A DNA stretch of 64,000 bases. Source: Sorangium aterium. GTDB lineage: Bacteria; Myxococcota_A; Polyangia; Polyangiales; Polyangiaceae. The notes beneath the pieces are model-generated. The model saw nothing but the letters and a program-made list of their open reading frames with translations, made no database searches and had not been told where the DNA came from. The stretch's first letter is position 1. The number at the start of each line of letters is the position of its first letter. The stretch is from NCBI RefSeq assembly GCF_028368935.1, contig NZ_JAQNDK010000007.1, positions 124,001 to 188,000 on the forward strand, written 5' to 3'. The translations under genes and the position numbers were made by a program. Shown one piece after another: positions 1 to 64,000 of this stretch.

Positions 1-509
1 TGCCGCAGCGAAGCAGCAAGGGGACTGGGGCGGACTGACGGAAAGAGGCGCCCCTGGTCGATGGCGCGTAACCAGCGCCGCACGGTCGCCCAGCTGTCGG
101 CATCGAAGCTGGCAGACCAGGGGCTGACACGCCGCCGCACCTCGATGAGCGCTGCACTGGCGATGCCGACGAGCAGCAGGGCCAGACCGATCGCCGTCGC
201 GGCGAAGTGCCGTCGCGGTGCGACGCCCCGCGGTACGACCGTGATCGTCGCGCCGCAGCGGCGGCATCGATAACGGCGCACCTCGATCGTGACGAGCCCG
301 CCGCGCTCGCCGGCAGCCAGCGGCCCGCGTACCTGCCGGGACCGCGAGCCGTGACCCCACAGCCCCAACCCGCCCCCCAGCGGGCAAGCCGCGGCACCGC
401 AACGCGGGCAGCGGGCTGGCCGCGCGCGATCTACGGTGGGCGGTGAAGCGAGCCAGCCTTTGACATCGAGGTCCAGATGGACGATCTGTTGAGGGCTCCG
501 CTCTTTCAA
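1..509 (-). CDS. Zinc-ribbon protein of mobile-element type, partial at the window edge
   Basis: An open minus-strand frame runs from an in-frame stop at 612-614 to the window edge without interruption. It encodes two CxxC pairs: one in a segment reading ARCPRCGAA and one reading RYRCRRCGAT. These are followed by a hydrophobic stretch (HFAATAIGLALLLVGIASAA) and a WATVRRWLRA segment. Two zinc-ribbon halves, a helical segment and a basic tail resemble the short zinc-finger proteins that accompany transposases in myxobacterial genomes; I cannot name the family. No ATG lies in the open part. A TTG at 507-509 is the most reasonable start I see, but the frame stays open to 611. The 3' end is missing. 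It sits upstream of an IS66 remnant on the same strand, so it may be part of the same debris. Confidence 0.5.
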   Translation of the reverse strand, partial: MKERSPQQIVHLDLDVKGWLASPPTVDRARPARCPRCGAAACPLGGGLGLWGHGSRSRQVRGPLAAGERGGLVTIEVRRYRCRRCGATITVVPRGVAPRRHFAATAIGLALLLVGIASAALIEVRRRVSPWSASFDADSWATVRRWLRAIDQGRLFPSVRPSPLAASLR

Positions 510-922
510 GCGATTCGGAGCACGACGGGAGGGGGCACGCGGCCAAACGAGCTCCTCCCGTCGCCTATTTTGTGGCCCGCGCCGCGCCGATGCTCCGCTC
601 CTGTCGCTGACCTACCCCGTTCGTGACGCGGACGGGCGAGGAGTCGTGCTGGTAATTTTCGGGAGACGAAGGGAATGCGCGCTCCCTCTTTTCCTGTGCA
701 CCCGCATTCGACCGACGCGATCGTGCTCAGGAGGAGCTACGCTGAGAATTTGATCGAACGCGGCGCAATGCATCGCCGGAGAAGGTCCTGGCAGCTTGCT
801 GCCCCCGGACAACGTCGCCATCGACCATGATCCGCCTCGGCGATGGTGCGCTGCGGTGAGCCGGCCGCCCCGCCATCAAAGAGCTGGCTCGACAAGCGCA
901 TCATCGGCATCAACGACGGTGC
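510..922. other. No convincing intact gene; short fragment shared with 21.4 kb
   Basis: No long conserved frame is visible. Positions 869-932 match 21384-21447 over 64 bp without gaps (about 54 identities by eye), and both copies keep the same plus-strand reading frame (IK..xRQAxHRxQR). This looks like the tail of a broken gene, cut on its right by the truncated IS66 tnpC at about 935. Confidence 0.45.
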
Positions 923-1585
923 TCAGTAACACTCGACAAGGATGCTGGCGAGCAGCCCCGGTCCCGGACGGCCTCGATCCATCACCTTCTCGCTATCGGC
1001 CGTCGTGACGCCCTGCTCCGGGCAGCGCGGGCAGGCGAGCTTCTCCCGCTGCTCCTCGATGATCTTGAACTGCGCCGGAACGAACTCGAGCACTTCGCTC
1101 GTACGATGGCCGATGCACTGCTTGTCCGCGCCGCACTGCGGGCACGTCCGCTCAGCCTGGGGGACGGGCACCACACGCGTCTCACGCGGCAGGTGCTCGG
1201 GAAGCGGCGCGCGCCCGCCCCGTCCTCGCGGCGGCTTCGGCGGCTCAGGGGGCTGCGGCACCAGCCCCTGCTCCGGCTGCGGCGGAGCGTCCGCGCCGAG
1301 CTCCGAGCCCGCCGCCCCCGGCGGCGCTTCCGCCCCGAGCTCGGCGAACATCAGCATCAGCTGCTCGGTGGAGACCTGCTGGCTCTTGCGGCCGTACAGG
1401 TCGCGCAGCGCGCTCGCGAGCCTCGCCGAGAGCGCGGTGTTCTTGTCACGCAGCTGGACCAGCAGCCCGAGCACCAGCTCGATGAGCTCCGGGATCTGCC
1501 CGGCGGCCGCCAGCTGCTCGAGCTTGCGCCGCACGTCCGCCAGATCGGCCGGCAGTTGTGCCTGGGACTGAAGAGGACTGGTCAC
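923..1585 (-). pseudogene. tnpC: IS66 transposase TnpC, N-terminal fragment
   Basis: About 220 residues, starting at a GTG (1583-1585) that overlaps the tnpB stop. The N-terminal part has the coiled, Leu-rich TnpC segment (LPADLADVRRKLEQLAAAG, then LRDLYGRKSQQ). A Pro-rich linker follows, then the IS66 zinc-finger region with CPQCGA and CPRCP pairs. The frame ends soon after GLLASILV, the point where full IS66 transposases enter the DDE domain, and reaches a stop at 923. The full family is about 500 residues, so more than half is missing, including all catalytic acids. Family knowledge gives the assignment; the truncation is seen directly. Confidence 0.85.
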
Positions 1586-2004
1586 GTGGCGCGCGAGATA
1601 GCTATCCCGCGCGCATCCATCAAGCTTTGCTTCGACGGAGCAATTTTTCTCACGCCAGGCCGCCAACGCTTGCGCCGTACGGCCTGGGACAGGTCGAGCC
1701 CTTCGAGCATCAGCGACAGCTCGGCCGCCTCGACCTCGACGTGGGTGGTCCCCTTGGGCAGGTCGCGGGCGAGATGGAATCGTCCGCGGGCCAATTTTTT
1801 CGCCACGATCATGTAGCCAGTTCGGTCCCAGAACAAAACGCGCATCTGGTCACCTCGCCGATTCCTGAACACGAACAGATGCCCACAGAGTGGGTCGGCT
1901 CCGAAGCGCTGGGAGACCAAGGCCGACAGCCCATCAAAGCTCTTGCGCAGGTCCGTGGGCTCGGCGGCGACGTACACGCGCACCGACGGCGGCAGCGTCA
2001 GCAC
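1582..2004 (-). CDS. tnpB: IS66 accessory protein TnpB
   Basis: 140 residues. It carries the IS66 Orf2 hallmark sequence: VYVAAEPTDLRKSFDGL near the N-terminus, then LCGHLFVFRNRRGD and VLFWDRTGYMIVAKKL. TnpB is required for transposition of IS66 elements, but its biochemical role is not settled. The start overlaps the end of tnpA by 7 bp and the stop overlaps tnpC by four, so the three are translated as a unit. The last ~25 residues are longer than in most TnpB proteins. The gene itself looks intact, although the element is broken by loss of the tnpC core. Confidence 0.9.
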   Translation of the reverse strand: MLTLPPSVRVYVAAEPTDLRKSFDGLSALVSQRFGADPLCGHLFVFRNRRGDQMRVLFWDRTGYMIVAKKLARGRFHLARDLPKGTTHVEVEAAELSLMLEGLDLSQAVRRKRWRPGVRKIAPSKQSLMDARGIAISRAT

Positions 2005-2336
2005 GGCGTCTCCTCGGCCGCGAGCGCCAGTACCCGCTCGAGCGTGGCCGGGTCGAACCCCGGCCGGACCCGCACCACCCGCCCGTTGGGTAAGGCGATC
2101 TCGATCGGCTCCGGCGCGGCGACCGATGCGTCCGTCACCACGTGGACCGGCAGAAAGCGCGGTGCTTCGGTCAACGACGAGGGCGAGGGGTGCGAGGGCC
2201 GGTCAGCGCGCAGCTTCCAACGCCACCAGTAGAGCTGCTTCGGCTTGTACCCTTCGCGCCGCGCGAACTTCTCCGCGCTCAGCCCGCTGCGCTCCCATCG
2301 CTCCACCCGATCGGCCCACTCCACCCTCGTCGCCAT
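1998..2336 (-). CDS. tnpA: IS66 accessory protein TnpA (helix-turn-helix)
   Basis: 112 residues with an N-terminal HTH-like region (RVERWERSGLSAEKFARREG, then KQLYWWRWKLR) typical of IS66 TnpA/Orf1. The C-terminal half contains the family segment IEIALPNGRVVRVRPGFDPATL. TnpA is the first gene of the IS66 operon and probably binds DNA. The start ATG at 2334-2336 begins the MATRVEWADR sequence typical of the family. Its last codons overlap the tnpB start. No frameshift is seen. Confidence 0.88.
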   Translation of the reverse strand: MATRVEWADRVERWERSGLSAEKFARREGYKPKQLYWWRWKLRADRPSHPSPSSLTEAPRFLPVHVVTDASVAAPEPIEIALPNGRVVRVRPGFDPATLERVLALAAEETPC

Positions 2337-2408
2337 CGCTTCCTCCTTCGTCGCGATGGGGACTGGTAACCGGCCCCGACGGGCTGGTCACGATGGCGTT
2401 GGTCGGGT

Positions 2409-2564
2409 GGTTACTTCCCGCACGCCGCCTGCGTCGTCACGCTCGTCGATCGGCTGGTGCACCGCGCCGAGGTGATCGAGATCGAGGCCGAGAGCTACCG
2501 GCTCAAGGAAGCCAAGGAGCTGAGCGCCTCCCGCATCAAGCAGCGCCGCGCCAAGAAGCACTGA
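2409..2564 (+). pseudogene. istB: IS21 helper ATPase IstB, C-terminal remnant
   Basis: A plus-strand frame ending at the TGA 2562-2564 encodes [20 protein letters not shown], then [20 protein letters not shown] and a basic tail [10 protein letters not shown]. This is the C-terminal end of IstB-type AAA+ helper proteins of IS21 elements (DRL.HR..I..I.G.SYRLKEA). The P-loop part and IstA are absent. The remnant lies directly behind the start of the IS66 tnpA, so IS66 probably landed in, or recombined with, an older IS21 copy. Confidence 0.6.
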
Positions 2565-2608
2565 GCCGCCTCTTCACCGGTGAACTTCACCGGCGTCGGA
2601 TGCGGGTT

Positions 2609-3033
2609 TCACCGGCACCGGGCGCGGATTTCACCGGTGAACTTCACCGAATCCCTGCGGATTGCCGCGATCATCAACAACGGACGGCGGAGCCGCGCGC
2701 GGACGAGCGTGATCACGCTCTGGAATATGTCGAGGAACACGCCGTCGAGCGTCGCCATGTCGAGGAGGCGCTCCAGCGCCTGCACGAAGCGGCCCTCGCG
2801 CCCCTCGCGCTCCGCCTCGAGCGCCGAGAGCAGCTCGGCGGGCCAGCCCCCGAGGGCGGCGGCCGGGATGCCCACGGCCTGCTCGAGTGCGCGCTCCAGC
2901 TCGTCGCGCCGGCCGCCGAGCAGCTGCGGCGCCCTGCGCGGCGGCGGCGGCGCCGTGAGCGGGCGCACGACGACGGGCCGCGACGCGCAGACGCACGACT
3001 CGCGCCGCGTGAGCTCGATCTGCTGCAGGTTGA
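2609..3033 (-). pseudogene. Gene fragment of unknown function cut by the left 175-bp repeat
   Basis: A minus-strand frame encodes a coherent-looking segment with Leu/Glu-rich helices (RRDELERALEQAVGI, ERLLDMATLDGVFLDIFQS) and ends at 2609. Upstream it stays open through LNLQQIELTRRES and stops being gene-like exactly where the 175-bp repeat begins (3034). I do not recognise the family. The simplest reading is a resident gene whose 5' part was replaced when the repeat-bounded OLD nuclease segment arrived. Confidence 0.4.
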
Positions 3034-3208
3034 GCGGATACGGAGCCCTACTGACCTCCCGAAGTGAAGAGAAAATTTGCCCCGCCCCTCCAGTTAACCT
3101 AACGCCACAACCACGACGTGGTCGTGCGATCCAGAAAAACCGAGTAATTTTAGCAGGTAAGCGTGTCCCGTGGGCTCAGCGGGTATCACTCTACTGTACG
3201 CGCCGCCC
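3034..3208. repeat. Direct repeat, left copy (putative IS91-type end)
   Basis: 175 bp that match 5624-5799 with about 13 differences by eye, in the same orientation. It contains a short inverted repeat, CACGAC-GTG-GTCGTG, at about 3113-3127 and an AT-richer core. The right copy abuts an IS91-type transposase remnant, so the segment is probably an end of that element. The two copies bracket the OLD nuclease gene. Confidence 0.85.
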
Positions 3209-3263
3209 CAATTGGCGATTCGGACAATGGTCACCAAGGGTTGCGATATTGAAGTTACTCGAC

Positions 3264-5381
3264 TTATCTTTTCGTGCCTGCAACGGCGTCGACCGGGGAC
3301 GAGAAGGGCTCAAACAGCTTCGCCCAGAGATCGATTATTGCGGGCGAAAGCTCTCTTGTCTTGAGCAAACGAGCCTTCACCGTCTTCGCCAGCTCGACCT
3401 TCCACCCCTGATCCAGAGTGATGCCATGCTTCGAGGCATACGCCTCGACCTGGGGAACAATGGGCTTCCCCTCAACCGCCACATCGCGGAAGTCCTCATC
3501 TTCCCCGCGATACGTGCGGCTTACGGCATCCACAATCAGGTTGTGCGGCATCAAGTCCTCGACCTCGGCCCCCTGGAGCCCGCCGAGGACATCGCCGATA
3601 TTCGTGATCCTCTTTCCCGCGTCGCCAGCGTAGATCGGTCCACTCCTCAGTTTCTTGGCGAAGTCGATGCCTGGGCCGTCGGAATCGAGAATCACATAGG
3701 GAGGCGCTTCATCCCGCGCTGTGATGATCGGCACAATGGCAGCCACGCCCTTTGCACCGCCGCCGGGATGAAAGATGATCTCCCGCTGCGGATTAATTCT
3801 TCCTAGGCCGATCAAGACGGTCTTGATGCCGCTCATGTAGTGTTGGTCGGACGAGCCCTCCACGATCACGTTTGTGCAGCCATGCAAAAGCGCATTCGAG
3901 GCTGAGAGGCCGAGCGCAGCATGGACTGCATAGACGGACTTCGCCTCCGACGACGTCGACTTCCCCGCGCGGAGGTCGGCAGACACCGCAGTCGCGCCGT
4001 TCGCATCGACGTACACGGCGCGCACGCGGTCGAGCCGATCGGGATCGACCAGGAACGGTGAGTGCGTGGTGTACAGGAGCTGATTCGTTCTGGAGAGGTT
4101 GTCGAAGAACGCAGAGAGGTCCTTCTGGGCGAGCGGGTGGAGCGAGAGTCCGGGTTCATCGAGCAACAAGATCGCATTCTCGTGAGCGTCACTGCTCTCG
4201 ACGAGGAAGACGAGGAAGAAGCTGAGGAACCACTGGAGGCCGGTGCTCCGCGATTCCAATTCCACCTCCTCGGGGCGCTTGTCATCCGACACCCATATTC
4301 TGAAGTGATCACCGTCAGCCTCGAAACGGAAGCGATAGTTGCCCTGCTTCCACCAGGCGCGGAATTCCTTGGTGAGCCGCGAACTGGCCGACTGGAGGAG
4401 CACGCTTCGCTCCTTTGTGCGCTCTGCTGCGGCAGTGATGGCCTCCTGCGACGGTTTGGGTGCACCGGCTGTCGCAGCGGCCTTGCCCAGCTCCAAGATC
4501 TCCTCGGGTTTCAATTTGACGAAGTCGAAGAGCACCTTGAGGGTACGGGCCTTCGCCTCTTCTTTCGCGCCGAGGCCCTCCCGCTTCATGTTCTGGATGA
4601 CGTGCGGGAGGTAGATCTCGGAGTCGAGATTACCGTAGTTGGAGTAGTAAACGAACGCTGGCAAGCGTTTGAGCGCGAGGTTCCTCGCGTCCTCGCGCTC
4701 GTTCGGATGCGACATACTGATACGCTTCATAGTGTCGTCGATTCCCTCGACGAGCGCCATCCAACAGGCCGACAACGATGTGGACGTCGTTTCGGGGAGG
4801 GCGACTTCAGAGAGGGAAGCGCTCACGTTCGAGAGCGCGTCGCGGTCCACCAGGTCGACATCCGCCAAGATGCGTAGTGCTCCATCGATTGCCGTCGTCA
4901 TCGATGCGCGGCGGACGTTCTCGCCGGACTCTTTCTCAATCTTTCCGCGCACATTCGCCAGTAACTCACGGACGTCGACTGCGGGGACGGAGCGCGGCGG
5001 TTCGGCGTTAGGGAAGGTGACGTGACGCTGGCCGTCGAAGCGGCAGGTGAACCGCACGACGTTGAAGTGATCCACTGATATCCCGGTAAGGTCTGCCAGC
5101 GCTATGGCCAGCTCGGCGTCCGTCTCGAAGTCGGCGTAGATGAACGCGCGATCCTGGCTGACCTGGCGGAGCTCGCTGTACTCGCTGCGCGGGAAGTCCG
5201 CGAGCGGCACGATCGCGCCGTCTTTCGCCGGGTTCAGCTTCCAGAGAGGAAGAAGCAGGTTCGTCTTGCCCGACTCGTTCACCCCGATCAGAGACGTAAC
5301 TGTGTCGGTTTCGATCCAGCCGCTATCCTGCACCGACCGGAAGCCCATCACCTGGAATCGTGTCAACTTCAGCATGCGCAC
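3264..5381 (-). CDS. OLD-family nuclease (ABC-type ATPase plus Toprim)
   Basis: 705 residues. An N-terminal ABC/SMC-like ATPase domain has Walker A GVNESGKT (33-40), Walker B LLLDEPGLSLHP (D408, E409) and a switch histidine in TTHSPFLV. A C-terminal Toprim domain has the conserved glutamate in VIVEGSSD (E508) and the metal-binding pair in LDSDG (D566, D568). This is the class 1 OLD layout: a stand-alone nuclease whose ATPase gates DNA cleavage; related proteins act in phage defence (P2 Old, GajA). No GajB-like helicase gene lies next to it, so Gabija is not supported. All key residues are present and the reading frame is intact. The gene is visibly less GC-rich than its surroundings and is flanked by direct repeats, both signs of transfer. 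Confidence 0.88.
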   Translation of the reverse strand: MRMLKLTRFQVMGFRSVQDSGWIETDTVTSLIGVNESGKTNLLLPLWKLNPAKDGAIVPLADFPRSEYSELRQVSQDRAFIYADFETDAELAIALADLTGISVDHFNVVRFTCRFDGQRHVTFPNAEPPRSVPAVDVRELLANVRGKIEKESGENVRRASMTTAIDGALRILADVDLVDRDALSNVSASLSEVALPETTSTSLSACWMALVEGIDDTMKRISMSHPNEREDARNLALKRLPAFVYYSNYGNLDSEIYLPHVIQNMKREGLGAKEEAKARTLKVLFDFVKLKPEEILELGKAAATAGAPKPSQEAITAAAERTKERSVLLQSASSRLTKEFRAWWKQGNYRFRFEADGDHFRIWVSDDKRPEEVELESRSTGLQWFLSFFLVFLVESSDAHENAILLLDEPGLSLHPLAQKDLSAFFDNLSRTNQLLYTTHSPFLVDPDRLDRVRAVYVDANGATAVSADLRAGKSTSSEAKSVYAVHAALGLSASNALLHGCTNVIVEGSSDQHYMSGIKTVLIGLGRINPQREIIFHPGGGAKGVAAIVPIITARDEAPPYVILDSDGPGIDFAKKLRSGPIYAGDAGKRITNIGDVLGGLQGAEVEDLMPHNLIVDAVSRTYRGEDEDFRDVAVEGKPIVPQVEAYASKHGITLDQGWKVELAKTVKARLLKTRELSPAIIDLWAKLFEPFSSPVDAVAGTKR

Positions 5382-5623
5382 CGTTCCTCGCGGGAAGGGC
5401 TGGGATGCTAGCGCGGAGCGCGAGCGAGGTCGACGGCTCCCGGCGTCTGGAGAGGTCCCAGGTCCGACCCCTAGGTGTTCTTGAGCACGTCCGCTGCGAG
5501 CACAACCCAGGACGCGGTCTTCGAGATCCGCCCGTTAACAAGCATCCGCCCCATCCAGACCGGCGTTGTAGGCGACCCAGTCGCGGGCGGCAAGGCCGGT
5601 GCGTTCCTCCTTCCACCGCTCCG

Positions 5624-5799
5624 GCGGATAGGGAGCCCTACCGACTTCCCGAAGTGAAGAGGAAATTTGCCCCGCCCATCCAGTTAACCTAACGCCACAT
5701 CCACGACGTGGTCGTGCCATCCAGAAAAACCGAGTAATTTTAACAGGTAAGCGTGTCCCGTTGGGGTCAGCGGTTACCACTCTACTGTACGCGCCGCCC
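5624..5799. repeat. Direct repeat, right copy, abutting the IS91-type transposase
   Basis: Right-hand partner of the 3034-3208 repeat. On its high-coordinate side it continues straight into the 3' end of a minus-strand IS91-type transposase remnant, so it occupies the position of the element's downstream (oriIS-side) end. The same CACGAC/GTCGTG hairpin is present. The 240 bp between the OLD start and this repeat hold no gene that I can see. Confidence 0.85.
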
Positions 5800-6700
5800 A
5801 GATTGAGCTCGTTCAAACGGGGGCGCCGGCGTGCCTCGCGCCCACACGTTCGCCTCGTCCCGGCGTCTGGTCGGGTGACCGTCGGCGGTCTCGTGGCGGC
5901 TCGCAACTTTGCGGCGCCGTCCATCCAGGAGGCCGGGTCGTCCGGGTCGCGGGTCTGGGATCGCGGCGAGGTCGGATCGGCGGGCAGGCCGAGGTGTTCC
6001 AGGATCTTCCTGGCGGTTGCCTTCTCGGTGATGGCGGCGAGAAGGCGCAGGCGGCCGGCGCAATGCGCGCAACGGTGGGCGTCGAGCCCGAACGTTCGAC
6101 GGATGAGCTTGGCCCAGGCGATGCGCGGCGAGGTCGCGAGCAGCAGGCCGCCGAGCAGCCTGTCGAGGTGGCGGACGGAGATGCCGAAGTCCGTGATCAC
6201 GACGTCGCCGGCAACAGCGGCCACCGCGCAGCAAGCCGCGGGCATCACGGCGGGCCCGGCCGGTGCTGCTGCGAGCGGCGGTGAGGAGAACGTTTGCGGG
6301 CTGAAGGGTACGGCGGCGCCCCCCGGCGCGGACGTCCGCTCCGCGCGAGGTGGCACGGGGACGGGCGCGGCGCGCTTCGGCGTTGGCGGCTGCATCAAGG
6401 CTGGCGTTGCCGCATCGCACTTTACGGTCCCGCTGCCGCTCGCCGGAAGGTCGTGAGCGTGCACGACACCCGGCGGCTTGGGCACCACCGCGGTGCGCCA
6501 CTTGGAGTGTCGCGCGAGCACGCCGTGATAGATCACGAGCGGAACTCTGGGCGGCAGTACCAGCGCCGCGAGCCGCGCCAGCAGCTCGACCGGCGTCATC
6601 ACGCGGTGGGTGCCGCCGCGCCCTCCGTACTTGACGCGGTAGGCAAATTGCGGCGCGGCGGGCAGGTTGCGTCGACGCCACGATGACGCGGGTTCGTCGG
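5800..6700 (-). pseudogene. IS91-family (Y2) transposase, C-terminal fragment
   Basis: The frame opens close to the end of the upstream small gene and encodes QFAYRVKYGGRGGTHRVMTP, then VELLARLAALVLPPRVPLVI and YHGVLARHSKWR. This is the diagnostic C-terminal region of IS91/IS801 transposases. A Pro/Ala-rich linker follows, then DAHRCAHCAGRLRLLAAITE, the C-terminal zinc-binding segment. The N-terminal zinc finger and the catalytic double-tyrosine region are missing, so it is inactive. IS91-type elements move by rolling-circle transposition and can carry neighbouring DNA, which is relevant to the OLD gene alongside. The frame reads on through the repeat to 5535, so the true stop is unclear. Confidence 0.8.
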
Positions 6701-6703
6701 CAG

Positions 6704-6916
6704 CTAGATCGTGGCCTCGTCATCCCTCAGAAGCCCGTCAATCTTGCTTAGCAAATCTCGCTTGACCCGCTGCCGGTTCAGTTCGTCTTCGTAACCGGCC
6801 TTGACCGATGCCACCTTGACAACGCCCTTGATCATCATCAGAGCGTCGATCGTTCGCTGCGCCTCATCGTCATCCAAGTCGCGCCGAAAGTGGACAACCA
6901 GGCCCTTGACGCTCAT
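6704..6916 (-). CDS. Small conserved-looking protein of unknown function
   Basis: 70 residues beginning MSVKGLVVHFRRDLDDDEA, with a beta-alpha-beta pattern (KGLVVHF, then QRTIDALMMIKGVVKVASV) and a charged helical tail (QRVKRDLLSKIDGLL). Short proteins with this layout occur in bacteria and phages without assigned function; I recognise the type but cannot name a family. The length and clean N-terminus suggest a complete gene. Its stop lies directly at the truncated 5' end of the IS91 transposase remnant, so the element joins the chromosome just behind it. Confidence 0.55.
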   Translation of the reverse strand: MSVKGLVVHFRRDLDDDEAQRTIDALMMIKGVVKVASVKAGYEDELNRQRVKRDLLSKIDGLLRDDEATI

Positions 6917-6979
6917 TGCAATCCCACTCCCCGCACAGAGTTCTCGCTGGCTTCCCGAAGCATGATGATATTACGTAAT

Positions 6980-7876
6980 TCACCCATGGCTCCCGACCCC
7001 CGGAAGTGTCGTGTTCAGCGGAGAGCGCTCTACGTCCTCCCAATCGGCAGCCGTTGCGGAACCCTTCCCGCCTTCGGCACGCTGTACCGGGAAGCTCGTC
7101 AGCGTCGCAGCGCGCCGGGCGGGCTCAGTCCCCGTGGCGGCGCGGACAGGGAGCGGCGACCGAAGCCGCGGCAGTGGAGGCGGCGGGAGCTTCGCCCGCG
7201 GGCTCCTGGCCGCAAGCTCGGGAGACGGGACCACAGGCGGAGGAACGTCGAGCGCGCGGGGAGGTAGCGTCGGCGGTGTCGAGCTCTGCGCCGGCGACGA
7301 CGCGGGACGCGCCGAGCTCTCGCGCTTGGTGACGGGCTCGCCGACCTGGATCACTACGGTCTCCTCGGCGTCGGTCCGGTGGTCGTCGTGCAGCTGCCAG
7401 AGGCGCTCCCAGTACCGCGCCGGCGTGCCGGTGAAGGCCTCCAGCTGCCGGGCAAGGCTGGGCGTCATCGGGAGGTCGCTCCTCAGCAACCGTTCCACCT
7501 CCTTCGGCTCCAACCCCGTGCTCTCGGCCAGCTTCCTCCTCCACGAAGGCGTCGTCGCGCAGAACGACTCGAGGACCCTTCCTGGCCAGGGGACGGGGCG
7601 CGCACGGGCGTCTGTCAGCTCCGCGAGTGCCGCGTCGACGTGACAGTCCAGAAGGCGCCGGCATCGGTCCCGCTCCGCCGCAGCCTGCTCCTTCGCATCG
7701 GTGAGGGCTGCCTCGTCGTCATCATGCGCGTGCTCGCGCGCCTCGCGAAGCCCGCGCTCGCGTCCGAGCGCTTCGCGCGCGGTGACCGCGAAGCCGATCG
7801 CGACGCAGGCGATCATCGCGAGCCCGAGCGGCGAAATGAGCCACATTGCACCAAGCAGATCCTCCATCGAATTCAT
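6980..7876 (-). CDS. Membrane-anchored protein with HigA-like HTH and Pro-rich tail
   Basis: 298 residues. One N-terminal membrane segment (about 8-30, MWLISPLGLAMIACVAIGFA) is followed by a charged coiled-coil-like region (about 35-85). The next segment, about 110-165, has the pattern of HigA/XRE antitoxin DNA-binding domains: STGLEPKEVERLLRSDLPMT, then PSLARQLEAFTGTPARYWER. A long Pro/Ser/Ala-rich C-terminus ends the protein. No HigB-like toxin is adjacent, so this is not a standard toxin-antitoxin gene. It lies 120 bp downstream of the ECF sigma gene on the same strand and may share its transcript. Function unknown; a membrane-tethered regulator is inference. Confidence 0.6.
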   Translation of the reverse strand: MNSMEDLLGAMWLISPLGLAMIACVAIGFAVTAREALGRERGLREAREHAHDDDEAALTDAKEQAAAERDRCRRLLDCHVDAALAELTDARARPVPWPGRVLESFCATTPSWRRKLAESTGLEPKEVERLLRSDLPMTPSLARQLEAFTGTPARYWERLWQLHDDHRTDAEETVVIQVGEPVTKRESSARPASSPAQSSTPPTLPPRALDVPPPVVPSPELAARSPRAKLPPPPLPRLRSPLPVRAATGTEPARRAATLTSFPVQRAEGGKGSATAADWEDVERSPLNTTLPGVGSHG

Positions 7877-7996
7877 CGCGTTTCGTCTCCTGGACGTGAA
7901 TATCCTTGTCTAGACGCAGGGCAGATCTCGGCCTTGTGCTGTCCAACGACACCACCTGCGTCACCGCCTCCTGGCTGTTGGAGGGACGCCGAGGGC

Positions 7997-9052
7997 TCAG
8001 CGAATCTGCGCTAGGAGTGCTTCGCGCTCCGCGGCGAGCTGTCCTTGCGGGAACTCCCGCGCATGTGTCTCAAGCAATCGGCGCGCCTCTGCGGCCGCGT
8101 TGTGGTCATCGATGGCCCTTCGGGCCTCGTCGATGAGGCTCTGCTCGCGCTGGCTGACGGCTGGGACCACGGCGCGGACGGGGAGCGAGGTACGACGAAC
8201 CGGCGCGCCTGACGGAGCAGGCGCCCGTGCGCCTCGGTCCTGCGCCGGCTGCGCGACCTCCTGCGCGGTGGGCGTGGCCGAAGCGCGCAGGGAAAGTTGG
8301 GCCGGAGGCGGCGCGATCTCCACCACCGCCGGAGCGGGCGCAGGAGCGCGCACCACCGCCGCCCGCAACCACGACGCCGGGTTGAACGAGTCCGGCAATG
8401 CCGCGACGACGGCGCCGGTCAGCACGACGATCGCTCCCTGGACCAGGATCTTGATGCCCAGGCGGCCTAGCTTGCTCAGCCACCCCTCGCGGCAGCGCAA
8501 ATGGAAGGCGAACGGGACGCACGCAGCGTCGTCCCATCCGTGCGAGCGCTGCCGCGCCCTCCGGCGTTCCACGGCCGCGTAGAGGTCCTCCAGCGCTCGG
8601 CGGTAATGTGTCCTCACCGTCTTCGGATTGATCCCCTGCTCGGAGGCGATCTCGACGAGCGGCACCTCCTCGATCGCGTGCTTGATCAAGACGTCGCGGT
8701 ACTTGGGGTCGACCTGGTTGATCAGGTCGTGGAGGAGCGCCTCTCGCTGCTGCCTGCGGAGCATCTCTTCTGGGGTCGGGCACTCCGCCTGAGGCTCGTG
8801 ATCATCGAACGAGGTCAGGACCTCCCCCCGACGGCGTGCGTTCCGGACGTGGTTCCGCGCCTGGTTCAGGACGATGGTGGCACCGTAGGATGCTCGGGCC
8901 TCCCCGAGCTCGACCCGCTGAGCCGCTTCCAGTTCCCGCAGCAAGGCGTCCTGCGCGAGGTCCTCCGCGTCTTGCGCAGGGAGCCCGAGGCGCCGCGCGA
9001 GGCGCCGGAGGAACTCGAAGCCGGTGGGGGTGCTGGCTGGCTCGCCCATCAC
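7997..9052 (-). CDS. ECF-type sigma factor with fused membrane segment and periplasmic domain
   Basis: 351 residues. Residues about 10-80 form sigma region 2 (LGLPAQDAEDLAQDALLREL). Residues about 105-165 form region 4 with the HTH (KYRDVLIKHAIEEVPLVEIA, then NPKTVRTHYRRALEDLYAAV). A membrane segment follows (about 200-220, IKILVQGAIVVLTGAVVAAL), then a Pro/Ala-rich linker and a helical C-terminal repeat like a TPR (SLIDEARRAIDDHNAAAEAR). Most ECF factors end after region 4; here the sigma part is tethered to the membrane with a domain on the far side, so the protein may hold its own anti-sigma function. It is divergent from the PEGA/lipoprotein genes across a 16-bp palindrome, which suggests it controls them. 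Starts at 9052 and 9049 are both possible. Confidence 0.8.
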   Translation of the reverse strand: MMGEPASTPTGFEFLRRLARRLGLPAQDAEDLAQDALLRELEAAQRVELGEARASYGATIVLNQARNHVRNARRRGEVLTSFDDHEPQAECPTPEEMLRRQQREALLHDLINQVDPKYRDVLIKHAIEEVPLVEIASEQGINPKTVRTHYRRALEDLYAAVERRRARQRSHGWDDAACVPFAFHLRCREGWLSKLGRLGIKILVQGAIVVLTGAVVAALPDSFNPASWLRAAVVRAPAPAPAVVEIAPPPAQLSLRASATPTAQEVAQPAQDRGARAPAPSGAPVRRTSLPVRAVVPAVSQREQSLIDEARRAIDDHNAAAEARRLLETHAREFPQGQLAAEREALLAQIR

Positions 9053-9200
9053 TGGTAGAACACCTGAGCCGCCTGGAGGGCTTCAAAAAAATGCAGGGCA
9101 GCCCCAGCGTCCGTCGAACCATGTGCGACATGTAGGGACGCCGCGTCCGCAACTGCACGAGCAGCGGTGGCCGCATTCCCGGATCGGGTGCGATTTTCTC

Positions 9201-9216
9201 ACCCGAACGTTCGGGT
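9201..9216. promoter_or_regulatory. Perfect 16-bp palindrome in a divergent promoter region
   Basis: ACCCGAACGTTCGGGT is its own reverse complement. It lies in the 219-bp gap between the divergent sigma-factor gene (start 9052, minus) and the PEGA gene (start 9272, plus), 56 bp upstream of the latter. Position and symmetry suit an operator for a dimeric regulator acting on one or both promoters. Confidence 0.55.
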
Positions 9217-9271
9217 TACGACATTTTCAGCGCCGTTGACGCGCCACGGCTGGCGTAAGTACCGTTCATGC

Positions 9272-10384
9272 ATGCGTTTTGTTGCGCAGTCGCTCTGGAT
9301 ATGCCTGATGGTCGGTGTCGTGACCGGCAGTACCTGTCCGGTCCGTGCGGAGGACCGCAGTCCGTCAACCGTACGGAGCGACGGTTCGAGCGTAAAGGAC
9401 CATCTTCGCCGTGCTCGACGAGCTCGGGCATCGGGAAAGTGGACCGAGGCACACGCCGCCTATAAGGCGGCCTTCGAGGCGATCGACTCGACATCTGTTA
9501 CAGAGAGAGAATCCGCCGAGATCGCTGGAGAGCTGGGCCTTTGCGAGCTCAAGTTGCGCAAGTTCCGCGATGCGGCGGAGCACCTGGCTTGGAGCCTTGA
9601 GCGGCACAAGGCGCTTTCTCCTCAGCAGCAAAAAGGATTCACGGATGGACTGGCCACGGCCGTTCCGTTCCTCGCCACCCTCTATCTGTCGGTGGATCCG
9701 CCGGATGCCGAGGTGTTCGTCGACGGCAGGCCCATCGGCTTACCCAGGCGGACCTACAGACTGTTCTTCGAGCCTGGCAAGCACATGGTGCGGGCCCGAG
9801 CACCGGGCCGCGAGGAAGGCTCCCAGACGCTGGACGCGCAGGCGGCGACCGAGCCGATCATGACGATCCAGTTACCGCGCTCGGCCGTGAGCAGTACGGG
9901 CGAGGGCGAGACAGGGAGCTCAGCAAAGAAAGCGGCCACGGACGCGCAGGCGGCGAGGACCTCCACGCAGGCTCCGGCGCCGTCGGCTACCTGGCCGGGG
10001 ACGGTGCGAATTGGCGGCGTCGTGCTCACGACGGCGACGGCGGCGGCCGGCGCGGTCTTCCTCCTGCGCGCTCATGTGGTGCACACCAACCTAGGCGAGG
10101 CCAATTCTGTACGTCGCGAGCAGGGGTGGAGGTCTGACGCCTGCCGCCAAGCGAGCGCGCCGGGGGCGTGCGCCGACATTCATGCCCAGGTCAAGGAGCG
10201 GGACCTGTTCGCCACCCTTGGCAAGGTGTCGTTGGCGACAAGCACCGTGTTCGGGATCGCGACGGCGGCCTCGTTTCTGACGGAAGTTGCGATCTTCGGG
10301 GACGCGCGACCAGCCGAACGCCTCCGCATTGTGCCCATCGCGACGAGCGAGCGGGCAGGTGTGATCCTCGAAGGAGCATGGTGA
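9272..10384 (+). CDS. Secreted PEGA-domain protein
   Basis: 370 residues from the ATG at 9272, chosen because it begins a clean signal peptide (MRFVAQSLWICLMVGVVTGS, cleaved before about AEDRS). Residues about 40-125 are a TPR-like helical region (LRRARRARASGKWTEAHAAY, then GELGLCELKLRKFRDAAEHL). A PEGA domain follows (LYLSVDPPDAEVFVDGRPIG). The C-terminal third has one or two hydrophobic segments (VRIGGVVLTTATAAAGAVFL). This layout is common in myxobacterial envelope proteins; no enzymatic role is indicated. The stop codon lies just before the start of the next gene, so the two are probably co-transcribed. Confidence 0.8.
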   Translation: MRFVAQSLWICLMVGVVTGSTCPVRAEDRSPSTVRSDGSSVKDHLRRARRARASGKWTEAHAAYKAAFEAIDSTSVTERESAEIAGELGLCELKLRKFRDAAEHLAWSLERHKALSPQQQKGFTDGLATAVPFLATLYLSVDPPDAEVFVDGRPIGLPRRTYRLFFEPGKHMVRARAPGREEGSQTLDAQAATEPIMTIQLPRSAVSSTGEGETGSSAKKAATDAQAARTSTQAPAPSATWPGTVRIGGVVLTTATAAAGAVFLLRAHVVHTNLGEANSVRREQGWRSDACRQASAPGACADIHAQVKERDLFATLGKVSLATSTVFGIATAASFLTEVAIFGDARPAERLRIVPIATSERAGVILEGAW

Positions 10385-10395
10385 GGGGGAGGGAC

Positions 10396-12021
10396 ATGCG
10401 TCGCATATCGAATTGGCGAGGTCGAGAGCTCCTGCGTTCCCTTGCTCCCATCGTGCTCGGAATGGTCGGCGCCTCCGGTACGTCTGGGTGCTATTCTGAC
10501 GACTGTGCAGAGAGCTTCCTGTGCGAGAGCCCTCCTTCACCGGACCCCTGTGACGGCGATCCAGCCACGGCGCCGGCCCTTGATGAATGCGGGGTGTTCG
10601 TCAGCGAGCAGGGCGACGACAACAGCCCCGGCACGAAGGGAGCGCCGGTGGCGACGCTCCAGCACGCGATCGGGCTCGCCGCGTACGGGCGAGGCCACGG
10701 CGAGGGAGCGACCCGGCGCGTGTACGCGTGCGGCGGGTCGTTCGCGGAGAAGATCACGCTGCCCTCGGCGGTCGACCTCTGGGGCGGGCGCCTGTGTGAC
10801 GGCGGCGAGTGGTCGTATGACGGGTCGTTCGGCGGACCGAATCACCCGACGATCATCGCTCCGCAGGTGGGCATCCCGCTGAGGGTGATCGCGGATGACA
10901 AAGAGCACGCGACGTCAACGATCTTCGGCGTGCGCGTCGAGGCGGCGGATGCGTCCACGGACGATGGCAAGTCGTCGATCGCGATGATCTTGAGCCCTGG
11001 GGCCAGGGCGATCGTGCGGCAGAGCAAGATCCTCGCAGGCGATGGCAAGGATGGAGAGCCGGGCGAGGACGCGCCGAGCGTTCGCGCGAACTCCGGCGTG
11101 CTGGGGAACGACGGCTCGGACGCCTGCACCGCGGACGCGGCGCTGGGCGCCCTTCCGGTCGTGACCGTGTGCGGCGACGGGATCGAGTCGACGGGTGGCC
11201 AGGGGGGCGATGGAGGCCTCGAGACGGGCAGCGACGGAACTTCAGGGCTGCCGGAGCCGCTCGGGAATCCGACCGAGCGCGGCCTGGGTGGATCCGGCGC
11301 GGTCAGCATGGCATGCAGGCAGGGGCAGAACGGAGCCGACGGCGCTCCTGCGGAGCGCGCTGCCGGAGCGGATGGCGCTGGCCTCCTGGACGAGTACGGA
11401 TGGGTCGGCGTCCGCGGGAAGGATGGAGCGAAGGGCGGCGCCGGTCAGGGCGGCGGCGGCGGCGGGGGCGGAAAAGGTCGCGACTCCGCCAGGAACGCGT
11501 GTCCGGCAGGTCGGCCCCAGGGCGGTGCGGCCGGCGGCTCGGGGGGCAGTGGCGGCTGCGGTGGCAAGGGGGGCAAGGGAGGCGACTACGGCGGCGCGAG
11601 CATCGCGATCGTGGCGTTGCAGGGGAGCGACCTCACAGTCGATGCGAGCACGGTCCTCGGGGCCAAGGGCGGCGACGGCGGGGTCGGCGGAACGGGCCAG
11701 TGGGGAGGCTTTGGGGTTGCCGGCGGACACGGCGGAGACGCTTTTCTGACCGAGACGTCGCGAGGGTGCCGCGGCGGCTTTGGCGGCGACGGCGGTCGCG
11801 GGGGCGATGCCGGCGGCGGTCTCGGGGGCCACTCGCTCGGCATCGGCTCCGTGGGCGCCTCCGTGGCCATCACAGAGCTCGCGAAGGTCTTGCCCGGACA
11901 AGCCGGCAAGGGTGGCCGCGGCGGCAATGCATCCGTCGAAAATTCGCCCGGCCAGGGGAAAGCCGGGATTGCGCTGTTCTGGTACCCGTTCGATACGCTA
12001 GATCCGGAACCGGCTCGATGA
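10396..12021 (+). CDS. Glycine-rich secreted lipoprotein (paralogue 1)
   Basis: 541 residues. The signal peptide ends in a lipobox (GASGTSGC). A cysteine-containing N-terminal part carries the motif ECGVFVSEQGDDNSPGTKGA and PVATLQHAIGLA, the start of a right-handed beta-helix fold of the DUF1565 type. From about residue 210 onward the protein is dominated by glycine-rich stretches (GGQGGDGG, GGGGGGGGKG, GGKGGKGG) interspersed with hydrophobic strands (ASIAIVALQGSDLTVDASTV). Probably a surface or outer-membrane-anchored structural protein. An alternative ATG at 10378 overlaps the upstream stop (ATGGTGA) and has a closer AAGGAG; it would add six residues before the signal peptide. Confidence 0.75.
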   Translation: MRRISNWRGRELLRSLAPIVLGMVGASGTSGCYSDDCAESFLCESPPSPDPCDGDPATAPALDECGVFVSEQGDDNSPGTKGAPVATLQHAIGLAAYGRGHGEGATRRVYACGGSFAEKITLPSAVDLWGGRLCDGGEWSYDGSFGGPNHPTIIAPQVGIPLRVIADDKEHATSTIFGVRVEAADASTDDGKSSIAMILSPGARAIVRQSKILAGDGKDGEPGEDAPSVRANSGVLGNDGSDACTADAALGALPVVTVCGDGIESTGGQGGDGGLETGSDGTSGLPEPLGNPTERGLGGSGAVSMACRQGQNGADGAPAERAAGADGAGLLDEYGWVGVRGKDGAKGGAGQGGGGGGGGKGRDSARNACPAGRPQGGAAGGSGGSGGCGGKGGKGGDYGGASIAIVALQGSDLTVDASTVLGAKGGDGGVGGTGQWGGFGVAGGHGGDAFLTETSRGCRGGFGGDGGRGGDAGGGLGGHSLGIGSVGASVAITELAKVLPGQAGKGGRGGNASVENSPGQGKAGIALFWYPFDTLDPEPAR

Positions 12022-12058
12022 ACTACCCTGCGCTGACAGCGCACGTCAGGATGCGCAC

Positions 12059-13594
12059 ATGAGAAAGACCACCGCTGTTACCTTCGTCTTTCTGTTGTCG
12101 CCGTGGGCGACCGGCTGCGGAACTGCGCCCGACGTGAACGACCCTGGCGTGCCGTCTTGCGAGGGCACCTCGTGCGAGCAAGAGCCGCCCCCGGAGTCGG
12201 TCTGCGCCGAGCACGTCGCCGCCGATATCCTCGACGACGGCTGTGGCGTGTTCATCGCTGGACCCTACGGTTTTGGCGACGACAGGAACCCCGGCACGAA
12301 GGCGAAGCCTGTGGCCACCGTCGAGCGTGCCGTCGAGCTCGCGCGCACGGGACGAGGCCGCATGTTCATCTGCAACGACGGATTTCCGGTGCGTCAGATC
12401 AGGGTGCCCTCCGGCGTGGACCTCCTCGGGGGCTTTCACTGCCGGCGATGGAATCGCGACCCTGAAATCCCGCGAACCACATTTTTTCACCAGCCGATCG
12501 CCGACTTCGCCGACCCCATGGTGGTAGTCGAGCCCGCGGGTCCCGAGGACAGCGGGGCCGCGGACGGGGTGTCGACGCTCGCCGATCTCAACCTTGGGGC
12601 TTTTGGTCCGCTCGGCGTGCTCGTCCAGTCCAACACGGGGGTGGAGATCGTGCGGAGCGAGATCCGCGCAGACGGCGCAATAGCGGGCAGCGATGGCGAG
12701 CAGTGGCCGACCGATCAACCGGACGGACCGGATGGCAATTTCGCTGGCGAGGGGTGCTCGGCGCCCCTCGTCGCCGGCGGACCTGCGGCGGTGAACCGGT
12801 GCGAGAGCGGGCACACGAGCGTCGGTGGCAAGGGAGGGGATGGGCTGCCCGACAGCGCCGGGGATGGCGGCGACGGGGAGCCCGTCTACACTTCGCCCTC
12901 GCGCGGCGGCATCGGGGAGCAAGACAACCGCCGTTGCGAAAGCGGATTCACCGGGGGCCCGGGGGCTCCGGGAACGCAGGGCGCGCCCGGCAAGGGCATC
13001 GGGCGCCTCACCGAGGCCGGTTGGGAGGGCGACACGGGGGGCGAGGGGACGTGGGGCACCCCGGGCCAGGGGGGCGGCGGCGGCGGCGGTCGCCGGGGCG
13101 GGCTGGCCGTGTGCGGCGCGGCTTCCAAGGGAGGCGGAGGAGGAGGCTCGGGTGGGGCCGGCGGCTGCGGAGGCCGGGGGGGCCGCGGGGGAGCGAACGG
13201 ACGTCCCACCATCGGCGTCCTCGCGCTTCACGCCCGGGTGACGGTGCGCGACAGCGAGATCACGACGATCTCCGGCGGCAGGGGCGGCGACGGCGGGCCG
13301 CCCCAGGAAGGCGGCCGAGGGGGCCGAGGCGCACCGGGCGCCGCCGACGTGGACGCCGTTCAGGGCTGCTTCGGCGGCCCGGGCGGCGAAGGAGGCCACG
13401 GCGGCTACGGCGGCCCGGGGCGCGGCGGCGACTCGATCGGCGTCGCCTACCTCGACGAGGGCCGGCTCACGCTCGAGGGCGTCATCTTCGAGATCGGACC
13501 GCCGGGCCATGGCGGCATGAGCTGGAACCACGATGGCACGACCACGATGGGGCAGAGCGGCGAGAGGCACGAGACGCTTCGCTTTCCCGAGTAG
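12059..13594 (+). CDS. Glycine-rich secreted lipoprotein (paralogue 2)
   Basis: 511 residues, 37 bp behind its paralogue. The signal peptide ends in a lipobox (LLSPWATGC). The same architecture follows: GCGVFIAGPYGFGDDRNPGT and KAKPVATVERAVELA, a beta-helix-like middle, then Gly-rich stretches (GGKGGDGLPDSAGDGGDG, GGGGGGGRRGG) ending in short strands. The two proteins share gene order, domain order and motif spacing, so they arose by tandem duplication and then diverged. The Gly-rich regions recall PGRS-like low-complexity proteins, but the conserved Cys and beta-helix motifs argue for a folded secreted protein. Confidence 0.75.
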   Translation: MRKTTAVTFVFLLSPWATGCGTAPDVNDPGVPSCEGTSCEQEPPPESVCAEHVAADILDDGCGVFIAGPYGFGDDRNPGTKAKPVATVERAVELARTGRGRMFICNDGFPVRQIRVPSGVDLLGGFHCRRWNRDPEIPRTTFFHQPIADFADPMVVVEPAGPEDSGAADGVSTLADLNLGAFGPLGVLVQSNTGVEIVRSEIRADGAIAGSDGEQWPTDQPDGPDGNFAGEGCSAPLVAGGPAAVNRCESGHTSVGGKGGDGLPDSAGDGGDGEPVYTSPSRGGIGEQDNRRCESGFTGGPGAPGTQGAPGKGIGRLTEAGWEGDTGGEGTWGTPGQGGGGGGGRRGGLAVCGAASKGGGGGGSGGAGGCGGRGGRGGANGRPTIGVLALHARVTVRDSEITTISGGRGGDGGPPQEGGRGGRGAPGAADVDAVQGCFGGPGGEGGHGGYGGPGRGGDSIGVAYLDEGRLTLEGVIFEIGPPGHGGMSWNHDGTTTMGQSGERHETLRFPE

Positions 13595-13605
13595 CCCCAG
13601 TCACG

Positions 13606-14703
13606 TCACGGGAGATCGGCGACCGAGTCCACGGGCCAAGTTGCCAGGAACCTGGAAGCCCAAGCGACCATGGCGGCCGGCGGCTCGCCTTCGCCATCCC
13701 ACGAAGCGATCAGCGCTTCGAGCTCGCGCGCGGCGGCTTCGAGCTCGCGCTTGGCAGCGATGCCGCGAGGAGTCTTGGGCGACTCAAGGAGCAGGCGAAT
13801 CTTCGCAAGCGCCTTTGTAACTTCCTCTTTGTGCAGGACCCCATCTGTCGTCGCCACCCAGTAGGAAGAACCGCTCTGCACCTCTGGCATCAGAGTCCAT
13901 GCGATTCGATAAGTCGCCGCGAGCACGGTGAGTACCGCAACGAGCGAATCTGTCAGGTTGCTCGCTTCGAGATTTCCGCCTGGTGCCGGCGTCTCATGTA
14001 GCGATGGCTTCACCCATGCATGTTGGTCTGAAAACAGACAATCGTAGAGCCTGATCTCACCCGGAAGACCCAGGCCCGCTGACACATCGGGCACGAGCAC
14101 GGTCCCGATCTCCGGCGGCATGCGCTCGCAACCGAACGTCGCTTCGATGTCGCGGGAAATCCATTCCGCGCACGGCTCCTGTTCCGGCAAGAGTTCGAAG
14201 CTAGCGTAGCTCTTCTCGATAGCGGCAGACCTGAGGCTATCGTCCGGGCGCGACACGAAACCTGGATCGAATGGGCTTCGATGAACAAGGAAACGGACGT
14301 CTCGAAATTCGACCGCGAACAAGTCCTTCGTTTGTTTCACGATCTCAACCGTGCGCAAACTGTGGACAATATAATAAGGAGCCAGGAAGCTCACATGAAA
14401 CCAGATCGGCTCACCTGTGGATCTTGGCAGATCGATCGTAAATGAATAGCAGCCGTCCCAGCCGCCGGTGGGGAGGTGTAGCGAGTGATTCATGAGCATG
14501 CCAGGGAATCGTTCTGCGATTCGACGCAGCATGGAGTGCCAGCGCTCGTCCTTCGATGCCTGGATCCGCGCGGCCACGAGCCGAGCGTGCTCCTCCGTCT
14601 TCTTGCAGAGCTGGACGTCGATATCGCCATCCTTGGTGAGCCCAACCCCACGTGGATAGTATCGATAGACAATGCCGAGCAGCTCATCGATGCTGTGTTT
14701 CAT
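13606..14703 (-). CDS. Cytosolic protein of unknown family, candidate SitI-like immunity protein
   Basis: 365 residues from the ATG at 14703, which starts 4 bp after the stop of the upstream lipoprotein gene; a longer frame to 14736 would overlap that gene. No signal peptide. A globular protein without a family I can name: HSLHLPTGGWDGCYSFTIDL, then STGEPIWFHVSFLAPYYIVH, and a helical C-terminus (IAAKRELEAAARELEALIAS). It is the last gene of a tight three-gene operon whose first two products are exported. In sitBAI loci of Myxococcus, sitI follows sitA and encodes cytosolic immunity. That assignment rests on gene order, not on sequence motifs. Confidence 0.5.
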   Translation of the reverse strand: MKHSIDELLGIVYRYYPRGVGLTKDGDIDVQLCKKTEEHARLVAARIQASKDERWHSMLRRIAERFPGMLMNHSLHLPTGGWDGCYSFTIDLPRSTGEPIWFHVSFLAPYYIVHSLRTVEIVKQTKDLFAVEFRDVRFLVHRSPFDPGFVSRPDDSLRSAAIEKSYASFELLPEQEPCAEWISRDIEATFGCERMPPEIGTVLVPDVSAGLGLPGEIRLYDCLFSDQHAWVKPSLHETPAPGGNLEASNLTDSLVAVLTVLAATYRIAWTLMPEVQSGSSYWVATTDGVLHKEEVTKALAKIRLLLESPKTPRGIAAKRELEAAARELEALIASWDGEGEPPAAMVAWASRFLATWPVDSVADLP

Positions 14704-14707
14704 GGAA

Positions 14708-15433
14708 TCACTTAACCCTGGCACCAAGCTCTTCATACATCTTGGGGAAACGCTCCCTCATGCAGCTCTTATGCCTCTCGCAGAATATACCTTGCGGAAG
14801 ATCCCGGCCTCCATTTTCATACAGAAAATCCGCACATGCGTTCGCTACATTGGCGGCATATATTGCCGCCGTCTCTGGTGATGTCAACCCCCAACGCTCG
14901 CTTCGAATGGGCATTCCTACGATGACCGAACACGCTGCGTCACCCTCCAAATTGTGACCGAAATATAGATCTGCCTTTGCCTCCTGCCAACCGCTCACGG
15001 TTCCATCGTAGGCGACGATCGTAACAAAATTGAAGGCTCGCGGGTCGATCGGTATTTTGCCTGTGCACCCCATGGTCGGAGCGCCGCTCTGCTGGCAGGG
15101 ATCTGGCGGGCTCGTCGGGCTAGCTGTCGGCGTCTCCGAGCTGTCGCTCGGGCGTTCGTCCTCGTCCTCGTCCTCGTCCTCGTCTTCGTCGTCCGTTTTG
15201 TTGCACTGGAGTTTGCGCTCGCTGCCGTACTCCGGCCCGCTCGGCGGCTCCGCCCCGAAGTCCCCCGACGCGACGGAGGTGAAGACAGGAACGGGCGGCC
15301 CGACTGGTCCACCTGCACCTTCGCCCTTCACCCACTCCTCGATGGGATAGCAGTCTCCTACCGTCCGGTTGCATGCCGTTAGCATGCAGATGGCAATGCC
15401 CACAATGATCAGCAGAGTTCTTATTGCGTTCAT
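14708..15433 (-). CDS. Lipoprotein with acidic linker and C-terminal domain, candidate SitA-like toxin
   Basis: 241 residues. The start ATG at 15433 overlaps the upstream stop (ATGA), which indicates coupling. A signal peptide ends in the lipobox LTAC (MNAIRTLLIIVGIAICMLTAC). A variable linker contains a run of alternating Asp/Glu residues and a Ser/Thr/Pro stretch. The C-terminal domain of about 110 residues has four cysteines and the segment TIVAYDGTVSGWQEAKADLY. SitA proteins of Myxococcus are polymorphic lipoprotein toxins delivered by outer-membrane exchange; the architecture and the position between a small exported protein and a cytosolic protein fit that model. The C-terminal domain matches no toxin family known to me. 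Confidence 0.5.
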   Translation of the reverse strand: MNAIRTLLIIVGIAICMLTACNRTVGDCYPIEEWVKGEGAGGPVGPPVPVFTSVASGDFGAEPPSGPEYGSERKLQCNKTDDEDEDEDEDEDERPSDSSETPTASPTSPPDPCQQSGAPTMGCTGKIPIDPRAFNFVTIVAYDGTVSGWQEAKADLYFGHNLEGDAACSVIVGMPIRSERWGLTSPETAAIYAANVANACADFLYENGGRDLPQGIFCERHKSCMRERFPKMYEELGARVK

Positions 15434-15969
15434 CTTATGCTCCATCGAAGCACAGGACCGACGACGACAAGCACGGACACGTAGCCTGGGAGTACAAGGC
15501 TGCTCCCGCCGATCCAATCCACATTGGCGCTCACCGAGACGCCGAGCGGCCCTGCAACGTACGCGTTGGTTTGCGCATGCGCGCCTACCGCCATCCCGGC
15601 AACGTGCCCACACAATGTACTTCCGCAAGCCGGCATGAAGTAGATCGCAACGGATGGGCCCGCACTAAAATCGCCATTCTTCCAACCATATCCGATCGCG
15701 GCAATGGTGCTATTGTAGACACCGGCCCCGCCTATCTGGACTGGGGGAATGATGCTGAGCAGATCGTGAACATTTAATAGGATGTTGCCGTTGATGCGCC
15801 ACGATAATCCCGCGTGCGGACTCACCGCCAGGTGCGTCACGGTGCCAGCCTGGATCCCCCCGAAGCTAATTCCGGCACTCAGCTCGGATGCGTCTGCCTG
15901 AGTCGGAACGACACTGAGCAGGAGAGCGAACATCGCCGACGATGAGATCTGCCGGTCTGTCGTCCTCAT
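15430..15969 (-). CDS. Small exported protein, first gene of the sit-like operon
   Basis: 179 residues with a signal peptide (AMFALLLSVVPTQADASE). The mature part is rich in Gly and alternating hydrophobic residues (AGISFGGIQAGTVTHLAVSP, LSIIPPVQIGGAGVYNSTIA), which suggests a beta-rich or small-barrel envelope protein. It opens a minus-strand operon and overlaps the lipoprotein gene by ATGA. In sitBAI loci a SitB accessory protein is encoded ahead of sitA; the position matches but I see no SitB-specific motif. The lower GC and irregular codon use of these three genes relative to neighbours suggest acquisition. Confidence 0.45.
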   Translation of the reverse strand: MRTTDRQISSSAMFALLLSVVPTQADASELSAGISFGGIQAGTVTHLAVSPHAGLSWRINGNILLNVHDLLSIIPPVQIGGAGVYNSTIAAIGYGWKNGDFSAGPSVAIYFMPACGSTLCGHVAGMAVGAHAQTNAYVAGPLGVSVSANVDWIGGSSLVLPGYVSVLVVVGPVLRWSIR

Positions 15970-16728
15970 CGTCCCCGTCCCGTCTTCCGCAACGCGTGAG
16001 CAACGTGCCGACGCGGCCCATTCTTCTGATCACAGGATCGGCGTCAAACGGAATCTAGACGAGAACACTACACGGGCCAGGGGTCGTACCGTCCAGAGCG
16101 TGCGCCAGCGGGCAGCGACCTGCGCGGCTCCAGCGGGTGTCGGCCTGCGGGCGCCAGCTGCCTGCCTGCGCCGCCGCGGGAGCGCGCTACCGACCATGGG
16201 CCCCGGGCTGCGCGTGTCGGCTGCAAGCCCGACCGGGCGCGGCGCCGCGCGCAGGCAGCGGTGACGGCGCGCTGTGACCGCCACGCGCGGCGCGACACGA
16301 CATCGCTCGCGCGGCCACGCCGCCCGCGAGCGCGGCGCTCGGCGGTGGCCTGCGCGGTTAGCGACGACGACGCGCTAGCGCTCACGCGCCTGGAACTGCA
16401 CGACGCTGCTCGCGCGTCTGAGCCACCCGCGATCGCCACACGCCGCGGCGCCATCGCCGGGGAGCCGACCAACCGAGCCTCGCTGGAGGAAGGACCGAAC
16501 GGCATGCCGGTCCTGCGGATCATGAGGCCATCGGGAACGCAATAAGCGCGCGAGACGCGCGTGCTGATGATGCAGAGGCCCGACGAGGTGATGACGGCCC
16601 GGCTGCGGGCGGTGGCGACGCCGGTTCGCGGGACCGATGCTGTGCGAGGTGATGGCGCTCTGGCACGACCAGAGGGTCACCCTCCGGGTGGCGGCCCACG
16701 CGGGTACATGGGCCGAGCAGTGGAGGGA
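15970..16728. other. Gene-poor stretch between the sit-like operon and ietAS
   Basis: About 760 bp of very GC-rich sequence with many CpG-rich words and no reading frame that looks like a real protein. The frames present are Arg/Ala-rich in both directions. No tRNA or transposase motif was recognised. It probably holds the promoter of the minus-strand operon at its left end. Confidence 0.5.
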
Positions 16729-16921
16729 GTGGACGAAGATGGCCGAAAATGTCCGTGGCGTCGTCCACTTGCCTTGATTCCACCGAAAATAGAGCCGTAC
16801 GAATGTGGACTAGATGCACGTCGAGTATTGACATCGTAGTCCACGTGTGACACAACCGCCCGTAGTTATCGGGCACTGGAAGTGGACGACGATGAGCGAC
16901 TTCGACAAAGACACCGTCCAC
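16729..16921. promoter_or_regulatory. Three evenly spaced 40-bp inverted-repeat units at the ietA start
   Basis: Three units of GTGGAC-N28-GTCCAC, each exactly 40 bp, lie at 16729-16768, 16805-16844 and 16882-16921. Unit starts are 76 and 77 bp apart. Arms extend to nine bases in unit 1 (AGTGGACGA/TCGTCCACT), eight in unit 2 (GTGGACTA/TAGTCCAC) and about seven in unit 3. A further GTGGAC lies at 16949. A TTGACA (16828-16833) falls inside unit 2, and unit 3 covers the ietA start codon. The spacer sequences differ, so this is not a tandem duplication. Best read as an operator array. Confidence 0.6.
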
Positions 16922-18034
16922 CTCGTTCGCCTCGCCCTCGAAGGCAAGGTGGACGACGTGGCTGCCCTCTCGCGGCGAATGCTGCGTGCGGTTGCCGCGC
17001 GCAGGCCGGACCTCGCCCAGATGGTGAAGAGCGTGATGGAGGCCGCTGCGGCCGGGCCCACCCGAGGCGTGCAGCAGCCTCTGCCCGTGGATCTCGACAG
17101 CCGCCTCGAGCTGCTTCGTCGCGAGCAGGTGCCCCTGCTCGCCACGGAGCCGACCTGGCCCGCGCCGGTGCGCGAGCAGTTGGCTGCGGTGGTTCACGAG
17201 CGTGAGCAGGAGGAGAAGCTCGTGGATGCGGGCATCGCGCCGACCCGCTCGCTCCTCTTCGTGGGCCCGCCCGGTGTGGGGAAGACGCTGGCGGCCCGAT
17301 GGCTCGCGGCGCACACGAAGCGCCCGCTGCTGACCCTCGACCTCGCGGCCGTGATGAGCAGCTTCCTCGGGCGCACGGGCAACAACATCCGCGTGGTGCT
17401 CGACTTCGCACGGCTCACGCCTTCGGTCCTCCTGCTCGACGAGTTCGACGCCATCGCGAAACGGCGTGACGACGCCACCGAGGTGGGCGAGCTGAAGAGA
17501 CTCGTGACGGTGCTTCTTCAGTCCGTCGACGACTGGCCAACGAGCGGCATCCTCGTCGCCGCGACCAACCACCCCGAGCTCCTAGACCCGGCCGTGTGGC
17601 GGCGCTTCGACCGCGTCGTCGAGTTCCCGCACCCGAAGGCGGGCGAGATCGCCGTCGTCATCCGCCAGCTCGTTGGTTCTGACGATGCGCTGAAGGACAG
17701 CATCGGGCCCCTCCCTGCGCTGCTCGAGGGGCACTCGTTCGCCGACGTCGTCCGCATCGTGACTGCCGCCCGCAGGTCGGCCGTCGTGAGCGGGACGTCG
17801 ACGACGGCTGCCATCGAGCGCGTGGTCTCGGACCTGTCCGAGAAGGCCGACCAAGAGACGAAACTGCGCGTGGCCGCGTGGCTCAGCTCCACGGGCAAGT
17901 CTCAGCGCGAGGTCGCGACCCTCACCGGGCTCTCCCGGGACACGCTGCGCAAACACCTCGGCGGCGTGTCCGCTTCGACATCGAAGCCCGCGAGGCGCTC
18001 GAAGTCTGGAACTCGTCGAGAGGAGCGAAACTGA
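16892..18034 (+). CDS. ietA: AAA+ ATPase of an ietAS-type defence pair
   Basis: 380 residues from the ATG at 16892, preferred over an upstream ATG at 16847 because it begins the conserved-looking MSDFDKDTVHLVRLALEG segment. An N-terminal helical region is followed by a AAA+ core: Walker A GPPGVGKTLAA (125-132), Walker B VLLLDEFDAIAKR (about 180-190), a sensor-1 ATNHPEL and an Arg-finger region WRRFDRVVEFP. The C-terminus has an HTH-like segment, GKSQREVATLTGLSRDTLRK. The next gene, a subtilisin-like protease, overlaps by TGATG. This AAA+/S8 pair corresponds to ietAS, first described on Agrobacterium Ti plasmids and later recognised as a phage-defence system. The HTH suggests possible autoregulation through the repeats at its start. 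Confidence 0.82.
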   Translation: MSDFDKDTVHLVRLALEGKVDDVAALSRRMLRAVAARRPDLAQMVKSVMEAAAAGPTRGVQQPLPVDLDSRLELLRREQVPLLATEPTWPAPVREQLAAVVHEREQEEKLVDAGIAPTRSLLFVGPPGVGKTLAARWLAAHTKRPLLTLDLAAVMSSFLGRTGNNIRVVLDFARLTPSVLLLDEFDAIAKRRDDATEVGELKRLVTVLLQSVDDWPTSGILVAATNHPELLDPAVWRRFDRVVEFPHPKAGEIAVVIRQLVGSDDALKDSIGPLPALLEGHSFADVVRIVTAARRSAVVSGTSTTAAIERVVSDLSEKADQETKLRVAAWLSSTGKSQREVATLTGLSRDTLRKHLGGVSASTSKPARRSKSGTRREERN

Positions 18035-20274
18035 TGGCACGCGAACACAACTTCTTACTTGGTCAGGGCGAGCGTCTCGTCTCGAAGGTCCAGGTCCCGA
18101 AGGCGGGCGGCGATAAGAACGTCCCCTACGACCTCAGCACCGCGAAGACGAGGATCGCCCAGCGCCTCGCGAAGGTGACCGCACAGATCACCCAGCTTCC
18201 CGAAGACGCTTGCCCACGCGGCGAAGCCGTCGCCGTCGTGACCCTCCATCCTCGCTTCCTCTCGAAGAGCGACTACCCGAGCGATCTCTTCTCGGCCGTC
18301 GGCCTTCGCGCCGTCGGCAGCCGCTCGCGCACCATCACGCCCGAGAAGTGGGGCATCGAGAGGCACGGCGAGGATGCCGTCACCGAGGATATCTTCGTCG
18401 CGGGCGCGAAGACCGCGTTCAACCGTTGGGCAACATCGGTGAAGCGCTGGACCGAGAGCACGAAGGGCGCCATCTCACTGAGCCACATCGAGGACCTCAA
18501 CGCCTTCGATGCGAAGTCGAAGCTGCGCGGCATCCCCGAGGGCAAGGGCGTTCTCCTCGAGGTCGTTCTGCACAACTCGGGCGTCGACTCGATCGTCCTC
18601 GACTTCATCAAGTATGCGAAGGCCCACAACGCAGAGCCGCTGATCGCACGCCGGCGAGACGTCCAGGGGCTGACGTTCCTCCCCGTGCGCGTCGATCCGA
18701 AGCACGCCGAGGACATCGCGCGCTTCTCCTTTGTGCGCGTCGCGCGTGGGATGCCGACGCTGCGTCCGTTCCGCCCGTCGATCCAGCGCGGCACACAGGG
18801 CTTCGACGTTCGGCTGCCGAAAGATGCTCCCGTCGACGGCTCCTCTCGGGCTGTCATCTTCGACGGCGGCATTCCTGCAGCGGCCAAGAAGGCGCTCTCG
18901 CCGTGGGCGATGTTGGTGGAGCCCGCGGGGCTCGGGCCGTCCGTGCCCGCGTTCGAGGAGCACGGCCTCGGCGTCACGACCGCGTTCCTCTTCGGGCCCC
19001 TCGCGTCCGGGCAAGCGCCCGCGCCGCCGCTGTGCGCGGTTGATCACGTTCGCGTCCTCGACGACAAGACCGGCACCGCGAGCGACCCGGACTACTTCGA
19101 CGTCCTCGACCGTATCGTCGGACACCTCGACAAGAACCCCGGGCTCTACTCCTACGTGAACATCAGCCTCGGGCCGTCGCTCGCGGTGGACGACGACGAG
19201 GTCACGCTGTGGACCGCTGCGCTCGACAAGCGCTTCGCGCACGGCAAGTGCGTCGCAACCGTCGCGGCCGGCAACGATGGCGAGCTCGACGAGGCCACGG
19301 GCCTCAACCGCATCCAGCCTCCCGCCGATGGCGTGAACGTGCTCTCCGTCGGTGCTGCCGACCGGCGGGGCGGCGGGTGGCAGCGCGCGGCCTACTCGTG
19401 CGTCGGTCCTGGTCGTAGCCCGGGCATCGTGAAGCCGGACGGCCTCGCGTTCGGCGGCTCGGCCCACGAACCCTTCGGCGTGCTCACCCCGCAGCTTCGC
19501 GGCGGGCAGATCCACGGCACCAGCTTCGCGGCGCCGTTCGCGCTCCGCTCTGCTGCGTCGATCGGCGCGCAGTTGGGGACACGGCTTGGGCCCCTCGCGA
19601 TCCGCGCGCTCCTCATCCACCGTGCTCACACCGAGGACCACCACGAGCTGAAGCATGTCGGGTGGGGCCGGTTCGAAGCGGACCCGCTTCAGCTCGTGAC
19701 CTGCGACGACGACGAGACGCTGGTCGTCTTCCAGGGCGAGCTGCCGGTTGGCGAACACCTCCGCGCGCCGGTCCCCATCAGCAACGTCACGCTGGAAGGC
19801 GAGGTCCTGCTGGCCGCCAGCCTCGTGATCGCTCCCGAGGTCGATCCCGAGCACCCCGGCACGTACACGCGCTCCGGGCTCGAGGTCGCGTTCCGCCCGC
19901 ACAGCGCCAAATTCACGAAGCCGAAGGACGGCGCCAAGCAGTCGAAGCACGCCAAGACGCGGTCGTTCTTCTCGCCGGCGAACCTCTACGGCCAGTCCGA
20001 GTCGGTGCTGCGCGACGACGGCCACAAGTGGGAGCCGTGCCTGCACCACGAGGAGCGCCTCCGCTCGTCGTCGCTGTCGGACCCCTGCTTCGACATCTAC
20101 TACCACCACCGCGAGAGCGGTATGAAGGTCGTCGATCCGCAGCCGATCCCGTACGCGTTCGTCGTGAGCCTCAAGGCGCCGAAGGTGAAGGACCTCTACA
20201 ACCGCGTCCTTCGCGCCTACGCGCAGCAGCTCGTCCCGCTTCGGCCGCAGACCCGTATCCAGCTCCGCAGGTAG
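18034..20274 (+). CDS. ietS: Subtilisin-like serine protease of an ietAS-type defence pair
   Basis: 746 residues, start ATG sharing one base with the ietA stop (TGATG). The N-terminal ~260 residues have no recognisable catalytic motif. The S8 protease domain carries the full triad and oxyanion residue: Asp277 in VIFDGG, His310 in EEHGLGVTTAF, Asn414 in AAGNDGE and Ser497 in HGTSFAAP. The C-terminal ~200 residues form a beta-rich extension. There is no signal peptide, so it acts in the cytosol, which is unusual for subtilases and typical of this pair. In ietAS the ATPase is thought to restrain or direct the protease; substrates are unknown. All catalytic residues are present, so it should be active. 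Confidence 0.85.
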   Translation: MAREHNFLLGQGERLVSKVQVPKAGGDKNVPYDLSTAKTRIAQRLAKVTAQITQLPEDACPRGEAVAVVTLHPRFLSKSDYPSDLFSAVGLRAVGSRSRTITPEKWGIERHGEDAVTEDIFVAGAKTAFNRWATSVKRWTESTKGAISLSHIEDLNAFDAKSKLRGIPEGKGVLLEVVLHNSGVDSIVLDFIKYAKAHNAEPLIARRRDVQGLTFLPVRVDPKHAEDIARFSFVRVARGMPTLRPFRPSIQRGTQGFDVRLPKDAPVDGSSRAVIFDGGIPAAAKKALSPWAMLVEPAGLGPSVPAFEEHGLGVTTAFLFGPLASGQAPAPPLCAVDHVRVLDDKTGTASDPDYFDVLDRIVGHLDKNPGLYSYVNISLGPSLAVDDDEVTLWTAALDKRFAHGKCVATVAAGNDGELDEATGLNRIQPPADGVNVLSVGAADRRGGGWQRAAYSCVGPGRSPGIVKPDGLAFGGSAHEPFGVLTPQLRGGQIHGTSFAAPFALRSAASIGAQLGTRLGPLAIRALLIHRAHTEDHHELKHVGWGRFEADPLQLVTCDDDETLVVFQGELPVGEHLRAPVPISNVTLEGEVLLAASLVIAPEVDPEHPGTYTRSGLEVAFRPHSAKFTKPKDGAKQSKHAKTRSFFSPANLYGQSESVLRDDGHKWEPCLHHEERLRSSSLSDPCFDIYYHHRESGMKVVDPQPIPYAFVVSLKAPKVKDLYNRVLRAYAQQLVPLRPQTRIQLRR

Positions 20275-20532
20275 CCCGCTCCGGCTACTCGGCCCGTCGA
20301 ATAGGCCCGCCCTCGGTCAACGCCCGCACCGCGTCATGCCTGCGGGCGCGCGACCATTGACCCGCCTGCTCGCGGAGAGGCACCTGGAACGGATGACGCT
20401 GCCCAACATCCTGAAGTTGGATGCCGAGCTCGGTCTGCGTCCTTTCGTGGGCGACATGTTGGTCGCTTCATCGTTTCGGCTGGTTATTGGGACACGACGT
20501 GCGCCGATACGGCCGCGTGTTGTTCCCGTTCG
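20275..20532. other. No gene recognised downstream of ietS
   Basis: A short frame on the plus strand (20336-20575) includes LLAERHLERMTLPNILKLDA, then LGLRPFVGDML, which looks protein-like but matches no family known to me. It may be the start of a broken gene ended by the RHS fragment. Nothing else is seen. Confidence 0.35.
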
Positions 20533-21054
20533 CTATCGTCGCCAGTGGCAACTCAGTCGCGGAAGCCGTACTTGAGTCAGCGTGATGCGTGAGCTGGCCA
20601 GCTGGCCGTTGGGACGGTGCACGGTCTGCCGGCTGAATCCCTCGCCGCGCACGCAGTTCTCGAAGCCGAGCTGGCCGGCGATGACCTTGCTGTCGACCTT
20701 GCCGTCGTGATCGTGGGTGAAGGTCGCGGTCTTGCCGGTGGCGTCGCGGTGGGTCTCGCTGGTGATGCGGCCGAGCCCGTCGCGAACGTACGTGACCGAG
20801 CGGACCAGCACGCCGGCGGGCGTGGCGAAGCGCTTCTCCTTCACGTCGCTCGAGCCCGCGGCGTAGATGTAGGTGATGCTGGCCACGCCGTCGCGCTTCA
20901 CCCGCGCCGGCCGGCCGAAGCCGTCGTAGCTCACCCGGTGGTGCGCGCCGCTCGGCAGCGTGACCTCGACGAGGCGGCCCATGGCGTCGTGGCGAAAGCG
21001 CCAGGGGCACGGCGCCTGCTGCTCGTCGACACCATGCGGGTCCGCGAACGCCAT
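20533..21054 (-). pseudogene. RHS/YD-repeat protein fragment
   Basis: About 150 residues of YD-repeat sequence: FRHDAMGRLVEVTLPSGAHH, RVSYDGFGRPARVKRDG, YVRDGLGRITSETHRDATGK, TFTHDHDGKVDSKVI. These are the signatures of RHS repeats, which form the shell of secreted polymorphic toxins. The fragment has no N-terminal delivery region, no conserved RHS core end and no toxin tip. It is joined on its high-coordinate side to a recombinase-tail repeat (21079-21285). A gene fragment left by recombination. Confidence 0.75.
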
Positions 21055-21078
21055 CTCCCGGCGGTGGTAGGTATAACG

Positions 21079-21285
21079 CTACCGGCGCGAGCTCGCTCGC
21101 CCCTCCGCTGCTGGATAAAAACCGAGCAGCCGACCGATCGCCTCATGAACGACACGGGCCGCCTCCTCATCACCGAGGGCGACGGCACGACTGAGGGTGC
21201 CGGCGAGCAAGGTGACCACGGCCGCCCGAGGCGTCGGGTCGGTCACGGCGAGCTCCCCACGCCCGGAGTTTGACCGTTGGACCAA
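21079..21285 (-). repeat. Recombinase-tail repeat, copy 1
   Basis: Encodes DPTPRAAVVTLLAGTLSRAV, then ALGDEEAARVVHEAIGRLLG. The same segment recurs at about 24663-24870, 34368-34590 and 37052-37330, where it forms the end of tyrosine-recombinase remnants. Here only the tail is left, next to the RHS fragment. Confidence 0.7.
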
Positions 21286-21786
21286 GCCGCTTCGCGGCAG
21301 CTCCTGTCCCTGCTGAGGGCGACCGCGAGGACGGCCGCGATCTCGACGACGACCGCGACCGCGATGAAGACGCCGCCCTCGCGCCCGCCATCAAACAGCC
21401 CGATCGACAGGCGCGCCATCGGCGTCAACGAGGGTGCGCAGTAACACCCTGGGAGCCATGGACCTGGCGGCGGCGCTTGGGGTCGCGAGCGAGCGCGATG
21501 CTGACGAGGTGCAGGAGCTCGTCGTGAGGCCCAAGAAGATGCTGCGGGCCCTGCTCCGTTAAGCCTTCCGGACACCGAGCCGCGGTTTCCTGCCGCGGCT
21601 CGGATCCTTGTCTTCGCTGCGGCTGTCACGGCAGTCATTGCTGCCGCAGCGCGACTTTTGCCGGTATTTACTGCAAAAAAAAGCGCCCGGCGCAGCGCAG
21701 GACTGGCCGCCCGCCGCCTCATTCCCTGCCCACCCTGCCGTTCGCGACGCCCCTGCCCGGGCGCCGCTTCCACCAGGAGGGCAGCG
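21286..21786. other. Debris region with a small frame and a strong hairpin
   Basis: Holds the second copy of the 64-bp fragment also found at 869-932 (21384-21447) and a 34-codon frame at 21458-21562 (MDLAAALGVASERDADEVQE, then LVVRPKKMLRALLR). Twelve bases after its stop lies a perfect hairpin at 21575-21603. The frame looks like the tail of a lost gene. Confidence 0.4.
21575..21603 (+). terminator. Perfect 11-bp-stem hairpin, possible terminator
   Basis: CCGAGCCGCGG and CCGCGGCTCGG pair across a 7-base loop. The hairpin starts 12 bases after the stop of the small frame ending at 21562. There is no clear T-run afterwards, so it is either a Rho-independent terminator of the GC-rich kind or a remnant of a mobile-element end. 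Confidence 0.5.
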
Positions 21787-22083
21787 ATGGGACAGCTCCG
21801 CGATCGAATGGCCGAAGACCTGAAGCTGCGGCGATACAAGCCGTCGACGTGCGACAATTACCTCCGCTGCGCACGGGCCTTCGTAGCCTATCACCGCAAG
21901 CCGCCGCAGCAGATGGGTCTCGACGAGGTGCGCGCGTTTTTGCTCTACCTCGCCGAGCAGCGAAAGATCGCGGAGGCGACGCAGCACCAGTACGTGGCGG
22001 CGATCAAGTTCCTCTACGCGACCACCGTCAGCCGGAGGTGCCCCAGTTTTCGCGACAAGAGGCGCGTCAATGCTCGACAATGA
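21787..22083 (+). pseudogene. Tyrosine recombinase, N-terminal core-binding domain only
   Basis: 98 residues after a good ribosome-binding site (AGGAGGG, 6 bases before ATG 21787). The sequence is a SAM-like core-binding domain: GQLRDRMAEDLKLRRYKPST, then LDEVRAFLLYLAEQRKIAEA and TQHQYVAAIKFLYATTV. Such short-chain integrases often travel with IS91 elements. The catalytic domain (R-H-R-Y) is absent and the frame ends after unrelated basic residues, so it is a truncated gene. It resembles IS91-associated integrases more than integron IntI. Confidence 0.7.
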
Positions 22084-22547
22084 AGCAAGTACGGAAGCGC
22101 GGTGGCTTGGCCGTCCGCCGCACCTTCGACGGGCCCCTTCGTTCACGAGGTCGCGAACGGACAGGCCTGGGTCCGGCAACCTCCCGATGAGGCGTTGCGC
22201 CGTGTCACCCAGGCGCGACGCGGCGCAACGCCTCCGACTGCGCGCCCGCCGGCCCTGTCCAGGCGCTCCCGACCCCTAGAACGGCGGCGACCGTCGCCGG
22301 TGTTAGACCGATCTATCCTATGGCGCTGGATCGGAATTTGGCCTTGCGGCTTAGAGCCGATCCATGAGATTCTCTGTAGGGGAGAAGACAAACTGAGACG
22401 CGCTAGACAGACCTGGGGCGGCGGCTTCGGTTGCCCAATCGATTGATAGTTGGGCAGACTCAACCCCAGAACACATCGAACACCGGCTTGCCGCCGCGGC
22501 GAGATCCCAGCTCGCGCAGCTGCCGAGCACTAAGTAGCGGGACAGCC
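22084..22547. other. Intergenic stretch with two inverted repeats
   Basis: No gene seen. An 8-bp inverted repeat TGGATCGG...CCGATCCA lies near 22328-22365, and GCCCAA...TTGGGC lies at 22433-22455. The second ends in GTTGGGC (22449-22455), which fits the integron core-site consensus GTTRRRY. It precedes the first of two genes that are each followed by an attC-like hairpin. Confidence 0.4.
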
Positions 22548-23138
22548 ATGACTCTACGCGATCTTACCGACGAACTCCGGAACGCGGAGCGGAGCTGGGC
22601 ACGCGGGGGACGACGGTTCCTTGAGCAGTTCAGCTCCGCAGCCCAACAAACCCAGGTCGGCCTCTATGTGCTCGTACACGAGAACGCGTCGGAACACGCA
22701 ATCTACGACCGCAACGGTGATGGGCGCCTGCTCATTAAACCCAACGCGATCGGAGTCAAGTACGGCAAATTCCAGAATGGCTTTCTGTCGCGGCGCTTCA
22801 CAGACCACAAGCATCTTCATCGACGCCGGCCCGACGGTTCTGAGGAGGTCGACGTCTTTGCGAGTGTTCTTCGATATGCACTCGTTCTCGACCTCTCGGA
22901 GATTGATCTCGGTCCGGCAAACGCTGCGGAGGTCTTCGAACCCTACTGGAATGCCATGCTTGAGTCTGTGCTAGCTCGGAAGGGATGGTTGACCATCGGT
23001 CAATCCTGGCAGTCGGAGTCACGACACGTCGAGCCAGGTGTCGCATGGGAATCTGTGCGTAACGAACTCGACGCAAGGGCGCCTAGCCTCGCACAGCGGA
23101 TTCGGGACGCTGCCGCGGTGCTGGCGCGGACCGAGTAG
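22548..23138 (+). CDS. Possible GIY-YIG-like protein, cassette-like
   Basis: 196 residues from the ATG at 22548. After a helical N-terminus the sequence has a pattern like the GIY-YIG nuclease fold: VGLYVLVHENAS, then IGVKYGKFQNGFLSRRFTDH with the Arg and His at the expected spacing, and a later Glu in AEVFEPYWNAMLESVLARKG. The second YIG-type motif is changed (KYGK), so activity is uncertain. The C-terminus is helical. It is flanked by GTTGGGC upstream and an attC-like hairpin 90 bp downstream, and is less GC-biased than its neighbours. It could equally be an unrelated unknown family. Confidence 0.45.
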   Translation: MTLRDLTDELRNAERSWARGGRRFLEQFSSAAQQTQVGLYVLVHENASEHAIYDRNGDGRLLIKPNAIGVKYGKFQNGFLSRRFTDHKHLHRRRPDGSEEVDVFASVLRYALVLDLSEIDLGPANAAEVFEPYWNAMLESVLARKGWLTIGQSWQSESRHVEPGVAWESVRNELDARAPSLAQRIRDAAAVLARTE

Positions 23139-23227
23139 TCGATGTTGTACCGGGACGCCCCTAACTGGGCACGGAGCGCTTCCGTCTTGATACGAAGCGA
23201 AGTGTGGATGACCTTTGCTGGGAGCTG

Positions 23228-23320
23228 CCCAATATGGCATTACAGCTGACGAACGCCTCGGTCGGCGCTGCGCGCCTCCCTCTGGCGCTCTCAGCTGAAT
23301 GCCTGTGCGTCAGTCGGATT
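23228..23320. repeat. attC-like imperfect hairpin 1
   Basis: Left arm GGCATTACAGCTGA (23237-23250) pairs with TCAGCTGAATGCC (23292-23304), leaving one unpaired A at 23243, the kind of extrahelical base that orients attC recombination. Outer boxes are GCCCAAT (23228-23234, near RYYYAAC) and GTCGGAT (23314-23320, near GTTRRRY). The outer boxes pair poorly, so this is a degenerate or diverged site at best. Confidence 0.4.
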
Positions 23321-23339
23321 CGCAAGACTCGCGGATGAC

Positions 23340-24440
23340 ATGAAACTGAGTGCAAACAAGATCACAGGCCGGCTGGGCGTGAACTACGTCGAGCGTGTTG
23401 CGCTGGAGGCCGGCTGCAAGCCGATTTTTATGCCGGAGGACCTTGATACAGGGATCGACGGCTTCATCGAATTTGTCGGCGACGCGGCAACTCTAGTCGC
23501 GTTTCAAGTCAAAAGGGGCCCGTCGTTCTTTGACAACGCCGGAGCCAAGCATCAGGCGGACGCTCGCCATCTTCGCTATTGGAAGGGATACGTTCTTCCC
23601 GTTATTCTCATCATTGTGCGAGAGGACGAGTCGGAGGCGCTATGGATGGACGTTCGGCAACACGTCAGGGACAGCCCTTCGATCGTTGAGCGCGGGCCCT
23701 TCGTGCTTCGTCCACCACGACTCCAGCGATTCGAGTCCGCCGCGCTCACCGGGGTGATTAGGAAGTTGGCAACGCCATATCAGTTTGGTGATGCCGTGTC
23801 TGCGCTCTGCGATGCAGACGGAGAGACGCGATTGTCGGCGTTGTCTTTGCTCTATCGGTTCAGAATGGAACGCCGGACACCGTTCTGCTTGGCCGCCGCC
23901 CTTCGGGCGGAACTCGATCTGGATGCGCTTGCAACGTTCTGCGACTTCTACAGCCGCTACATGTCACACCCTGAGGTTCCCTTTGGCGCGGATCGAGAGC
24001 TATCCGCATACGCACGGTCGCTTCTTGCGGGGCTTCCTCGTTCACAGCTCCTCAATCTTCTTGCCGCATTCAATAGCGACGAGGAGTACGGGGATTGGGA
24101 CGGTGCTACGGAGATTTACAGTATGAGTGAGGAAAAAATCTGGGACCGCCATGCCGTCGTCGAACGAGGCACAGTTCAACAGGGTATCGCGGTGGTCGTG
24201 GGCGCTGCGGCTTCGCCCGAACAGCTGCTGTCCGTTCTCGCCGATTCCGAGGTGACTCTCGGGCAACGCAAAGCTGCGGTGGCCTTGTTCGGATACCTTG
24301 GCTACACATGTGACGTTGACTCCGTCGACAATATTCTCGGCCGTGAAACTGATGCGCCCCTTTGCGCGCTTCTGACCTGGCTTCGCTATTGGCTGGTTCT
24401 GGAAACCAGAACGGACGGCGATGGCACGGTCACCGCCTAA
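23340..24440 (+). CDS. DUF4365-type nuclease-like protein
   Basis: 366 residues. The N-terminal ~130 residues have the DUF4365 layout: NKITGRLGVNYVERVALEAG, then DLDTGIDGFIEFV and LVAFQVKRG. This is a PD-(D/E)xK-like core in which D (DTGID), Q and K (QVKRG) would be the catalytic set. The rest is helical and matches no domain known to me (RFRMERRTPFCLAAALRAEL). DUF4365 proteins occur in defence islands and mobile cassettes and are predicted restriction-like nucleases. The gene's stop TAA (24438-24440) lies inside the first box of an attC-like hairpin, as in integron cassettes. Confidence 0.65.
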   Translation: MKLSANKITGRLGVNYVERVALEAGCKPIFMPEDLDTGIDGFIEFVGDAATLVAFQVKRGPSFFDNAGAKHQADARHLRYWKGYVLPVILIIVREDESEALWMDVRQHVRDSPSIVERGPFVLRPPRLQRFESAALTGVIRKLATPYQFGDAVSALCDADGETRLSALSLLYRFRMERRTPFCLAAALRAELDLDALATFCDFYSRYMSHPEVPFGADRELSAYARSLLAGLPRSQLLNLLAAFNSDEEYGDWDGATEIYSMSEEKIWDRHAVVERGTVQQGIAVVVGAAASPEQLLSVLADSEVTLGQRKAAVALFGYLGYTCDVDSVDNILGRETDAPLCALLTWLRYWLVLETRTDGDGTVTA

Positions 24441-24510
24441 CTCAGCGTTGCAGCTGGCAGTCAACCTCGCTACGCTCGGCTGCCTGCTGCTGAACGCCAA
24501 GCCGTCGGGC
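24435..24510. repeat. attC-like imperfect hairpin 2
   Basis: GCCTAAC (24435-24441, exact RYYYAAC) includes the stop codon of the DUF4365 gene. Inner arm GCGTTGCAG (24445-24453) pairs with CTGAACGC (24490-24497) leaving an unpaired G at 24450. The closing box is GTCGGGC (24504-24510), one base off GTTRRRY. Better preserved than hairpin 1. Confidence 0.45.
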
Positions 24511-24662
24511 CGACGCGCGCTCGTGAGAGTGCATACGAGCACTGGCCGCTGCGCACGGGCCACGGCAGAGCCGGGCTACGCGCAGCGTGGCAACGTCGCT
24601 CGGCCTCCTCGGAGCTCCGCGGCTGTCCTACCGGGGTGCCTCGTCGATGTGACCTGCTACTC

Positions 24663-25425
24663 TTAGCGCGAGCTTGGTTGCCCTGCCGGTACTCGGCCCT
24701 GGCCGAGCAGCTGGCCGATAGCGTCGTGAACGACACGGGCCGCCTCCTCATCCCCGATCGCGATGGCGCGGGTGAGTGTCTCGGCAAGCGAGGCGACCAC
24801 AGAGGCCCGGGGCGACGGGAGGGGCGGCTCGCCCCCTCGAAGCCCGAGGCCCGGCGGTTGGGCCCGGGTTGGCGCCATCGCTCCCGAAGGGGTGCGATCG
24901 GTGGTCACGTGCCTCCAGAATTGCGGGAAAAGCAACGGATCGCCACGGTTCGCCCCCGTAGATTCGTTCCGCGAGGACATCTCCGGCGCCGAGGCAGCCA
25001 GTGCCAATAGCCGATGGATGACCATCGCAATATTCCGGCGCGATCCGGGCTCCAGGTGCGCTGGCAGCCGAGACATCGCGTGGTCGGCATGGTCGAGTGT
25101 GAGGCGCACGAGGGGAACGGGGCCTAGCACGTCGAGCACGTGGCCCAGCCTCTGCTCATATTTATCGGCTGTCCGAATCGCCTTCACATGGTCCGGATAC
25201 TGCTCGGCAAGCTTTCCAGAAAGAACCCGCTCAGCGAACTCGGCGAAGGTGGTTTCCCCGGAGGCACGGGCGCGCGCTTCGCCCCTGCACAGGTGGTTGA
25301 TCGCGAGCCGGACGTCACGGAGCGCGCTGCCCTCGCGCGCGGCAGCCTGCTCCAGCAGCGGCAGGCCGAGCACGATCCTGGGGGTGTCAAGATAGTTGGC
25401 CGTTGATCTGGTCACATCCTCATGA
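24663..25425 (-). pseudogene. Tyrosine recombinase with the catalytic core deleted (recombinase-tail copy 2)
   Basis: One open frame joins an N-terminal region (LLEQAAAREGSALRDVRLAI, AEFAERVLSGKLAEQYPDHV), the core-binding segment VPLVRLTLDHADHAMSRLPA with LEPGSRRNIAMVIHRLLALA, and then directly the tail (FWRHVTTDRTPSG, ASVVASLAETLTRAIAIGDE, EAARVVHDAIGQLLG). Comparison with the copy at 34.4-35.5 kb shows that the catalytic domain following IHRLL.LAA is missing here, although the frame was kept. It cannot recombine DNA. The ~150 bp beyond its stop also match the 34.3-kb copy, so the repeated unit is larger than the gene. Confidence 0.75.
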
Positions 25426-25560
25426 GTGCTTGAGCCTCGTGAGCCTGGGGGTTGAGGGGCACGGCGCCGATCGGTGTCCAGTTGCGAGTCTGGCCGGTCC
25501 AGCGCAAGGGCGTCCTGCGGCGGGCCCGCTGGTAGAGGGCATGGCGGGCGGCGAGCAGCG
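25412..25560 (-). pseudogene. Possible transposase C-terminal remnant
   Basis: The minus strand encodes LLAARHALYQRARRRTPLRW, then TGQTRNWTPIGAVPLNPQ, which resembles the C-terminal tail of integrase-core (IS3-like) transposases. The fragment is short and the evidence weak. Confidence 0.3.
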
Positions 25561-25987
25561 CGCCGTCGCGCCCGCCGAGCTCCGTGCACCACACGGCGGC
25601 TCTGGCCCTCCGCGGCACCAGCCCTCCGCGGCACCACGGCACGGCCGCAGCCCGGGCGGCACCGGTGGCGGAGGCAGCGGTGAGCCCCCCGTCGGGGTCG
25701 CCTTCACAGCGACGTCGGTGTTTGAGGAAGGGCACCGGGTGGCGGTCATCGGCGCAGGGTCACGACCGCGATCGCCAGGGCCAGCCCGAGCGCGTGCGCG
25801 TGCGGATGCGGCGGCTCGATGACGTCGGCCGCAGGGTACGGATCCGAGGTGATTGCCTCCACGCCGGGCCTGGGCGGTGTCATGCGTGTAGGCGCGACAA
25901 GACGATTCGCATTTTCACCTCGCACCACTCGCGGGGCATCCCGCGCTAACCACGCGCACATCATCCGATGACGATGACCGTCAAGTG
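25561..25987. other. No gene recognised
   Basis: About 430 bp between recombinase debris and the type VI island. Frames on both strands are Pro/Ala/Arg-rich and do not look like real proteins. The short stretch before 25988 is the 3' flank of the beta-propeller gene and shows no clear terminator. Confidence 0.45.
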
Positions 25988-26998
25988 TCAACGGATGGGA
26001 GCGTTGTCGACGTGGTCGATCCGCTCCCAGCGGCTGCCCTCGAGGCGCACGATGTCCTTCGAGCCGACGACCCAGAGCGCGCCGCCGACGCTGTCGACCG
26101 TGTGCGCGTCCTCGATCTCGGGCACGAGCCCGGTCGAGACTCGCCGGAGGCTGCCGCGCTCGTAGGTGAAGAGGCCGCGCGGATTGGCGCCGCTTGCCAG
26201 GTAGATCCGGCCGTCGTGCCTGGTGATCGACGTGAACATCTGGCGCCGGCCCGAGACCGCGACCGCGCGGAAGCCTTCGCGCCGGTTGCCGCGGAGGAGC
26301 GTGCCTTCGCGCCCGCAGATCCAGATGCGCTTCTCGTCCTCGACGAAGATGCTCACCAGCGCCGCGGCCGTGACGGGCGGGAGAGCGGTGAACGTGGCGC
26401 CGTCCCAGACGAGGATCGTGCCGCGCGTCCCGATGACGTAGATCTCGTCCTCGCGTGGACCGTCGACGCAGTAAAAGACCTTGTGCTCCGCGGCCGGCGA
26501 GCTCGGCGCGCGCAGGAGCGCCCGGGCCCGCTCCTCGGGATCTTGCAAGAGCGAGCGATCGAGGTGCTCCCAGCGGCCGGCGCCGAAGTCTCCGCCGACA
26601 CGGCGATAGACCTGCCCCCCGTCGCCGCAGGCGTAGAGGTGGTCGCCGACAGGGCGGAGGCGCGCGAGGCGCCCCCAGCGCTCGGCGTCGGGCGAGGTGA
26701 TGCCGGCGCCGGGGATCTTCTCGCGCGGGAACGGTGGCCGCACGAGCACGACGTCTCCCTCGGCGGAGAGCACGCAGAACGAGGTCGGCGCGCCGGGCGC
26801 GGGGGTGAAGCGGGCGATCGCGGTGACCGCGACCTGGAGGTCGTCGTAGAACCACTTCACCGGCCCCGCATCGCCGGCATCGTAACGGCAGAGCCGGGTG
26901 AACGGCGTGAAGGGCTCCTGGCCGTCTGGCACGCCGGCGACACAGAGGAAGTCCGCGGCAGCGGCCTTGGCGCGGGTGAAGGTGAGCGGCGTCGTCAT
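25988..26998 (-). CDS. Beta-propeller-like protein encoded directly behind a T6SS effector
   Basis: 336 residues from the ATG at 26998, 19 bp after the effector stop. It lacks a signal peptide and contains repeated propeller-blade-like strands: PVGDHLYACGDGGQVYRRVG, EIYVIGTRGTILVWDGATFT, KRIWICGREGTLLRGN, RHDGRIYLASGANPRGLFTY, GGALWVVGSKDIVRLEGSRW. A seven-bladed fold is likely. Its position as the last gene, immediately after a nuclease effector, is where immunity genes normally lie, so it may be the cognate immunity protein; propeller-type immunities are uncommon but known in principle. A cargo or adaptor role is the alternative. Confidence 0.65.
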   Translation of the reverse strand: MTTPLTFTRAKAAAADFLCVAGVPDGQEPFTPFTRLCRYDAGDAGPVKWFYDDLQVAVTAIARFTPAPGAPTSFCVLSAEGDVVLVRPPFPREKIPGAGITSPDAERWGRLARLRPVGDHLYACGDGGQVYRRVGGDFGAGRWEHLDRSLLQDPEERARALLRAPSSPAAEHKVFYCVDGPREDEIYVIGTRGTILVWDGATFTALPPVTAAALVSIFVEDEKRIWICGREGTLLRGNRREGFRAVAVSGRRQMFTSITRHDGRIYLASGANPRGLFTYERGSLRRVSTGLVPEIEDAHTVDSVGGALWVVGSKDIVRLEGSRWERIDHVDNAPIR

Positions 26999-27017
26999 GG
27001 TGATGTCTCCCTCGACC

Positions 27018-28427
27018 TCAGTAGCGACCGCCCGGGCGCATGCCGGTGCTGAGCGCCTCGTACTGCGGGCTCCCGGCCACGGTCGGCATGATGGTGGTGC
27101 GGCCGAGCTGCGCGCGGTCAACCCCGGCGAAGCCCGCCTGCACCGCGGCGCGGATCTGCGCCTCGCACTCCCGGCGGAGGTTGACGACCTGATTCTCCGA
27201 GAGGTCGATGATGCTGCCGATGGCGGTCGTCCCCGGCGGCGTGCCGTTCACGCCCAGCTGGGCGATGCTCGCGTCCACGCCGTGCGCCTCCCAGTGCTCC
27301 GAGCCGTCGTCGCCGGCGTTGCCCTGGAGGCAGATGGCGGGCCCGTCGCCGAATGACGGGAAGTTGGGGATGCGCTTCATCCCCGCCTCGCCCTCGGCCC
27401 TCGTGCCATAACGAAGGGTGTAGTCGGGCACGATGTGGTGCGCCTGGTAGCCGGGTTCGCACGTGCCGCGGATAGTGCTGTATGGGCCGACGTTGCAAGG
27501 CCGGTCTCGCTCGCGCGTCACGCGCACGTTGCCCGCTGCGGCGGCGAGCCGCGCATTTTCCTCCTGTCGCGCGCGCTGCGCCCGCAGGCGCTCGGCGTTC
27601 TGCCGGATCTTCTCGGCCGAGGGCCACGGCTGCCTCACGAGCTGCTCGAGCTGCTCGGGCGTCATCTGGCGGAAGTCGACGAGGGTGCCCGCCTTGAGCG
27701 AGAGCTGATTGTTGGTGCTATCTACCTGGTTCCAGTACCAGCCGCTCGATCCATAGGCGGCACTCCGCTGGTCGGCGCTCATCTGGCCATAAAGGTGCTG
27801 ATCGATGCTCCGGGCGAACATGCCTTCATTGCCGATGTAATACTGACCGGCCATCTCCCCGAGGCCTGCTCCCAGCGCACCGAGGCCGAGCAGCGCGTTG
27901 AGCCTGGCGGCCGCCCCCATGGGCCCCGCGGCGGGCGCGCTCCCCGGCGTCGTGGCCGTGCCCGTGCCCGTGTAGGCCCCCGTCGTGTCGAGAAAGGCGA
28001 CCTGGACCGGGCGGTCGCTGGCGCTCATCACCCGCGTGTCCCGCACGAAGATGAGCTTCCCCTCGGTGTTGCGGTCGTTCATCCACCAGGCGTCGTCGTG
28101 GCGGATCGCGTTTGTGCCCTCGATGCGCACGGTGGGCGAGTAGGTCTTGGGCTCGCAGACGCTGCCTACCGTGCCCGATTTGACCCCGAGCCCGCTGCCC
28201 GGCTCATCACCCTGGCACGTCGTCACCTTCGATCCCATGTTGTGCGACCGATCGCCGGTCTGCAGCACGGTGGTCGCGGTGTCCACGGCCGCCTGGTTCT
28301 GCCTTGCGTAGATCGAATAAGGGATGGGGACGAGCGCCGGGCCGACCGGCGTCTTGCAGACATCCGGGCAGGTCGAGACGATGATGCCTTCGCCTATGTC
28401 GCGGCTGCCCTCGCGCGGGATGCTCAT
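27018..28427 (-). CDS. DUF4150 PAAR-like effector with C-terminal AHH-type nuclease
   Basis: 469 residues. The N-terminal ~130 residues are a DUF4150 PAAR-like tip domain (TCPDVCKTPVGPALVPIPYS, SKVTTCQGDEPGS, NAIRHDDAWWMNDRNTEGKL). A Gly/Ala-rich middle (GAAARLNALLGLGALGAGLG) and a charged helix follow. The C-terminal toxin domain has the AHH motif (A329 H330 H331 in GYQAHHIVPD) and a later His/Glu pair in GSEHWEAHG, matching HNH/AHH nucleases. Such fusions sit on the VgrG spike and are delivered by type VI secretion. The start overlaps the stop of the DUF2169 adaptor by ATGA. All motif residues are present. Confidence 0.82.
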   Translation of the reverse strand: MSIPREGSRDIGEGIIVSTCPDVCKTPVGPALVPIPYSIYARQNQAAVDTATTVLQTGDRSHNMGSKVTTCQGDEPGSGLGVKSGTVGSVCEPKTYSPTVRIEGTNAIRHDDAWWMNDRNTEGKLIFVRDTRVMSASDRPVQVAFLDTTGAYTGTGTATTPGSAPAAGPMGAAARLNALLGLGALGAGLGEMAGQYYIGNEGMFARSIDQHLYGQMSADQRSAAYGSSGWYWNQVDSTNNQLSLKAGTLVDFRQMTPEQLEQLVRQPWPSAEKIRQNAERLRAQRARQEENARLAAAAGNVRVTRERDRPCNVGPYSTIRGTCEPGYQAHHIVPDYTLRYGTRAEGEAGMKRIPNFPSFGDGPAICLQGNAGDDGSEHWEAHGVDASIAQLGVNGTPPGTTAIGSIIDLSENQVVNLRRECEAQIRAAVQAGFAGVDRAQLGRTTIMPTVAGSPQYEALSTGMRPGGRY

Positions 28428-29497
28428 GCGTCGCTCCCCGGGCTCACGAGCCCTCGCTCGTCACACCACGGCAGCGCCGCGGCCTTTTCGAGGCTCGCGG
28501 CAGCGAGATCGATACGATCGAAGCCCTGCGACATGGCCACCCAGGCGCGCCAGGTGAGCTGGACAGACCAAGGCGGCTCGCCGCGGACATCGATGTGCAT
28601 GCCATCGAGGTGGAGGCGCACCGGGACGCGGCGCCCCCGCTCCCACTTGAACCAGGCCCAGAGCGAGTGGCCGGGCAGCGTGAACGCGAGCGCGCCGCCC
28701 CCCGGCGTGAGGCCCTGGAGCTCGACGCGCTCATCGCCGCGGAGATGGCCGGGCAAGACCAGGCCGGGGTGCGCGGTCTGGTAGAAGCGATAGTCGAAAT
28801 CGGCGGGGAGCTGAGGGTGGCGAGTCGCCAGCCAGGCGTCGTCGTAGGTGCCGGCGAAGCGGCTGCGAAACTGCCACCAGGGCGGCACGGGCCCGAAGCC
28901 CTGCGGTTCTGGCCGCGCCGCCGGGTCGCCCACAGGCTCGGCCTCGCTGTCGATGGTGGGCGCGGGGTAGGCGCGATCGGCCGGCGTGTGGCGGCGATCG
29001 AGGACGCCCCGGCCGATGGGGTTGCGCGCGTCGACGTTGCCCTCGGGATCGCCGATGACGACGCCGCCGGCGGCCGATCGGTAGTCGATGGACGCGCGGG
29101 CCGCCGGCTCTCCCGTGGAAAGCCGAAACCCGCCGGCGTCCGGCTCGAACGCGCGCGGCGCATACGCCCTCAGGAAGCGCGTGTATTCCCCGACGCGCGC
29201 GCCCACCTGCCAGACGTGCGCGGCCACGCCCCCGGGGGCGTGGCCATCAGCGAGGAGGGTGACGTCGGCCGCGGGCTTGAAAGGGATGAGCAGGCCGACC
29301 CGGAGCATCGGTGTCGCATGCGGATCACCCTCGTACTCGTCGGCGAGGATCAAGGATTGATCGGGGGCGATCGACAGCCGGCCTTCGGGCGAGAGTAGAA
29401 GCGTGCCCCTTGCCGCGACGACGGCCATGGCTGCGCCGTCACGGTGCTTCTGCTCGAACCCTAGCGCGGCGAAGGGGGTCGCGTTGGCGGCCAACAT
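28424..29497 (-). CDS. DUF2169 type VI secretion adaptor
   Basis: 357 residues from the ATG at 29497 (MLAANATPFAALGFEQKHRD), which matches the usual N-terminus of DUF2169 proteins. Family segments follow: MAVVAARGTLLLSPEGRL, GDPHATPMLRVGLLIPFKP, ADVTLLADGHAPGGVAAHVW, and near the end LPGHLRGDERVELQGLTPGG. DUF2169 proteins are adaptors that load PAAR-like effectors on VgrG. Here it is coupled by ATGA to the DUF4150 effector, as expected for a cognate adaptor. The frame is intact. A 26-codon copy of a DUF2169 N-terminus lies directly upstream. Confidence 0.85.
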   Translation of the reverse strand: MLAANATPFAALGFEQKHRDGAAMAVVAARGTLLLSPEGRLSIAPDQSLILADEYEGDPHATPMLRVGLLIPFKPAADVTLLADGHAPGGVAAHVWQVGARVGEYTRFLRAYAPRAFEPDAGGFRLSTGEPAARASIDYRSAAGGVVIGDPEGNVDARNPIGRGVLDRRHTPADRAYPAPTIDSEAEPVGDPAARPEPQGFGPVPPWWQFRSRFAGTYDDAWLATRHPQLPADFDYRFYQTAHPGLVLPGHLRGDERVELQGLTPGGGALAFTLPGHSLWAWFKWERGRRVPVRLHLDGMHIDVRGEPPWSVQLTWRAWVAMSQGFDRIDLAAASLEKAAALPWCDERGLVSPGSDA

Positions 29498-29499
29498 GG

Positions 29500-29577
29500 C
29501 TAGCGGCGGTGGACGGCGACGCGGGTGCCGTCGATGAGGTGCGTCGCAGCAAAGGCGGTTCGATTCACGGCCAGCAT
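29500..29577 (-). pseudogene. DUF2169 N-terminal fragment
   Basis: Encodes MLAVNRTAFAATHLIDGTRV and a short tail before a stop at 29500, two bases ahead of the intact DUF2169 gene. It repeats the start of that family but in a separate frame and with a different sequence, so it is a relic of a second adaptor gene that was largely deleted, not a duplication of the present one. Confidence 0.6.
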
Positions 29578-29721
29578 GGCACTGCTCAGGTAGGATCGAT
29601 GACGAACTCGATCTTGGTCCCTGCATGGACACCAAGAAGGACGACACCGGACGGGACGCCGCGGGATGTGGCTCGGCATGAAGCTCCGGGCTCGAACCGC
29701 TTTCTGCGACCGCATTCAGGG

Positions 29722-31638
29722 CTAGTTGAGATCGATCGGATCGCCGAAGACCTGGACATGCTCGCTCCCATCGACCAGGATCCTAACGCCCTTGAGCGTG
29801 ATGTTGCCGTCCTTGTCCATCACGAACTTCGATTTGCCGCACGTGATTTCGATCTTCTCCCCGACGTCGATGGTCTGATTCCGGCCAATCTGCACTACCT
29901 CGTCGACACCCACGGCGCGGGCGCGGATCATCCCCACCGCTTCGCGCAGGCTATTCAGCACGCTCTTCGTGGCGTTGTTGCCGACCGTGACGTCCTCGTT
30001 GTGACCGATCCCCGTCGTCCGGTCGCGGCCGATCGTCGTCTCCTGATCGTTCTTGACCAGCTTGTGGAGGTCCTTCTCGGCTTGCATCCTGACGAGCTCG
30101 CTACCGGCCTTGTCCTCGAACATGATCTCGTTGTAGCCGTACGTGGACGGGCTCGAGTTGCTCTTCCAGCCGCTCTGCGTCTTGTTCATGGGCAGCGAGT
30201 AGGGCGTCTTCTGGAGGTTGGTGTACACGCGGCCGACGATGATGGGCCGGTCGGGATCGCCGCCGAGGAAGTCCACGATGACCTCCTGTCCGATGCGCGG
30301 CAGGTTGGTCCCGCCGAAGCCGGCGCCGCCCCAGGGCTGGCTGACGTGGATCCAGCACGACGAGTCGTTGTTCATCTTGCTCTCGCGGTCCCAGTGGAAG
30401 TGGGCGCGCACGCGGCCGAACTCGTCGACGTGGATCTCCTCGCCGGGCGGACCGACCACCGTGGCGCTCTCGACGCCCTGCGCGCGGGGCTTGCGCGTGC
30501 GCAGCGGCGGTCGGTAGGGCGCGTCGGCGCTCACGGCGACGCAGGAGTGGTCCCACTCGGCCGGTACCTCGCCGGAGAGCTGGGACTCGAGGACGAGCAG
30601 CTTCTTGTCGGGACCGAGCTCGCTCTTCGGGTGCTCGAGGAACGAGAGGACGGCGCCCGGTGCGGGATCGATGACGTTGGTCTTGAACACGATCTCCCGT
30701 GCCGAGGCGCGCTTCGCCTCCAGCCGACGCTGAGCGAGCGCCTCGCCCTCGGACTCGTCCGCGCGGTACTTGCCCTGATCGTCGGCTGTCGGCGAGCTCT
30801 CGCCCTTTTGACTTTCGAACAGGAACGCGCCAGGCACATAATGGAAGCGCTCCAGCTGATCTTCCACGGGGCCGGCGCCGGAGGCGGTGGCCAGGAGCTT
30901 GTAGTTCGCGGGCCTCCGGTGGTCGTGGTCGCGCACCGTGTACTTGCCGGGTCGCAGGCGGCGGCCGACGACGACCTTGGTGACGTGCTCGCGGTCGGCG
31001 TCGGTCGGGTGATCGCGGTAAGTGATGGGCACGCGGGCGACGTTCGCCTGGGGGCGGTCGTCGAGGACGAGCCGGCTCTCTCCGCCGTTGTCGAAGTAGA
31101 AGCTCACCCCGGCGTCCTCCAGCATGCGGCTGATGAAGGTGTAGTCGCTCTCGCCGTACTGGACGCGGTACTTGCGCTTCTTGTACTCGCCGGCAAGCTG
31201 CCGCGTGGGGGAGATGCCCCACTCGCCGAGGAGCTGCAGCACGATGTCGACCTCCGACTTGTGCTGGAACATGCGGTAGTTGCGGCGCTGGGTGGCGAGC
31301 CAGAGCCGCGGGACCAGGGTCAGCTCGTAGGTGGAGAGGTAGCGCTCCTCGACGGCCACCTGCTGGAGGTGGCTGCACAGTCCGGACCAGACGCGGGTCT
31401 GATTCGCGTGCGCGGTGAAGGTCATGGGCTGGCCGATGACGGCTTCGAAGTCGATATCCGGGTTGTCCGATACGGCGACGATCTGGACCTCGAAGAGCGA
31501 GGACATCCGCTCGGTGACCTGGAAGCGACGCACATCGAGCATGTCGCCCGACGCGATCTGCACCTCGACTCGGTAGACCCCCGAGCTCAGTCCGGTTCCC
31601 TTGTTTCGCATGCTCGGGTGCGTGTCGGCCATGGGCAT
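29722..31638 (-). CDS. vgrG: VgrG spike protein, type VI secretion
   Basis: 638 residues. The gp27-like base (about 20-300) has LFEVQIVAVSDNPDIDFEAV, YLSTYELTLVPRLWLATQRR and NYRMFQHKSEVDIVLQLLGE. The gp5-like OB-fold follows with HVDEFGRVRAHFHWDRE, WIHVSQPWGGAGFGGTNLPR and IGQEVIVDFLGGDPDRPIIV. A C-terminal beta-helix needle has repeated strands (ETTIGRDRTTGIGHNEDVTV). Length and domain order are normal and no toxin extension is present. VgrG forms the trimeric tip of the T6SS tube; no T6SS structural genes lie in this window, so it is an orphan spike that would use a machine encoded elsewhere. Confidence 0.93.
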   Translation of the reverse strand: MPMADTHPSMRNKGTGLSSGVYRVEVQIASGDMLDVRRFQVTERMSSLFEVQIVAVSDNPDIDFEAVIGQPMTFTAHANQTRVWSGLCSHLQQVAVEERYLSTYELTLVPRLWLATQRRNYRMFQHKSEVDIVLQLLGEWGISPTRQLAGEYKKRKYRVQYGESDYTFISRMLEDAGVSFYFDNGGESRLVLDDRPQANVARVPITYRDHPTDADREHVTKVVVGRRLRPGKYTVRDHDHRRPANYKLLATASGAGPVEDQLERFHYVPGAFLFESQKGESSPTADDQGKYRADESEGEALAQRRLEAKRASAREIVFKTNVIDPAPGAVLSFLEHPKSELGPDKKLLVLESQLSGEVPAEWDHSCVAVSADAPYRPPLRTRKPRAQGVESATVVGPPGEEIHVDEFGRVRAHFHWDRESKMNNDSSCWIHVSQPWGGAGFGGTNLPRIGQEVIVDFLGGDPDRPIIVGRVYTNLQKTPYSLPMNKTQSGWKSNSSPSTYGYNEIMFEDKAGSELVRMQAEKDLHKLVKNDQETTIGRDRTTGIGHNEDVTVGNNATKSVLNSLREAVGMIRARAVGVDEVVQIGRNQTIDVGEKIEITCGKSKFVMDKDGNITLKGVRILVDGSEHVQVFGDPIDLN

Positions 31639-31819
31639 TCCTAGCCCGGTCTACCCTGCGCTTGTAGAGCGGACAGCCGATGCTATCCGGCAGCCATCCC
31701 TGTCCGCAAGAGGGGCCCGCGCGCATTGTACGCTCAGGGCTCTGCCAGTGCGGCCGTTCAGACGGTCGAACGCCCACACATTGACGCCTCGTGTTGATGG
31801 TTGCAGTATCGCCGGCGGA
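31639..31819. promoter_or_regulatory. Divergent promoter region between vgrG and the DUF2169 fusion
   Basis: 181 bp separate the starts of the two oppositely oriented genes. It must hold both promoters. GTTC-N8-GAAC near 31763-31778 is an imperfect palindrome that could be a regulator site; no clear sigma-54 or house-keeping promoter was recognised. Confidence 0.35.
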
Positions 31820-34039
31820 GTGAAGGTCGTCTCCCTTTCGCAGCTCCCCGTTGGCCTGGTCGTGTGGCAACCCCATCCAGGCGCCTGGATGCAGACGTTC
31901 GTCTGTAAAAGCACGTTCAAGCTGTACCCCGGTGTGTGTGCCCTCGCGGCCGAGCAGGAGCCGCTCCACCTATCCGACCGCCACTGGCGCGACGACGCGT
32001 GCTGGAGTCTCTATGCGGCCTCCGACTTCGTCCCCCACCGCGCCCGGGCGGACGTCGTCCTCGTTGGCCACGCCTTCTCGCCCAACGGCACGGCAGTCCG
32101 ATCCCTCACTGCCCGCGTGATCGTGAATGACATCGACAAGGCCATCGAGGTCTACGGAGCTCGCAGCTTCACGCAGCACGGCGTCCTCGATCAGAGCTCG
32201 CGCTTCACCAGGATGCCGCTGCTCTGGGAGTACGCGGGCGGCGGTCCCGGCACCTCCAACCCCGTCGGCATGCCCCCCCATGCTCGCGACATCCACGGGC
32301 GACGCAACCTCCCCAACCTCCAGCGTCCAGGCGCTGTCGTCATCGGGCCGGACGACGTCATCGAGCCCGTGGGATTTGGACCCGTTGCCTCCGGATGGCC
32401 CACCCGCCGGCAGAAGCTGGGGCGCTACGCGGCCACGTTCCCCGGCAACGACTGGCACCGTCAGCCCCTGCCCCCGGACCTCGACGTCAGCTACTTCAAC
32501 GCCGCGCCGGTCGACCAGCAGACCACCGCGCTCCGCAATGACGAGCGGCTCATCCTCGAGCATCTCCACCCCGAGCACCCGCACCTCGTCACGAGCCTCC
32601 CGGGGCTCCACCCCCGCGCCTACGTCGACCGCCCCGGCGAGCCCTCGCAGGGCGTCGCCATGTGGCCCGATCTGCTCTGGATCAACACCGACCGCTGCAT
32701 CTGCACGGTGACCTGGCGCGGCCAGGTCCCGCTCCGAGAGCCGCAAGAGGCCGGGCAGATCCTGGTCGCGCTGGAGGGGCCTTATCAGACCCTCGTAAGT
32801 AACGACAGCGAGGGCGTGGCCAGCAGTTCTGGAGTGGGGCTCGCGAGCGGCCGGGCCGGCGCCGCGATGAGCGAGATCGGGCTCCAAGCGCCCTACGACC
32901 AGGCGCACGATGGCGATAGCGCCGTGCACAACGAGGATGACCCTGAGGTCTGCACCCTGCCGTTGGACGTGAATCAGGATCTCGCCGTCTCCCGGCTGGC
33001 CCTACCGTTCGCCACAGTGCCCGCGGGCCAACCTGCTCCCCCGTCGAGCCCGGCGCAGCGCCTCGCAGTCCCCCCCTTCGTGCAGTCCGCGCCGCCGGCG
33101 GCCGCGGTACCCCCGTCGAGTCGGGCACAGCACCTCGAGGCCGCGGCCGCTGCGTTCGTTCAGGCCGCGCCACGAGCAGCCGCGGTACCCACTCCGGCAG
33201 CCGCGGCGCAGCCGCCCGCCGATGCGCCCACTGCCACCAGCGCGGCTTCACTGGTCGCCGCGAAGCCCGCGTTGCCATTCGTGCAGGGCGAGCGAGCTGA
33301 GCCTGCGCTACGTCACCAAGCAGAGTCTTCGCCGCGAGGGGCGGAGCCAGCAGAGGCTCCTGACAAGGTGCTGCGTCCGCCGCTTGTCGCGATCCCTCCA
33401 GCGCTGTCGCCTGCGCTGCACGCGCCGCCTGCGCCTGAGCGCGATGCGAGGTCTCCGCCCCTGACGGCAAAGGAGCCCGCCCCTCCTGCCATGCTCGGCC
33501 CACTGGCGAGGCCAGACATGGGGGCGATGGAGCCCTCGGCAGAGGAGGCGCCCGAGCCTGACACCCAGGCGAAAAAGCCTGGTCCGCTCCCCGCGCCGGA
33601 GGAGCCCGTACCGCCTCTCGCGGCCTACCCCATCGAGCGTTGCGCAGTCATTGCGGCCAAGCTCGCGCAGCGGCCGGCGGACTGCGACACCATCCTCAAA
33701 GCGGAGAAGCTCACGCCGAAGAATTGGCAGTCGCTGCACGAACAGTGGCTTGACGAGATCCAGGACGAGATCGCGCGCCGGAAGAAGAAGCTCCTGTCAG
33801 CGTACGACGCGGCCTACGTGGCGGCACTCGAGAAGGAGCGCGGGCCGATCACAGCGGGCGAGTACGCACAGCTTGTGATCTCGGCCGAGCAGGGGCAGGG
33901 CCAGGCGGCACTGGCCGAGCTGGGCCTGCCGGATGAGTCGATGATGCGGATCCGGCGGGTGTGGCTGGAGAGGATCGTGAAAGACAAGAAGGCGGCGGCA
34001 GCGGTGCGGGCTGCAATGCGGAAGGCGGACGAAGCTTGA
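31820..34039 (+). CDS. DUF2169 protein with Ala/Pro-rich linker and C-terminal helical domain
   Basis: 739 residues from the GTG at 31820; the frame extends further upstream but only into non-conserved sequence that overlaps vgrG. Residues 1-330 form a DUF2169 domain (LPVGLVVWQPHPGAWMQTFV, ADVVLVGHAFSPNGTAVRSL, RNDERLILEHLHPEHPHLVT, PDLLWINTDRCICTVTWRGQ). Residues about 370-580 are a long Pro/Ala/Ser linker. The C-terminal ~130 residues are charged and helical (ERCAVIAAKLAQRPADCDTI, NWQSLHEQWLDEIQDEIARR). Myxobacterial DUF2169 proteins with such extensions occur in orphan VgrG islands, probably as adaptors. The C-terminal domain is unknown. Not itself a clear effector. Confidence 0.78.
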   Translation: MKVVSLSQLPVGLVVWQPHPGAWMQTFVCKSTFKLYPGVCALAAEQEPLHLSDRHWRDDACWSLYAASDFVPHRARADVVLVGHAFSPNGTAVRSLTARVIVNDIDKAIEVYGARSFTQHGVLDQSSRFTRMPLLWEYAGGGPGTSNPVGMPPHARDIHGRRNLPNLQRPGAVVIGPDDVIEPVGFGPVASGWPTRRQKLGRYAATFPGNDWHRQPLPPDLDVSYFNAAPVDQQTTALRNDERLILEHLHPEHPHLVTSLPGLHPRAYVDRPGEPSQGVAMWPDLLWINTDRCICTVTWRGQVPLREPQEAGQILVALEGPYQTLVSNDSEGVASSSGVGLASGRAGAAMSEIGLQAPYDQAHDGDSAVHNEDDPEVCTLPLDVNQDLAVSRLALPFATVPAGQPAPPSSPAQRLAVPPFVQSAPPAAAVPPSSRAQHLEAAAAAFVQAAPRAAAVPTPAAAAQPPADAPTATSAASLVAAKPALPFVQGERAEPALRHQAESSPRGAEPAEAPDKVLRPPLVAIPPALSPALHAPPAPERDARSPPLTAKEPAPPAMLGPLARPDMGAMEPSAEEAPEPDTQAKKPGPLPAPEEPVPPLAAYPIERCAVIAAKLAQRPADCDTILKAEKLTPKNWQSLHEQWLDEIQDEIARRKKKLLSAYDAAYVAALEKERGPITAGEYAQLVISAEQGQGQAALAELGLPDESMMRIRRVWLERIVKDKKAAAAVRAAMRKADEA

Positions 34040-34367
34040 AGGCGGGCGCGCTGAGCGGCGGGAGCTTCTGAGGTAGGCACAACCGCATGGGCCTGGGCCC
34101 TCCGGCTCGACCGGAGCCCATCGTACCCATCAAGAGCACGTTATGCCTCTCCGCGGCGGTGATGTTGGGGGTGGCCTTCGCCGCGTCGCAGGGCTTCTCG
34201 GACCTCGCGAGGTCGTTGACCGAGCGCGGCGCGTCGTCGGCCCGTTGGGCTGCCAGGGGTCGGCCCAGGCCCCGGCAGAGCCAGGACGAAGCGGACCGTG
34301 CCGACGTGGCTCGGCCTCAGCGGCTCTCCGCGTCTGTCCTAGCTCGGTGCCTCGTCTATGCAGCCTG
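34040..34367. other. Flank of recombinase copy 3
   Basis: No gene recognised. Its right half (about 34270-34430) is similar to about 24560-24720, the region downstream of recombinase copy 2, which shows that the repeated mobile unit extends beyond the recombinase stop codon. Confidence 0.45.
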
Positions 34368-35540
34368 CTACTGTCGGCGCGGCCTTGCTCGCCCCTTCGG
34401 TGCCGCCGACAGCCCGAGCAGCCGACCGATCGCCTCGTGAACCACCCGGGCGGCCTCTATATCATCGAGCGCGACAGCGCGGCTCAGCGTGCGGGCGAGC
34501 GAGTCAACCAGCGCAGATCGAGGCGACGGGTCGGCCGGCGCGAGCTCAACACGTCCCAGGCTCACCGGCTGGGCCCACGTTGGGCCTGCGCCTTCCGAGG
34601 GGCTGCGATCCGTCGTCACGCTCCCCCGAAATCTCGACGAAAGTGACGGAACGCGACGGTTCGCCACCGCAAATTCGTTCCGCGAGGGTCTCTCAGGTGC
34701 CGAGGCGTCAGCGGCAGAAATGTCTATTATTCCAATTGGTTCCGACTGACGCTTGGCCGAGTCGTCTTCCGGCGTGGCCCAACGCGGGCCCAACGAACCG
34801 CCTGTGCAGGCGCCAGCGTCCGCCGCGGCGGGGGCGGGGACGTCGCCCGGGGGCGCCGTCTGACCGGGCGGCGCGCCGGAGGCGGAAGCTTCGGCGCTCG
34901 CCGAGCCGGTGTCTGCTCGAGCGGACGCGGGTTGGCCTTGGTCTCGAACAGCTCGGGTCGATTGACTCCCGCGCGTTGGAGGTGATCTCTGAAGCGTTCC
35001 GCCCCGTGACAACCCGGCAAGGGGTCCCCCTTGGGCCCGACGAAGACACGCCGATTGTCCGGCCAGAGCTCGCGATAAGCACGAAGCGCCTGCACCCCAT
35101 CAGGCGATAGTGCCCAGGCGCGGGGGTCATCGGTCTTGTTCTCATCGAGAACAACGGCTCCCCGGTCAAGGTCGACGTCCGACCATTCGAGAGTTCCGGC
35201 CTCGTCGGCTTGCATGCCCTCGCGCGTGAGGAAGCCATAGTAGATCCGGAAGCACAGCGGGACCATCTGACTCCTCATGGGGGGCTGATCGTCGTCAGGG
35301 TACAAGTAACCCTTTGCTTTATTATTCTCTATCTTCGGAATCCACCCGCGCGGCAGCGGGTTGTGCGTAACGATGCGCGCCGGATAGGCAGCCAGTGTCA
35401 ATAGTCGATGGATGACGATCGCAGTACTCCGGCGCGATCCGGGCTCCAGGTGCGTCGGCAGTCGAGACATCGCGTGGTCGGCATGGTCGAGTGAGAAGCG
35501 CACGAGGGGAACGGGGCCTGGCACGTCGAGCTCGGCTGAG
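34368..35540 (-). pseudogene. Tyrosine recombinase, frameshifted and split (recombinase-tail copy 3)
   Basis: Two frames make up the remnant. The upper part encodes FSLDHADHAMSRLPTHLEPG, IHRLLTLAAYPARIVTHNPL, then YGFLTREGMQADEAGTLEWS and DDPRAWALSPDGVQALRAYR, the core-binding domain and first half of the catalytic domain. After RAGVNRPELFETKAN the sequence loses homology, where intact relatives continue to the HxxR...Y part. The lower part resumes in another frame with SRFRGSVTTDRSPSEGAG, SALVDSLARTLSRAVALDDI and EAARVVHEAIGRLLG. The N-terminus is also missing. The protein is therefore inactive. This is the best preserved catalytic region among the four copies. Confidence 0.78.
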
Positions 35541-36190
35541 CCCAGCCCGCGGAGGCGCCGTCTCCGTCGGCCTCGGACTCGATATCGGGCTGTTCTCGCG
35601 CCCCGACAGCGACCGGGCGCGTCCGCGGCCGGCGCAGCGCCTGAGCGCGCGCCGCTCGCCGGGACGCCTCCCACCGGCTAGTACACAGCTTCATCCCCCT
35701 GTCTCTCCGCGCCTCCAAGGCCGCCGAGGCCAGCCAGCGCTGCCTGCTCCGCCAGCGGCACCTGCGCGGCCACCAGTTCCGCGAGCGCCGTCGCCCGCCG
35801 AGGCGCGCCGCTGCCAGCACCACCTCGTGCACGAGATCCCTCCACGCGAGAGGACCACCCTGGATCGCCGTGTCCAAGGCGTGGACAGCGACCGCCCACC
35901 GGCTGGACGCTGGCAGGGCTGAAGCCCAGGGCTCGCGCCTGGATACCCGGTCTCCGGGAGAGGCACCGGTGTTGCTACTCGGTACAGAGAAACAGAGAAA
36001 GAGTGAAGACGGTCGCTCGGTGGGCGGCTGCCCCCCCTCGTCCGGCGCCGGCGGCGGGACATCACGATGGCGAGGAGCCTCGTGACATCGGAGTCGGGCG
36101 TTCCCGTGGAGGGCACGACGCCTGACGTGCTGCAGACGCTCGGTCGTCGACACGCTTGCTTGCTGGCTCCGAGAGGGGCCCTGAGGTGGA
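35541..36190. other. Possible broken gene upstream of the desaturase
   Basis: The minus strand contains protein-like pieces in two frames: VAVHALDTAIQGGPLAWRDL with VHEVVLAAARLGG, and ATALAELVAAQVPLAEQAAL. Together they suggest a frameshifted helical protein between about 35680 and 35930, of unknown family. The 36050-36193 part holds the promoter of the desaturase gene, without a recognisable box. Confidence 0.35.
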
Positions 36191-36193
36191 TCT

Positions 36194-36988
36194 ATGGGGA
36201 TACCCGCTGCACAGGCACAAGGCGTCGTGCGCTCCGTCGCGTGGCGCGACCTCTGTCATCTCACGCCGCGCCAGATCGCGAGCGAGCTCCTCCTGCCGCT
36301 GCCCTGGCTGATTGGCTCGCTCGTCGCTTGTCGTGCGGGATGGTTCATCGCCGCCGGTGTCTGCTGGTTCTTCTTCTTTCTCACGGGGCTGCGGGTCGTC
36401 CATGGCGCGCAGCACTACAGCCTGGGCCTGCCGCGCTGGGCCCAGGACACGGTGCTCCTCGTGCTGAGCGTCCTGATGGCGGCCAGCATGCACGCGATCC
36501 AGGCGACCCACTGGCAGCATCACCGGGCTTGCCTCGACGAGACCGATGTCGAAGCGCGGCCGGCTCGCCTCTCGTGGTGGCGAGCGCTCGTCTCCGGGCC
36601 GATGTTCATCCTGACCCTCCACGTGCGTGGCGCCATGCTCGCGCGCCGCCGGCAGCGATGGTGGATCGCGGCGGAGATCCTCCTGATCGCCGCCCTGCTG
36701 GCCTCCGCGGCGTTCGGGCCCTGGGTCCTGCGGGTTCACGTCATGGCGATGCTGGCCGGCGAGTGCGCGACCGGCTTCTTCGCGGTATGGACCGTGCATC
36801 GCGGCTGCGACGGCGCCGGGCACGTCGCGCGCACGCAGCGCGGGAGATGGAAGCCAGTGCTCGCGTACAGCATGTTCTATCATCGAGAGCATCACTGGTT
36901 CCCACAGGTGCCCACCCCCCACCTGCGCGAGCTGGCGAGACGCCTCGATGCTGTCGCGCCCGTCGCTGCCGAGCACGAGGTGTACTGA
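36194..36988 (+). CDS. Fatty-acid desaturase family membrane protein
   Basis: 264 residues. Three histidine boxes mark the di-iron membrane desaturase/hydroxylase fold: HGAQH (HxxxH), HWQHH (HxxHH) and HREHH (HxxHH, followed by WFPQVPTPHL). Hydrophobic segments lie between and around them (LLPLPWLIGSLVACRAG, WFIAAGVCWFFFFLTGL, AAEILLIAALLASAAFG). The protein is short for an acyl-CoA desaturase and closer in size to fatty-acid desaturase-fold hydroxylases and ketolases, so the substrate is open. Flanked by recombinase debris on both sides, it may have been carried or left behind in rearrangement. All box histidines are present. Confidence 0.78.
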   Translation: MGIPAAQAQGVVRSVAWRDLCHLTPRQIASELLLPLPWLIGSLVACRAGWFIAAGVCWFFFFLTGLRVVHGAQHYSLGLPRWAQDTVLLVLSVLMAASMHAIQATHWQHHRACLDETDVEARPARLSWWRALVSGPMFILTLHVRGAMLARRRQRWWIAAEILLIAALLASAAFGPWVLRVHVMAMLAGECATGFFAVWTVHRGCDGAGHVARTQRGRWKPVLAYSMFYHREHHWFPQVPTPHLRELARRLDAVAPVAAEHEVY

Positions 36989-37051
36989 TGCGGTGACCTG
37001 ACCGGACCCCGCGTCGCGACGGACGGCGGTCCCTATCGTGCTGATCAATTT

Positions 37052-37396
37052 CTATGGAAAAGGCGAGGGGAGGCTCCGGCCGTCGCGTGCTGCTCGGTTC
37101 GGTCCTCGGCAGCTATCAGCAGGCGGCGGCCCGAGCTGCTGGCCGATCGCCGCATGGACGACCCGGGCTGCCTCCACATCCCCGAGGGCGACGGCTCGGC
37201 TCAGAGTGCCTGCGAGCGAGGCGACGACGGCCGCCCGAGGCGGCGTATGAACCGTCGCGAGCTCCCCGGGCCCGAGGTCCGGCGGCTGGGCCCGGGTTGG
37301 GGCCATGCCCTTCGAACGGGTGCGATCCGGGTTCACGGCTCTCGAAAACCTCGGAGAAGCGGCCTGCCGGCGTTGTGAGGAGGTGGCGACCCGCAC
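37052..37396 (-). repeat. Recombinase-tail repeat, copy 4
   Basis: Encodes FSRAVNPDRTRSKGMAPTRA, then TPPRAAVVASLAGTLSRAVA and LGDVEAARVVHAAIGQQLG. Same orientation and frame as copies 1-3. No recombinase core accompanies it. The 200 bp between its end and the histidine kinase gene hold no gene. Confidence 0.7.
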
Positions 37397-37595
37397 CTTG
37401 TCGTCCCAGGCCGACCGCTGGGTCCAGATCCCGAGCGCCTGGCCGCAGCTCGGGTCGAGCCTCGCGGTCTTCTACTCGGGCGTCGCTCGCCTCGGCGGAG
37501 ACGCGCCGCGCGCGTAGGCGAGCGCGGAGGGCCGCCGCTCGGGGGCGACGGTGCGTCCGAGTTGCCTCGGGCGCAAAATCGGACCAATCGAGACC

Positions 37596-39071
37596 ATGGA
37601 ATCAGCAGCGGCGCGGCGCCCGTCAGAGCTCGGCTCCTCAGGGCAGGTAAGCCTGAGCACGCTCCTCGGGATCGCGACATTTCTCCTCACGGGCGCGGCG
37701 ATCGCCGTGGCCGCCGCGCTCATGGTCGCCGCGACGACCATGCAGCAGGCCACCGGGATCCTCGGTGACGCGATCGAGAGCGTCCGCCTGGTGCACAGCC
37801 TGCAGATCGACCTCCTCCTCGATGCACATCAGATCAACCGCGACGCCGGGGCCGCCAGCGGTGGGCCGAGCTCCACCTTCCACGAGTGGGAGAGCGAGCT
37901 AAGGAAGGGCCTTGCGGAGGCTCACCATTACGTGAGCAGCCAGGAAGAGAGCGACGTGCTCATCGACGCGGAGCAGCGCGTCGATGAATACCTCGTCGGG
38001 CGTCGAGCCGCCGATGCCGGCGGCCCACCCCCCTCGTCGGACGCGCGGGCGCCGGCCATCGATTCGCTCGCCTTCGACGAGGCGTTCAAGGCCCTCGACC
38101 GCCTTGTCGAGATCAACCTCCATCAGGCCCGTGCGTCCAAGGCGCTCATCGAGCGTCTGGGCGGGCGCGCGACCGCCGCCGGCGTCGCGGCCGTCATCTT
38201 CTTCATGGCCGGCGCGTCCTTGGTCCTCATCAGCGCGCGGCGGCTCGTCTACGGCCCCATCGTCGCGATCCAGGAGGCGATCGGCCGCTACGGCGCGGGG
38301 GACCGCGCCGCGCGCGCGCCGCTCGTCGGGCCGCGCGAGCTCGGGGACATTGCGCGGGCCTTCAACAGCACGGCGGAGTCGCTGGAGCGCCAGCGCGAGG
38401 CGCAGTTCGCGTTCCTCGGCGGCGTGGCGCACGACCTCAGGAACCCGCTCTCGGCGCTCCGGCTGTCGGTCGGCTTCCTCAACGACGGAGGCCCGCCGTC
38501 GGAGCCGCGCGTGCAGCGGACCATGGCGCTCGTCGGACGGCAGGTCGATCGCCTCGAGCGCATGGTCGGGGACCTCCTCGACGCGTCACAGATCGAGGCG
38601 TGCAAGCTCGAGCTCCGGGTCGAGGACCGCGATCTGCGCGAGCTCGTGCAGGAGGCGGTCGAGCTCTACCGCCCGGTCTCGCCGGAGCATCCGATCGAGC
38701 TCTCGCTCCCCGAAGCGCCGGTGCTCGTCCGCTGCGATGCGACGCGGGTCCTGCAGGTGCTCAACAACCTCCTGTCGAACGCGCTCAAGTACTCTCCCGC
38801 CGGAGGCCAGGTCGACGTGACGGTCCACGGCGGCGCGGGCCGCGCGGAGATCGCGGTTCGCGATCGCGGGGTCGGGATCGATGCGGCGGATCTGGCGCAC
38901 CTCTTCGAGCCGTTCCGGCGCCTCAAGGCGTCGGCGGGCGCGATCCCTGGGACGGGCCTCGGGCTCGCCGTGGCGAAGCGCATCGTCGAGGCGCACGGCG
39001 GCCGCCTCCTCGTCGAGAGCGAGCTGGGCGCTGGCTCGGTGTTCCGGGTCGAGCTGCCGCGTGCGTCCTGA
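37596..39071 (+). CDS. Membrane-bound sensor histidine kinase
   Basis: 491 residues from the ATG at 37596. Two membrane segments (about 21-50 and 190-215: FLLTGAAIAVAAALMVAA, AAGVAAVIFFMAGASLVLIS) enclose a periplasmic sensor region of about 140 residues. A HAMP domain follows (YGPIVAIQEAIGRYGAGDRA). The HisKA domain has the phospho-acceptor His279 in VAHDLRNPLSALR, and the HATPase domain has the N box NNLLSNALKYSP and G boxes DRGVGID and GTGLGLAVAKRIVEAHGG. No response regulator is adjacent; the nearest stand-alone receiver is at 49.4 kb. The ligand is unknown. Confidence 0.88.
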   Translation: MESAAARRPSELGSSGQVSLSTLLGIATFLLTGAAIAVAAALMVAATTMQQATGILGDAIESVRLVHSLQIDLLLDAHQINRDAGAASGGPSSTFHEWESELRKGLAEAHHYVSSQEESDVLIDAEQRVDEYLVGRRAADAGGPPPSSDARAPAIDSLAFDEAFKALDRLVEINLHQARASKALIERLGGRATAAGVAAVIFFMAGASLVLISARRLVYGPIVAIQEAIGRYGAGDRAARAPLVGPRELGDIARAFNSTAESLERQREAQFAFLGGVAHDLRNPLSALRLSVGFLNDGGPPSEPRVQRTMALVGRQVDRLERMVGDLLDASQIEACKLELRVEDRDLRELVQEAVELYRPVSPEHPIELSLPEAPVLVRCDATRVLQVLNNLLSNALKYSPAGGQVDVTVHGGAGRAEIAVRDRGVGIDAADLAHLFEPFRRLKASAGAIPGTGLGLAVAKRIVEAHGGRLLVESELGAGSVFRVELPRAS

Positions 39072-39134
39072 GGGGAGACGCGGCGCTCGAGGCGCTCGCT
39101 GCTGGAAGTGATACCGCTCCGCCCGACCGTACGG

Positions 39135-40010
39135 TCAGGCGTCCTTTCCCGCCGCGCGCCGCCAGCGGTCCTCGCGGCGCACCGCCCGCCCCTCGCGCTC
39201 CAGCTTGATCAGGTGAGCCTCGAGGCTCAGCCGCGCGAGCGGCCAGACGAGCGGCGCCGTGTCGGCATAGGCGACCGGCAAGAGCGCCTCGATCGACGTG
39301 CCGCCCGCGCCGGCCGCGCTGGCCGCCTCGAGCGCCGCCAGCACCAGCCGCTCCCTCCCCAGCCGGTGCGCGATGTAGCGCCGGAACAGCGCCTCCGGCG
39401 CGTCGATCGGCCCGCCGTGCGCCGGCAGCACGACCCGCGCCCCGAGCCCCGCGAGCCGCTCGAGCTGCGCGAGGTACTCCGTCATGTCGCCCTCCCGGGG
39501 ATCGATCAGGATGGTCCCCTCGCCGGCCACCATGTCGCCGCAGACCAGGGCGCCCTGCGCCTCGTCGAGGAAGCAGAGGTGGTCGGGCGCGTGCCCCGGC
39601 GTGTGGAGCACCCGCAGCGCCATCGGCTCCGGCCCGCCGAGCCGCACCACCTCCCCGTCCGCGAGGTGGCGCGCGAGCGGGACGCCCGGGAGGCGCGGGG
39701 CCGCCTCGGCGTGCCCCCAGACCGGCAGGCCCAGCTCGGCCGCGAAGAAGCGCGCGCCCCCGACGTGGTCGGCGTGGTGGTGGGTCACCGCGATCGCCGC
39801 GATCGAGCGCCCCTGGGACGCGAAGCCGCGCGCCCACGCGAGCCACTCGCGGCGCTCGTCCTCGTACGGCGTGGCCGGCTCGACGAGCAGCACCTCGCCG
39901 CCGCCGAGCGCGTAGCTGTTCGTGTGGGTCGCGGGCGGCAGGGTCGGCGTGCGCGCGGGGAAGGCCTCCACGCCGCGCACGCCGGGCCCGACGGGCTGCG
40001 GGCGGATCAC
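39135..40010 (-). CDS. Metallo-beta-lactamase-fold hydrolase
   Basis: 291 residues from a GTG (40008-40010) that overlaps the thiolase stop (GTGA). The metal-binding motif THHHADH (HxHxDH) is followed by an HTPGHAPDHL histidine and CGDMVAGEGTILIDP (Asp ligand), then LPAHGGPI (last His). The C-terminal helical extension (LEAHLIKLEREGRAVRRE) resembles a winged-helix segment of LACTB2-like hydrolases, which act on RNA or thioesters. Co-translation with a thiolase suggests a thioesterase role in acyl-CoA metabolism, but the sequence does not decide this. Confidence 0.82.
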   Translation of the reverse strand: MIRPQPVGPGVRGVEAFPARTPTLPPATHTNSYALGGGEVLLVEPATPYEDERREWLAWARGFASQGRSIAAIAVTHHHADHVGGARFFAAELGLPVWGHAEAAPRLPGVPLARHLADGEVVRLGGPEPMALRVLHTPGHAPDHLCFLDEAQGALVCGDMVAGEGTILIDPREGDMTEYLAQLERLAGLGARVVLPAHGGPIDAPEALFRRYIAHRLGRERLVLAALEAASAAGAGGTSIEALLPVAYADTAPLVWPLARLSLEAHLIKLEREGRAVRREDRWRRAAGKDA

Positions 40011-41191
40011 CGCTCCACGACGACCGCGAGCGCCTCGCCGCCGCCGATGCAGAGCGTGGCCAGGCCGCGCTTCGCGTTCCGGTCCTTCATCGCGAAGAGC
40101 AGCGTCGTCAGGATGCGCGCCCCGCTCGCGCCGATCGGGTGGCCGAGCGCGACCGCGCCGCCGCGGACGTTGACCTTCTGGGCGTCGAGCCCGGAGAGCT
40201 TGTTCACCGCGAGCGCCACCACCGCGAACGCCTCGTTCACCTCGAAGAGGTCGATCTGGTCCGTCGGGATGCCGAGCTTCTTCGTGGTGTTCGCGATGGC
40301 CGCGGCCGGCGCCGTCGTGAACCACTCGGGCGCCTGCGCGGCGCCGCCATAGCCGACGATCCGCGCGAGCGGCGTGAGCTTGTGCTCCTTGACGGCGCGC
40401 TCGCTCGCCAGGACGAGCGCGCTCGCGCCGTCGTTGATCGACGACGCGTTGGCCGCGGTGATCGTCCCGTCCTTCTGGAACGCGGGCTTCAGCGACGCGA
40501 ACTTCTCGGGCTTGCCCGCGGGCGGGCCCTCGTCCTCCTTCACGACCACCGCGTCGCCCTTCTTCTGCGGGACGGAGACGGGCGCGATCTCCGCGGCGAA
40601 GAGCCCCTCGCGCTGGGCCGCGACCGCGCGGCGGAAGCTCTCCTTCGCGTACTCGTCCTGCGCCTCCCGCGAGAAGCCGTGCTCCCTGGCGCACGCGTCG
40701 CCCGCGGTGCCCATGTGGAAGTTGCCGTACGGGTCCCACAGGCCATCGTGGATCATGCCGTCCACGATCTTGCCGTCGCCCATGCGGTAGCCGGAGCGCG
40801 CCTGCGGGAGGTAGTAGGGCACGTTCGACATCGACTCCATGCCGCCGGCGACGACGACGTCCGCGTCGCCGAGCGCCACCGTCTTCGCGCCGAAGATGAC
40901 GGCCTGGAGGCCCGATCCGCAGACCTTGCTCACGGTGGTGGCCGGGACCTTGCTCGGGATGCCGGCGAAGATGGCGGCCTGCCGGGCCGGAGCCTGCCCG
41001 ATACCCGCGGACAGGACATTGCCGAGGAACACCTCCTCGACGGCCTCCGGAGACAGCTTTGCCCGCTCGAGCGCCGCCCGGATGGCGACCTCGCCCAGGC
41101 GGGGGGCGGGCAAGGGCGACAGTGCGCCCTGGAACGCGCCGATCGGCGTCCGGGCCGCTGCGACGATGTACACGGGGACGGGCAGGGTCAT
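40007..41191 (-). CDS. Acetyl-CoA C-acetyltransferase (thiolase)
   Basis: 394 residues from the ATG at 41191, chosen for its strong GGAGGAG site four bases upstream; the frame is open much further but not conserved. Catalytic residues: Cys91 in SKVCGSGLQAV, His in NEAFAVVALAV...GHPIGASGAR, and the second Cys in LCIGGGEALAV. The signature GGMESMSNVPYYL is typical of biosynthetic-type acetyl-CoA acetyltransferases (AtoB/PhaA). The reaction is reversible condensation of two acetyl-CoA to acetoacetyl-CoA, feeding ketone-body, butyrate or mevalonate routes. The gene order with an MBL-fold hydrolase through a GTGA overlap indicates an operon. Confidence 0.92.
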   Translation of the reverse strand: MTLPVPVYIVAAARTPIGAFQGALSPLPAPRLGEVAIRAALERAKLSPEAVEEVFLGNVLSAGIGQAPARQAAIFAGIPSKVPATTVSKVCGSGLQAVIFGAKTVALGDADVVVAGGMESMSNVPYYLPQARSGYRMGDGKIVDGMIHDGLWDPYGNFHMGTAGDACAREHGFSREAQDEYAKESFRRAVAAQREGLFAAEIAPVSVPQKKGDAVVVKEDEGPPAGKPEKFASLKPAFQKDGTITAANASSINDGASALVLASERAVKEHKLTPLARIVGYGGAAQAPEWFTTAPAAAIANTTKKLGIPTDQIDLFEVNEAFAVVALAVNKLSGLDAQKVNVRGGAVALGHPIGASGARILTTLLFAMKDRNAKRGLATLCIGGGEALAVVVER

Positions 41192-41807
41192 GATCTCCTC
41201 CAGCAGCGCTGATGCCATGTTATTCGATGACGCCGTCCATGCGCCTTGCGAATAGGCCTTGGGTACCTCGGTTGCCCCGGGGGGGCAAGCCGGCCCCGGG
41301 CGCCCCGCTGCCTGCGCGGCGGCGTGCACGGTTGCCTGCGCGGTTCGTTCGGTTCGTTCGGTTCGCGGGTTCACATCGATCGCCCCCTGCCTCGCGCCGC
41401 CGGCCGGGCTCTTCGCGACCCGGCTCTTCGCGACCCGGCTCCTCGCGACCCGGCTCCTCGCGATTCGCTTCGAGATCGTGTGTCGCCACCCAGCCGCCGC
41501 GCGCCGCGCCTCGCGGGACGGACGCTGCGGCCGCGCGCGGGCGCGGGAAACCGGGAGTAGAGCGCAGTCGTCGTGCGGACGCTCTCGGACGGAATCCAAG
41601 CTCCGCCCGAGCCGGATCCAGGCTGGCCCTGAGCGCCCTCCGGGCCGAGGCCCCGCCGACTCGTCGCCTCGGCGCGGCGCGCGGCGACGCTGGCGTGGGC
41701 CGGCGGGCGCTATGTGGTACGCCGGGGACGTCGCGTGTTACCGTGCGCGCCGATGGGGAAGGGGGGCTGTCCTCCCTGCGCCCGGGCGGACAAGGAGCGA
41801 ACGAGCG
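41192..41807. other. Intergenic region with short tandem repeats
   Basis: About 615 bp between divergent genes (thiolase, minus; peroxiredoxin, plus) without a convincing gene. It holds a run of GGTTCGTTC repeats near 41342-41364, a four-unit 15-bp repeat (41409-41468), and the peroxiredoxin promoter at its right end. The frames through it are repeats of Arg/Pro/Ala. Confidence 0.55.
41409..41468. repeat. 15-bp tandem repeat, four units
   Basis: CTCTTCGCGACCCGG is repeated four times in tandem with changes at one position in unit 3 and three in unit 4. Being 15 bp, it keeps frame in all readings. It lies in a non-coding interval. Confidence 0.75.
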
Positions 41808-42443
41808 ATGGTGAATGCAGGCGATCGTGCCCCCGATTTCTCTCTCGAAAGCGACAGCGGTAAGACGGTGGGCCTCACGGATTTCCCGGGCAAGACGGTC
41901 GTCCTCTACTTCTATCCAAAGGACGACACCCCCGGCTGCACGCGGGAGGCCCAGGCCTTCTCCGCGGCCCTGCGCGCCTTCGCCGAGGCCGGCGCCGTCG
42001 TGCTCGGCGTCTCCCGCGACTCCGTCGAACGCCACCGGAAGTTCAGGGACAAATACGATCTCGGGGTGACGCTCCTCAGCGATCCGGATCTCGCCGCGCA
42101 CAACGCCTACGGCGTCTACGGCGAGAAGTCGATGTACGGCAAGAAGGTGATGGGCACGATCCGGAGCACCTTCATCATCGGCCCCGACCGCGCGGTGAAG
42201 CACGCCTTCAGCGGCGTGAAGGTCGACGGACACGCGGACGAGGTGCTCGCGCTCGTGCGCGGAGGCGGCAGAGGCGAGGCGCCGCCCGCGCCTTTGGCAG
42301 GGGCGACCGCGAAGAGCGCGGCCAAGGCGCCTGCGAAGGGCGCGGCCAAGGCGCCTGCGAAGAGCGCGGCCAAGGCGCCTGCGAAGAGCGCGGCCAAAGC
42401 GCCTGCGAAGGGCGCGGCCAAGACGCCTGCGAAGACTCGATAA
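41808..42443 (+). CDS. bcp: Thioredoxin-dependent peroxiredoxin (Bcp/PrxQ) with Lys/Ala-rich tail
   Basis: 211 residues. The Bcp fold covers residues 1-150: APDFSLESDSGKTVGLTDFP, VVLYFYPKDDTPGCTREAQA with the peroxidatic Cys, VLGVSRDSVERHRKFRDKY, and STFIIGPDRAVKHAF. It reduces peroxides with thioredoxin-like donors. A second cysteine near PGCTREA is not present at +5, so resolution may be intermolecular. The C-terminal ~45 residues are repeats of the type KSAAKAPAK and KGAAKAPAK, encoded by near-identical 24-bp units. This basic tail is absent from ordinary Bcp proteins and recalls histone-H1-like nucleic-acid-binding tails. Confidence 0.9.
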   Translation: MVNAGDRAPDFSLESDSGKTVGLTDFPGKTVVLYFYPKDDTPGCTREAQAFSAALRAFAEAGAVVLGVSRDSVERHRKFRDKYDLGVTLLSDPDLAAHNAYGVYGEKSMYGKKVMGTIRSTFIIGPDRAVKHAFSGVKVDGHADEVLALVRGGGRGEAPPAPLAGATAKSAAKAPAKGAAKAPAKSAAKAPAKSAAKAPAKGAAKTPAKTR

Positions 42444-42704
42444 GGGACCGCATGAACCGTCGGACAACGACATAGCCGACTCGCGGCGTGCGGGCTGTCG
42501 ATCACCTGATGGATGGCATCGCGAGGGCCTCGGGCGCGTGGACGGCGCGCTCGCCAAGCTGGACGGGCCCCGCGCTTCATGAAAGAATCTGTGCCGTTGC
42601 TTGCAAATCGATGAAACTACCACGATACCAGGGCTCATCTCTCGATCCGCTTCGTGTCAGGTGGAGCGATGAGCGCTGGAGCGAGGGAGCGAGGGAGCTG
42701 GATT

Positions 42705-44858
42705 ATGATGTTGAAGCATCCGATGCTACGGACTTTTGCTTTGCTGAGCTGCCTCTCCGCGATCGCCGCGTGCGGCGACGACGAGCCGCCGCCCAAGGTG
42801 ACCGAGGGGGACGGAGGCGGAGGCAGCGGGGGAGGGGGCAGCGGCGGCACCGGCGGCACCGGCGGCGTGCCGCCCGAGACGTGGGATCTCGACCGCAGCA
42901 AGCCGCTGTCGGACGTCGCTCCGGAGTTCACGGAGGCGGAGCACCCGCTCGCGCCGGGCGCCGTGCTGGCCGATCTCAAGGCCCCGCTCCCCACGAACGC
43001 CACCTGGATGAACTTCGCTCTCGGTGATGGCGATCAGCGGATCAACGCCGCGCCGTACGACCTCAAGGCGGTCCGACAGGCGCTGTCGATCTCCCGGCCC
43101 GCCGTCGTGGTGGACAGCAAGGCCGTCACCTCGGCGGACTTGACGCAGCTCGCGCTCAGCGCGCGCCAGGCCTTCTCCGGCCACACCGTCAAGTCGACCG
43201 ATCTCCTCTCGGTCACCGTGGAGTGGGCGGCGCCGGGCGGCACGATGACGGCGCCCATCGTGTACGGGATGCCGTACGTGACGGCCACCTACGACGGGCT
43301 CGCCCCCTCCGTCCGCGCCGGCGACGGCGTGGCGATCACCGAGGTGAACGGCGAATCGACGAGCCCCACCACGGTCACGGGCGACCGATTCGAGATCTCG
43401 CTCAACAACGGCCAGACGTGGGTGCTCTATGCATTCCCCGAGATCAGCCTCGAGTGGGACGCCCTCTCCATGACGGCGGACGAGCCGTACGAGGGCTCGC
43501 TCCGCCTCGCGCTCGTCCCCGGGCCGAACGCCGCGGCCGAGCTCGACGACCACGCCGCTGTCATCCCGGTCGGCGGCGACATCGAGGCCTCGGTCACCGA
43601 GGACGAGGCCACGGTGCGCTTCGTCTGGAAGACCGAGGGGGAGGGCGATCTCCTGACCATGGCGCTGCCGCACCATCTGGATCACCTCAACATGTTCAAG
43701 CCGGCGGACGTCTCGTACCCGACCGTGATCGGCCAGATGAAGGGTATGTCCGGCGCGAGCTGGGAGCTCAAGTACCCGCTCAGCACGATCGGCTGGGACG
43801 CGCCGCGCCGCGTCTCGGACGAGTGGGGCGATGCCGTCGTCACGGCCCTCGAGGAGGACAAGGGCTTCACGCCCGACGATGCGGTCGCCGGGACAGACCC
43901 CTATTTCGGCGGCAAGCAGCTCGCGAAGCTCGCGCGCCTCGCGCAGATCGCCGAGGTGGTCGGCAAGGCGGATCTCGCAGAGGAGCTCAGGGCGCGGCTC
44001 AAGTCGCGCCTCAACCCGTGGCTCAACGGCCAGAACGCCAACCCCCTCGTCTACGACACGACCTGGGGCGGCCTCGTGACGACCAATGGCCTGACGGACC
44101 AGGCCGCCGACTTCGGCCAGGGGTATTACAACGATCACCACTTCCACTACGGCTACTTCCTCTACGCGGCGGCCGTGCTCGCGAAGAGCGATGAGGCGTG
44201 GCGCGAGGAGTACGGGGACAAGGCGCTCTGGCTCGTCCGGGACATCGCGAACCCGAGCGCCAAGGACAAGTTCTTCACGCCGTTCCGCAACATGGATTGG
44301 TTCAGGGGCCACTCGTGGGCGTCAGGGCTGTTCCCGTTCGCGGACGGCCGCAACCAGGAGTCGACCTCCGAGGCCGTCAACGCCTGGTACAGCATGCAGC
44401 TGCTCGGCGAGGCGCTCGAGAACAAGGACGTGGAGAACCTCGGTCGGGTGCTCCTCGCCCTGGAGACGGCCTCGGCGCAGACGTACTGGCAGGTGACCGC
44501 GGACAGCACGGTTTACCCCGAGCCGTTCAAGAACAACGGCGCTGTCGGCGTGCTCTGGTCCACGAAGGCCGACTTCGGGACGTGGTTCGGCGCCAACCCC
44601 GAGTACGTCTATGGGATCCAGCTGCTCCCGATCACGCCGATCTCGGAGTCGCTCATCTCCAAGGACTGGATCCAGGACGCGTGGCCCACGATTTCGGAGA
44701 CCACGGCAGCCGCGGAGGACCCCTGGAAAGCGTTCCTGATCGCGGCGCACGCGACCGTCGACAAGGAGGCGGCCTGGGAGGACGCGCAGGCGCTCACCAC
44801 GCTCGACGACGGCCTCAGCCGGACCGCGCTCCTCTACTGGATCGCCACGCGGCCCTGA
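42705..44858 (+). CDS. GH81 endo-beta-1,3-glucanase lipoprotein
   Basis: 717 residues from the ATG at 42705. A signal peptide ends in the lipobox SAIAAC. A Gly-rich linker (GDGGGGSGGGGSGGTGG) follows. The rest matches glycoside hydrolase family 81: LSISRPAVVVD and MALPHHLDHL in the beta-sandwich region, WELKYPLSTIGW, and the catalytic acid Asp477 in YYNDHHFHYGYF with Glu552 and Glu556 in QESTSEAVNAW. It hydrolyses internal beta-1,3 bonds of fungal or yeast glucan, fitting a predatory or cellulolytic myxobacterium. All catalytic residues are present. 260 bp upstream hold no gene. Confidence 0.9.
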   Translation: MMLKHPMLRTFALLSCLSAIAACGDDEPPPKVTEGDGGGGSGGGGSGGTGGTGGVPPETWDLDRSKPLSDVAPEFTEAEHPLAPGAVLADLKAPLPTNATWMNFALGDGDQRINAAPYDLKAVRQALSISRPAVVVDSKAVTSADLTQLALSARQAFSGHTVKSTDLLSVTVEWAAPGGTMTAPIVYGMPYVTATYDGLAPSVRAGDGVAITEVNGESTSPTTVTGDRFEISLNNGQTWVLYAFPEISLEWDALSMTADEPYEGSLRLALVPGPNAAAELDDHAAVIPVGGDIEASVTEDEATVRFVWKTEGEGDLLTMALPHHLDHLNMFKPADVSYPTVIGQMKGMSGASWELKYPLSTIGWDAPRRVSDEWGDAVVTALEEDKGFTPDDAVAGTDPYFGGKQLAKLARLAQIAEVVGKADLAEELRARLKSRLNPWLNGQNANPLVYDTTWGGLVTTNGLTDQAADFGQGYYNDHHFHYGYFLYAAAVLAKSDEAWREEYGDKALWLVRDIANPSAKDKFFTPFRNMDWFRGHSWASGLFPFADGRNQESTSEAVNAWYSMQLLGEALENKDVENLGRVLLALETASAQTYWQVTADSTVYPEPFKNNGAVGVLWSTKADFGTWFGANPEYVYGIQLLPITPISESLISKDWIQDAWPTISETTAAAEDPWKAFLIAAHATVDKEAAWEDAQALTTLDDGLSRTALLYWIATRP

Positions 44859-44910
44859 GCCGCCTCTCTCTCTCCATCGAGCGCACCGCGGCGCTGAGCC
44901 GGTCGACCTC

Positions 44911-46656
44911 TCAGTCGATCGGCTCGACCCGCACGTCGACCGCGAGGCGCTCCGCCCCTCCGCCCACGTAGATCGTGCCCGAGGTCGGCGTCGCGTCCAC
45001 GTAGTTGCGGCCGACCGCGACGCGGATGTGATCGGTCTGCGTCAGGATCCCGTTCGTCGGGTCGAAGCCCTTCCACCCGATCTCCGGCAGGTACACCTGG
45101 ACCCAGGCGTGCGACGCCTCGCTCTGCCGCTGGTTCTCGTGCTTCGGCCCCGTGTAGATGTACCCGCACACGTAGCGCGACGGCACGCCGAGCAGCCGCG
45201 TCAGGCAGATGAACAGGTTCGTGAAGTCCTGGCACACGCCGCGGCGGTTCGCGTACACGTCGAACGCCGTCGTGAACAGGTTCGTCGACCCCTGCTTGTA
45301 CTCGTACTCCTCGAAGATCGACGCGTTCAGGTCGAGCAGCGTGTCGAGCAGATCGTAGCCGTTCCGCTCGACGAAGGTCATCGCGTACTCGCTGAGCTCC
45401 GCGAGCTCGCTCTCGGGCAGCTCCGGCGGCAGGAGGAACGGCTGCAGGATCTGGCGCTGCCACGGCATCCACACGAGCGGGATCGTCGACCGGGCGCGCA
45501 GCGGGCGGAAGCTCAGCGGATCGGTGTCGAGCAGCTCCACCCGCGACCTCGACTCGATGACGAGATCGTTGAACGGCGTGTCGAGCAGCACCCGCCGCGC
45601 GCGGTTGCCGAAGACGTCGTCGTACTCGCGATGCTGGCCCTCGACCGACACGTCGATCTCGTTGTGCAGCACGGTTTGCATCCGGTCGTGCGCCGGCGTC
45701 AGCCGCAGGAGGTGCGTGCTGCGCTCCACCGCGGTCGCATAGTGGTACGACGTGCGGTGCACCACCTGGAAGCGGCGGATCGCCGCGTGCACGGGCCGCC
45801 GGACCGGGCGCGACGAGAGCGGCGGCGTGGACGACGACGGCTTGCGCCGGTCGGTGCGCGGCGACGCCGTGGCCCGGAGCGCCCCCTGCCGCAGCACCAC
45901 GAGGTGCCCCGGGGGCACGCGCTTCCAGGCCGCCGCCCGCCCGCCCGCGTGGACCTTGAGCTCCTCCGACGAGACGATGACGCCCTTGCGGCTCTTGACC
46001 CCCCGGCGCGTCAGGTCGACCTCCAGATCGTCGTCCCCGAACGCGAGGCGCTCGTACGGCGGCAGCACCTCCCACAGGAAGGCGTCCCCCTCGCGATCGC
46101 GATCGGCGTAGACCACCAGATCGCGGCCGTCGGCCAGGACCGACGTCAGGGGGCCGTGCTCGTTCATCTCGTCGAACCAGTCGCGCAGCACCGCCGGATC
46201 GACGTCGCCGATGCTCCGGAGGCCCTCGGACGCCATCCAGCGCATGAGCTCGCACAGGATGAGCTCCGTGTCCGTCGAGCCGACCGGCTGGAAGAGCGAC
46301 TTCGGATCGACCTCGATCCGGTCGACAAGGCTGCCGCTGTGCGCGAACAGCCAGTCACGCCCGCCCCAGCTCCGGCTGAACGGCTGCGTGTTGGCGTCGT
46401 TGACGCTGCCCCACGTCGCCGTGCGGATGTGCAGCACGAGCAGCGACGACTCGAGGTGCTCCCACGCCTTCACGAGCTCGCTGCGGATGCTCCCCTGCGG
46501 CGGCGCCGGCTCCTTGAGCACCGAGGCGCTCGGCTCCCCGCCGGGGTAGTAACCGATGCCCCAGCCGTCAGGCAGTTTGCGCCCGGGGCGCAGGCAGGTG
46601 AGATCGAAGCATGGGGCGAGCTCGCCCTCGAACGACATCGCGAGGAGATTCGGCAT
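44911..46656 (-). CDS. Fusion of class II glutamine-amidotransferase-like domain and transglutaminase
   Basis: 581 residues from the ATG at 46656. Residues 1-270 are a YafJ-like class II amidotransferase fold (CLRPGRKLPDGWGIGYYPGG, LLVLHIRTATWGSVNDANTQ, WLFAHSGSLVDRIEV, PVGSTDTELILCELMRWMA). Class II enzymes use Cys2 as nucleophile; here residue 2 is Pro (MPNLLAMSF), so amidotransfer is unlikely. A Pro/Ser linker joins the second half, a transglutaminase-like cysteine protease domain: RRGVCQDFTNLFICLTRLLG (Cys), ASHAWVQVYLPEIGW (His), FDPTNGI (Asp). Upstream genes encode alpha-E and ATP-grasp proteins, the usual partners of such transglutaminases, probably in peptide tagging or processing. 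Confidence 0.85.
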   Translation of the reverse strand: MPNLLAMSFEGELAPCFDLTCLRPGRKLPDGWGIGYYPGGEPSASVLKEPAPPQGSIRSELVKAWEHLESSLLVLHIRTATWGSVNDANTQPFSRSWGGRDWLFAHSGSLVDRIEVDPKSLFQPVGSTDTELILCELMRWMASEGLRSIGDVDPAVLRDWFDEMNEHGPLTSVLADGRDLVVYADRDREGDAFLWEVLPPYERLAFGDDDLEVDLTRRGVKSRKGVIVSSEELKVHAGGRAAAWKRVPPGHLVVLRQGALRATASPRTDRRKPSSSTPPLSSRPVRRPVHAAIRRFQVVHRTSYHYATAVERSTHLLRLTPAHDRMQTVLHNEIDVSVEGQHREYDDVFGNRARRVLLDTPFNDLVIESRSRVELLDTDPLSFRPLRARSTIPLVWMPWQRQILQPFLLPPELPESELAELSEYAMTFVERNGYDLLDTLLDLNASIFEEYEYKQGSTNLFTTAFDVYANRRGVCQDFTNLFICLTRLLGVPSRYVCGYIYTGPKHENQRQSEASHAWVQVYLPEIGWKGFDPTNGILTQTDHIRVAVGRNYVDATPTSGTIYVGGGAERLAVDVRVEPID

Positions 46657-46679
46657 GGGTGCGTCGGCGACTGTTGCGG

Positions 46680-47717
46680 CTACTGGCTCGTGACCGTGGG
46701 GTTGCTGTCGGGCGGCCCGTAACCGAGCAGCTCGCGACCGATACCGTCGCAGATCATCGCCGTTTCGTCGACCACATGGGTGAGCGCCGCGTGGACCGCC
46801 ATCGGGTCGAACGCCTCGGTGGCCCTGTCGGCCACCCACTGGTGCAGGAGCTGGAGCCGCTCGAGGCTCTCGCCGCCGGGGAGCGCCACGCTGTCCGGCG
46901 GCCGGATCTCGCAGAGGCGCGCGAACGCCGCGTGGACGCAGTGCCGGATCGAGCGCGGGAAGCGCGGCTCGTACAGGAGGAACTGGGCGACAGCCTGCTC
47001 GCTCACCTGACCCTGGTTGAGCTTCATGAACGGCTCGAACCCCGAGCAGGCGCGGAGGAGCGAGAGCCAGAGCGCCGTCTCCACGACCCGGTGCTGCCTG
47101 CGCAGCGCGCCCTGCGCCTGGGCGCTCATCTCGGACGGCGGCGGCGGCGGCAGGTTGGTCAGGGCGTGGTGATGCACGTCGAGCGTGCGCGCGGTCTGCC
47201 CGACGCGCTCGAGCAGCACGCCGAGCCAGATGAAATCGAGCGGCGTGTCGTTGAGCATCGTGCTCTGCGTGAGCCCGAGGCAAAGCTGTGTGAGCTGGCG
47301 TACGCGCCGGTAGAAGGCGTAGCGGCTCGACCTGAACTCCTCCCGCGCCTCCTCGCTGTTCACCCAGAGGTGGAGCTCGTTGACGGTCTCCCACACCTCG
47401 AGGCTGACGACCTCCCGGATCGACCGCGCGTTCCAGCGCGCGGCCGAGATCGAGCTGCGGAGGCTCGTCGGGTTGTCCTCGTCGAAGCTCATGTAGCGTT
47501 GCACGAGCTCGCCGTCGGCCGCGGCCTCCTCGCCGTGCTCGGCCCCGAAGTGCGCCTTCTGCCCGGCCACGATGATGACCGGCAGCCAGCACTGCTGCGT
47601 CGGGATCTCGGCGTCGAGCGCGAGGTTCTGCGTGACGGCGAGGATGCGGGCCATGTTCTCGGTCCGCTCGAGGTAGCGGCCGAACCAGAAGCAGTGATCG
47701 GCGACGCGGGAGATCAC
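46680..47717 (-). CDS. Alpha-E (DUF403) domain protein
   Basis: 345 residues, almost entirely helical, starting with a GTG whose last bases overlap the ATP-grasp stop (GTGA). The hallmark N-terminus is ISRVADHCFWFGRYLERTEN, MARILAV; later helices include ISAARWNARSIREVVSLEVW and LDFIWLGVLLERVGQTARTL. Alpha-E proteins of unknown activity are coded with circularly permuted ATP-grasp enzymes and transglutaminases in many bacteria. The C-terminal half is longer than usual and includes a second DUF403-like portion. Probably forms a complex with the ATP-grasp protein. The order ATP-grasp, alpha-E, transglutaminase is complete here. Confidence 0.88.
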   Translation of the reverse strand: MISRVADHCFWFGRYLERTENMARILAVTQNLALDAEIPTQQCWLPVIIVAGQKAHFGAEHGEEAAADGELVQRYMSFDEDNPTSLRSSISAARWNARSIREVVSLEVWETVNELHLWVNSEEAREEFRSSRYAFYRRVRQLTQLCLGLTQSTMLNDTPLDFIWLGVLLERVGQTARTLDVHHHALTNLPPPPPSEMSAQAQGALRRQHRVVETALWLSLLRACSGFEPFMKLNQGQVSEQAVAQFLLYEPRFPRSIRHCVHAAFARLCEIRPPDSVALPGGESLERLQLLHQWVADRATEAFDPMAVHAALTHVVDETAMICDGIGRELLGYGPPDSNPTVTSQ

Positions 47718-49342
47718 GGGGCCTCCGGGGGGTCAGAGCCCGGCGCCGCGCCGGGAGGGTCGTTGTTCACGGCAGCGGGGCCCGCGCCGGGAGCGCCGAC
47801 CGAGGGGGTGCGCTGCGCGTTCTCCCCTGGGCCCTTCAGGACCCAGGTGTCCTTCGAGCCCCCGCCCTGGCTCGAGTTGACGACGTAGGAGCCGGCCACC
47901 AGCGCGACGCGCGTGAGCCCGCCGGGCAGCACCCACGAGCCGTCGCGGCCCGTCAGCACGTAGGGGCGCAGGTCGAGCCTCCTTGGGACCGCGGTCTTGG
48001 CGGTCGGGTCCCAGGTGGGGCTCGTCGAGAGCTCGATCCGGTGCTGGGCGATGTAGCGGCGCGGCGTCGCCTGGATGCGCGCCCGGAACTCGTCCCGCTG
48101 CGCGGCGGTCGACTGCGGCCCCATCAGCATGCCGTAGCCGCCGGCCTCGTCGACCGCCTTGACGACCAGCTGGTCGAGGTGGTCGAGCACATAACGGCGG
48201 TCGTCGTCGCGCATGCAGAGGTAGGTGGGGACCTGCTCGAGGACCGGCTCCTCGCCGAGGTAATAGCGGATCATCTCCGGCACGAAGGGGTACACGGCCT
48301 TGTCGTCGGCCACGCCGTTGCCGGGCGCGTTCGCGAGCGCGACGTTGCCGGCGGCGTAGGCGCGCATCAGGCCGCGAACGCCGAGCAGGCTGTCGGGGCG
48401 AAAGGCCTCTGGGTCGAGGAACGCCTCGTCGATGCGGCGGTAGATGACGTGGACCCGGCGGGGGCCGCGCGTGGTGCGGACGAAGACCTGGTCCTGATCG
48501 ACGAACAGGTCGGGGGCCTGCACGAGCTCGAGCCCCATCGTGCGCGCGAGGAAGCTGTGCTCGAAATAGGCCGAGTTGTAGGGCCCCGGCGTGAGCACGA
48601 CGGCGCTCGTGCCGCTCGGGCTCGCGGGCGACACCGAGCGCAGCGTCTCGGCGAGCCGGGCCGGGTAATGGTCGACCCGCTGCACGCGCGCTTTGTCGAG
48701 CAGGTGCGGCAGGACACGCTTGCTGATGAGCCGGTTCTCCAGGACATAGGAGACGCCGGACGGCGTGCGGAGGTTGTCCTCGAGGACCCGGAAGGTCCCG
48801 GCCGGATCACGGATGATGTCGACGCCCGCGATGTGGATGCGCACGCCGCCCGGGGGCCGAAGGCCGTGGACCTGCTTCAGGTACTGCCCGGAGCCGAGCA
48901 CGAGGTCGCGGGGGACGCGCTCCTCCTTGAGGATGCGCTGGTCCCCGTAGACGTCGTCGAGGAAGAGGCCGAGCGCGCGGACGCGCTGCTCGAGGCCCCG
49001 TTCCATGTGGGCCCAGTCCGCCGCGGAGAGCATCCGGGGGATGAGGCAGAGCGGGAAGATCTTCTCCGCGCCGCGCTGGTCCGCGTAGACCGAGAACGTG
49101 ACGCCCTGGTTGAGCAGGGCGAGCTCCGCGAGGTGCTGCGCGCGCGCGAACTCGTTCGGCGCGAGCGCGCCGAGGAGCGTGGCAGTGCGCAGGAACTCGG
49201 GGCGAGGAGCGCCGTCTCGACCAAACAGCTCGTCGTAGGCGCCGGGGAGGGGAGTGTAGCCGGCGAAGAGGCCGGCACCCGGGTTCTCTAACAACACTGG
49301 AGTGAAGCTACCGCTGGACGGCCCCCGAGGTCCATGGGCCAT
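47714..49342 (-). CDS. Circularly permuted ATP-grasp protein (DUF404/DUF407)
   Basis: 542 residues. Family sequences run through the whole protein: YDELFGRDGAPRPEF, QGVTFSVYADQRGAEKIFPL, IHIAGVDIIRDPAGTFRVLE, DNLRTPSGVSYVLENR, VLTPGPYNSAYFEHSFLART, VHVIYRRIDEAFLDPEAF, NAPGNGVADDKAVYPFVPEM, and LVVKAVDEAGGYGMLMGP. The C-terminal ~50 residues are Pro/Gly-rich and not conserved. These enzymes are predicted to ligate amino acids or peptides in ATP-dependent fashion. The gene heads a three-gene operon with alpha-E and the amidotransferase/transglutaminase fusion, coupled by overlap at 47714-47717. The start at 49342 is the first ATG; a start further inside would also keep the domain. Confidence 0.9.
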   Translation of the reverse strand: MAHGPRGPSSGSFTPVLLENPGAGLFAGYTPLPGAYDELFGRDGAPRPEFLRTATLLGALAPNEFARAQHLAELALLNQGVTFSVYADQRGAEKIFPLCLIPRMLSAADWAHMERGLEQRVRALGLFLDDVYGDQRILKEERVPRDLVLGSGQYLKQVHGLRPPGGVRIHIAGVDIIRDPAGTFRVLEDNLRTPSGVSYVLENRLISKRVLPHLLDKARVQRVDHYPARLAETLRSVSPASPSGTSAVVLTPGPYNSAYFEHSFLARTMGLELVQAPDLFVDQDQVFVRTTRGPRRVHVIYRRIDEAFLDPEAFRPDSLLGVRGLMRAYAAGNVALANAPGNGVADDKAVYPFVPEMIRYYLGEEPVLEQVPTYLCMRDDDRRYVLDHLDQLVVKAVDEAGGYGMLMGPQSTAAQRDEFRARIQATPRRYIAQHRIELSTSPTWDPTAKTAVPRRLDLRPYVLTGRDGSWVLPGGLTRVALVAGSYVVNSSQGGGSKDTWVLKGPGENAQRTPSVGAPGAGPAAVNNDPPGAAPGSDPPEAP

Positions 49343-49395
49343 TTCCGGTTTCTGCCGTGATGGAGGCAGTGGCGCGGTCGGCCGATCGACTCGGC

Positions 49396-49863
49396 CTACT
49401 CGGCGTCGAGGATCTGGCGCTCTCTGGAGCGCGTGAGCTCGTCGACCGCGGCGAGGAAGGCGTCGTAGTCGATCGGCTTGGGCAGCACTTTAGCGACACC
49501 GAGGCTCGTCGCGTCATGTTTTGAAGACGCGGATGAAACAATGACTGGTATACGGGCCGTCTTCTCGTTGTGCCGGAGCGCCGTGATCAGGCCCCAGCCG
49601 TCCATCACCGGCATCATGATGTCGACGACGAGCAGATCCGGCGGCGCGATCTGGTCGAGCAGCGCCAGCGCCTCCTCGCCGTTCGAGGCGCAGCGCACCT
49701 CGTAGCCGCCCTCGCTCTCCAGGATCATGCTCACGACCTCCTGGATGTTGGGCTCGTCGTCCACGACGACCACGAGCTTGGCGCGGCTGTTCGGCGCGCT
49801 CGATCGTGTTCGTACTTCCGCGTTGCGCCGCACCGTCCGACCTCCGAGCGTATCGACCAGCAT
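49396..49863 (-). CDS. Single-domain response regulator
   Basis: 155 residues: an N-terminal ~28-residue extension, then a receiver domain with VVVVDDEPNIQEVVSMILES (acidic pair), DLLVVDIMMPVMDGWGL (phospho-acceptor Asp), VIVSSASSKHD (Thr/Ser position) and KVLPKPIDYDAF (Lys). No output domain follows, so it acts by protein contact or as a phospho-relay. The start ATG at 49863 lies after a GGGAGAAC. No kinase gene is adjacent; the orphan kinase at 37.6 kb is 11 kb away and its pairing is unproven. Confidence 0.9.
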   Translation of the reverse strand: MLVDTLGGRTVRRNAEVRTRSSAPNSRAKLVVVVDDEPNIQEVVSMILESEGGYEVRCASNGEEALALLDQIAPPDLLVVDIMMPVMDGWGLITALRHNEKTARIPVIVSSASSKHDATSLGVAKVLPKPIDYDAFLAAVDELTRSRERQILDAE

Positions 49864-50190
49864 GCCGTTCTCCCTCGCGCTCTCCGGACCCCGAATTCCC
49901 CGGATGAACGAGAGTATTCCCCACGCGCTCCGTTCCGTCGCTGCGTGGAATCCAAGATTGAAAGCTCAGGAGACTCCCGAAAGCGGTGGGGTCTGCGCGC
50001 TTGCGTCATTACGCCCGAACCACGATCGGGCGCGCGGCGCGACCGGGACATCCGCGCGCGGACGCCCGTGACACGCGCGTGTCCGCCGCGCCGCCGCGCA
50101 GGCGTCGGAAAGCGGGCCATTCCCGAATTTCCAGGGCGAGCGCGCCATGCGTCCGCCTCGCGCCGTCGTTTGTCGCTTGCTCCGAGAGCC
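49864..50190. promoter_or_regulatory. Intergenic region with two palindromes
   Basis: 327 bp between the response regulator start and the end of the ClC gene, both minus strand. It holds TCCGCGCGCGGA (50051-50062) and GACACGCGCGTGTC (50070-50083), both perfect palindromes, seven bases apart. They may be terminator stems for the ClC gene or a regulator site for the response regulator. Confidence 0.45.
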
Positions 50191-52089
50191 CTACTGACCC
50201 GCGCTCTCCAGCTCCGCCGTCGCGTCGTGGTAGGCGCGCGTGACGTCGGATTCGTCCAGGATGCCGACGATCTTGCCCTCGGCGTCGGTGACCAGGAGCT
50301 CCCGCACGCGCAGCTCCAGCAGCACCTGGAGCGCGTGGTGCAGGTCCTCGGCCTCGCTGACCGAGGCGGGGCTCGCCATCATGTCGTGCGCGATCGCGAG
50401 CCCCGAGAGCTCGGGGCTCGTCGCGGTGGCGCGGAGGATCTCGGCGTCGATGGTGCCAACGACCTTGCCGTCCTCGGAGAGCACGGGGAAGGTGTCCTGC
50501 CACTCGCACGCCGCGATGCGCTCGACGACGATCGAGGCGGGGGTCCGCGCCTCGAACGACACGAACGGGCGGCTGCGGATGACGATGTCGGCGACGCGGA
50601 TGCTGCGGAGCACGTCGACGATGAGCTCGCCCCGGTGCGCCGGGGACTCGCGCTTGGTCGCGACCTGCGCGCGGTACAGGGTGCTGTGCCTGAGCGCCAC
50701 GAAGGCGATGCCCTCGCAGAGCATGAGCGGCACGAGCAGGTCGTAGCTGCCGGCGAGCTCGCAGACCATGACGAGCGAGGCGATGGGGACGTGCGCGATC
50801 CCGCCGTAGAACGTGCCCATCCCGACGAGCGCGAACGCGCCGGGGTCGATGCGCGGGTCGCCGAGGAGGAGCTCCGCGGCGCGCCCGAAGGCCCCGCCCG
50901 TGAGCGCGCCGAGCACGAGCGAGGGGCCGAAGTCCCCCGCGCTGCCGCCCGAGCCGACGGTGAGCGAGGTCGCGACGATCTTCGTGGCGAGCAGCACGAG
51001 CAGGAGCTGCACCGAGGTCCACCCGCCCGGCAGCCACGCGGCCCCCGTGATCGCGATCTGGGCCGCCCCGTAGCCCGCGCCCAGCATCCCGAACCCCTGC
51101 CCCGGCCTGTCGAAGCGCGGCCCGAGGAGCATGAGCAGCGGGGTCACGAGCGCGCCGAGCGCGAGGCCGCCGAGCGCGGGCTTCGCCCATGGCGGCAGCG
51201 GGATCCGGTGCACCGTGTGCTCCACGGCGTGCAGCGTCCGGAGGAACACCGTGGCCACGAGCGAGACGACGAGCGCGAGCACGGCGTAGAGGGGGAGGTG
51301 GCTCGGGATGAACGGGTAGCGGGGCGCGTGCGCGAAGAGGGTCGACTCGCCGAAGAAGTAAATGAAGACCGAGTACGAGACGACGCTCGCGAGGATGGAC
51401 GGGATGAGCGCGTCGGCCTCGAAGTCGTCGCGGTGCAGCACCTCGACGGCGAGGAGCGCGGCTCCGAGCGGCGTCCGGAACACGGCCGCCATGCCCGCGG
51501 CCGCGCCGGCGATGAGCAGGATCCGCCGCTCGCGCGTGTCCACCCGGAGCGCGCGGCCGATGATCGAGCCGATCGCGCCGCCGATCTGCATCGTCGGCCC
51601 CTCGCGCCCGCCGGCGCCGCCGCAGCCGAGCGTGAAGATCGAGGCGATCGCCTTCACCAACGGGACGCGGCGGCGGAAGTTGCCGCCCAGGTGGTGGAAC
51701 GCCCGGATGAAGGCGTCGCCGCCGCCGCCGCGGGTCTCGGGCGCGAGCTTCGTCGTGAGGACCCCGCCGACGAGGGCGCCGAACGCCGGCAGGAACAGGA
51801 CGAGCCACGGCCGGAACGCCCCGATGCGCGCGCTCGAGAGCACCGCCTCGCCCTTGGCGCGGAGCGGCTCGTAGCCGGTGACCGCGACGAAGAGCTCGTG
51901 CTCGGCGAGCTCGAGGGCGGCGAAGAACAGCGAGCCGGCGATGCCGGCCGTCACGCCGACGAGGATCGCGTGGAGCAGCACCCGACCGACGAGCTGGAAC
52001 GGGATCAGCCCCCGCGCGCGGGGGATCGGCGTGCGCGCCGCCCCCGTGCGGCTGGGGCGTGATGGGGAGTACTCGCGGGACGACATCAT
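50191..52089 (-). CDS. ClC-type chloride channel/transporter with CBS domains
   Basis: 632 residues from the ATG at 52089. About ten membrane helices carry the ClC selectivity motifs: GCGGAGGREGPTMQIGG (GxxGREGPxxQ, gating Glu present), GMAAVFRTPLGAALLAVEVL and GSGGSAGDFGPSLVLG. Two C-terminal CBS domains follow (IVIRSRPFVSFEARTPASIV, VLSEDGKVVGTIDAE, LELRVRELLVTDAEGKIVGI). ClC proteins move chloride or exchange chloride for protons; CBS domains sense nucleotides. The gating glutamate is kept and the proton-glutamate position cannot be judged by eye. A long N-terminal frame extends beyond 52089 but is not conserved. Confidence 0.9.
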   Translation of the reverse strand: MMSSREYSPSRPSRTGAARTPIPRARGLIPFQLVGRVLLHAILVGVTAGIAGSLFFAALELAEHELFVAVTGYEPLRAKGEAVLSSARIGAFRPWLVLFLPAFGALVGGVLTTKLAPETRGGGGDAFIRAFHHLGGNFRRRVPLVKAIASIFTLGCGGAGGREGPTMQIGGAIGSIIGRALRVDTRERRILLIAGAAAGMAAVFRTPLGAALLAVEVLHRDDFEADALIPSILASVVSYSVFIYFFGESTLFAHAPRYPFIPSHLPLYAVLALVVSLVATVFLRTLHAVEHTVHRIPLPPWAKPALGGLALGALVTPLLMLLGPRFDRPGQGFGMLGAGYGAAQIAITGAAWLPGGWTSVQLLLVLLATKIVATSLTVGSGGSAGDFGPSLVLGALTGGAFGRAAELLLGDPRIDPGAFALVGMGTFYGGIAHVPIASLVMVCELAGSYDLLVPLMLCEGIAFVALRHSTLYRAQVATKRESPAHRGELIVDVLRSIRVADIVIRSRPFVSFEARTPASIVVERIAACEWQDTFPVLSEDGKVVGTIDAEILRATATSPELSGLAIAHDMMASPASVSEAEDLHHALQVLLELRVRELLVTDAEGKIVGILDESDVTRAYHDATAELESAGQ

Positions 52090-52327
52090 GATTTCGTGGC
52101 CCAGGGCCTCCCCCCCTCGAGCGATGGGCCTGGCAGGAGCGGTAGCTTCCCTGATCTTCGGCGGATTGCCGCCTGAAATCGCCGCCGGGATCGACGTCTC
52201 CGGAGGCGCCCTCGCGGTGTCAGCGTCCGCTCGGCTTCCGCTCGGCGTTCCTGCGCTCCATAGCGAGGGAGGAAGCCTGGCGCGGGCGCGGCCTCCGGAC
52301 CCGCCCGAGCCCGGACGAGGTGGAGTC

Positions 52328-52696
52328 ATGACGACCGATCGGAGCACCGTCGAGTACGGCACCCTCATCACCGGAGACGCGAGCGTCACGATGGGCGACG
52401 CGGCCGTCCAGACGACGGACGAGAGCGTCCGCACGACCGCCGAGACCGTGGTCACGCCCGTGGTTGCGCTCGACCTGGCCGCCGAGATCCTGGCGAGCTC
52501 GCTCGGCACGCTGATCGACGAGGATTACGTGCAGGGCAAGACCCGGTTCCGGGACGTGCTCTGCGACCGGATCGACATCTCGCAGCTCGAGGCGGAGGAG
52601 CTTGTCGACGATATGGAGCGGTCGGGGCGGATCCGTTTCATCGGCGTGGCAGAGGGCCGGGGGTGGCACATCCAGCAGGGACCCGGTGTGCGTTGA
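52328..52696 (+). CDS. Small hypothetical protein with winged-helix-like C-terminus
   Basis: 122 residues from the ATG at 52328. The N-terminal half is rich in Thr, Asp and Val (TVEYGTLITGDASVTMGDAA) and looks extended. The C-terminal half is helical with a wing-like end: DYVQGKTRFRDVLCDRIDIS, QLEAEELVDDMERSGRIRFI. It is divergent from the ClC gene with 238 bp between starts. No family recognised; the codon use is that of a real gene in this genome. Confidence 0.55.
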   Translation: MTTDRSTVEYGTLITGDASVTMGDAAVQTTDESVRTTAETVVTPVVALDLAAEILASSLGTLIDEDYVQGKTRFRDVLCDRIDISQLEAEELVDDMERSGRIRFIGVAEGRGWHIQQGPGVR

Positions 52697-52774
52697 TCGC
52701 CGCCGTATCGCGCAGAAAGACCGGTTCGCCAGTCGTGCCTGACGAAACAATTCCCTTGCCGGCGTACTCAACTC

Positions 52775-53182
52775 ATGGCCTACGTTGAGGCGCCCATGGA
52801 GGACGGTACGAAGCCCCGCAAGGCCGTGGTCCCGAACGCTCCGCCCGCTCCGCTCGTGATCGTGGCCGGTTGTCCTGCCGAGCTCGTCGCCGTGTGCCGG
52901 GAGGCGGGGGCCCGGCTCGGGGTGGTGGTGCGTGAGTGCGATCTGCGCTCGCTCCGGGCGACGAGCGCGGCGTCGCAGCCGTACGCCGTGATCGTGATGG
53001 AGGAGCTGTACCGGTTCGATCGGGAGGCGTTCGACTCGATCACCCGTCAGGCGCCGGCGTCGCTGGTGCGCGTCGATCGCCGGGAAGCGGACGACGAGTC
53101 GGCGCGGCGGCTGCTCGTCGATGCCGTCTTCGAGTCGGCGGCGACCGAGCCGAGCAGCGGGATCCGGTCCATCCTTACGTGA
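52775..53182 (+). CDS. Hypothetical protein with response-regulator-like core
   Basis: 135 residues. After a short basic, Pro-rich N-terminus it has alternating strands and helices (PLVIVAGCPAELVAVCREAG, VVVRECDLRSLRATSAASQP, YAVIVMEELYRFDREAF, ASLVRVDR), like a Rossmann or receiver fold, but without the receiver Asp/Lys set. Possibly a degenerate receiver domain. It lies 79 bp behind the previous small gene in the same direction and may share its operon. Confidence 0.5.
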   Translation: MAYVEAPMEDGTKPRKAVVPNAPPAPLVIVAGCPAELVAVCREAGARLGVVVRECDLRSLRATSAASQPYAVIVMEELYRFDREAFDSITRQAPASLVRVDRREADDESARRLLVDAVFESAATEPSSGIRSILT

Positions 53183-53212
53183 AGCGGCGTGAAGCGGCCC
53201 GACGCGCCGGCG

Positions 53213-53917
53213 TCAGGGCTTGCGCTTCATGCCGGGGAGGGTCGCCTTCTCGGGCGGCGGCTCGAGGAACTCGATCTGCTCCGCGGACATGATGCCGTAC
53301 TTCGGGTTGGCCGCCGCGCCGCCGGTCGACTTCGTGAACGTCACGCCGTAGGTGCCGGTGACCTTCACCTTCGCGCCGACGGCCGGGATCGGGTTCGGCA
53401 GCTCCTGGCCCCAGAACTCGTCCGTGAGCTTCGCCTCGCCTTCCTTGCCGCGCGGCGCTTTGTCGATCGCCTCGATCATGCTGTAGATCTGCGCGAAGTT
53501 CGAGGCCCAGCCCATGACGTCGATCATGTCCTTGGTCTCGCCCTTCTCGTCGGCGATCGCGAAGCTCGGGACCGGCGCCTTGCAGTCCGGCGGGTCACCC
53601 TTGCCCGTCTTGTGCACGGCACAGGCGGGGGCCTCGGCGAGGTTCGTCTTGACGATGTAGCCGACGATCGAGATCTTCTTGCCGTTCACGTCCTCGAAGT
53701 GGACGCGGCTCCGGAGGTCGTGCGTGACGCCCCAGACCGTGTATGCGTCGCCCTGCTTCTTGTTCTTTGCGGGCAGCGTCGGCACCGCGGGCAGGGTCGC
53801 TTTGCGGCCGCTGAAGGCGGGCTTTGCCTGGTAGGGCTGCTCGTCCGTTCCGCACCCTGAAGTGCCCGCGACGAGGAGGATGGCGGCGAGGAGGGTTCGA
53901 CCGAATCGGGCGTTCAT
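53213..53917 (-). CDS. Lipoprotein with OB-fold-like domain
   Basis: 234 residues from the ATG at 53917. The signal peptide ends in the lipobox VAGTSGC. The mature protein has KISIVGYIVKTNLAEAPACA, PSFAIADEKGETKDMIDVMG and GAKVKVTGTYGVTFTKSTGG, a pattern that resembles an OB-fold-like envelope domain. Two cysteines (PACAVHKTGKGDPPDCKAP) may form a disulfide. No catalytic motif is visible. Its product should sit in the inner or outer membrane facing the periplasm; function unknown. Confidence 0.7.
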   Translation of the reverse strand: MNARFGRTLLAAILLVAGTSGCGTDEQPYQAKPAFSGRKATLPAVPTLPAKNKKQGDAYTVWGVTHDLRSRVHFEDVNGKKISIVGYIVKTNLAEAPACAVHKTGKGDPPDCKAPVPSFAIADEKGETKDMIDVMGWASNFAQIYSMIEAIDKAPRGKEGEAKLTDEFWGQELPNPIPAVGAKVKVTGTYGVTFTKSTGGAAANPKYGIMSAEQIEFLEPPPEKATLPGMKRKP

Positions 53918-54374
53918 GGCATCTCCAAGGTCAGCGTGACGGGCACCTCCAGCAGGAAAGATCCAGCGCTGGAATAGCCCTCGGACAGCGGTGCGCCGCG
54001 TGCGGGTCAGGCGCCTCTCGCATGCGCGCGCGACGGCGGAAACGGCTAACACGGCCGCGACTCGATCGTAAAGAGAAACGGAGACGTCCCCCTCTCTTCA
54101 TCGATCATCGTCGCGCATCGTCGCGCATCGGCGCGCGGCAGCGCACCGCGGCGGAGGGCGGGCGGAGGGGCGGAGGGCGGCAGAGCGCGACGGGCCGCTG
54201 CCGGCGCCGCCCGTCGCGGGGCAGGAGGGCACGAGAGGCGCGCTCGGCGAGGCCCGCAGCGCGCCCCGCCCGGCTGGGCTCGGCGCCGCCAGGCCGGGTT
54301 GCGCGGCTCTCCGCGGCGTTCTCCCGGTCCCGGGTTGCCTCGAATACGCGAAGGACGCGTTTCCGCTCTTCGCG
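53918..54374. other. Divergent intergenic region upstream of glgC
   Basis: 457 bp between the lipoprotein (minus) and glgC (plus). It holds both promoters; I could not locate clear boxes. A short imperfect repeat, CATCGTCGCG twice then CATCGGCGCG, lies near 54107-54136. No gene seen. Confidence 0.5.
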
Positions 54375-55676
54375 ATGGCAACATCGATCGAGTACCCTCT
54401 CCGTCCCATGCGCGAGACGAACCTGCGCGCCGCTTTCGAAGCGTCGAAGGTCTTGGTGATGATCCTTGCTGGCGGCGAGGGCCGCCGGCTCGGCCCGTTG
54501 ACGCACGACCGGGCGAAGCCGGCCGTGCCGTTCGGCGGCCGGTACCGGATCATCGACATCGTCCTCTCGAACTTCGTCAACTCCGGCCTGCACCGCATCA
54601 AGATCCTCACGCAGTACAAGAGCGCGTCGCTAGACGAGCACATCGCCCGAGCTTGGCGCCTCTCGCCGATGCTCGACAGCTTCATCGAGACCGTCCCTGC
54701 GCAGCAGCGCACGGGCAAGAGCTGGTTCAAGGGGTCGGCGGACGCCGTCTACCAGACCCAGCACGTCATCACGGACGAGTCGCCCGAGCACCTCTGCATC
54801 TTCGGCGGCGACCACGTCTACAAGATGGACGTGCGCCAGATGCTGCACGATCACCTGTCGCGCGACGCGGAGGTGACCGTCGCCGCCATCCCGGTGACGA
54901 AGGAGGAGGCCCGGTCCTTCGGCGTCATCGAGTGCGACGAGTCGGGGCGCATCCTCGCCTTCCACGAGAAGGTGCAGGATCCCCCGAGCATGCCCGGCAG
55001 GCCGGGCATGTGCCTCGCGTCGATGGGCAACTACATCTTCAAGACGAAGGCGCTGCTCGACGTCCTCGAGCACGACGCCGCGACGGAGGACAGCGCGCAC
55101 GATTTCGGGCGCGACATCATCCCGCGCATGGTCCAGAGCGGCAGCCGCGTCTACGTCTACGATTTCCACGAGAACCGCGTCCCCGGCGAGGACGAGGGCG
55201 CGGGGTACTGGCGCGACATCGGGACGATCGACGCGTACTGGGCGGCCCAGATGGATCTGGTCAGCATCCAGCCGGCGTTCAATTTCTACAACCCGCGCTG
55301 GCCGATCCGGACCGGGATCAGCCACGACCCGCCCGCCAAGTTCGTGTTCCGCGACGAGGCGAACGCGCGCGTCGGCATCGCCACGGACAGCCTGGTCTCG
55401 CTCGGGTGCATCATCTCCGGCGGCAGGATCCACCGCAGCGTGCTCTCGAACCGGGTCCGCGTGAACTCCTTCAGCCACATCGAGGAATGCGTGCTGTTCG
55501 AGGACGTCAAGATCGGGCGCCACGTCAAGCTCCGTCGCTGCATCATCGACAAGGACGTCGAGATCCCCGCCGGCGCCGAGATCGGCTTCAACCTCGAGGA
55601 GGACCGCAAGAAGTGGTTCGTCAGCGAGGGCGGGATCGTCGTGATCCCGAAGCGCGCGAAGATCGACTCCCCGTAG
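54375..55676 (+). CDS. glgC: Glucose-1-phosphate adenylyltransferase (ADP-glucose pyrophosphorylase)
   Basis: 433 residues. The nucleotidyltransferase motif LAGGEGRRLGPLTHDRAKPA is near the N-terminus, followed by GGRYRIIDIVLSNFVNSGL, PAQQRTGKSWFKGSADAVYQ, GGDHVYKMD (metal Asp), and the sugar-binding YWRDIGTIDAYW. A left-handed beta-helix ends the protein (VSLGCIISGGRIHRSVLSNR, VRVNSFSHIEECVLFEDVKI). GlgC makes ADP-glucose from ATP and glucose-1-phosphate, the committed step of glycogen synthesis. Starts at 54375 and 54408 are both possible; the first matches the usual N-terminal length. Single gene here, without glgA or glgB alongside. Confidence 0.95.
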   Translation: MATSIEYPLRPMRETNLRAAFEASKVLVMILAGGEGRRLGPLTHDRAKPAVPFGGRYRIIDIVLSNFVNSGLHRIKILTQYKSASLDEHIARAWRLSPMLDSFIETVPAQQRTGKSWFKGSADAVYQTQHVITDESPEHLCIFGGDHVYKMDVRQMLHDHLSRDAEVTVAAIPVTKEEARSFGVIECDESGRILAFHEKVQDPPSMPGRPGMCLASMGNYIFKTKALLDVLEHDAATEDSAHDFGRDIIPRMVQSGSRVYVYDFHENRVPGEDEGAGYWRDIGTIDAYWAAQMDLVSIQPAFNFYNPRWPIRTGISHDPPAKFVFRDEANARVGIATDSLVSLGCIISGGRIHRSVLSNRVRVNSFSHIEECVLFEDVKIGRHVKLRRCIIDKDVEIPAGAEIGFNLEEDRKKWFVSEGGIVVIPKRAKIDSP

Positions 55677-55883
55677 TGCGCCTGACCGAGGCCCGGCGCG
55701 GCGCCGTCCAGGTGGCTCGCGTGCAAAACTCCTGAATTGCATGTAAAATTCCGATCGCGGCGCGCGGAGGCGCGTGGCGGCCGCCGCGCGCTCGCCGGCG
55801 GGGCCGCGCGGTCCTGCCGTGCCCGGGGGGACGGGCCTGGGCGCCCCCCATGGAACGGGCGTCCCTGCTACGTTGGGTGTGAG

Positions 55884-56579
55884 ATGCCGCGCACGATCAT
55901 CATCGGTGACGTTCACGGCTGCCGGGATGAGCTGGCGCGGCTGATCGAGCACGTGGGCCTCGCATCGGGCGATCGGGTCGTCATGGTCGGCGATCTGATC
56001 GTGCGCGGCCCCGATCCGTGCGGAACGCTCGATCTGCTCCGGGAGGTCGGCGCGATCTCCGTGCGGGGCAACCACGAGGATCGGCTGCTCCGCTGGCGTG
56101 CAGGGCGGAGCGATCCTCGCGGCGAGCCGCTGGGGGAGCTCTCGAAGGAGACCGCGCAGCAGCTCCGCAAGCGGGACTGGGCGTGGCTCGAGACGCTGCC
56201 GTACTGGCTGGATCTGCCGGAGCACGGGCTCCGTGTCGTCCATGCGGGGCTGATCCCGGGGTTGCCGATCGAGCGACAGGATCCGCACACGTTGATGTAC
56301 GTGCGCTGCCTCGGCCGCTACGGCGAGCCGGTCGAGCGCCGCGGGGGCAAGACGCTGTGGGGCCAGACGTACCAGGGCCCGCCGCACGTGGTGTTCGGCC
56401 ACAACGCGCGGAGCGAGCCGCAGATGCACGCGTGGGCGACCGGGATCGACACGGGCGCGGTCTACGGGGGGCGGCTCACCGCGATGGTGCTCCACGACGG
56501 CGAGCGCGTGCCGCCGCCGGCGTCGCGCTCCGAGGTGCTCGTCTCGGTCCCGGCGCGGCGCCGCTACGTCGGACGTTAA
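55884..56579 (+). CDS. Calcineurin-like serine/threonine phosphatase
   Basis: 231 residues from the ATG at 55884. Metal-binding motifs of the PPP/ApaH superfamily are complete: IIGDVHGCRDELARL (GDxHG), VMVGDLIVRGPDP (GDxxxRGP), VRGNHEDRLL (GNHE), VHAGLIPGLP and VVFGHNARSEPQ. The short length and motif order fit the PrpA/PrpE-like protein phosphatases or diadenosine tetraphosphatases. No partner kinase is adjacent. The frame further upstream lacks conservation. Confidence 0.88.
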   Translation: MPRTIIIGDVHGCRDELARLIEHVGLASGDRVVMVGDLIVRGPDPCGTLDLLREVGAISVRGNHEDRLLRWRAGRSDPRGEPLGELSKETAQQLRKRDWAWLETLPYWLDLPEHGLRVVHAGLIPGLPIERQDPHTLMYVRCLGRYGEPVERRGGKTLWGQTYQGPPHVVFGHNARSEPQMHAWATGIDTGAVYGGRLTAMVLHDGERVPPPASRSEVLVSVPARRRYVGR

Positions 56580-56702
56580 AAATGCTCCGCGTGTTCCAGC
56601 GGTTCCGCGCGATCGGCCGCGCCTCTCTGCGGGAATTTCGTTAGGCTCCCGTCCGCGCCGCGGCCGCTCTTTAGGCCGGCGGCCCGTCACGGAGCAAGCC
56701 AG

Positions 56703-57656
56703 GTGGAGCCTCGATACCCGTTCGTTGCAGTCGATGTCCCGGAGCCGGAGGCCGACGAGATCGGCGCCCTGCTCTTCGAGCTGGGCGCCAGCGGCGTCGA
56801 GCAGCGCGACGAGCAGACGCTCGTCCGCGGCGCGCGCTCGGGCCAGGTGACGCTCGTCGCCAGCTTCGAGGATCACGGCGAGGCGATGGAGGCCATCGCG
56901 GCGCTCGGGGAGCTCTCGCCGCCGCTCGCCGCGCGGCTCGAGGAGGTGGTGGGCGACGCCTGGCGCGACGCGTGGAAGGAGCACTTCGCGCCGTTCGCGC
57001 TGACGCCCACGATCACAGTCGTGCCGCCGTGGGCGGAGCGCGCGCCCGAGCGCGAGGGTGAGCGGGTGCTCCTGCTCGAGCCGGGCAGGGCGTTCGGCAC
57101 GGGGCTCCACGCGACGACGGCGCTCGTGGCGGAGCTCCTCGACGAGCACGCGGCGGAGCTCCGCGGCCGCGAGATCCTCGACGTGGGCACGGGCAGCGGC
57201 ATCCTCGCGCTCGTCGCGCTGCTGCTCGGCGCGGAGCGGGCGGTCGCGATCGACAACGACGAGGATGTGATCGAGGTGGTCCTCGAGAACGCGGCGCGCA
57301 ACGGCCTCGAGGGCCGCATCGAGGCGAGCGCCGGCGTGGTCGAGGGGGTGACGCGGCGGTTCCCGTGGGTCGTCGCGAACATCGAGGCGCGGGTGCTCCG
57401 GCCGCTGGCGCCGGAGCTCGCGCGTGTGCTCGAGCCGGGCGGCTGGCTGATCTTGTCGGGCATCCTCGAGAGCGAACGCGACGATCTGATCGCGCGGTAC
57501 ACGTCGTTGCCGCGCCCGCTCGAGCACGTCGCGACCCGGCCGGATCCGGCGTCGCCGAGCGGCGATCGCAGGGCCGGGCGGGGCGACGCGGGCGGCGAGG
57601 GCTGGGTGGCGCTCCTGTTCCGCGGGCCGGGCGGCGCGGCGTCCTCGCCCGGATGA
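56703..57656 (+). CDS. prmA: Ribosomal protein L11 methyltransferase
   Basis: 317 residues from the GTG at 56703. The N-terminal substrate-recognition domain (ADEIGALLFELGASGVEQRD) is followed by the AdoMet-dependent methyltransferase core: WKEHFAPF, LEPGRAFGTGLHATTALVAE (a PrmA signature), motif I DVGTGSGILALVAL, AIDNDEDVIEVVLENAARNG and the VANIEARVL segment. It trimethylates ribosomal protein L11. A Gly/Arg-rich insert near the C-terminus (ASPSGDRRAGRGDAGGEG) is not common. Stop overlaps the rsmE start (ATGA), a frequent prmA-rsmE arrangement. Confidence 0.93.
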   Translation: MEPRYPFVAVDVPEPEADEIGALLFELGASGVEQRDEQTLVRGARSGQVTLVASFEDHGEAMEAIAALGELSPPLAARLEEVVGDAWRDAWKEHFAPFALTPTITVVPPWAERAPEREGERVLLLEPGRAFGTGLHATTALVAELLDEHAAELRGREILDVGTGSGILALVALLLGAERAVAIDNDEDVIEVVLENAARNGLEGRIEASAGVVEGVTRRFPWVVANIEARVLRPLAPELARVLEPGGWLILSGILESERDDLIARYTSLPRPLEHVATRPDPASPSGDRRAGRGDAGGEGWVALLFRGPGGAASSPG

Positions 57657-58411
57657 GCGGGCAGGGGCTCTTGCGGGTGCCGCTCGGCGCGATCGCGGCC
57701 GGCGTGATCGCGCTGCCGCCCGAGGCGGCGAGCTACGTCGTGCGGGTGCACCGCCTCCGGGAGGGGGATCGGTTCGTCGTGTTCGATCCGGAGCTCGGCG
57801 TCGAGGCGGAGGCCACGCTCGAGTCGATCGGTCGCCGCGGGGCGGAGGCGCGCATCGACGCGCCCCGCCCGGCCGCGCTGCGGCCTGGCCGGCGCGTGAC
57901 GTGGATCCAGGCGGTGGGCAAGGGCGACAAGATGGACGCGGTGGTGCGCGACGCGACCGAGCTCGGCGCGACGCGGATCATCCCGGCGATCTCGGCGCGG
58001 AGCGTGGCGCGGCCCGCCGAGGACAGGAGCCAGCGCTGGCGCCGCATCGCGGTGGAGGCGGCGCGGCAGTGCGGCCGCGGGGATGCGCCCCGGGTGGAGG
58101 CGCCGATGAGCCTCGCGGCGGCGCTCGCCGAGGCGCGGGCGGCGCCGTCGACGGAGGGCGGCGCGCTGGGGATGTGCCTGGATCCCTACGCGGAGACGCC
58201 GCTCGGCGCGCGGCTGGCCGCGCTGTCGCCGGGCATGGAGGCGGCGTTCGCGGTCGGACCGGAGGGCGGGTTCACGCCGGAGGAGCTCGGCATGTGCGCG
58301 GCGCTCGGTTTCGAGCGGGTGCGCCTCGGCGCGCTGACGTTGCGCACGGAGACGGTGTGCGCGGCGGCGCTCGGGGCGCTGATCGCGGTGAGCGACGCGC
58401 GCGCAGGGTGA
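57653..58411 (+). CDS. rsmE: 16S rRNA (uracil-1498-N3)-methyltransferase
   Basis: 252 residues; start coupled to prmA by ATGA. The N-terminal PUA-like part (HRLREGDRFVVFDPELGVEA) precedes the SPOUT methyltransferase core: WIQAVGKGDKMDAVVRDATE, ELGATRIIPAISARSVARPA, RIAVEAARQCGRGDAPRVEA, and the knot motifs AVGPEGGFTPEE and LGALTLRTETV. RsmE methylates U1498 of 16S rRNA. The gene's stop and a following ATG form TGATG (58409-58413), so the next gene may be coupled. Confidence 0.93.
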   Translation: MSGQGLLRVPLGAIAAGVIALPPEAASYVVRVHRLREGDRFVVFDPELGVEAEATLESIGRRGAEARIDAPRPAALRPGRRVTWIQAVGKGDKMDAVVRDATELGATRIIPAISARSVARPAEDRSQRWRRIAVEAARQCGRGDAPRVEAPMSLAAALAEARAAPSTEGGALGMCLDPYAETPLGARLAALSPGMEAAFAVGPEGGFTPEELGMCAALGFERVRLGALTLRTETVCAAALGALIAVSDARAG

Positions 58412-58431
58412 TGGGGCGGCTAGCGAGCGAC

Positions 58432-58490
58432 GAGCTGGTAGCGAGCGGCGAGCTGGTAGCGAGCGGCGAGCTGGTAGCGAGCGGCGAGCT
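58432..58490 (+). repeat. 18-bp tandem repeat in front of the esterase gene
   Basis: GAGCTGGTAGCGAGCGGC is repeated three times and begins a fourth (GAGCTG). In the frame of the next gene it would read ELVASG repeats. It lies between the TGATG at the rsmE stop and the ATG that begins the signal peptide. Confidence 0.75.
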
Positions 58491-58512
58491 GGCCGGCCCT
58501 GGGTGTCGCGTC

Positions 58513-59436
58513 ATGGGGTCCTGCTCCGGAGGCGCGGCGCGGTGGATCGCGGCGTTGCTCGGCGCGCTCGCGGTCGCGCTCTGCGCATGCAGCAACACGG
58601 CAGACGCTCCGAGGAGAGCGCGCGCGCCGGCGCCCGACGGGGCCGCGCTCGATGCAGCGGATGCCGGCCTCGTGCCTGCGGCTCCGACCCCGGCCGTCAC
58701 CGCGGCCGCGACTGCGCCGCCCGAGCCGGCGCCGTGGCCCCGAGCGCGCCCGCCGCGCGTCGAGACGGACTGGTGCATCGACGGCGTCGACGCGCTCGAC
58801 GAGGAGACATGCTACGTGCTGCCCGACGCGCCGACCCGGACGCTGCTGCTCTATCTCCACGGGATCGTCCCGCCGGGGAAGGAGAGCGAGCAGAAGACCA
58901 ACGTCGAGACGGTCGTGTCCCACGCCGCCCGGCGCGCGGGCGTCGCCGCGCTGATCCCGCGCGGCAAGGTTGGCCTCGCGCCGAAGGGCTACGCGAGCTG
59001 GCGGGGCTGGCCGACGGGAGAGCGGGCGTACGAGGAGCACGCCGCCGCGCTCGTCGCGACGTTCGTGGAGAAGCGGAGAAAGCTCGAGGAGATCGCCGGC
59101 GTCTCGTTCTCGCGGGTGTACGTCGCCGGCTCGTCGTCGGGCGCGTACTTCGCCGCGGCGCTCGCGCTGCGCGGCGGGATCGACGCCGACGGGTTCGGCG
59201 CGATGTCCGGCGGTGGAGGCCACGCGACGCCCCAGCTCGCGACGCTCGCGCCGAGGCCGTTCTACATCGGCTTCGGGGCCCACGACACGGTGGGCGGCTC
59301 GGCCCGCGCCCTCGCCGGCGTGCTGCGCAGCGCGGGCTGGCCCGTGCGCGTCGCCGAGCACCCGTTCGGCCACGGCGCGAAGGAGGTGTACCTGGACGAG
59401 GCGTTCGCCTTCTGGCGCGAGCACGAGATGCGCTAG
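58513..59436 (+). CDS. Alpha/beta-hydrolase-fold lipoprotein, esterase-like
   Basis: 307 residues from the ATG at 58513, chosen because it opens a signal peptide with lipobox (ALAVALCAC). An ATG at 58411, sharing a base with the rsmE stop, would add 34 residues made mostly of ELVASG repeats. A Pro/Ala linker follows the lipobox. The hydrolase core has LLLYLHGIVPPGKESEQKTN (oxyanion HG), the nucleophile elbow VYVAGSSSGAYFAAALALRG (GxSxG) and a C-terminal His in HPFGHGAKEVYL. It resembles secreted esterases or feruloyl-esterase-like enzymes; the substrate is unknown. Confidence 0.8.
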   Translation: MGSCSGGAARWIAALLGALAVALCACSNTADAPRRARAPAPDGAALDAADAGLVPAAPTPAVTAAATAPPEPAPWPRARPPRVETDWCIDGVDALDEETCYVLPDAPTRTLLLYLHGIVPPGKESEQKTNVETVVSHAARRAGVAALIPRGKVGLAPKGYASWRGWPTGERAYEEHAAALVATFVEKRRKLEEIAGVSFSRVYVAGSSSGAYFAAALALRGGIDADGFGAMSGGGGHATPQLATLAPRPFYIGFGAHDTVGGSARALAGVLRSAGWPVRVAEHPFGHGAKEVYLDEAFAFWREHEMR

Positions 59437-59538
59437 AGCCCCTCGCCGGCGCCCCGCATCCCCGCGGTTGAGACGATCCCGTCCCTCACATTCGCCCGGG
59501 TCTCGCGGTAGAACGCCAGGTACGTCAGGTAAGACAGC

Positions 59539-59973
59539 ATGATCTACAGGTTCCCAAGCTATGTGCCCGGCATTGCGATCGCCATCGCGGTGCTCGCTGC
59601 GTCGATCGGCGCGCTCCTGCTGTGGAAGCGTCAGCCGATGATAATCGCCTTGATCGCATTTGGAGTTTCTGCGGTGGCCGGCGGCCTCTTCGCGCCGATG
59701 CTGGCGATGGATCGGGTCGTCCTCGACGACCAGAAGCTGGAGCAGACTACGGGGTTCTGGTTCGCGCCGACCGTGAAGGGATTTCGTCTCGCGGAGGTCG
59801 CATCCATCGCGATTGGCACCGCCAGGAATAGAAAGAATCGCGAATACGAGGTGTGGATTGTGAAGAGGAGGGACGGCCAGGTGGAAGAGATCGACCCTGG
59901 TGACCTCTGGGAGATGAACGGTCAGGACATCATCCGGCGCCTAAGAGAAAAAGGAATCGACGTCAGGCGATGA
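59539..59973 (+). CDS. Small membrane protein of unknown function
   Basis: 144 residues with two membrane segments near the N-terminus (PGIAIAIAVLAASIGALLLW and MIIALIAFGVSAVAGGLFAP) and a cytosolic-type C-terminal domain of about 85 residues (VLDDQKLEQTTGFWFAPTVK, EYEVWIVKRRDGQVEEIDPG). The layout recalls bacterial PH-like (bPH2) membrane proteins, although this is not certain. Less GC-rich than its neighbours. No operon partner. Confidence 0.6.
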   Translation: MIYRFPSYVPGIAIAIAVLAASIGALLLWKRQPMIIALIAFGVSAVAGGLFAPMLAMDRVVLDDQKLEQTTGFWFAPTVKGFRLAEVASIAIGTARNRKNREYEVWIVKRRDGQVEEIDPGDLWEMNGQDIIRRLREKGIDVRR

Positions 59974-60253
59974 GGAGAGGCTTGCTTACCTCGCGCTGGG
60001 GTCGGCGACCGTCGCCGAGGCGCTGAGGTTGCGCGGCGCCTGAGGCCTCAGCCGAGCCGCGCCTCCGCGAGCGCCAGCAGCCGCGGGGCGGCCTGTTCGG
60101 GCGTCTCTCTGGCACGCGCGGCCGAACGCCGATACGTTGGGCTAGCGTACCAAGGAGGGGGAGGGTGGCTGCCACTCTCCGCCATGGCGCCGCCACCCTT
60201 GCGCTGGAGCGCTCCTCGGGTTCTCCCGTCGTTTCGCGTCGTACGTAACGGTC

Positions 60254-60886
60254 GTGCGCGCCAAGAAGCGCTGCGGCACGGTCGTGCTCGTGATCGCACC
60301 GGACGCCGGCGTGGCCGCCTGGGCGGCGGAGAGCATCGACCTCGGCCTGGGCCTCGGCCATGTGGAGCCGCTGGTGCTCGGTCCGGCCGTCGTCCCCGAG
60401 ATCACCGACCCAGCGGACGCGGAGAAGGACGCCGAGCTGGCCGTGCTGTCGGCGGTGGCGCACGGCAATGGGCCGAACGGGTTCGCCGTGCTCCAGGCTG
60501 CGCTCGTTGCGCTGGGTCGGCTCGACCAGGAGCACGCCATGGTCTACTTTCAGGTCATCTGGAGCGGGTTGCGTGAGCCCATGCGGCGGGCTCTGGAGGC
60601 GTTGGTCATGGAGCGGCAGATCGAAGACGAGGCGAGGTTTCCGTTCGTGCGGGAGCTCATGGATCGCAGCAAGCTCGCGGGCCTACGTGAGGGCGAGCTC
60701 AAGGGCCTACGTGAGGGCGAGCTCAAGGGCAAGAGGGATACGCTGCTGCGGCTGCTTGCGCGCGCAGGGATCGCGCTGACGGTGAACGAGAGCGCGCGCA
60801 TTCACGCATGCACGGACATCGCGATCCTCGACCGCTGGATCGATAACGTCCTTGGGGCGAAGACGGCCACCGACGTGCTCTCCTGA
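60254..60886 (+). pseudogene. Rpn/PD-(D/E)xK-family protein, C-terminal fragment
   Basis: 210 residues from a GTG, with the frame open further upstream (FSRRFASYVTV precedes it). Sequence: KKRCGTVVLVIAPDAGVAAW, AAESIDLGLGLGHVEPLVLG, then PADAEKDAELAVLSAVAHG, and a charged helical end with the repeat GLREGELK twice. This is the C-terminal two thirds of a protein family common in myxobacteria and cyanobacteria, annotated as putative transposases or Rpn-like nucleases. The N-terminal nuclease core (D...ExK) is missing, so it is probably a remnant. The short GLREGELK repeat is a frequent expansion in this family. Confidence 0.6.
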
Positions 60887-61599
60887 CGGTTGACGGACGC
60901 GGCCCAACGAGGCGATGAATCGGACGGGCTGTGCTCGTGGATTGTCGCCGCACGTGGCCGAGCTCTTGGCTCACCCTCCTGTGCCAGATAAATGCTCGAA
61001 CTGCTGCTGCCTTCGCCTTCCTTTCGATCGCCTTTCCGATGACGATCTCGTGCTGCCCAGCGCGTCGGAGGGAGACGGCTGTGACTCTGAGTCGCGGCTG
61101 ATGACTGACGAATGCTGCCAAGCCCTCTGTTGAGCGGCGGAGACAGGTGTGATCCGATGTCGCTCGGATGGGCTTTGAAGTCAGTCTTCGCGGGGGCGCA
61201 TCGCCGGTAGCCCTTGTTGGGTCGGTGATTGTTGCGTTAGGAGTCGAAAGACCACGGCTGCCAGCGAGCTCGAGCCGCAGCGCGCGGAGCTACGCCTTCC
61301 CCGCGACGGGCGCCTCGTGGAGAGCACCTCGGCGGTTTTGTCGCAGGTTGATGGCGGTGATGGGCGCGAGCTCGTCGATACCGGGGCCGGCGATGCGCGC
61401 GGTCGTCGAGCCTTCGACGACGCTGTCCCCGATGACGTAGATGGGAACGAGTGTGGACCGTCGAGCAGCTGACAGCTCCCGTCCCGTCGCCTCCCTGGTG
61501 GAGCGGCGCCTCCCTCTGCGCGGGGCGCGTGCGGGGGTCGCCCGCTCGTCGTTTTTATGAGCCACCGGGACCCGCTCGCGACCACCTATTCCAGCTCCC
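60887..61599. other. No gene recognised between the Rpn remnant and the ECF operon
   Basis: About 710 bp. Candidate frames are Cys- or Arg-rich and not convincing. On the minus strand a piece reading LVPIYVIGDSVVEGSTTARI, AGPGIDELAPITAINLRQ (61300-61440) looks protein-like but has no recognisable family; it could be a gene fragment. The right end holds the sigma gene promoter. Confidence 0.4.
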
Positions 61600-62244
61600 G
61601 TGGTCTTGCCCAGCGCAGCCCTCGCCCCCCGGCTCACCCTCGTCCGCGCCAGCCCCGTGGCCGATCTGGACGACGCCGGCCTCGCCCGCGCGGCAGCCGA
61701 GGGCCAGCCAGGCGCCGCCGGCGCCGTCTGGGACCGCTACGGCGCCCTGGTGCACGGCCTGCTCCGCCGCGTGCTCGGGCCCGGCGGCGACGTCGAGGAC
61801 CACGCCCAGGAGACGTTCCTGCAGTTCTTCCGGGAGGTGAAGAACCTGCGGGATCCCGGGGCGCTGCGGCCGTTCCTCCTCGGCATCGCCGTGCGCGTCG
61901 CGCGGTCGGCCCTGCGGCGCCGGCGGTTCCGGCGCTGGTTCTCGCTCACCGACAGCGGCGTGCTGCCGGATGAGCCGGCCGAGGGCGTCGACGAGGGCGC
62001 GCGCGAGGCGCTCGCGCGGCTCTACGCGCTGCTCGACAGGCTGGACGACAGGGCGCGGCTCCTCTTCGTGCTGCGGCACATCGAGGGGCTGGAGCTCGCG
62101 GAGACCGCGCAGGCGAGCGGGATGTCCCTGGCCACGGCCAAGCGCCACCTGGCCAAGGTGACCGCGCGCGTCCACGCGATGGCCGAGCGGGATCCGCTCC
62201 TCGCGGCCTACGTCGAGCCGGTGGAGGAGGCGAGCGATGGCTGA
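61600..62244 (+). CDS. ECF RNA polymerase sigma factor
   Basis: 214 residues from a GTG at 61600. Region 2: AVWDRYGALVHGLLRRVLGP, GGDVEDHAQETFLQFFREVK. Region 4: RARLLFVLRHIEGLELAETA, QASGMSLATAKRHLAKVTAR with the HTH. Overlap of eight bases with the next gene, a FecR-domain membrane protein, shows a sigma/regulator operon. The FecR protein lies on the other side of the membrane segment and probably controls the sigma factor, as in FecI-FecR. The target genes are likely to include the operon itself. Confidence 0.9.
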   Translation: MVLPSAALAPRLTLVRASPVADLDDAGLARAAAEGQPGAAGAVWDRYGALVHGLLRRVLGPGGDVEDHAQETFLQFFREVKNLRDPGALRPFLLGIAVRVARSALRRRRFRRWFSLTDSGVLPDEPAEGVDEGAREALARLYALLDRLDDRARLLFVLRHIEGLELAETAQASGMSLATAKRHLAKVTARVHAMAERDPLLAAYVEPVEEASDG

Positions 62245-63694
62245 TCCGAAGCCCGGGGTGTCGCCGGAGGTCGCCCTGCGGCGGCTCGCGGCGCTGGCGC
62301 GCGAGGCGGGGGCGGCCTCGCCGGCGGACCGCGCGCTCGCCCGCGGCCGCGCGCGGCTGATCGACGAGGTCGAGCGCCCCGTGTTGCCGCTCGCGCCGCG
62401 GCGGCGCTGGCTCCTGCCGGCGGCGCTCGCGCCGCTGCTCGTGATCCTGGGCCTCTGGGCGCTGCGTCCGGCGGCGCGCCTGTCGTACCAGGTCGACGGT
62501 GTCGCGCCGGGAGAACGCGCCGACGGCGCGGCGCTCGCGGACACCTACGTGCGCGGGGGGACCAGCGGGGCGACGGCGCGCTTCAGCGAGGGGACGACCG
62601 TCCGCTTCGCCCCGGGGGCGCGCGGGCGCATCGCCCGCGTGACGGCGCGCGGCGCGCAGATCCACATCGAGGGCGGCGCCGCGCACTTCCGGGTCGCGCA
62701 CCTGCCCGAGGCCGAGTGGGTCGCGGCGGCAGGGCCGTTCACCGTCAGGGTGACGGGTACGGAGTTCGACCTGAGCTGGGAGCGCGAGCGGCTCGAGCTG
62801 ACCATGCAGAGCGGCTCGGTCGCGGTCCGCGGCCCGCTCGCGTCGGGCGGCGTGGCGCTCCAGGGCGGCCAGCGCCTGGTCGCCGACGTGGTCCGCGGCG
62901 AGCTCACGATCGCGGACCTGAGCGCCGCCGGCGCGCGTGCGCCAGAAGGAGGCGGGCTGCGCGAAGCCGACGCGCCGGCGAGGACCGACGTGCTGGAGGA
63001 CGCCAGGGCGCCGGCCGAGATGGGCATGCCGGAGGACGCCGGGGCGCCGGCCGAGATGGGCGGGGCAGCCGCGGCGGGAGCGCCGGTCGCGGTGGGAGCG
63101 CCGGTCGCGGTGGGAGCGCCCGTCGCGGCGGGAGCGCCGGCCGCGGCGGGAGCGCCGGTAGCGACCGATCCGATGGCGACGCTCGCGCCAGCTTCGGCTG
63201 CGGTCCGCGCGCCCGCGGCGCCTGCGCCCGCCTCGGGGAGCTGCAGCGAGCATGTTGCCCGCGGCGACTTCGCCGGGGCGATCGCGGTGGCGGAGGCGCG
63301 GGGCGTCGACGCGACGATCGCCGCGAGCCCGCTCCCGGAGATCGCCGCGCTGGCCGATGCTGCGCGCTACACGGGGCGGAACGACCTCGCGCGGCGCTCG
63401 CTGCTCGCCGAGCGCTCGCGCTTCCCCGGCTCGCCCGAGGCGCGCTCGGCGGCGTTCCTCCTCGGTCGCATCGCGGAGGCGGGCTCGCCCGCGGCGGCCA
63501 TCGACTGGTACGATCGGTACCTCGCCGAGTCGCCGGCCGGCTCGCTCGCAGCCGAGGCGCTCGGGCGGAAGATGATCGTGCTGCGCGCCTCCCAGGGCGA
63601 CGGCGCGGCCCGGCCGATCGCCGAGCAGTACCTCGCGCACCACCCGCGCGGGGCGTTCGCGGCCGCCGCGGCGGCGATCCTCCGCCGCCCATGA
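62237..63694 (+). CDS. FecR-domain membrane protein with alanine-rich repeats and TPR-like C-terminus
   Basis: 485 residues. One membrane segment (about 58-78, WLLPAALAPLLVILGLWAL) separates a short cytosolic part from a periplasmic FecR domain (VDGVAPGERADGAALADTYV, ATARFSEGTTVRFAPGARGR, GPFTVRVTGTEFDLSWERER). A low-complexity stretch of GAPVAV-type repeats, encoded by five 18-bp units near 63076-63165, leads to a C-terminal helical repeat region (RRSLLAERSRFPGSPEARSA, AIDWYDRYLAESPAGSLAAE). It probably relays an envelope signal to the sigma factor coded just upstream. Its stop is coupled to the following gene (ATGA). Confidence 0.87.
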   Translation: MADPKPGVSPEVALRRLAALAREAGAASPADRALARGRARLIDEVERPVLPLAPRRRWLLPAALAPLLVILGLWALRPAARLSYQVDGVAPGERADGAALADTYVRGGTSGATARFSEGTTVRFAPGARGRIARVTARGAQIHIEGGAAHFRVAHLPEAEWVAAAGPFTVRVTGTEFDLSWERERLELTMQSGSVAVRGPLASGGVALQGGQRLVADVVRGELTIADLSAAGARAPEGGGLREADAPARTDVLEDARAPAEMGMPEDAGAPAEMGGAAAAGAPVAVGAPVAVGAPVAAGAPAAAGAPVATDPMATLAPASAAVRAPAAPAPASGSCSEHVARGDFAGAIAVAEARGVDATIAASPLPEIAALADAARYTGRNDLARRSLLAERSRFPGSPEARSAAFLLGRIAEAGSPAAAIDWYDRYLAESPAGSLAAEALGRKMIVLRASQGDGAARPIAEQYLAHHPRGAFAAAAAAILRRP

Positions 63695-64000
63695 GGCGCA
63701 GCGGGTTCGGGCTTGCCCTTGCGCTGTGCGCCGCGCTCTTCGTGTCCCGGGAGGCGAGCGCCGCGGAGGAGATCGGCGTGATCGTCGTGCGCGCGCCGCA
63801 CGCAGGGAAGGTCGTCGAGGAGGCCACGGTGCGCCTCGCGGGCGAGCTGCGCGCCGTGGGCTTCTCGGTCCGCTCGCTCGAGGGCGCGCCGGGCGTCGAC
63901 GGGCGCGCGCAGATCGAGGGCGCGGACGGCGTGTTCGCGGCCATCGTCATCCTCGAGACCGACCGCGGAGCCGTCGCCGACGCGTGGATCGCCGATCACG
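63691..64000 (+). CDS. Secreted protein, partial at the right edge
   Basis: The start overlaps the FecR stop by ATGA. A signal peptide (MRRSGFGLALALCAALFVSR, EASA) is followed by EEIGVIVVRAPHAGKVVEEA, LAGELRAVGFSVRSLEGAPG, an alpha/beta-like pattern. About 103 codons are visible; the rest lies outside the window. As third gene of the sigma/FecR operon it may act in the same envelope process. Family not recognised. Confidence 0.65.
   Translation, partial: MRRSGFGLALALCAALFVSREASAAEEIGVIVVRAPHAGKVVEEATVRLAGELRAVGFSVRSLEGAPGVDGRAQIEGADGVFAAIVILETDRGAVADAWIADH

What the first reader, a model, noticed from the sequence alone, without database searches (positions are those of the whole stretch)
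3034..6700. OLD nuclease bounded by direct repeats that derive from an IS91-type end
A 175-bp sequence lies on both sides of the OLD gene in direct orientation (about 93% identical by eye), and the right copy runs straight into the 3' end of an IS91-type transposase remnant. IS91 elements transpose by rolling circle and can capture neighbouring DNA. The arrangement therefore suggests that a defence nuclease was carried between two element ends, leaving a composite unit.
Basis: partly seen in the sequence, partly recalled or inferred. Interest (0 to 1): 0.65.

Follow-up and report, generated by a model that had tools for sequence, protein, structure and literature searches.

The report
Phage-defence nuclease between two IS91 ends
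A probable phage-defence nuclease gene sits between two copies of the end of an IS91-type jumping element, which looks like an old, decayed case of a rolling-circle transposon having picked up and inserted a gene.

Summary
A 181-bp direct repeat (3034-3214, 5624-5805; 168 identities, 13 mismatches, 1 gap) brackets a 705-aa single-gene OLD nuclease with complete motifs. The right copy is the 3' non-coding end of an IS91-type transposase remnant that aligns only to residues 412-603 of a 615-aa relative. The repeat is most likely an IS91 end: both copies stop at CCTATCCGC (one mismatch on the left), where six other IS91 copies of this genus stop aligning, exactly or within 11 bp. A 17-bp motif at the right copy's inner edge lies at the same place behind three of its nearest relatives, though the sequence between is not alignable with them. 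The left copy is a solo end; a LacI-type gene fragment breaks at its terminus, while six of six paralogues examined read on. A younger copy of the layout (615-aa IS91, 1,258 bp, solo end with 227 of 228 bases identical) lies elsewhere in the genome. OLD has low G+C and no match in five genus-mates. Best reading: a decayed one-ended (oriIS-side) IS91 capture. The ends are well supported; the transposition is inferred. No left (terIS) end, canonical target or whole-unit empty site was found.

The parts
3034..3214 (-). Left repeat: solo IS91-type 3' (oriIS-side) end, terminus at 3034 (3034-3042 reads CGTATCCGC on the - strand); no transposase attached
   Evidence: homology to the right copy stops at the terminus motif
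3264..5381 (-). OLD-family ATPase-Toprim nuclease, 705 aa, apparently intact, single gene
   Evidence: G+C 0.607 against 0.69 for the window
5382..5623 (.). 242 bp between the right IS91 terminus and the OLD start codon; origin unknown; no sigma-70-type promoter and no ter-like end found
5624..5805 (-). Right repeat: terminal part of the IS91 3' non-coding region, terminus at 5624 (5624-5632 reads CCTATCCGC on the - strand)
5804..5820 (-). 17-bp motif CCGTTTGRACGAGCTCA at the inner edge of the right repeat (overlaps it by 2 bp), shared with the 3' regions of three of the nearest IS91 relatives
5806..5915 (-). rest of the IS91 3' non-coding region, between the transposase C-terminus and the repeat
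5916..6650 (-). IS91-type transposase remnant (C-terminal part; the region that holds the HUH motif in the intact relative is missing)
2681..3033 (-). fragment of a LacI/periplasmic-binding-type gene that ends at the left terminus (alignments to paralogues end at 3023-3037); six of six paralogues examined read through this point
6647..6990 (-). native flank right of the remnant (70-aa ORF 6704-6916), homologous to G005:C874 and own C3:900570

Best explanation
The OLD gene lies between two direct copies of the 3' (oriIS-side) terminal region of an IS91-type rolling-circle element. The right copy still carries the last part of its transposase; the left copy is a solo 181-bp end. Shown: the two copies, the terminus motif they share with other IS91 copies of the genus, the break of a host-type gene at the left terminus, and the recurrence of the layout (IS91 - DNA - solo end) at another locus of the same genome. 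Inferred: the OLD gene together with the left end arrived as a one-ended, transposase-less product. Rolling-circle replication started at an oriIS end, ran on into neighbouring DNA that held OLD, and the product [OLD - end] was inserted between the terminus of an existing IS91 and its target, or was joined there by recombination between ends. The right element has lost its front part, so today the unit is an immobile relic unless intact IS91 copies elsewhere in the genome act on it in trans. OLD itself most likely acts as a stand-alone (class 1) anti-phage ATPase-nuclease.
For: Terminus: pairwise homology of IS91 copies stops at CCTATCCGC exactly for L197/L198, L197/L210 and L200/L202, 2 bp beyond for L198/L210 and L201/L202, 11 bp beyond for L200/L201 (motif positions). 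The same motif ends the right copy (exact) and the left copy (1 mismatch); of 11 ends tabulated, 7 are exact and 4 have one mismatch. The 9-mer occurs once on the two strands of the 64-kb window, at the right copy. A 17-mer at the inner edge of the right copy (1 mismatch) is exact in L022 and behind the IS91 copies L200, L201 and L202, and at up to 2 mismatches lies at no other place in the 1,192,212 bases held (overlapping loci counted repeatedly). Left terminus: 6 of 6 paralogues examined continue. Younger parallel: G000:C2, IS91 ORF of 615 aa with Zn_Tnp_IS91, Y2_Tnp and HVHFH, terminus at L241:870, then 1,258 bp, then a 228-bp solo end with 227 of 228 bases identical to its neighbour's end, terminus at L241:2356, abutting a kinase gene near its start. 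OLD: low G+C; no match in 5 of 5 genus-mates; 9 of 144 genomes, own one included, match at E <= 1e-20.
Against: Between the 17-mer and the terminus the right copy (197 bp) does not align with L201 or L202 (score 17; shuffles reach 19, mean 10), and its outer 65 bp match none of 17 other IS91 loci above 31 of 65 letters, L022 apart (L203 had no flank), so the tie to IS91 rests on the attached C-terminus, the motif and the terminus. The motif was recognised after the fact. No ter-like 5' end between OLD and the right terminus (best 16 of 31 letters; 17-18 elsewhere in 7 kb). GTTC, CTTG, GAAC or CAAG follow the terminus in 0 of 11 cases (read), so the target known for IS91 (recalled) is not seen. 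The two copies differ by 7%, and in the inner part the right copy is nearer to L022 (63 of 68) than the left copy is (29 of 35), so the left end was not made recently from the right one. In L022 the 3' region is rearranged. No empty site for the whole unit: both flanks are patchworks. The front part of the broken LacI-type gene was not found by tblastn in the window or 7 kb to its left. No expression or mobility data.
Confidence: 0.63

Rival explanations
1. Two separate full IS91 insertions on either side of an OLD gene that was already there; the left one later lost its transposase and everything up to OLD by deletion. The ends then bracket OLD by accident and never carried it.
For: The genome holds IS91-type matches at nine or more places (14 matches, only 19 of 107 candidates scored), several of them fragments; the flanks are an insertion-sequence graveyard; the copies differ by 7%.
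Against: The young C2 locus has the same layout with a solo end identical at 227 of 228 bases to the intact neighbour, so short solo ends behind other DNA can arise recently; both solo ends are of similar length (181 and 228 bp).
Confidence: 0.22
2. OLD came in on a plasmid, phage or integrative element, and the IS91 ends are later visitors.
For: OLD relatives lie on plasmids (84 records), in one phage record and beside a tyrosine integrase (L188); 0 of 11 such loci examined, 2.1 to 16 kb each, has an IS91 transposase or end.
Against: In the calls made, no integrase, plasmid or phage gene was seen directly beside OLD; the segment starts and stops at IS91-type termini.
Confidence: 0.11
3. The repeat is a dispersed intergenic or gene-cassette repeat (for example attC-like), with IS91 next to it by chance.
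For: Partial copies stand behind four unrelated genes in the same orientation (OLD, an 87-aa ORF that looks like a membrane protein, a Fic-like gene, an NmrA-like gene); the sequence between motif and terminus is not alignable with other IS91 subfamilies.
Against: Single-strand folding is no better than shuffles (z 0.56 and 0.59); no Rfam family reached its gathering score; terminus and 17-mer tie it to IS91.
Confidence: 0.04

Closest known systems
ISCR1 and its downstream genes (IS91/ISCR family)
   Same: [quoted passage not shown] ISCR1 has a 232-bp oriIS region and intergenic distances of 0-1211 bp (PMC6218425, passages); here the 3' region is 292 bp and the distance 242 bp. ISCR1's right end reads GTGGTTTATACTTCCTATACCC (PMC13023784, passages); here ..TTCCTATCCGC or ..CTCCCTATCCGC.
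   Different: Transposase broken; second solo end behind the gene; cargo is a probable defence nuclease, not a resistance gene; no sigma-70-type outward promoter found.
IS91/ISCR one-ended transposition
   Same: One oriIS region of about 100 bp is said to be enough to move neighbouring DNA (PMC13023784, passages).
   Different: Canonical tetranucleotide target not seen; transposition not demonstrated here.
Class 1 OLD nucleases (PDB 6P74; that this is Thermus scotoductus OLD is recalled)
   Same: ATPase plus Toprim, single gene without a UvrD-type helicase behind it; 6P74 is the only solved sequence matched at E <= 0.01 (4.4e-8).
   Different: 705 aa against 528; its nearest plasmid relatives are 45-48% identical.
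Gabija GajA (class 2 OLD)
   Same: Weaker domain match (1.9e-9).
   Different: No GajB-type helicase gene beside it.

Membership tests
IS91 family (right element and ends) | Transposase of the HUH Y2 type with zinc-binding domain | tested here: inconclusive
   The remnant aligns only from residue 412 on: ISCR_clade_Ia 2.7e-15, far below its curated cut-off, Y2_Tnp 0.013, below cut-off. The intact relative L198 passes both Pfam models.
IS91 family (right element and ends) | Fixed 3' (oriIS-side) terminus downstream of the transposase gene | tested here: met
   CCTATCCGC at the homology break
IS91 family (right element and ends) | terIS end upstream of the transposase | tested here: not met
   Front part of the right element is missing, and no ter-like end lies at OLD's 5' side; a candidate 5' boundary was seen only in other copies.
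IS91 family (right element and ends) | Terminus next to GAAC/CAAG (GTTC/CTTG) target (recalled) | tested here: not met
   0 of 11 flanks read, one of them of an intact relative, so it may not hold for this branch
IS91 family (right element and ends) | Rolling-circle transposition | not testable with these tools
   needs an assay
Class 1 OLD nuclease | N-terminal ATPase with Walker A and B and C-terminal Toprim acidic residues | tested here: met
   GVNESGKTN, LLLDEPGLSLHP, IVEGSSD and ILDSD aligned with 4 relatives; motif names recalled; one relative (L188) is cut and lacks the Walker A part
[quoted passage not shown]
   Downstream are the left end and a LacI-type fragment
Class 1 OLD nuclease | Anti-phage activity | not testable with these tools
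   needs a phage challenge assay
Integron gene cassette (attC) | attC site able to fold, with RYYYAAC and GTTRRRY ends (recalled) | tested here: not met
   folding no better than shuffles; the end motifs were only looked at by eye, no call

The most novel reading that the evidence does not exclude
In this genome, IS91-type elements leave short solo oriIS-side ends behind captured genes: OLD (window), an 87-aa membrane-like ORF (L022), a Fic-like gene without a longer DNA match in the genus-mates (L023) and an NmrA-like gene (L024); in the last three only part of the end remains. Such gene-plus-end units would be transposase-less elements that intact IS91 copies could move in trans, the bacterial counterpart of non-autonomous Helitrons that carry host genes, here with defence or toxin-like cargo.
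Probability: 0.25. Interest if true: 0.65.

Novelty: new member of a known kind. Interest (0 to 1): 0.45.

Why it matters
How stand-alone defence genes travel when they are not on phages, plasmids or islands is mostly unclear. IS91/ISCR elements are known for carrying resistance genes; a probable defence nuclease framed by two IS91-type ends, with a young parallel in the same genome, makes it testable whether the same one-ended mechanism also spreads defence genes in bacteria with very large genomes.

Tried and rejected
Integron-like cassette (attC): folding no better than shuffles; termini are those of IS91. REP/RAYT-type repeat (a recollection of mine): the own genome has no Y1_Tnp match at E <= 0.001, and the 39 exact matches of a 16-mer of the repeat in genome contigs do not extend (best row 11 of 40 letters before and 25 of 64 after; 39 of 39 scored). 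IS66 end (GTAAGCG, recalled): considered by eye, dropped once the terminus was found. Terminus search: 15 IS91 loci were scanned by pattern; it appeared in 8, of which L195 (not at a homology break) and L204 (CCTACCCCC) were left out of the terminus argument, and 7 showed none. L194 and L195, of the subfamily of L201 and L202, part from these 27 bp behind the C-terminal match and show no 17-mer, so not every copy keeps this end; L203, one of the best-scoring relatives, is cut at a contig end. My early idea that the outer 58 bp is not IS91's stands at the level of sequence and is told under evidence against. Empty site of L022: its right-hand gene tail exists in G004 and G005 and its McrBC-like pair in G004, in other arrangements; no empty site. 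Empty site of L023: in G001 and G003 a conserved stretch lies directly before the holA-like gene (named by eye), in G002 and G004 a different insert of about 870 bp stands there, and the own genome differs on the left as well. Plasmid DNA search with the right copy and remnant: no match. Paper searches for IS91 with defence terms and for IS91 with Sorangium (a guess at the host) showed nothing on this arrangement in the listings (15 of 450 and 1 of 1 listed).
Full report
The observation. The direct repeat is real: 3034-3214 and 5624-5805, same orientation, 168 identical and 13 mismatched positions and one gap; the alignment score is 153 against at most 18 for 200 shuffles. With five matching places in 13.47 Mb, a pair within 2.6 kb is expected 0.004 times by chance. 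Between them lies one gene, a 705-aa OLD-family protein on the minus strand. The right copy continues, through 110 bp of non-coding sequence, into the C-terminal part of an IS91-type transposase. Against a 615-aa transposase of the same genome the remnant covers residues 412-471 and 525-603. Right of about 6647 the native flank begins: the own paralogue at C3:900570 and G005:C874 match from 6652 and 6647 on.

What the repeat is. A first look in the own genome gave three further partial copies and seemed to speak against IS91: at C1 and C2 (L023, L024) there is no transposase beside them, and in L022 (C3) the IS91 C-terminus is joined to the outer 58 bp or so only, while the inner part stands 385 bp away. 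Two results turned this round. First, three of the best-scoring IS91 relatives (L200 in the own genome, L201 in G001, L202 in G004; protein identity 45-65%) carry, downstream of their stop codon, the 17-mer CCGTTTGGACGAGCTCA, which in the right copy lies at the inner edge of the repeat (5804-5820, one mismatch) and is exact in L022. At up to two mismatches it lies at no other place in the 1,192,212 bases held (overlapping loci counted as often as held). Second, IS91 copies of two subfamilies stop being alike at one motif, CCTATCCGC: L197 with L198, L197 with L210 and L200 with L202 exactly there, two pairs 2 bp and one pair 11 bp beyond. The homology of the two window copies stops at the same motif, exact on the right and with one mismatch on the left. 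Of 11 ends tabulated, 7 carry it exactly and 4 with one mismatch. I therefore take the repeat to be the 3' (oriIS-side) terminal region of an IS91-type element. ISCR1's right end as printed in PMC13023784 (passages seen) ends in TTCCTATACCC, which looks alike. A limit: from the 17-mer to the terminus the right copy is 197 bp and L201 212 bp long, but the two do not align better than shuffles (score 17 against at most 19), so only the two borders of this region are shared between subfamilies.

The left copy. It is a solo end, with no transposase sequence inside of it; OLD's stop codon is 49 bp from its inner edge. On its outer side a fragment of a LacI/periplasmic-binding-type gene (2681-3033) ends at the terminus (alignments end at 3023-3037), while 6 of 6 paralogues examined (own genome, G001 twice, G003, G004, G005; more are listed) run on, alike among themselves at 77-89%. 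The front part of the broken gene was not found by tblastn in the window or the 7 kb before it.

A younger parallel. At G000:C2 (L241 = C2:704500-711000) an IS91 with a 615-aa ORF that matches Zn_Tnp_IS91 and Y2_Tnp and holds HVHFH ends at L241:870; 1,258 bp follow, then a solo 228-bp end (L241:2129-2356), identical to the neighbour's end at 227 of 228 bases and ending at the same motif, joined to a protein-kinase gene near its start. So the layout IS91 - other DNA - solo end has arisen more than once in this genome. A further solo end lies at C1 upstream of another IS91.

The cargo. OLD has G+C 0.607 against 0.69 for the window. It has no match at E <= 1e-20 in the five genus-mates and matches in 9 of 144 genomes, the own one included. 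Relatives lie on plasmids (84 records; the best four 45-48% identical over 97-99% of the length) and in one phage record; the nearest (61%, G083) lies beside a tyrosine integrase. None of 11 loci with OLD relatives, 2.1 to 16 kb each, has an IS91 transposase or end, so the gene does not depend on IS91. The ATPase and Toprim motifs are present in the alignment with four relatives (names of motifs recalled). The one solved sequence that matches at E <= 0.01 is 6P74. No helicase gene follows, so Gabija is out. Anti-phage function is inferred from the family (abstracts in the listing only).

How it may work. IS91-family elements are described as replicating from oriIS to terIS, and one oriIS end is said to suffice for moving neighbouring DNA (PMC6218425 and PMC13023784, passages). 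The simplest account is that OLD plus the left end came as such a one-ended product and was placed at the terminus of a resident IS91, as at C2. OLD then lies downstream of the right oriIS-side end at 242 bp, as resistance genes do behind ISCR1 (0-1211 bp there). Whether the right end drives OLD is open; no sigma-70-type promoter was found there, which means little in a G+C-rich host.

Against this. There is no ter-like end at OLD's front; the tetranucleotide target known for IS91 (recalled) follows the terminus in 0 of 11 cases; the two copies differ by 7% and in the inner part the right one is nearer to L022 than the left one is; the middle of the 3' region is not alignable with other subfamilies; no empty site for the whole unit was found. 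Two independent insertions followed by deletion remain possible.

Verdict. In kind this is a known process (IS91/ISCR gene capture) with an unusual cargo and a clear second case in the genome.

Noticed in passing
L022 (G000:C3:727000-737000) 5383-9266: An ATPase gene (PADLOC PDC-M26A 1.3e-36; called McrB-like by eye) followed by a DUF2357/PD-(D/E)XK gene lies some 290 bp behind a partial IS91 end; the pair is 91% identical in G004 in a different, larger arrangement, so the spot looks like a variable defence locus.
   Followed up: partly
L023 (G000:C1:1911000-1920000) 3267-4594: A Fic-like gene (Pfam Fic 0.00073, below cut-off) ends within a partial copy of the IS91 3' region; gene and end lie in a stretch without DNA match above about 120 bp in the five genus-mates, beside a conserved holA-like gene (named by eye), where G002 and G004 carry a different insert.
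   Followed up: partly
window 1-931 and L026 4613-7509: End of a transposon with an rve-type transposase, an AAA ATPase and a DUF6431 gene; the last 931 bp occur five times in the genome at 100% identity (this copy included), so it seems recently active.
   Followed up: partly
window 932-2414: IS66 fragment, 100% identical to G000:C1:3991454-3992936; it begins where the transposon end stops.
   Followed up: no
window 6980-9052: Gene pair (298-aa protein without Pfam match and a sigma-70-family factor) with many paralogous copies in this genome and genus-mates.
   Followed up: no
window 3131-3142 and 5721-5732: CCAGAAAAACCG inside the repeat, on the + strand, also stands at the candidate 5' boundary of the C2 IS91 copy, with similar letters at two C1 places; it may be a trace of a ter-like sequence in reverse orientation.
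   Followed up: no
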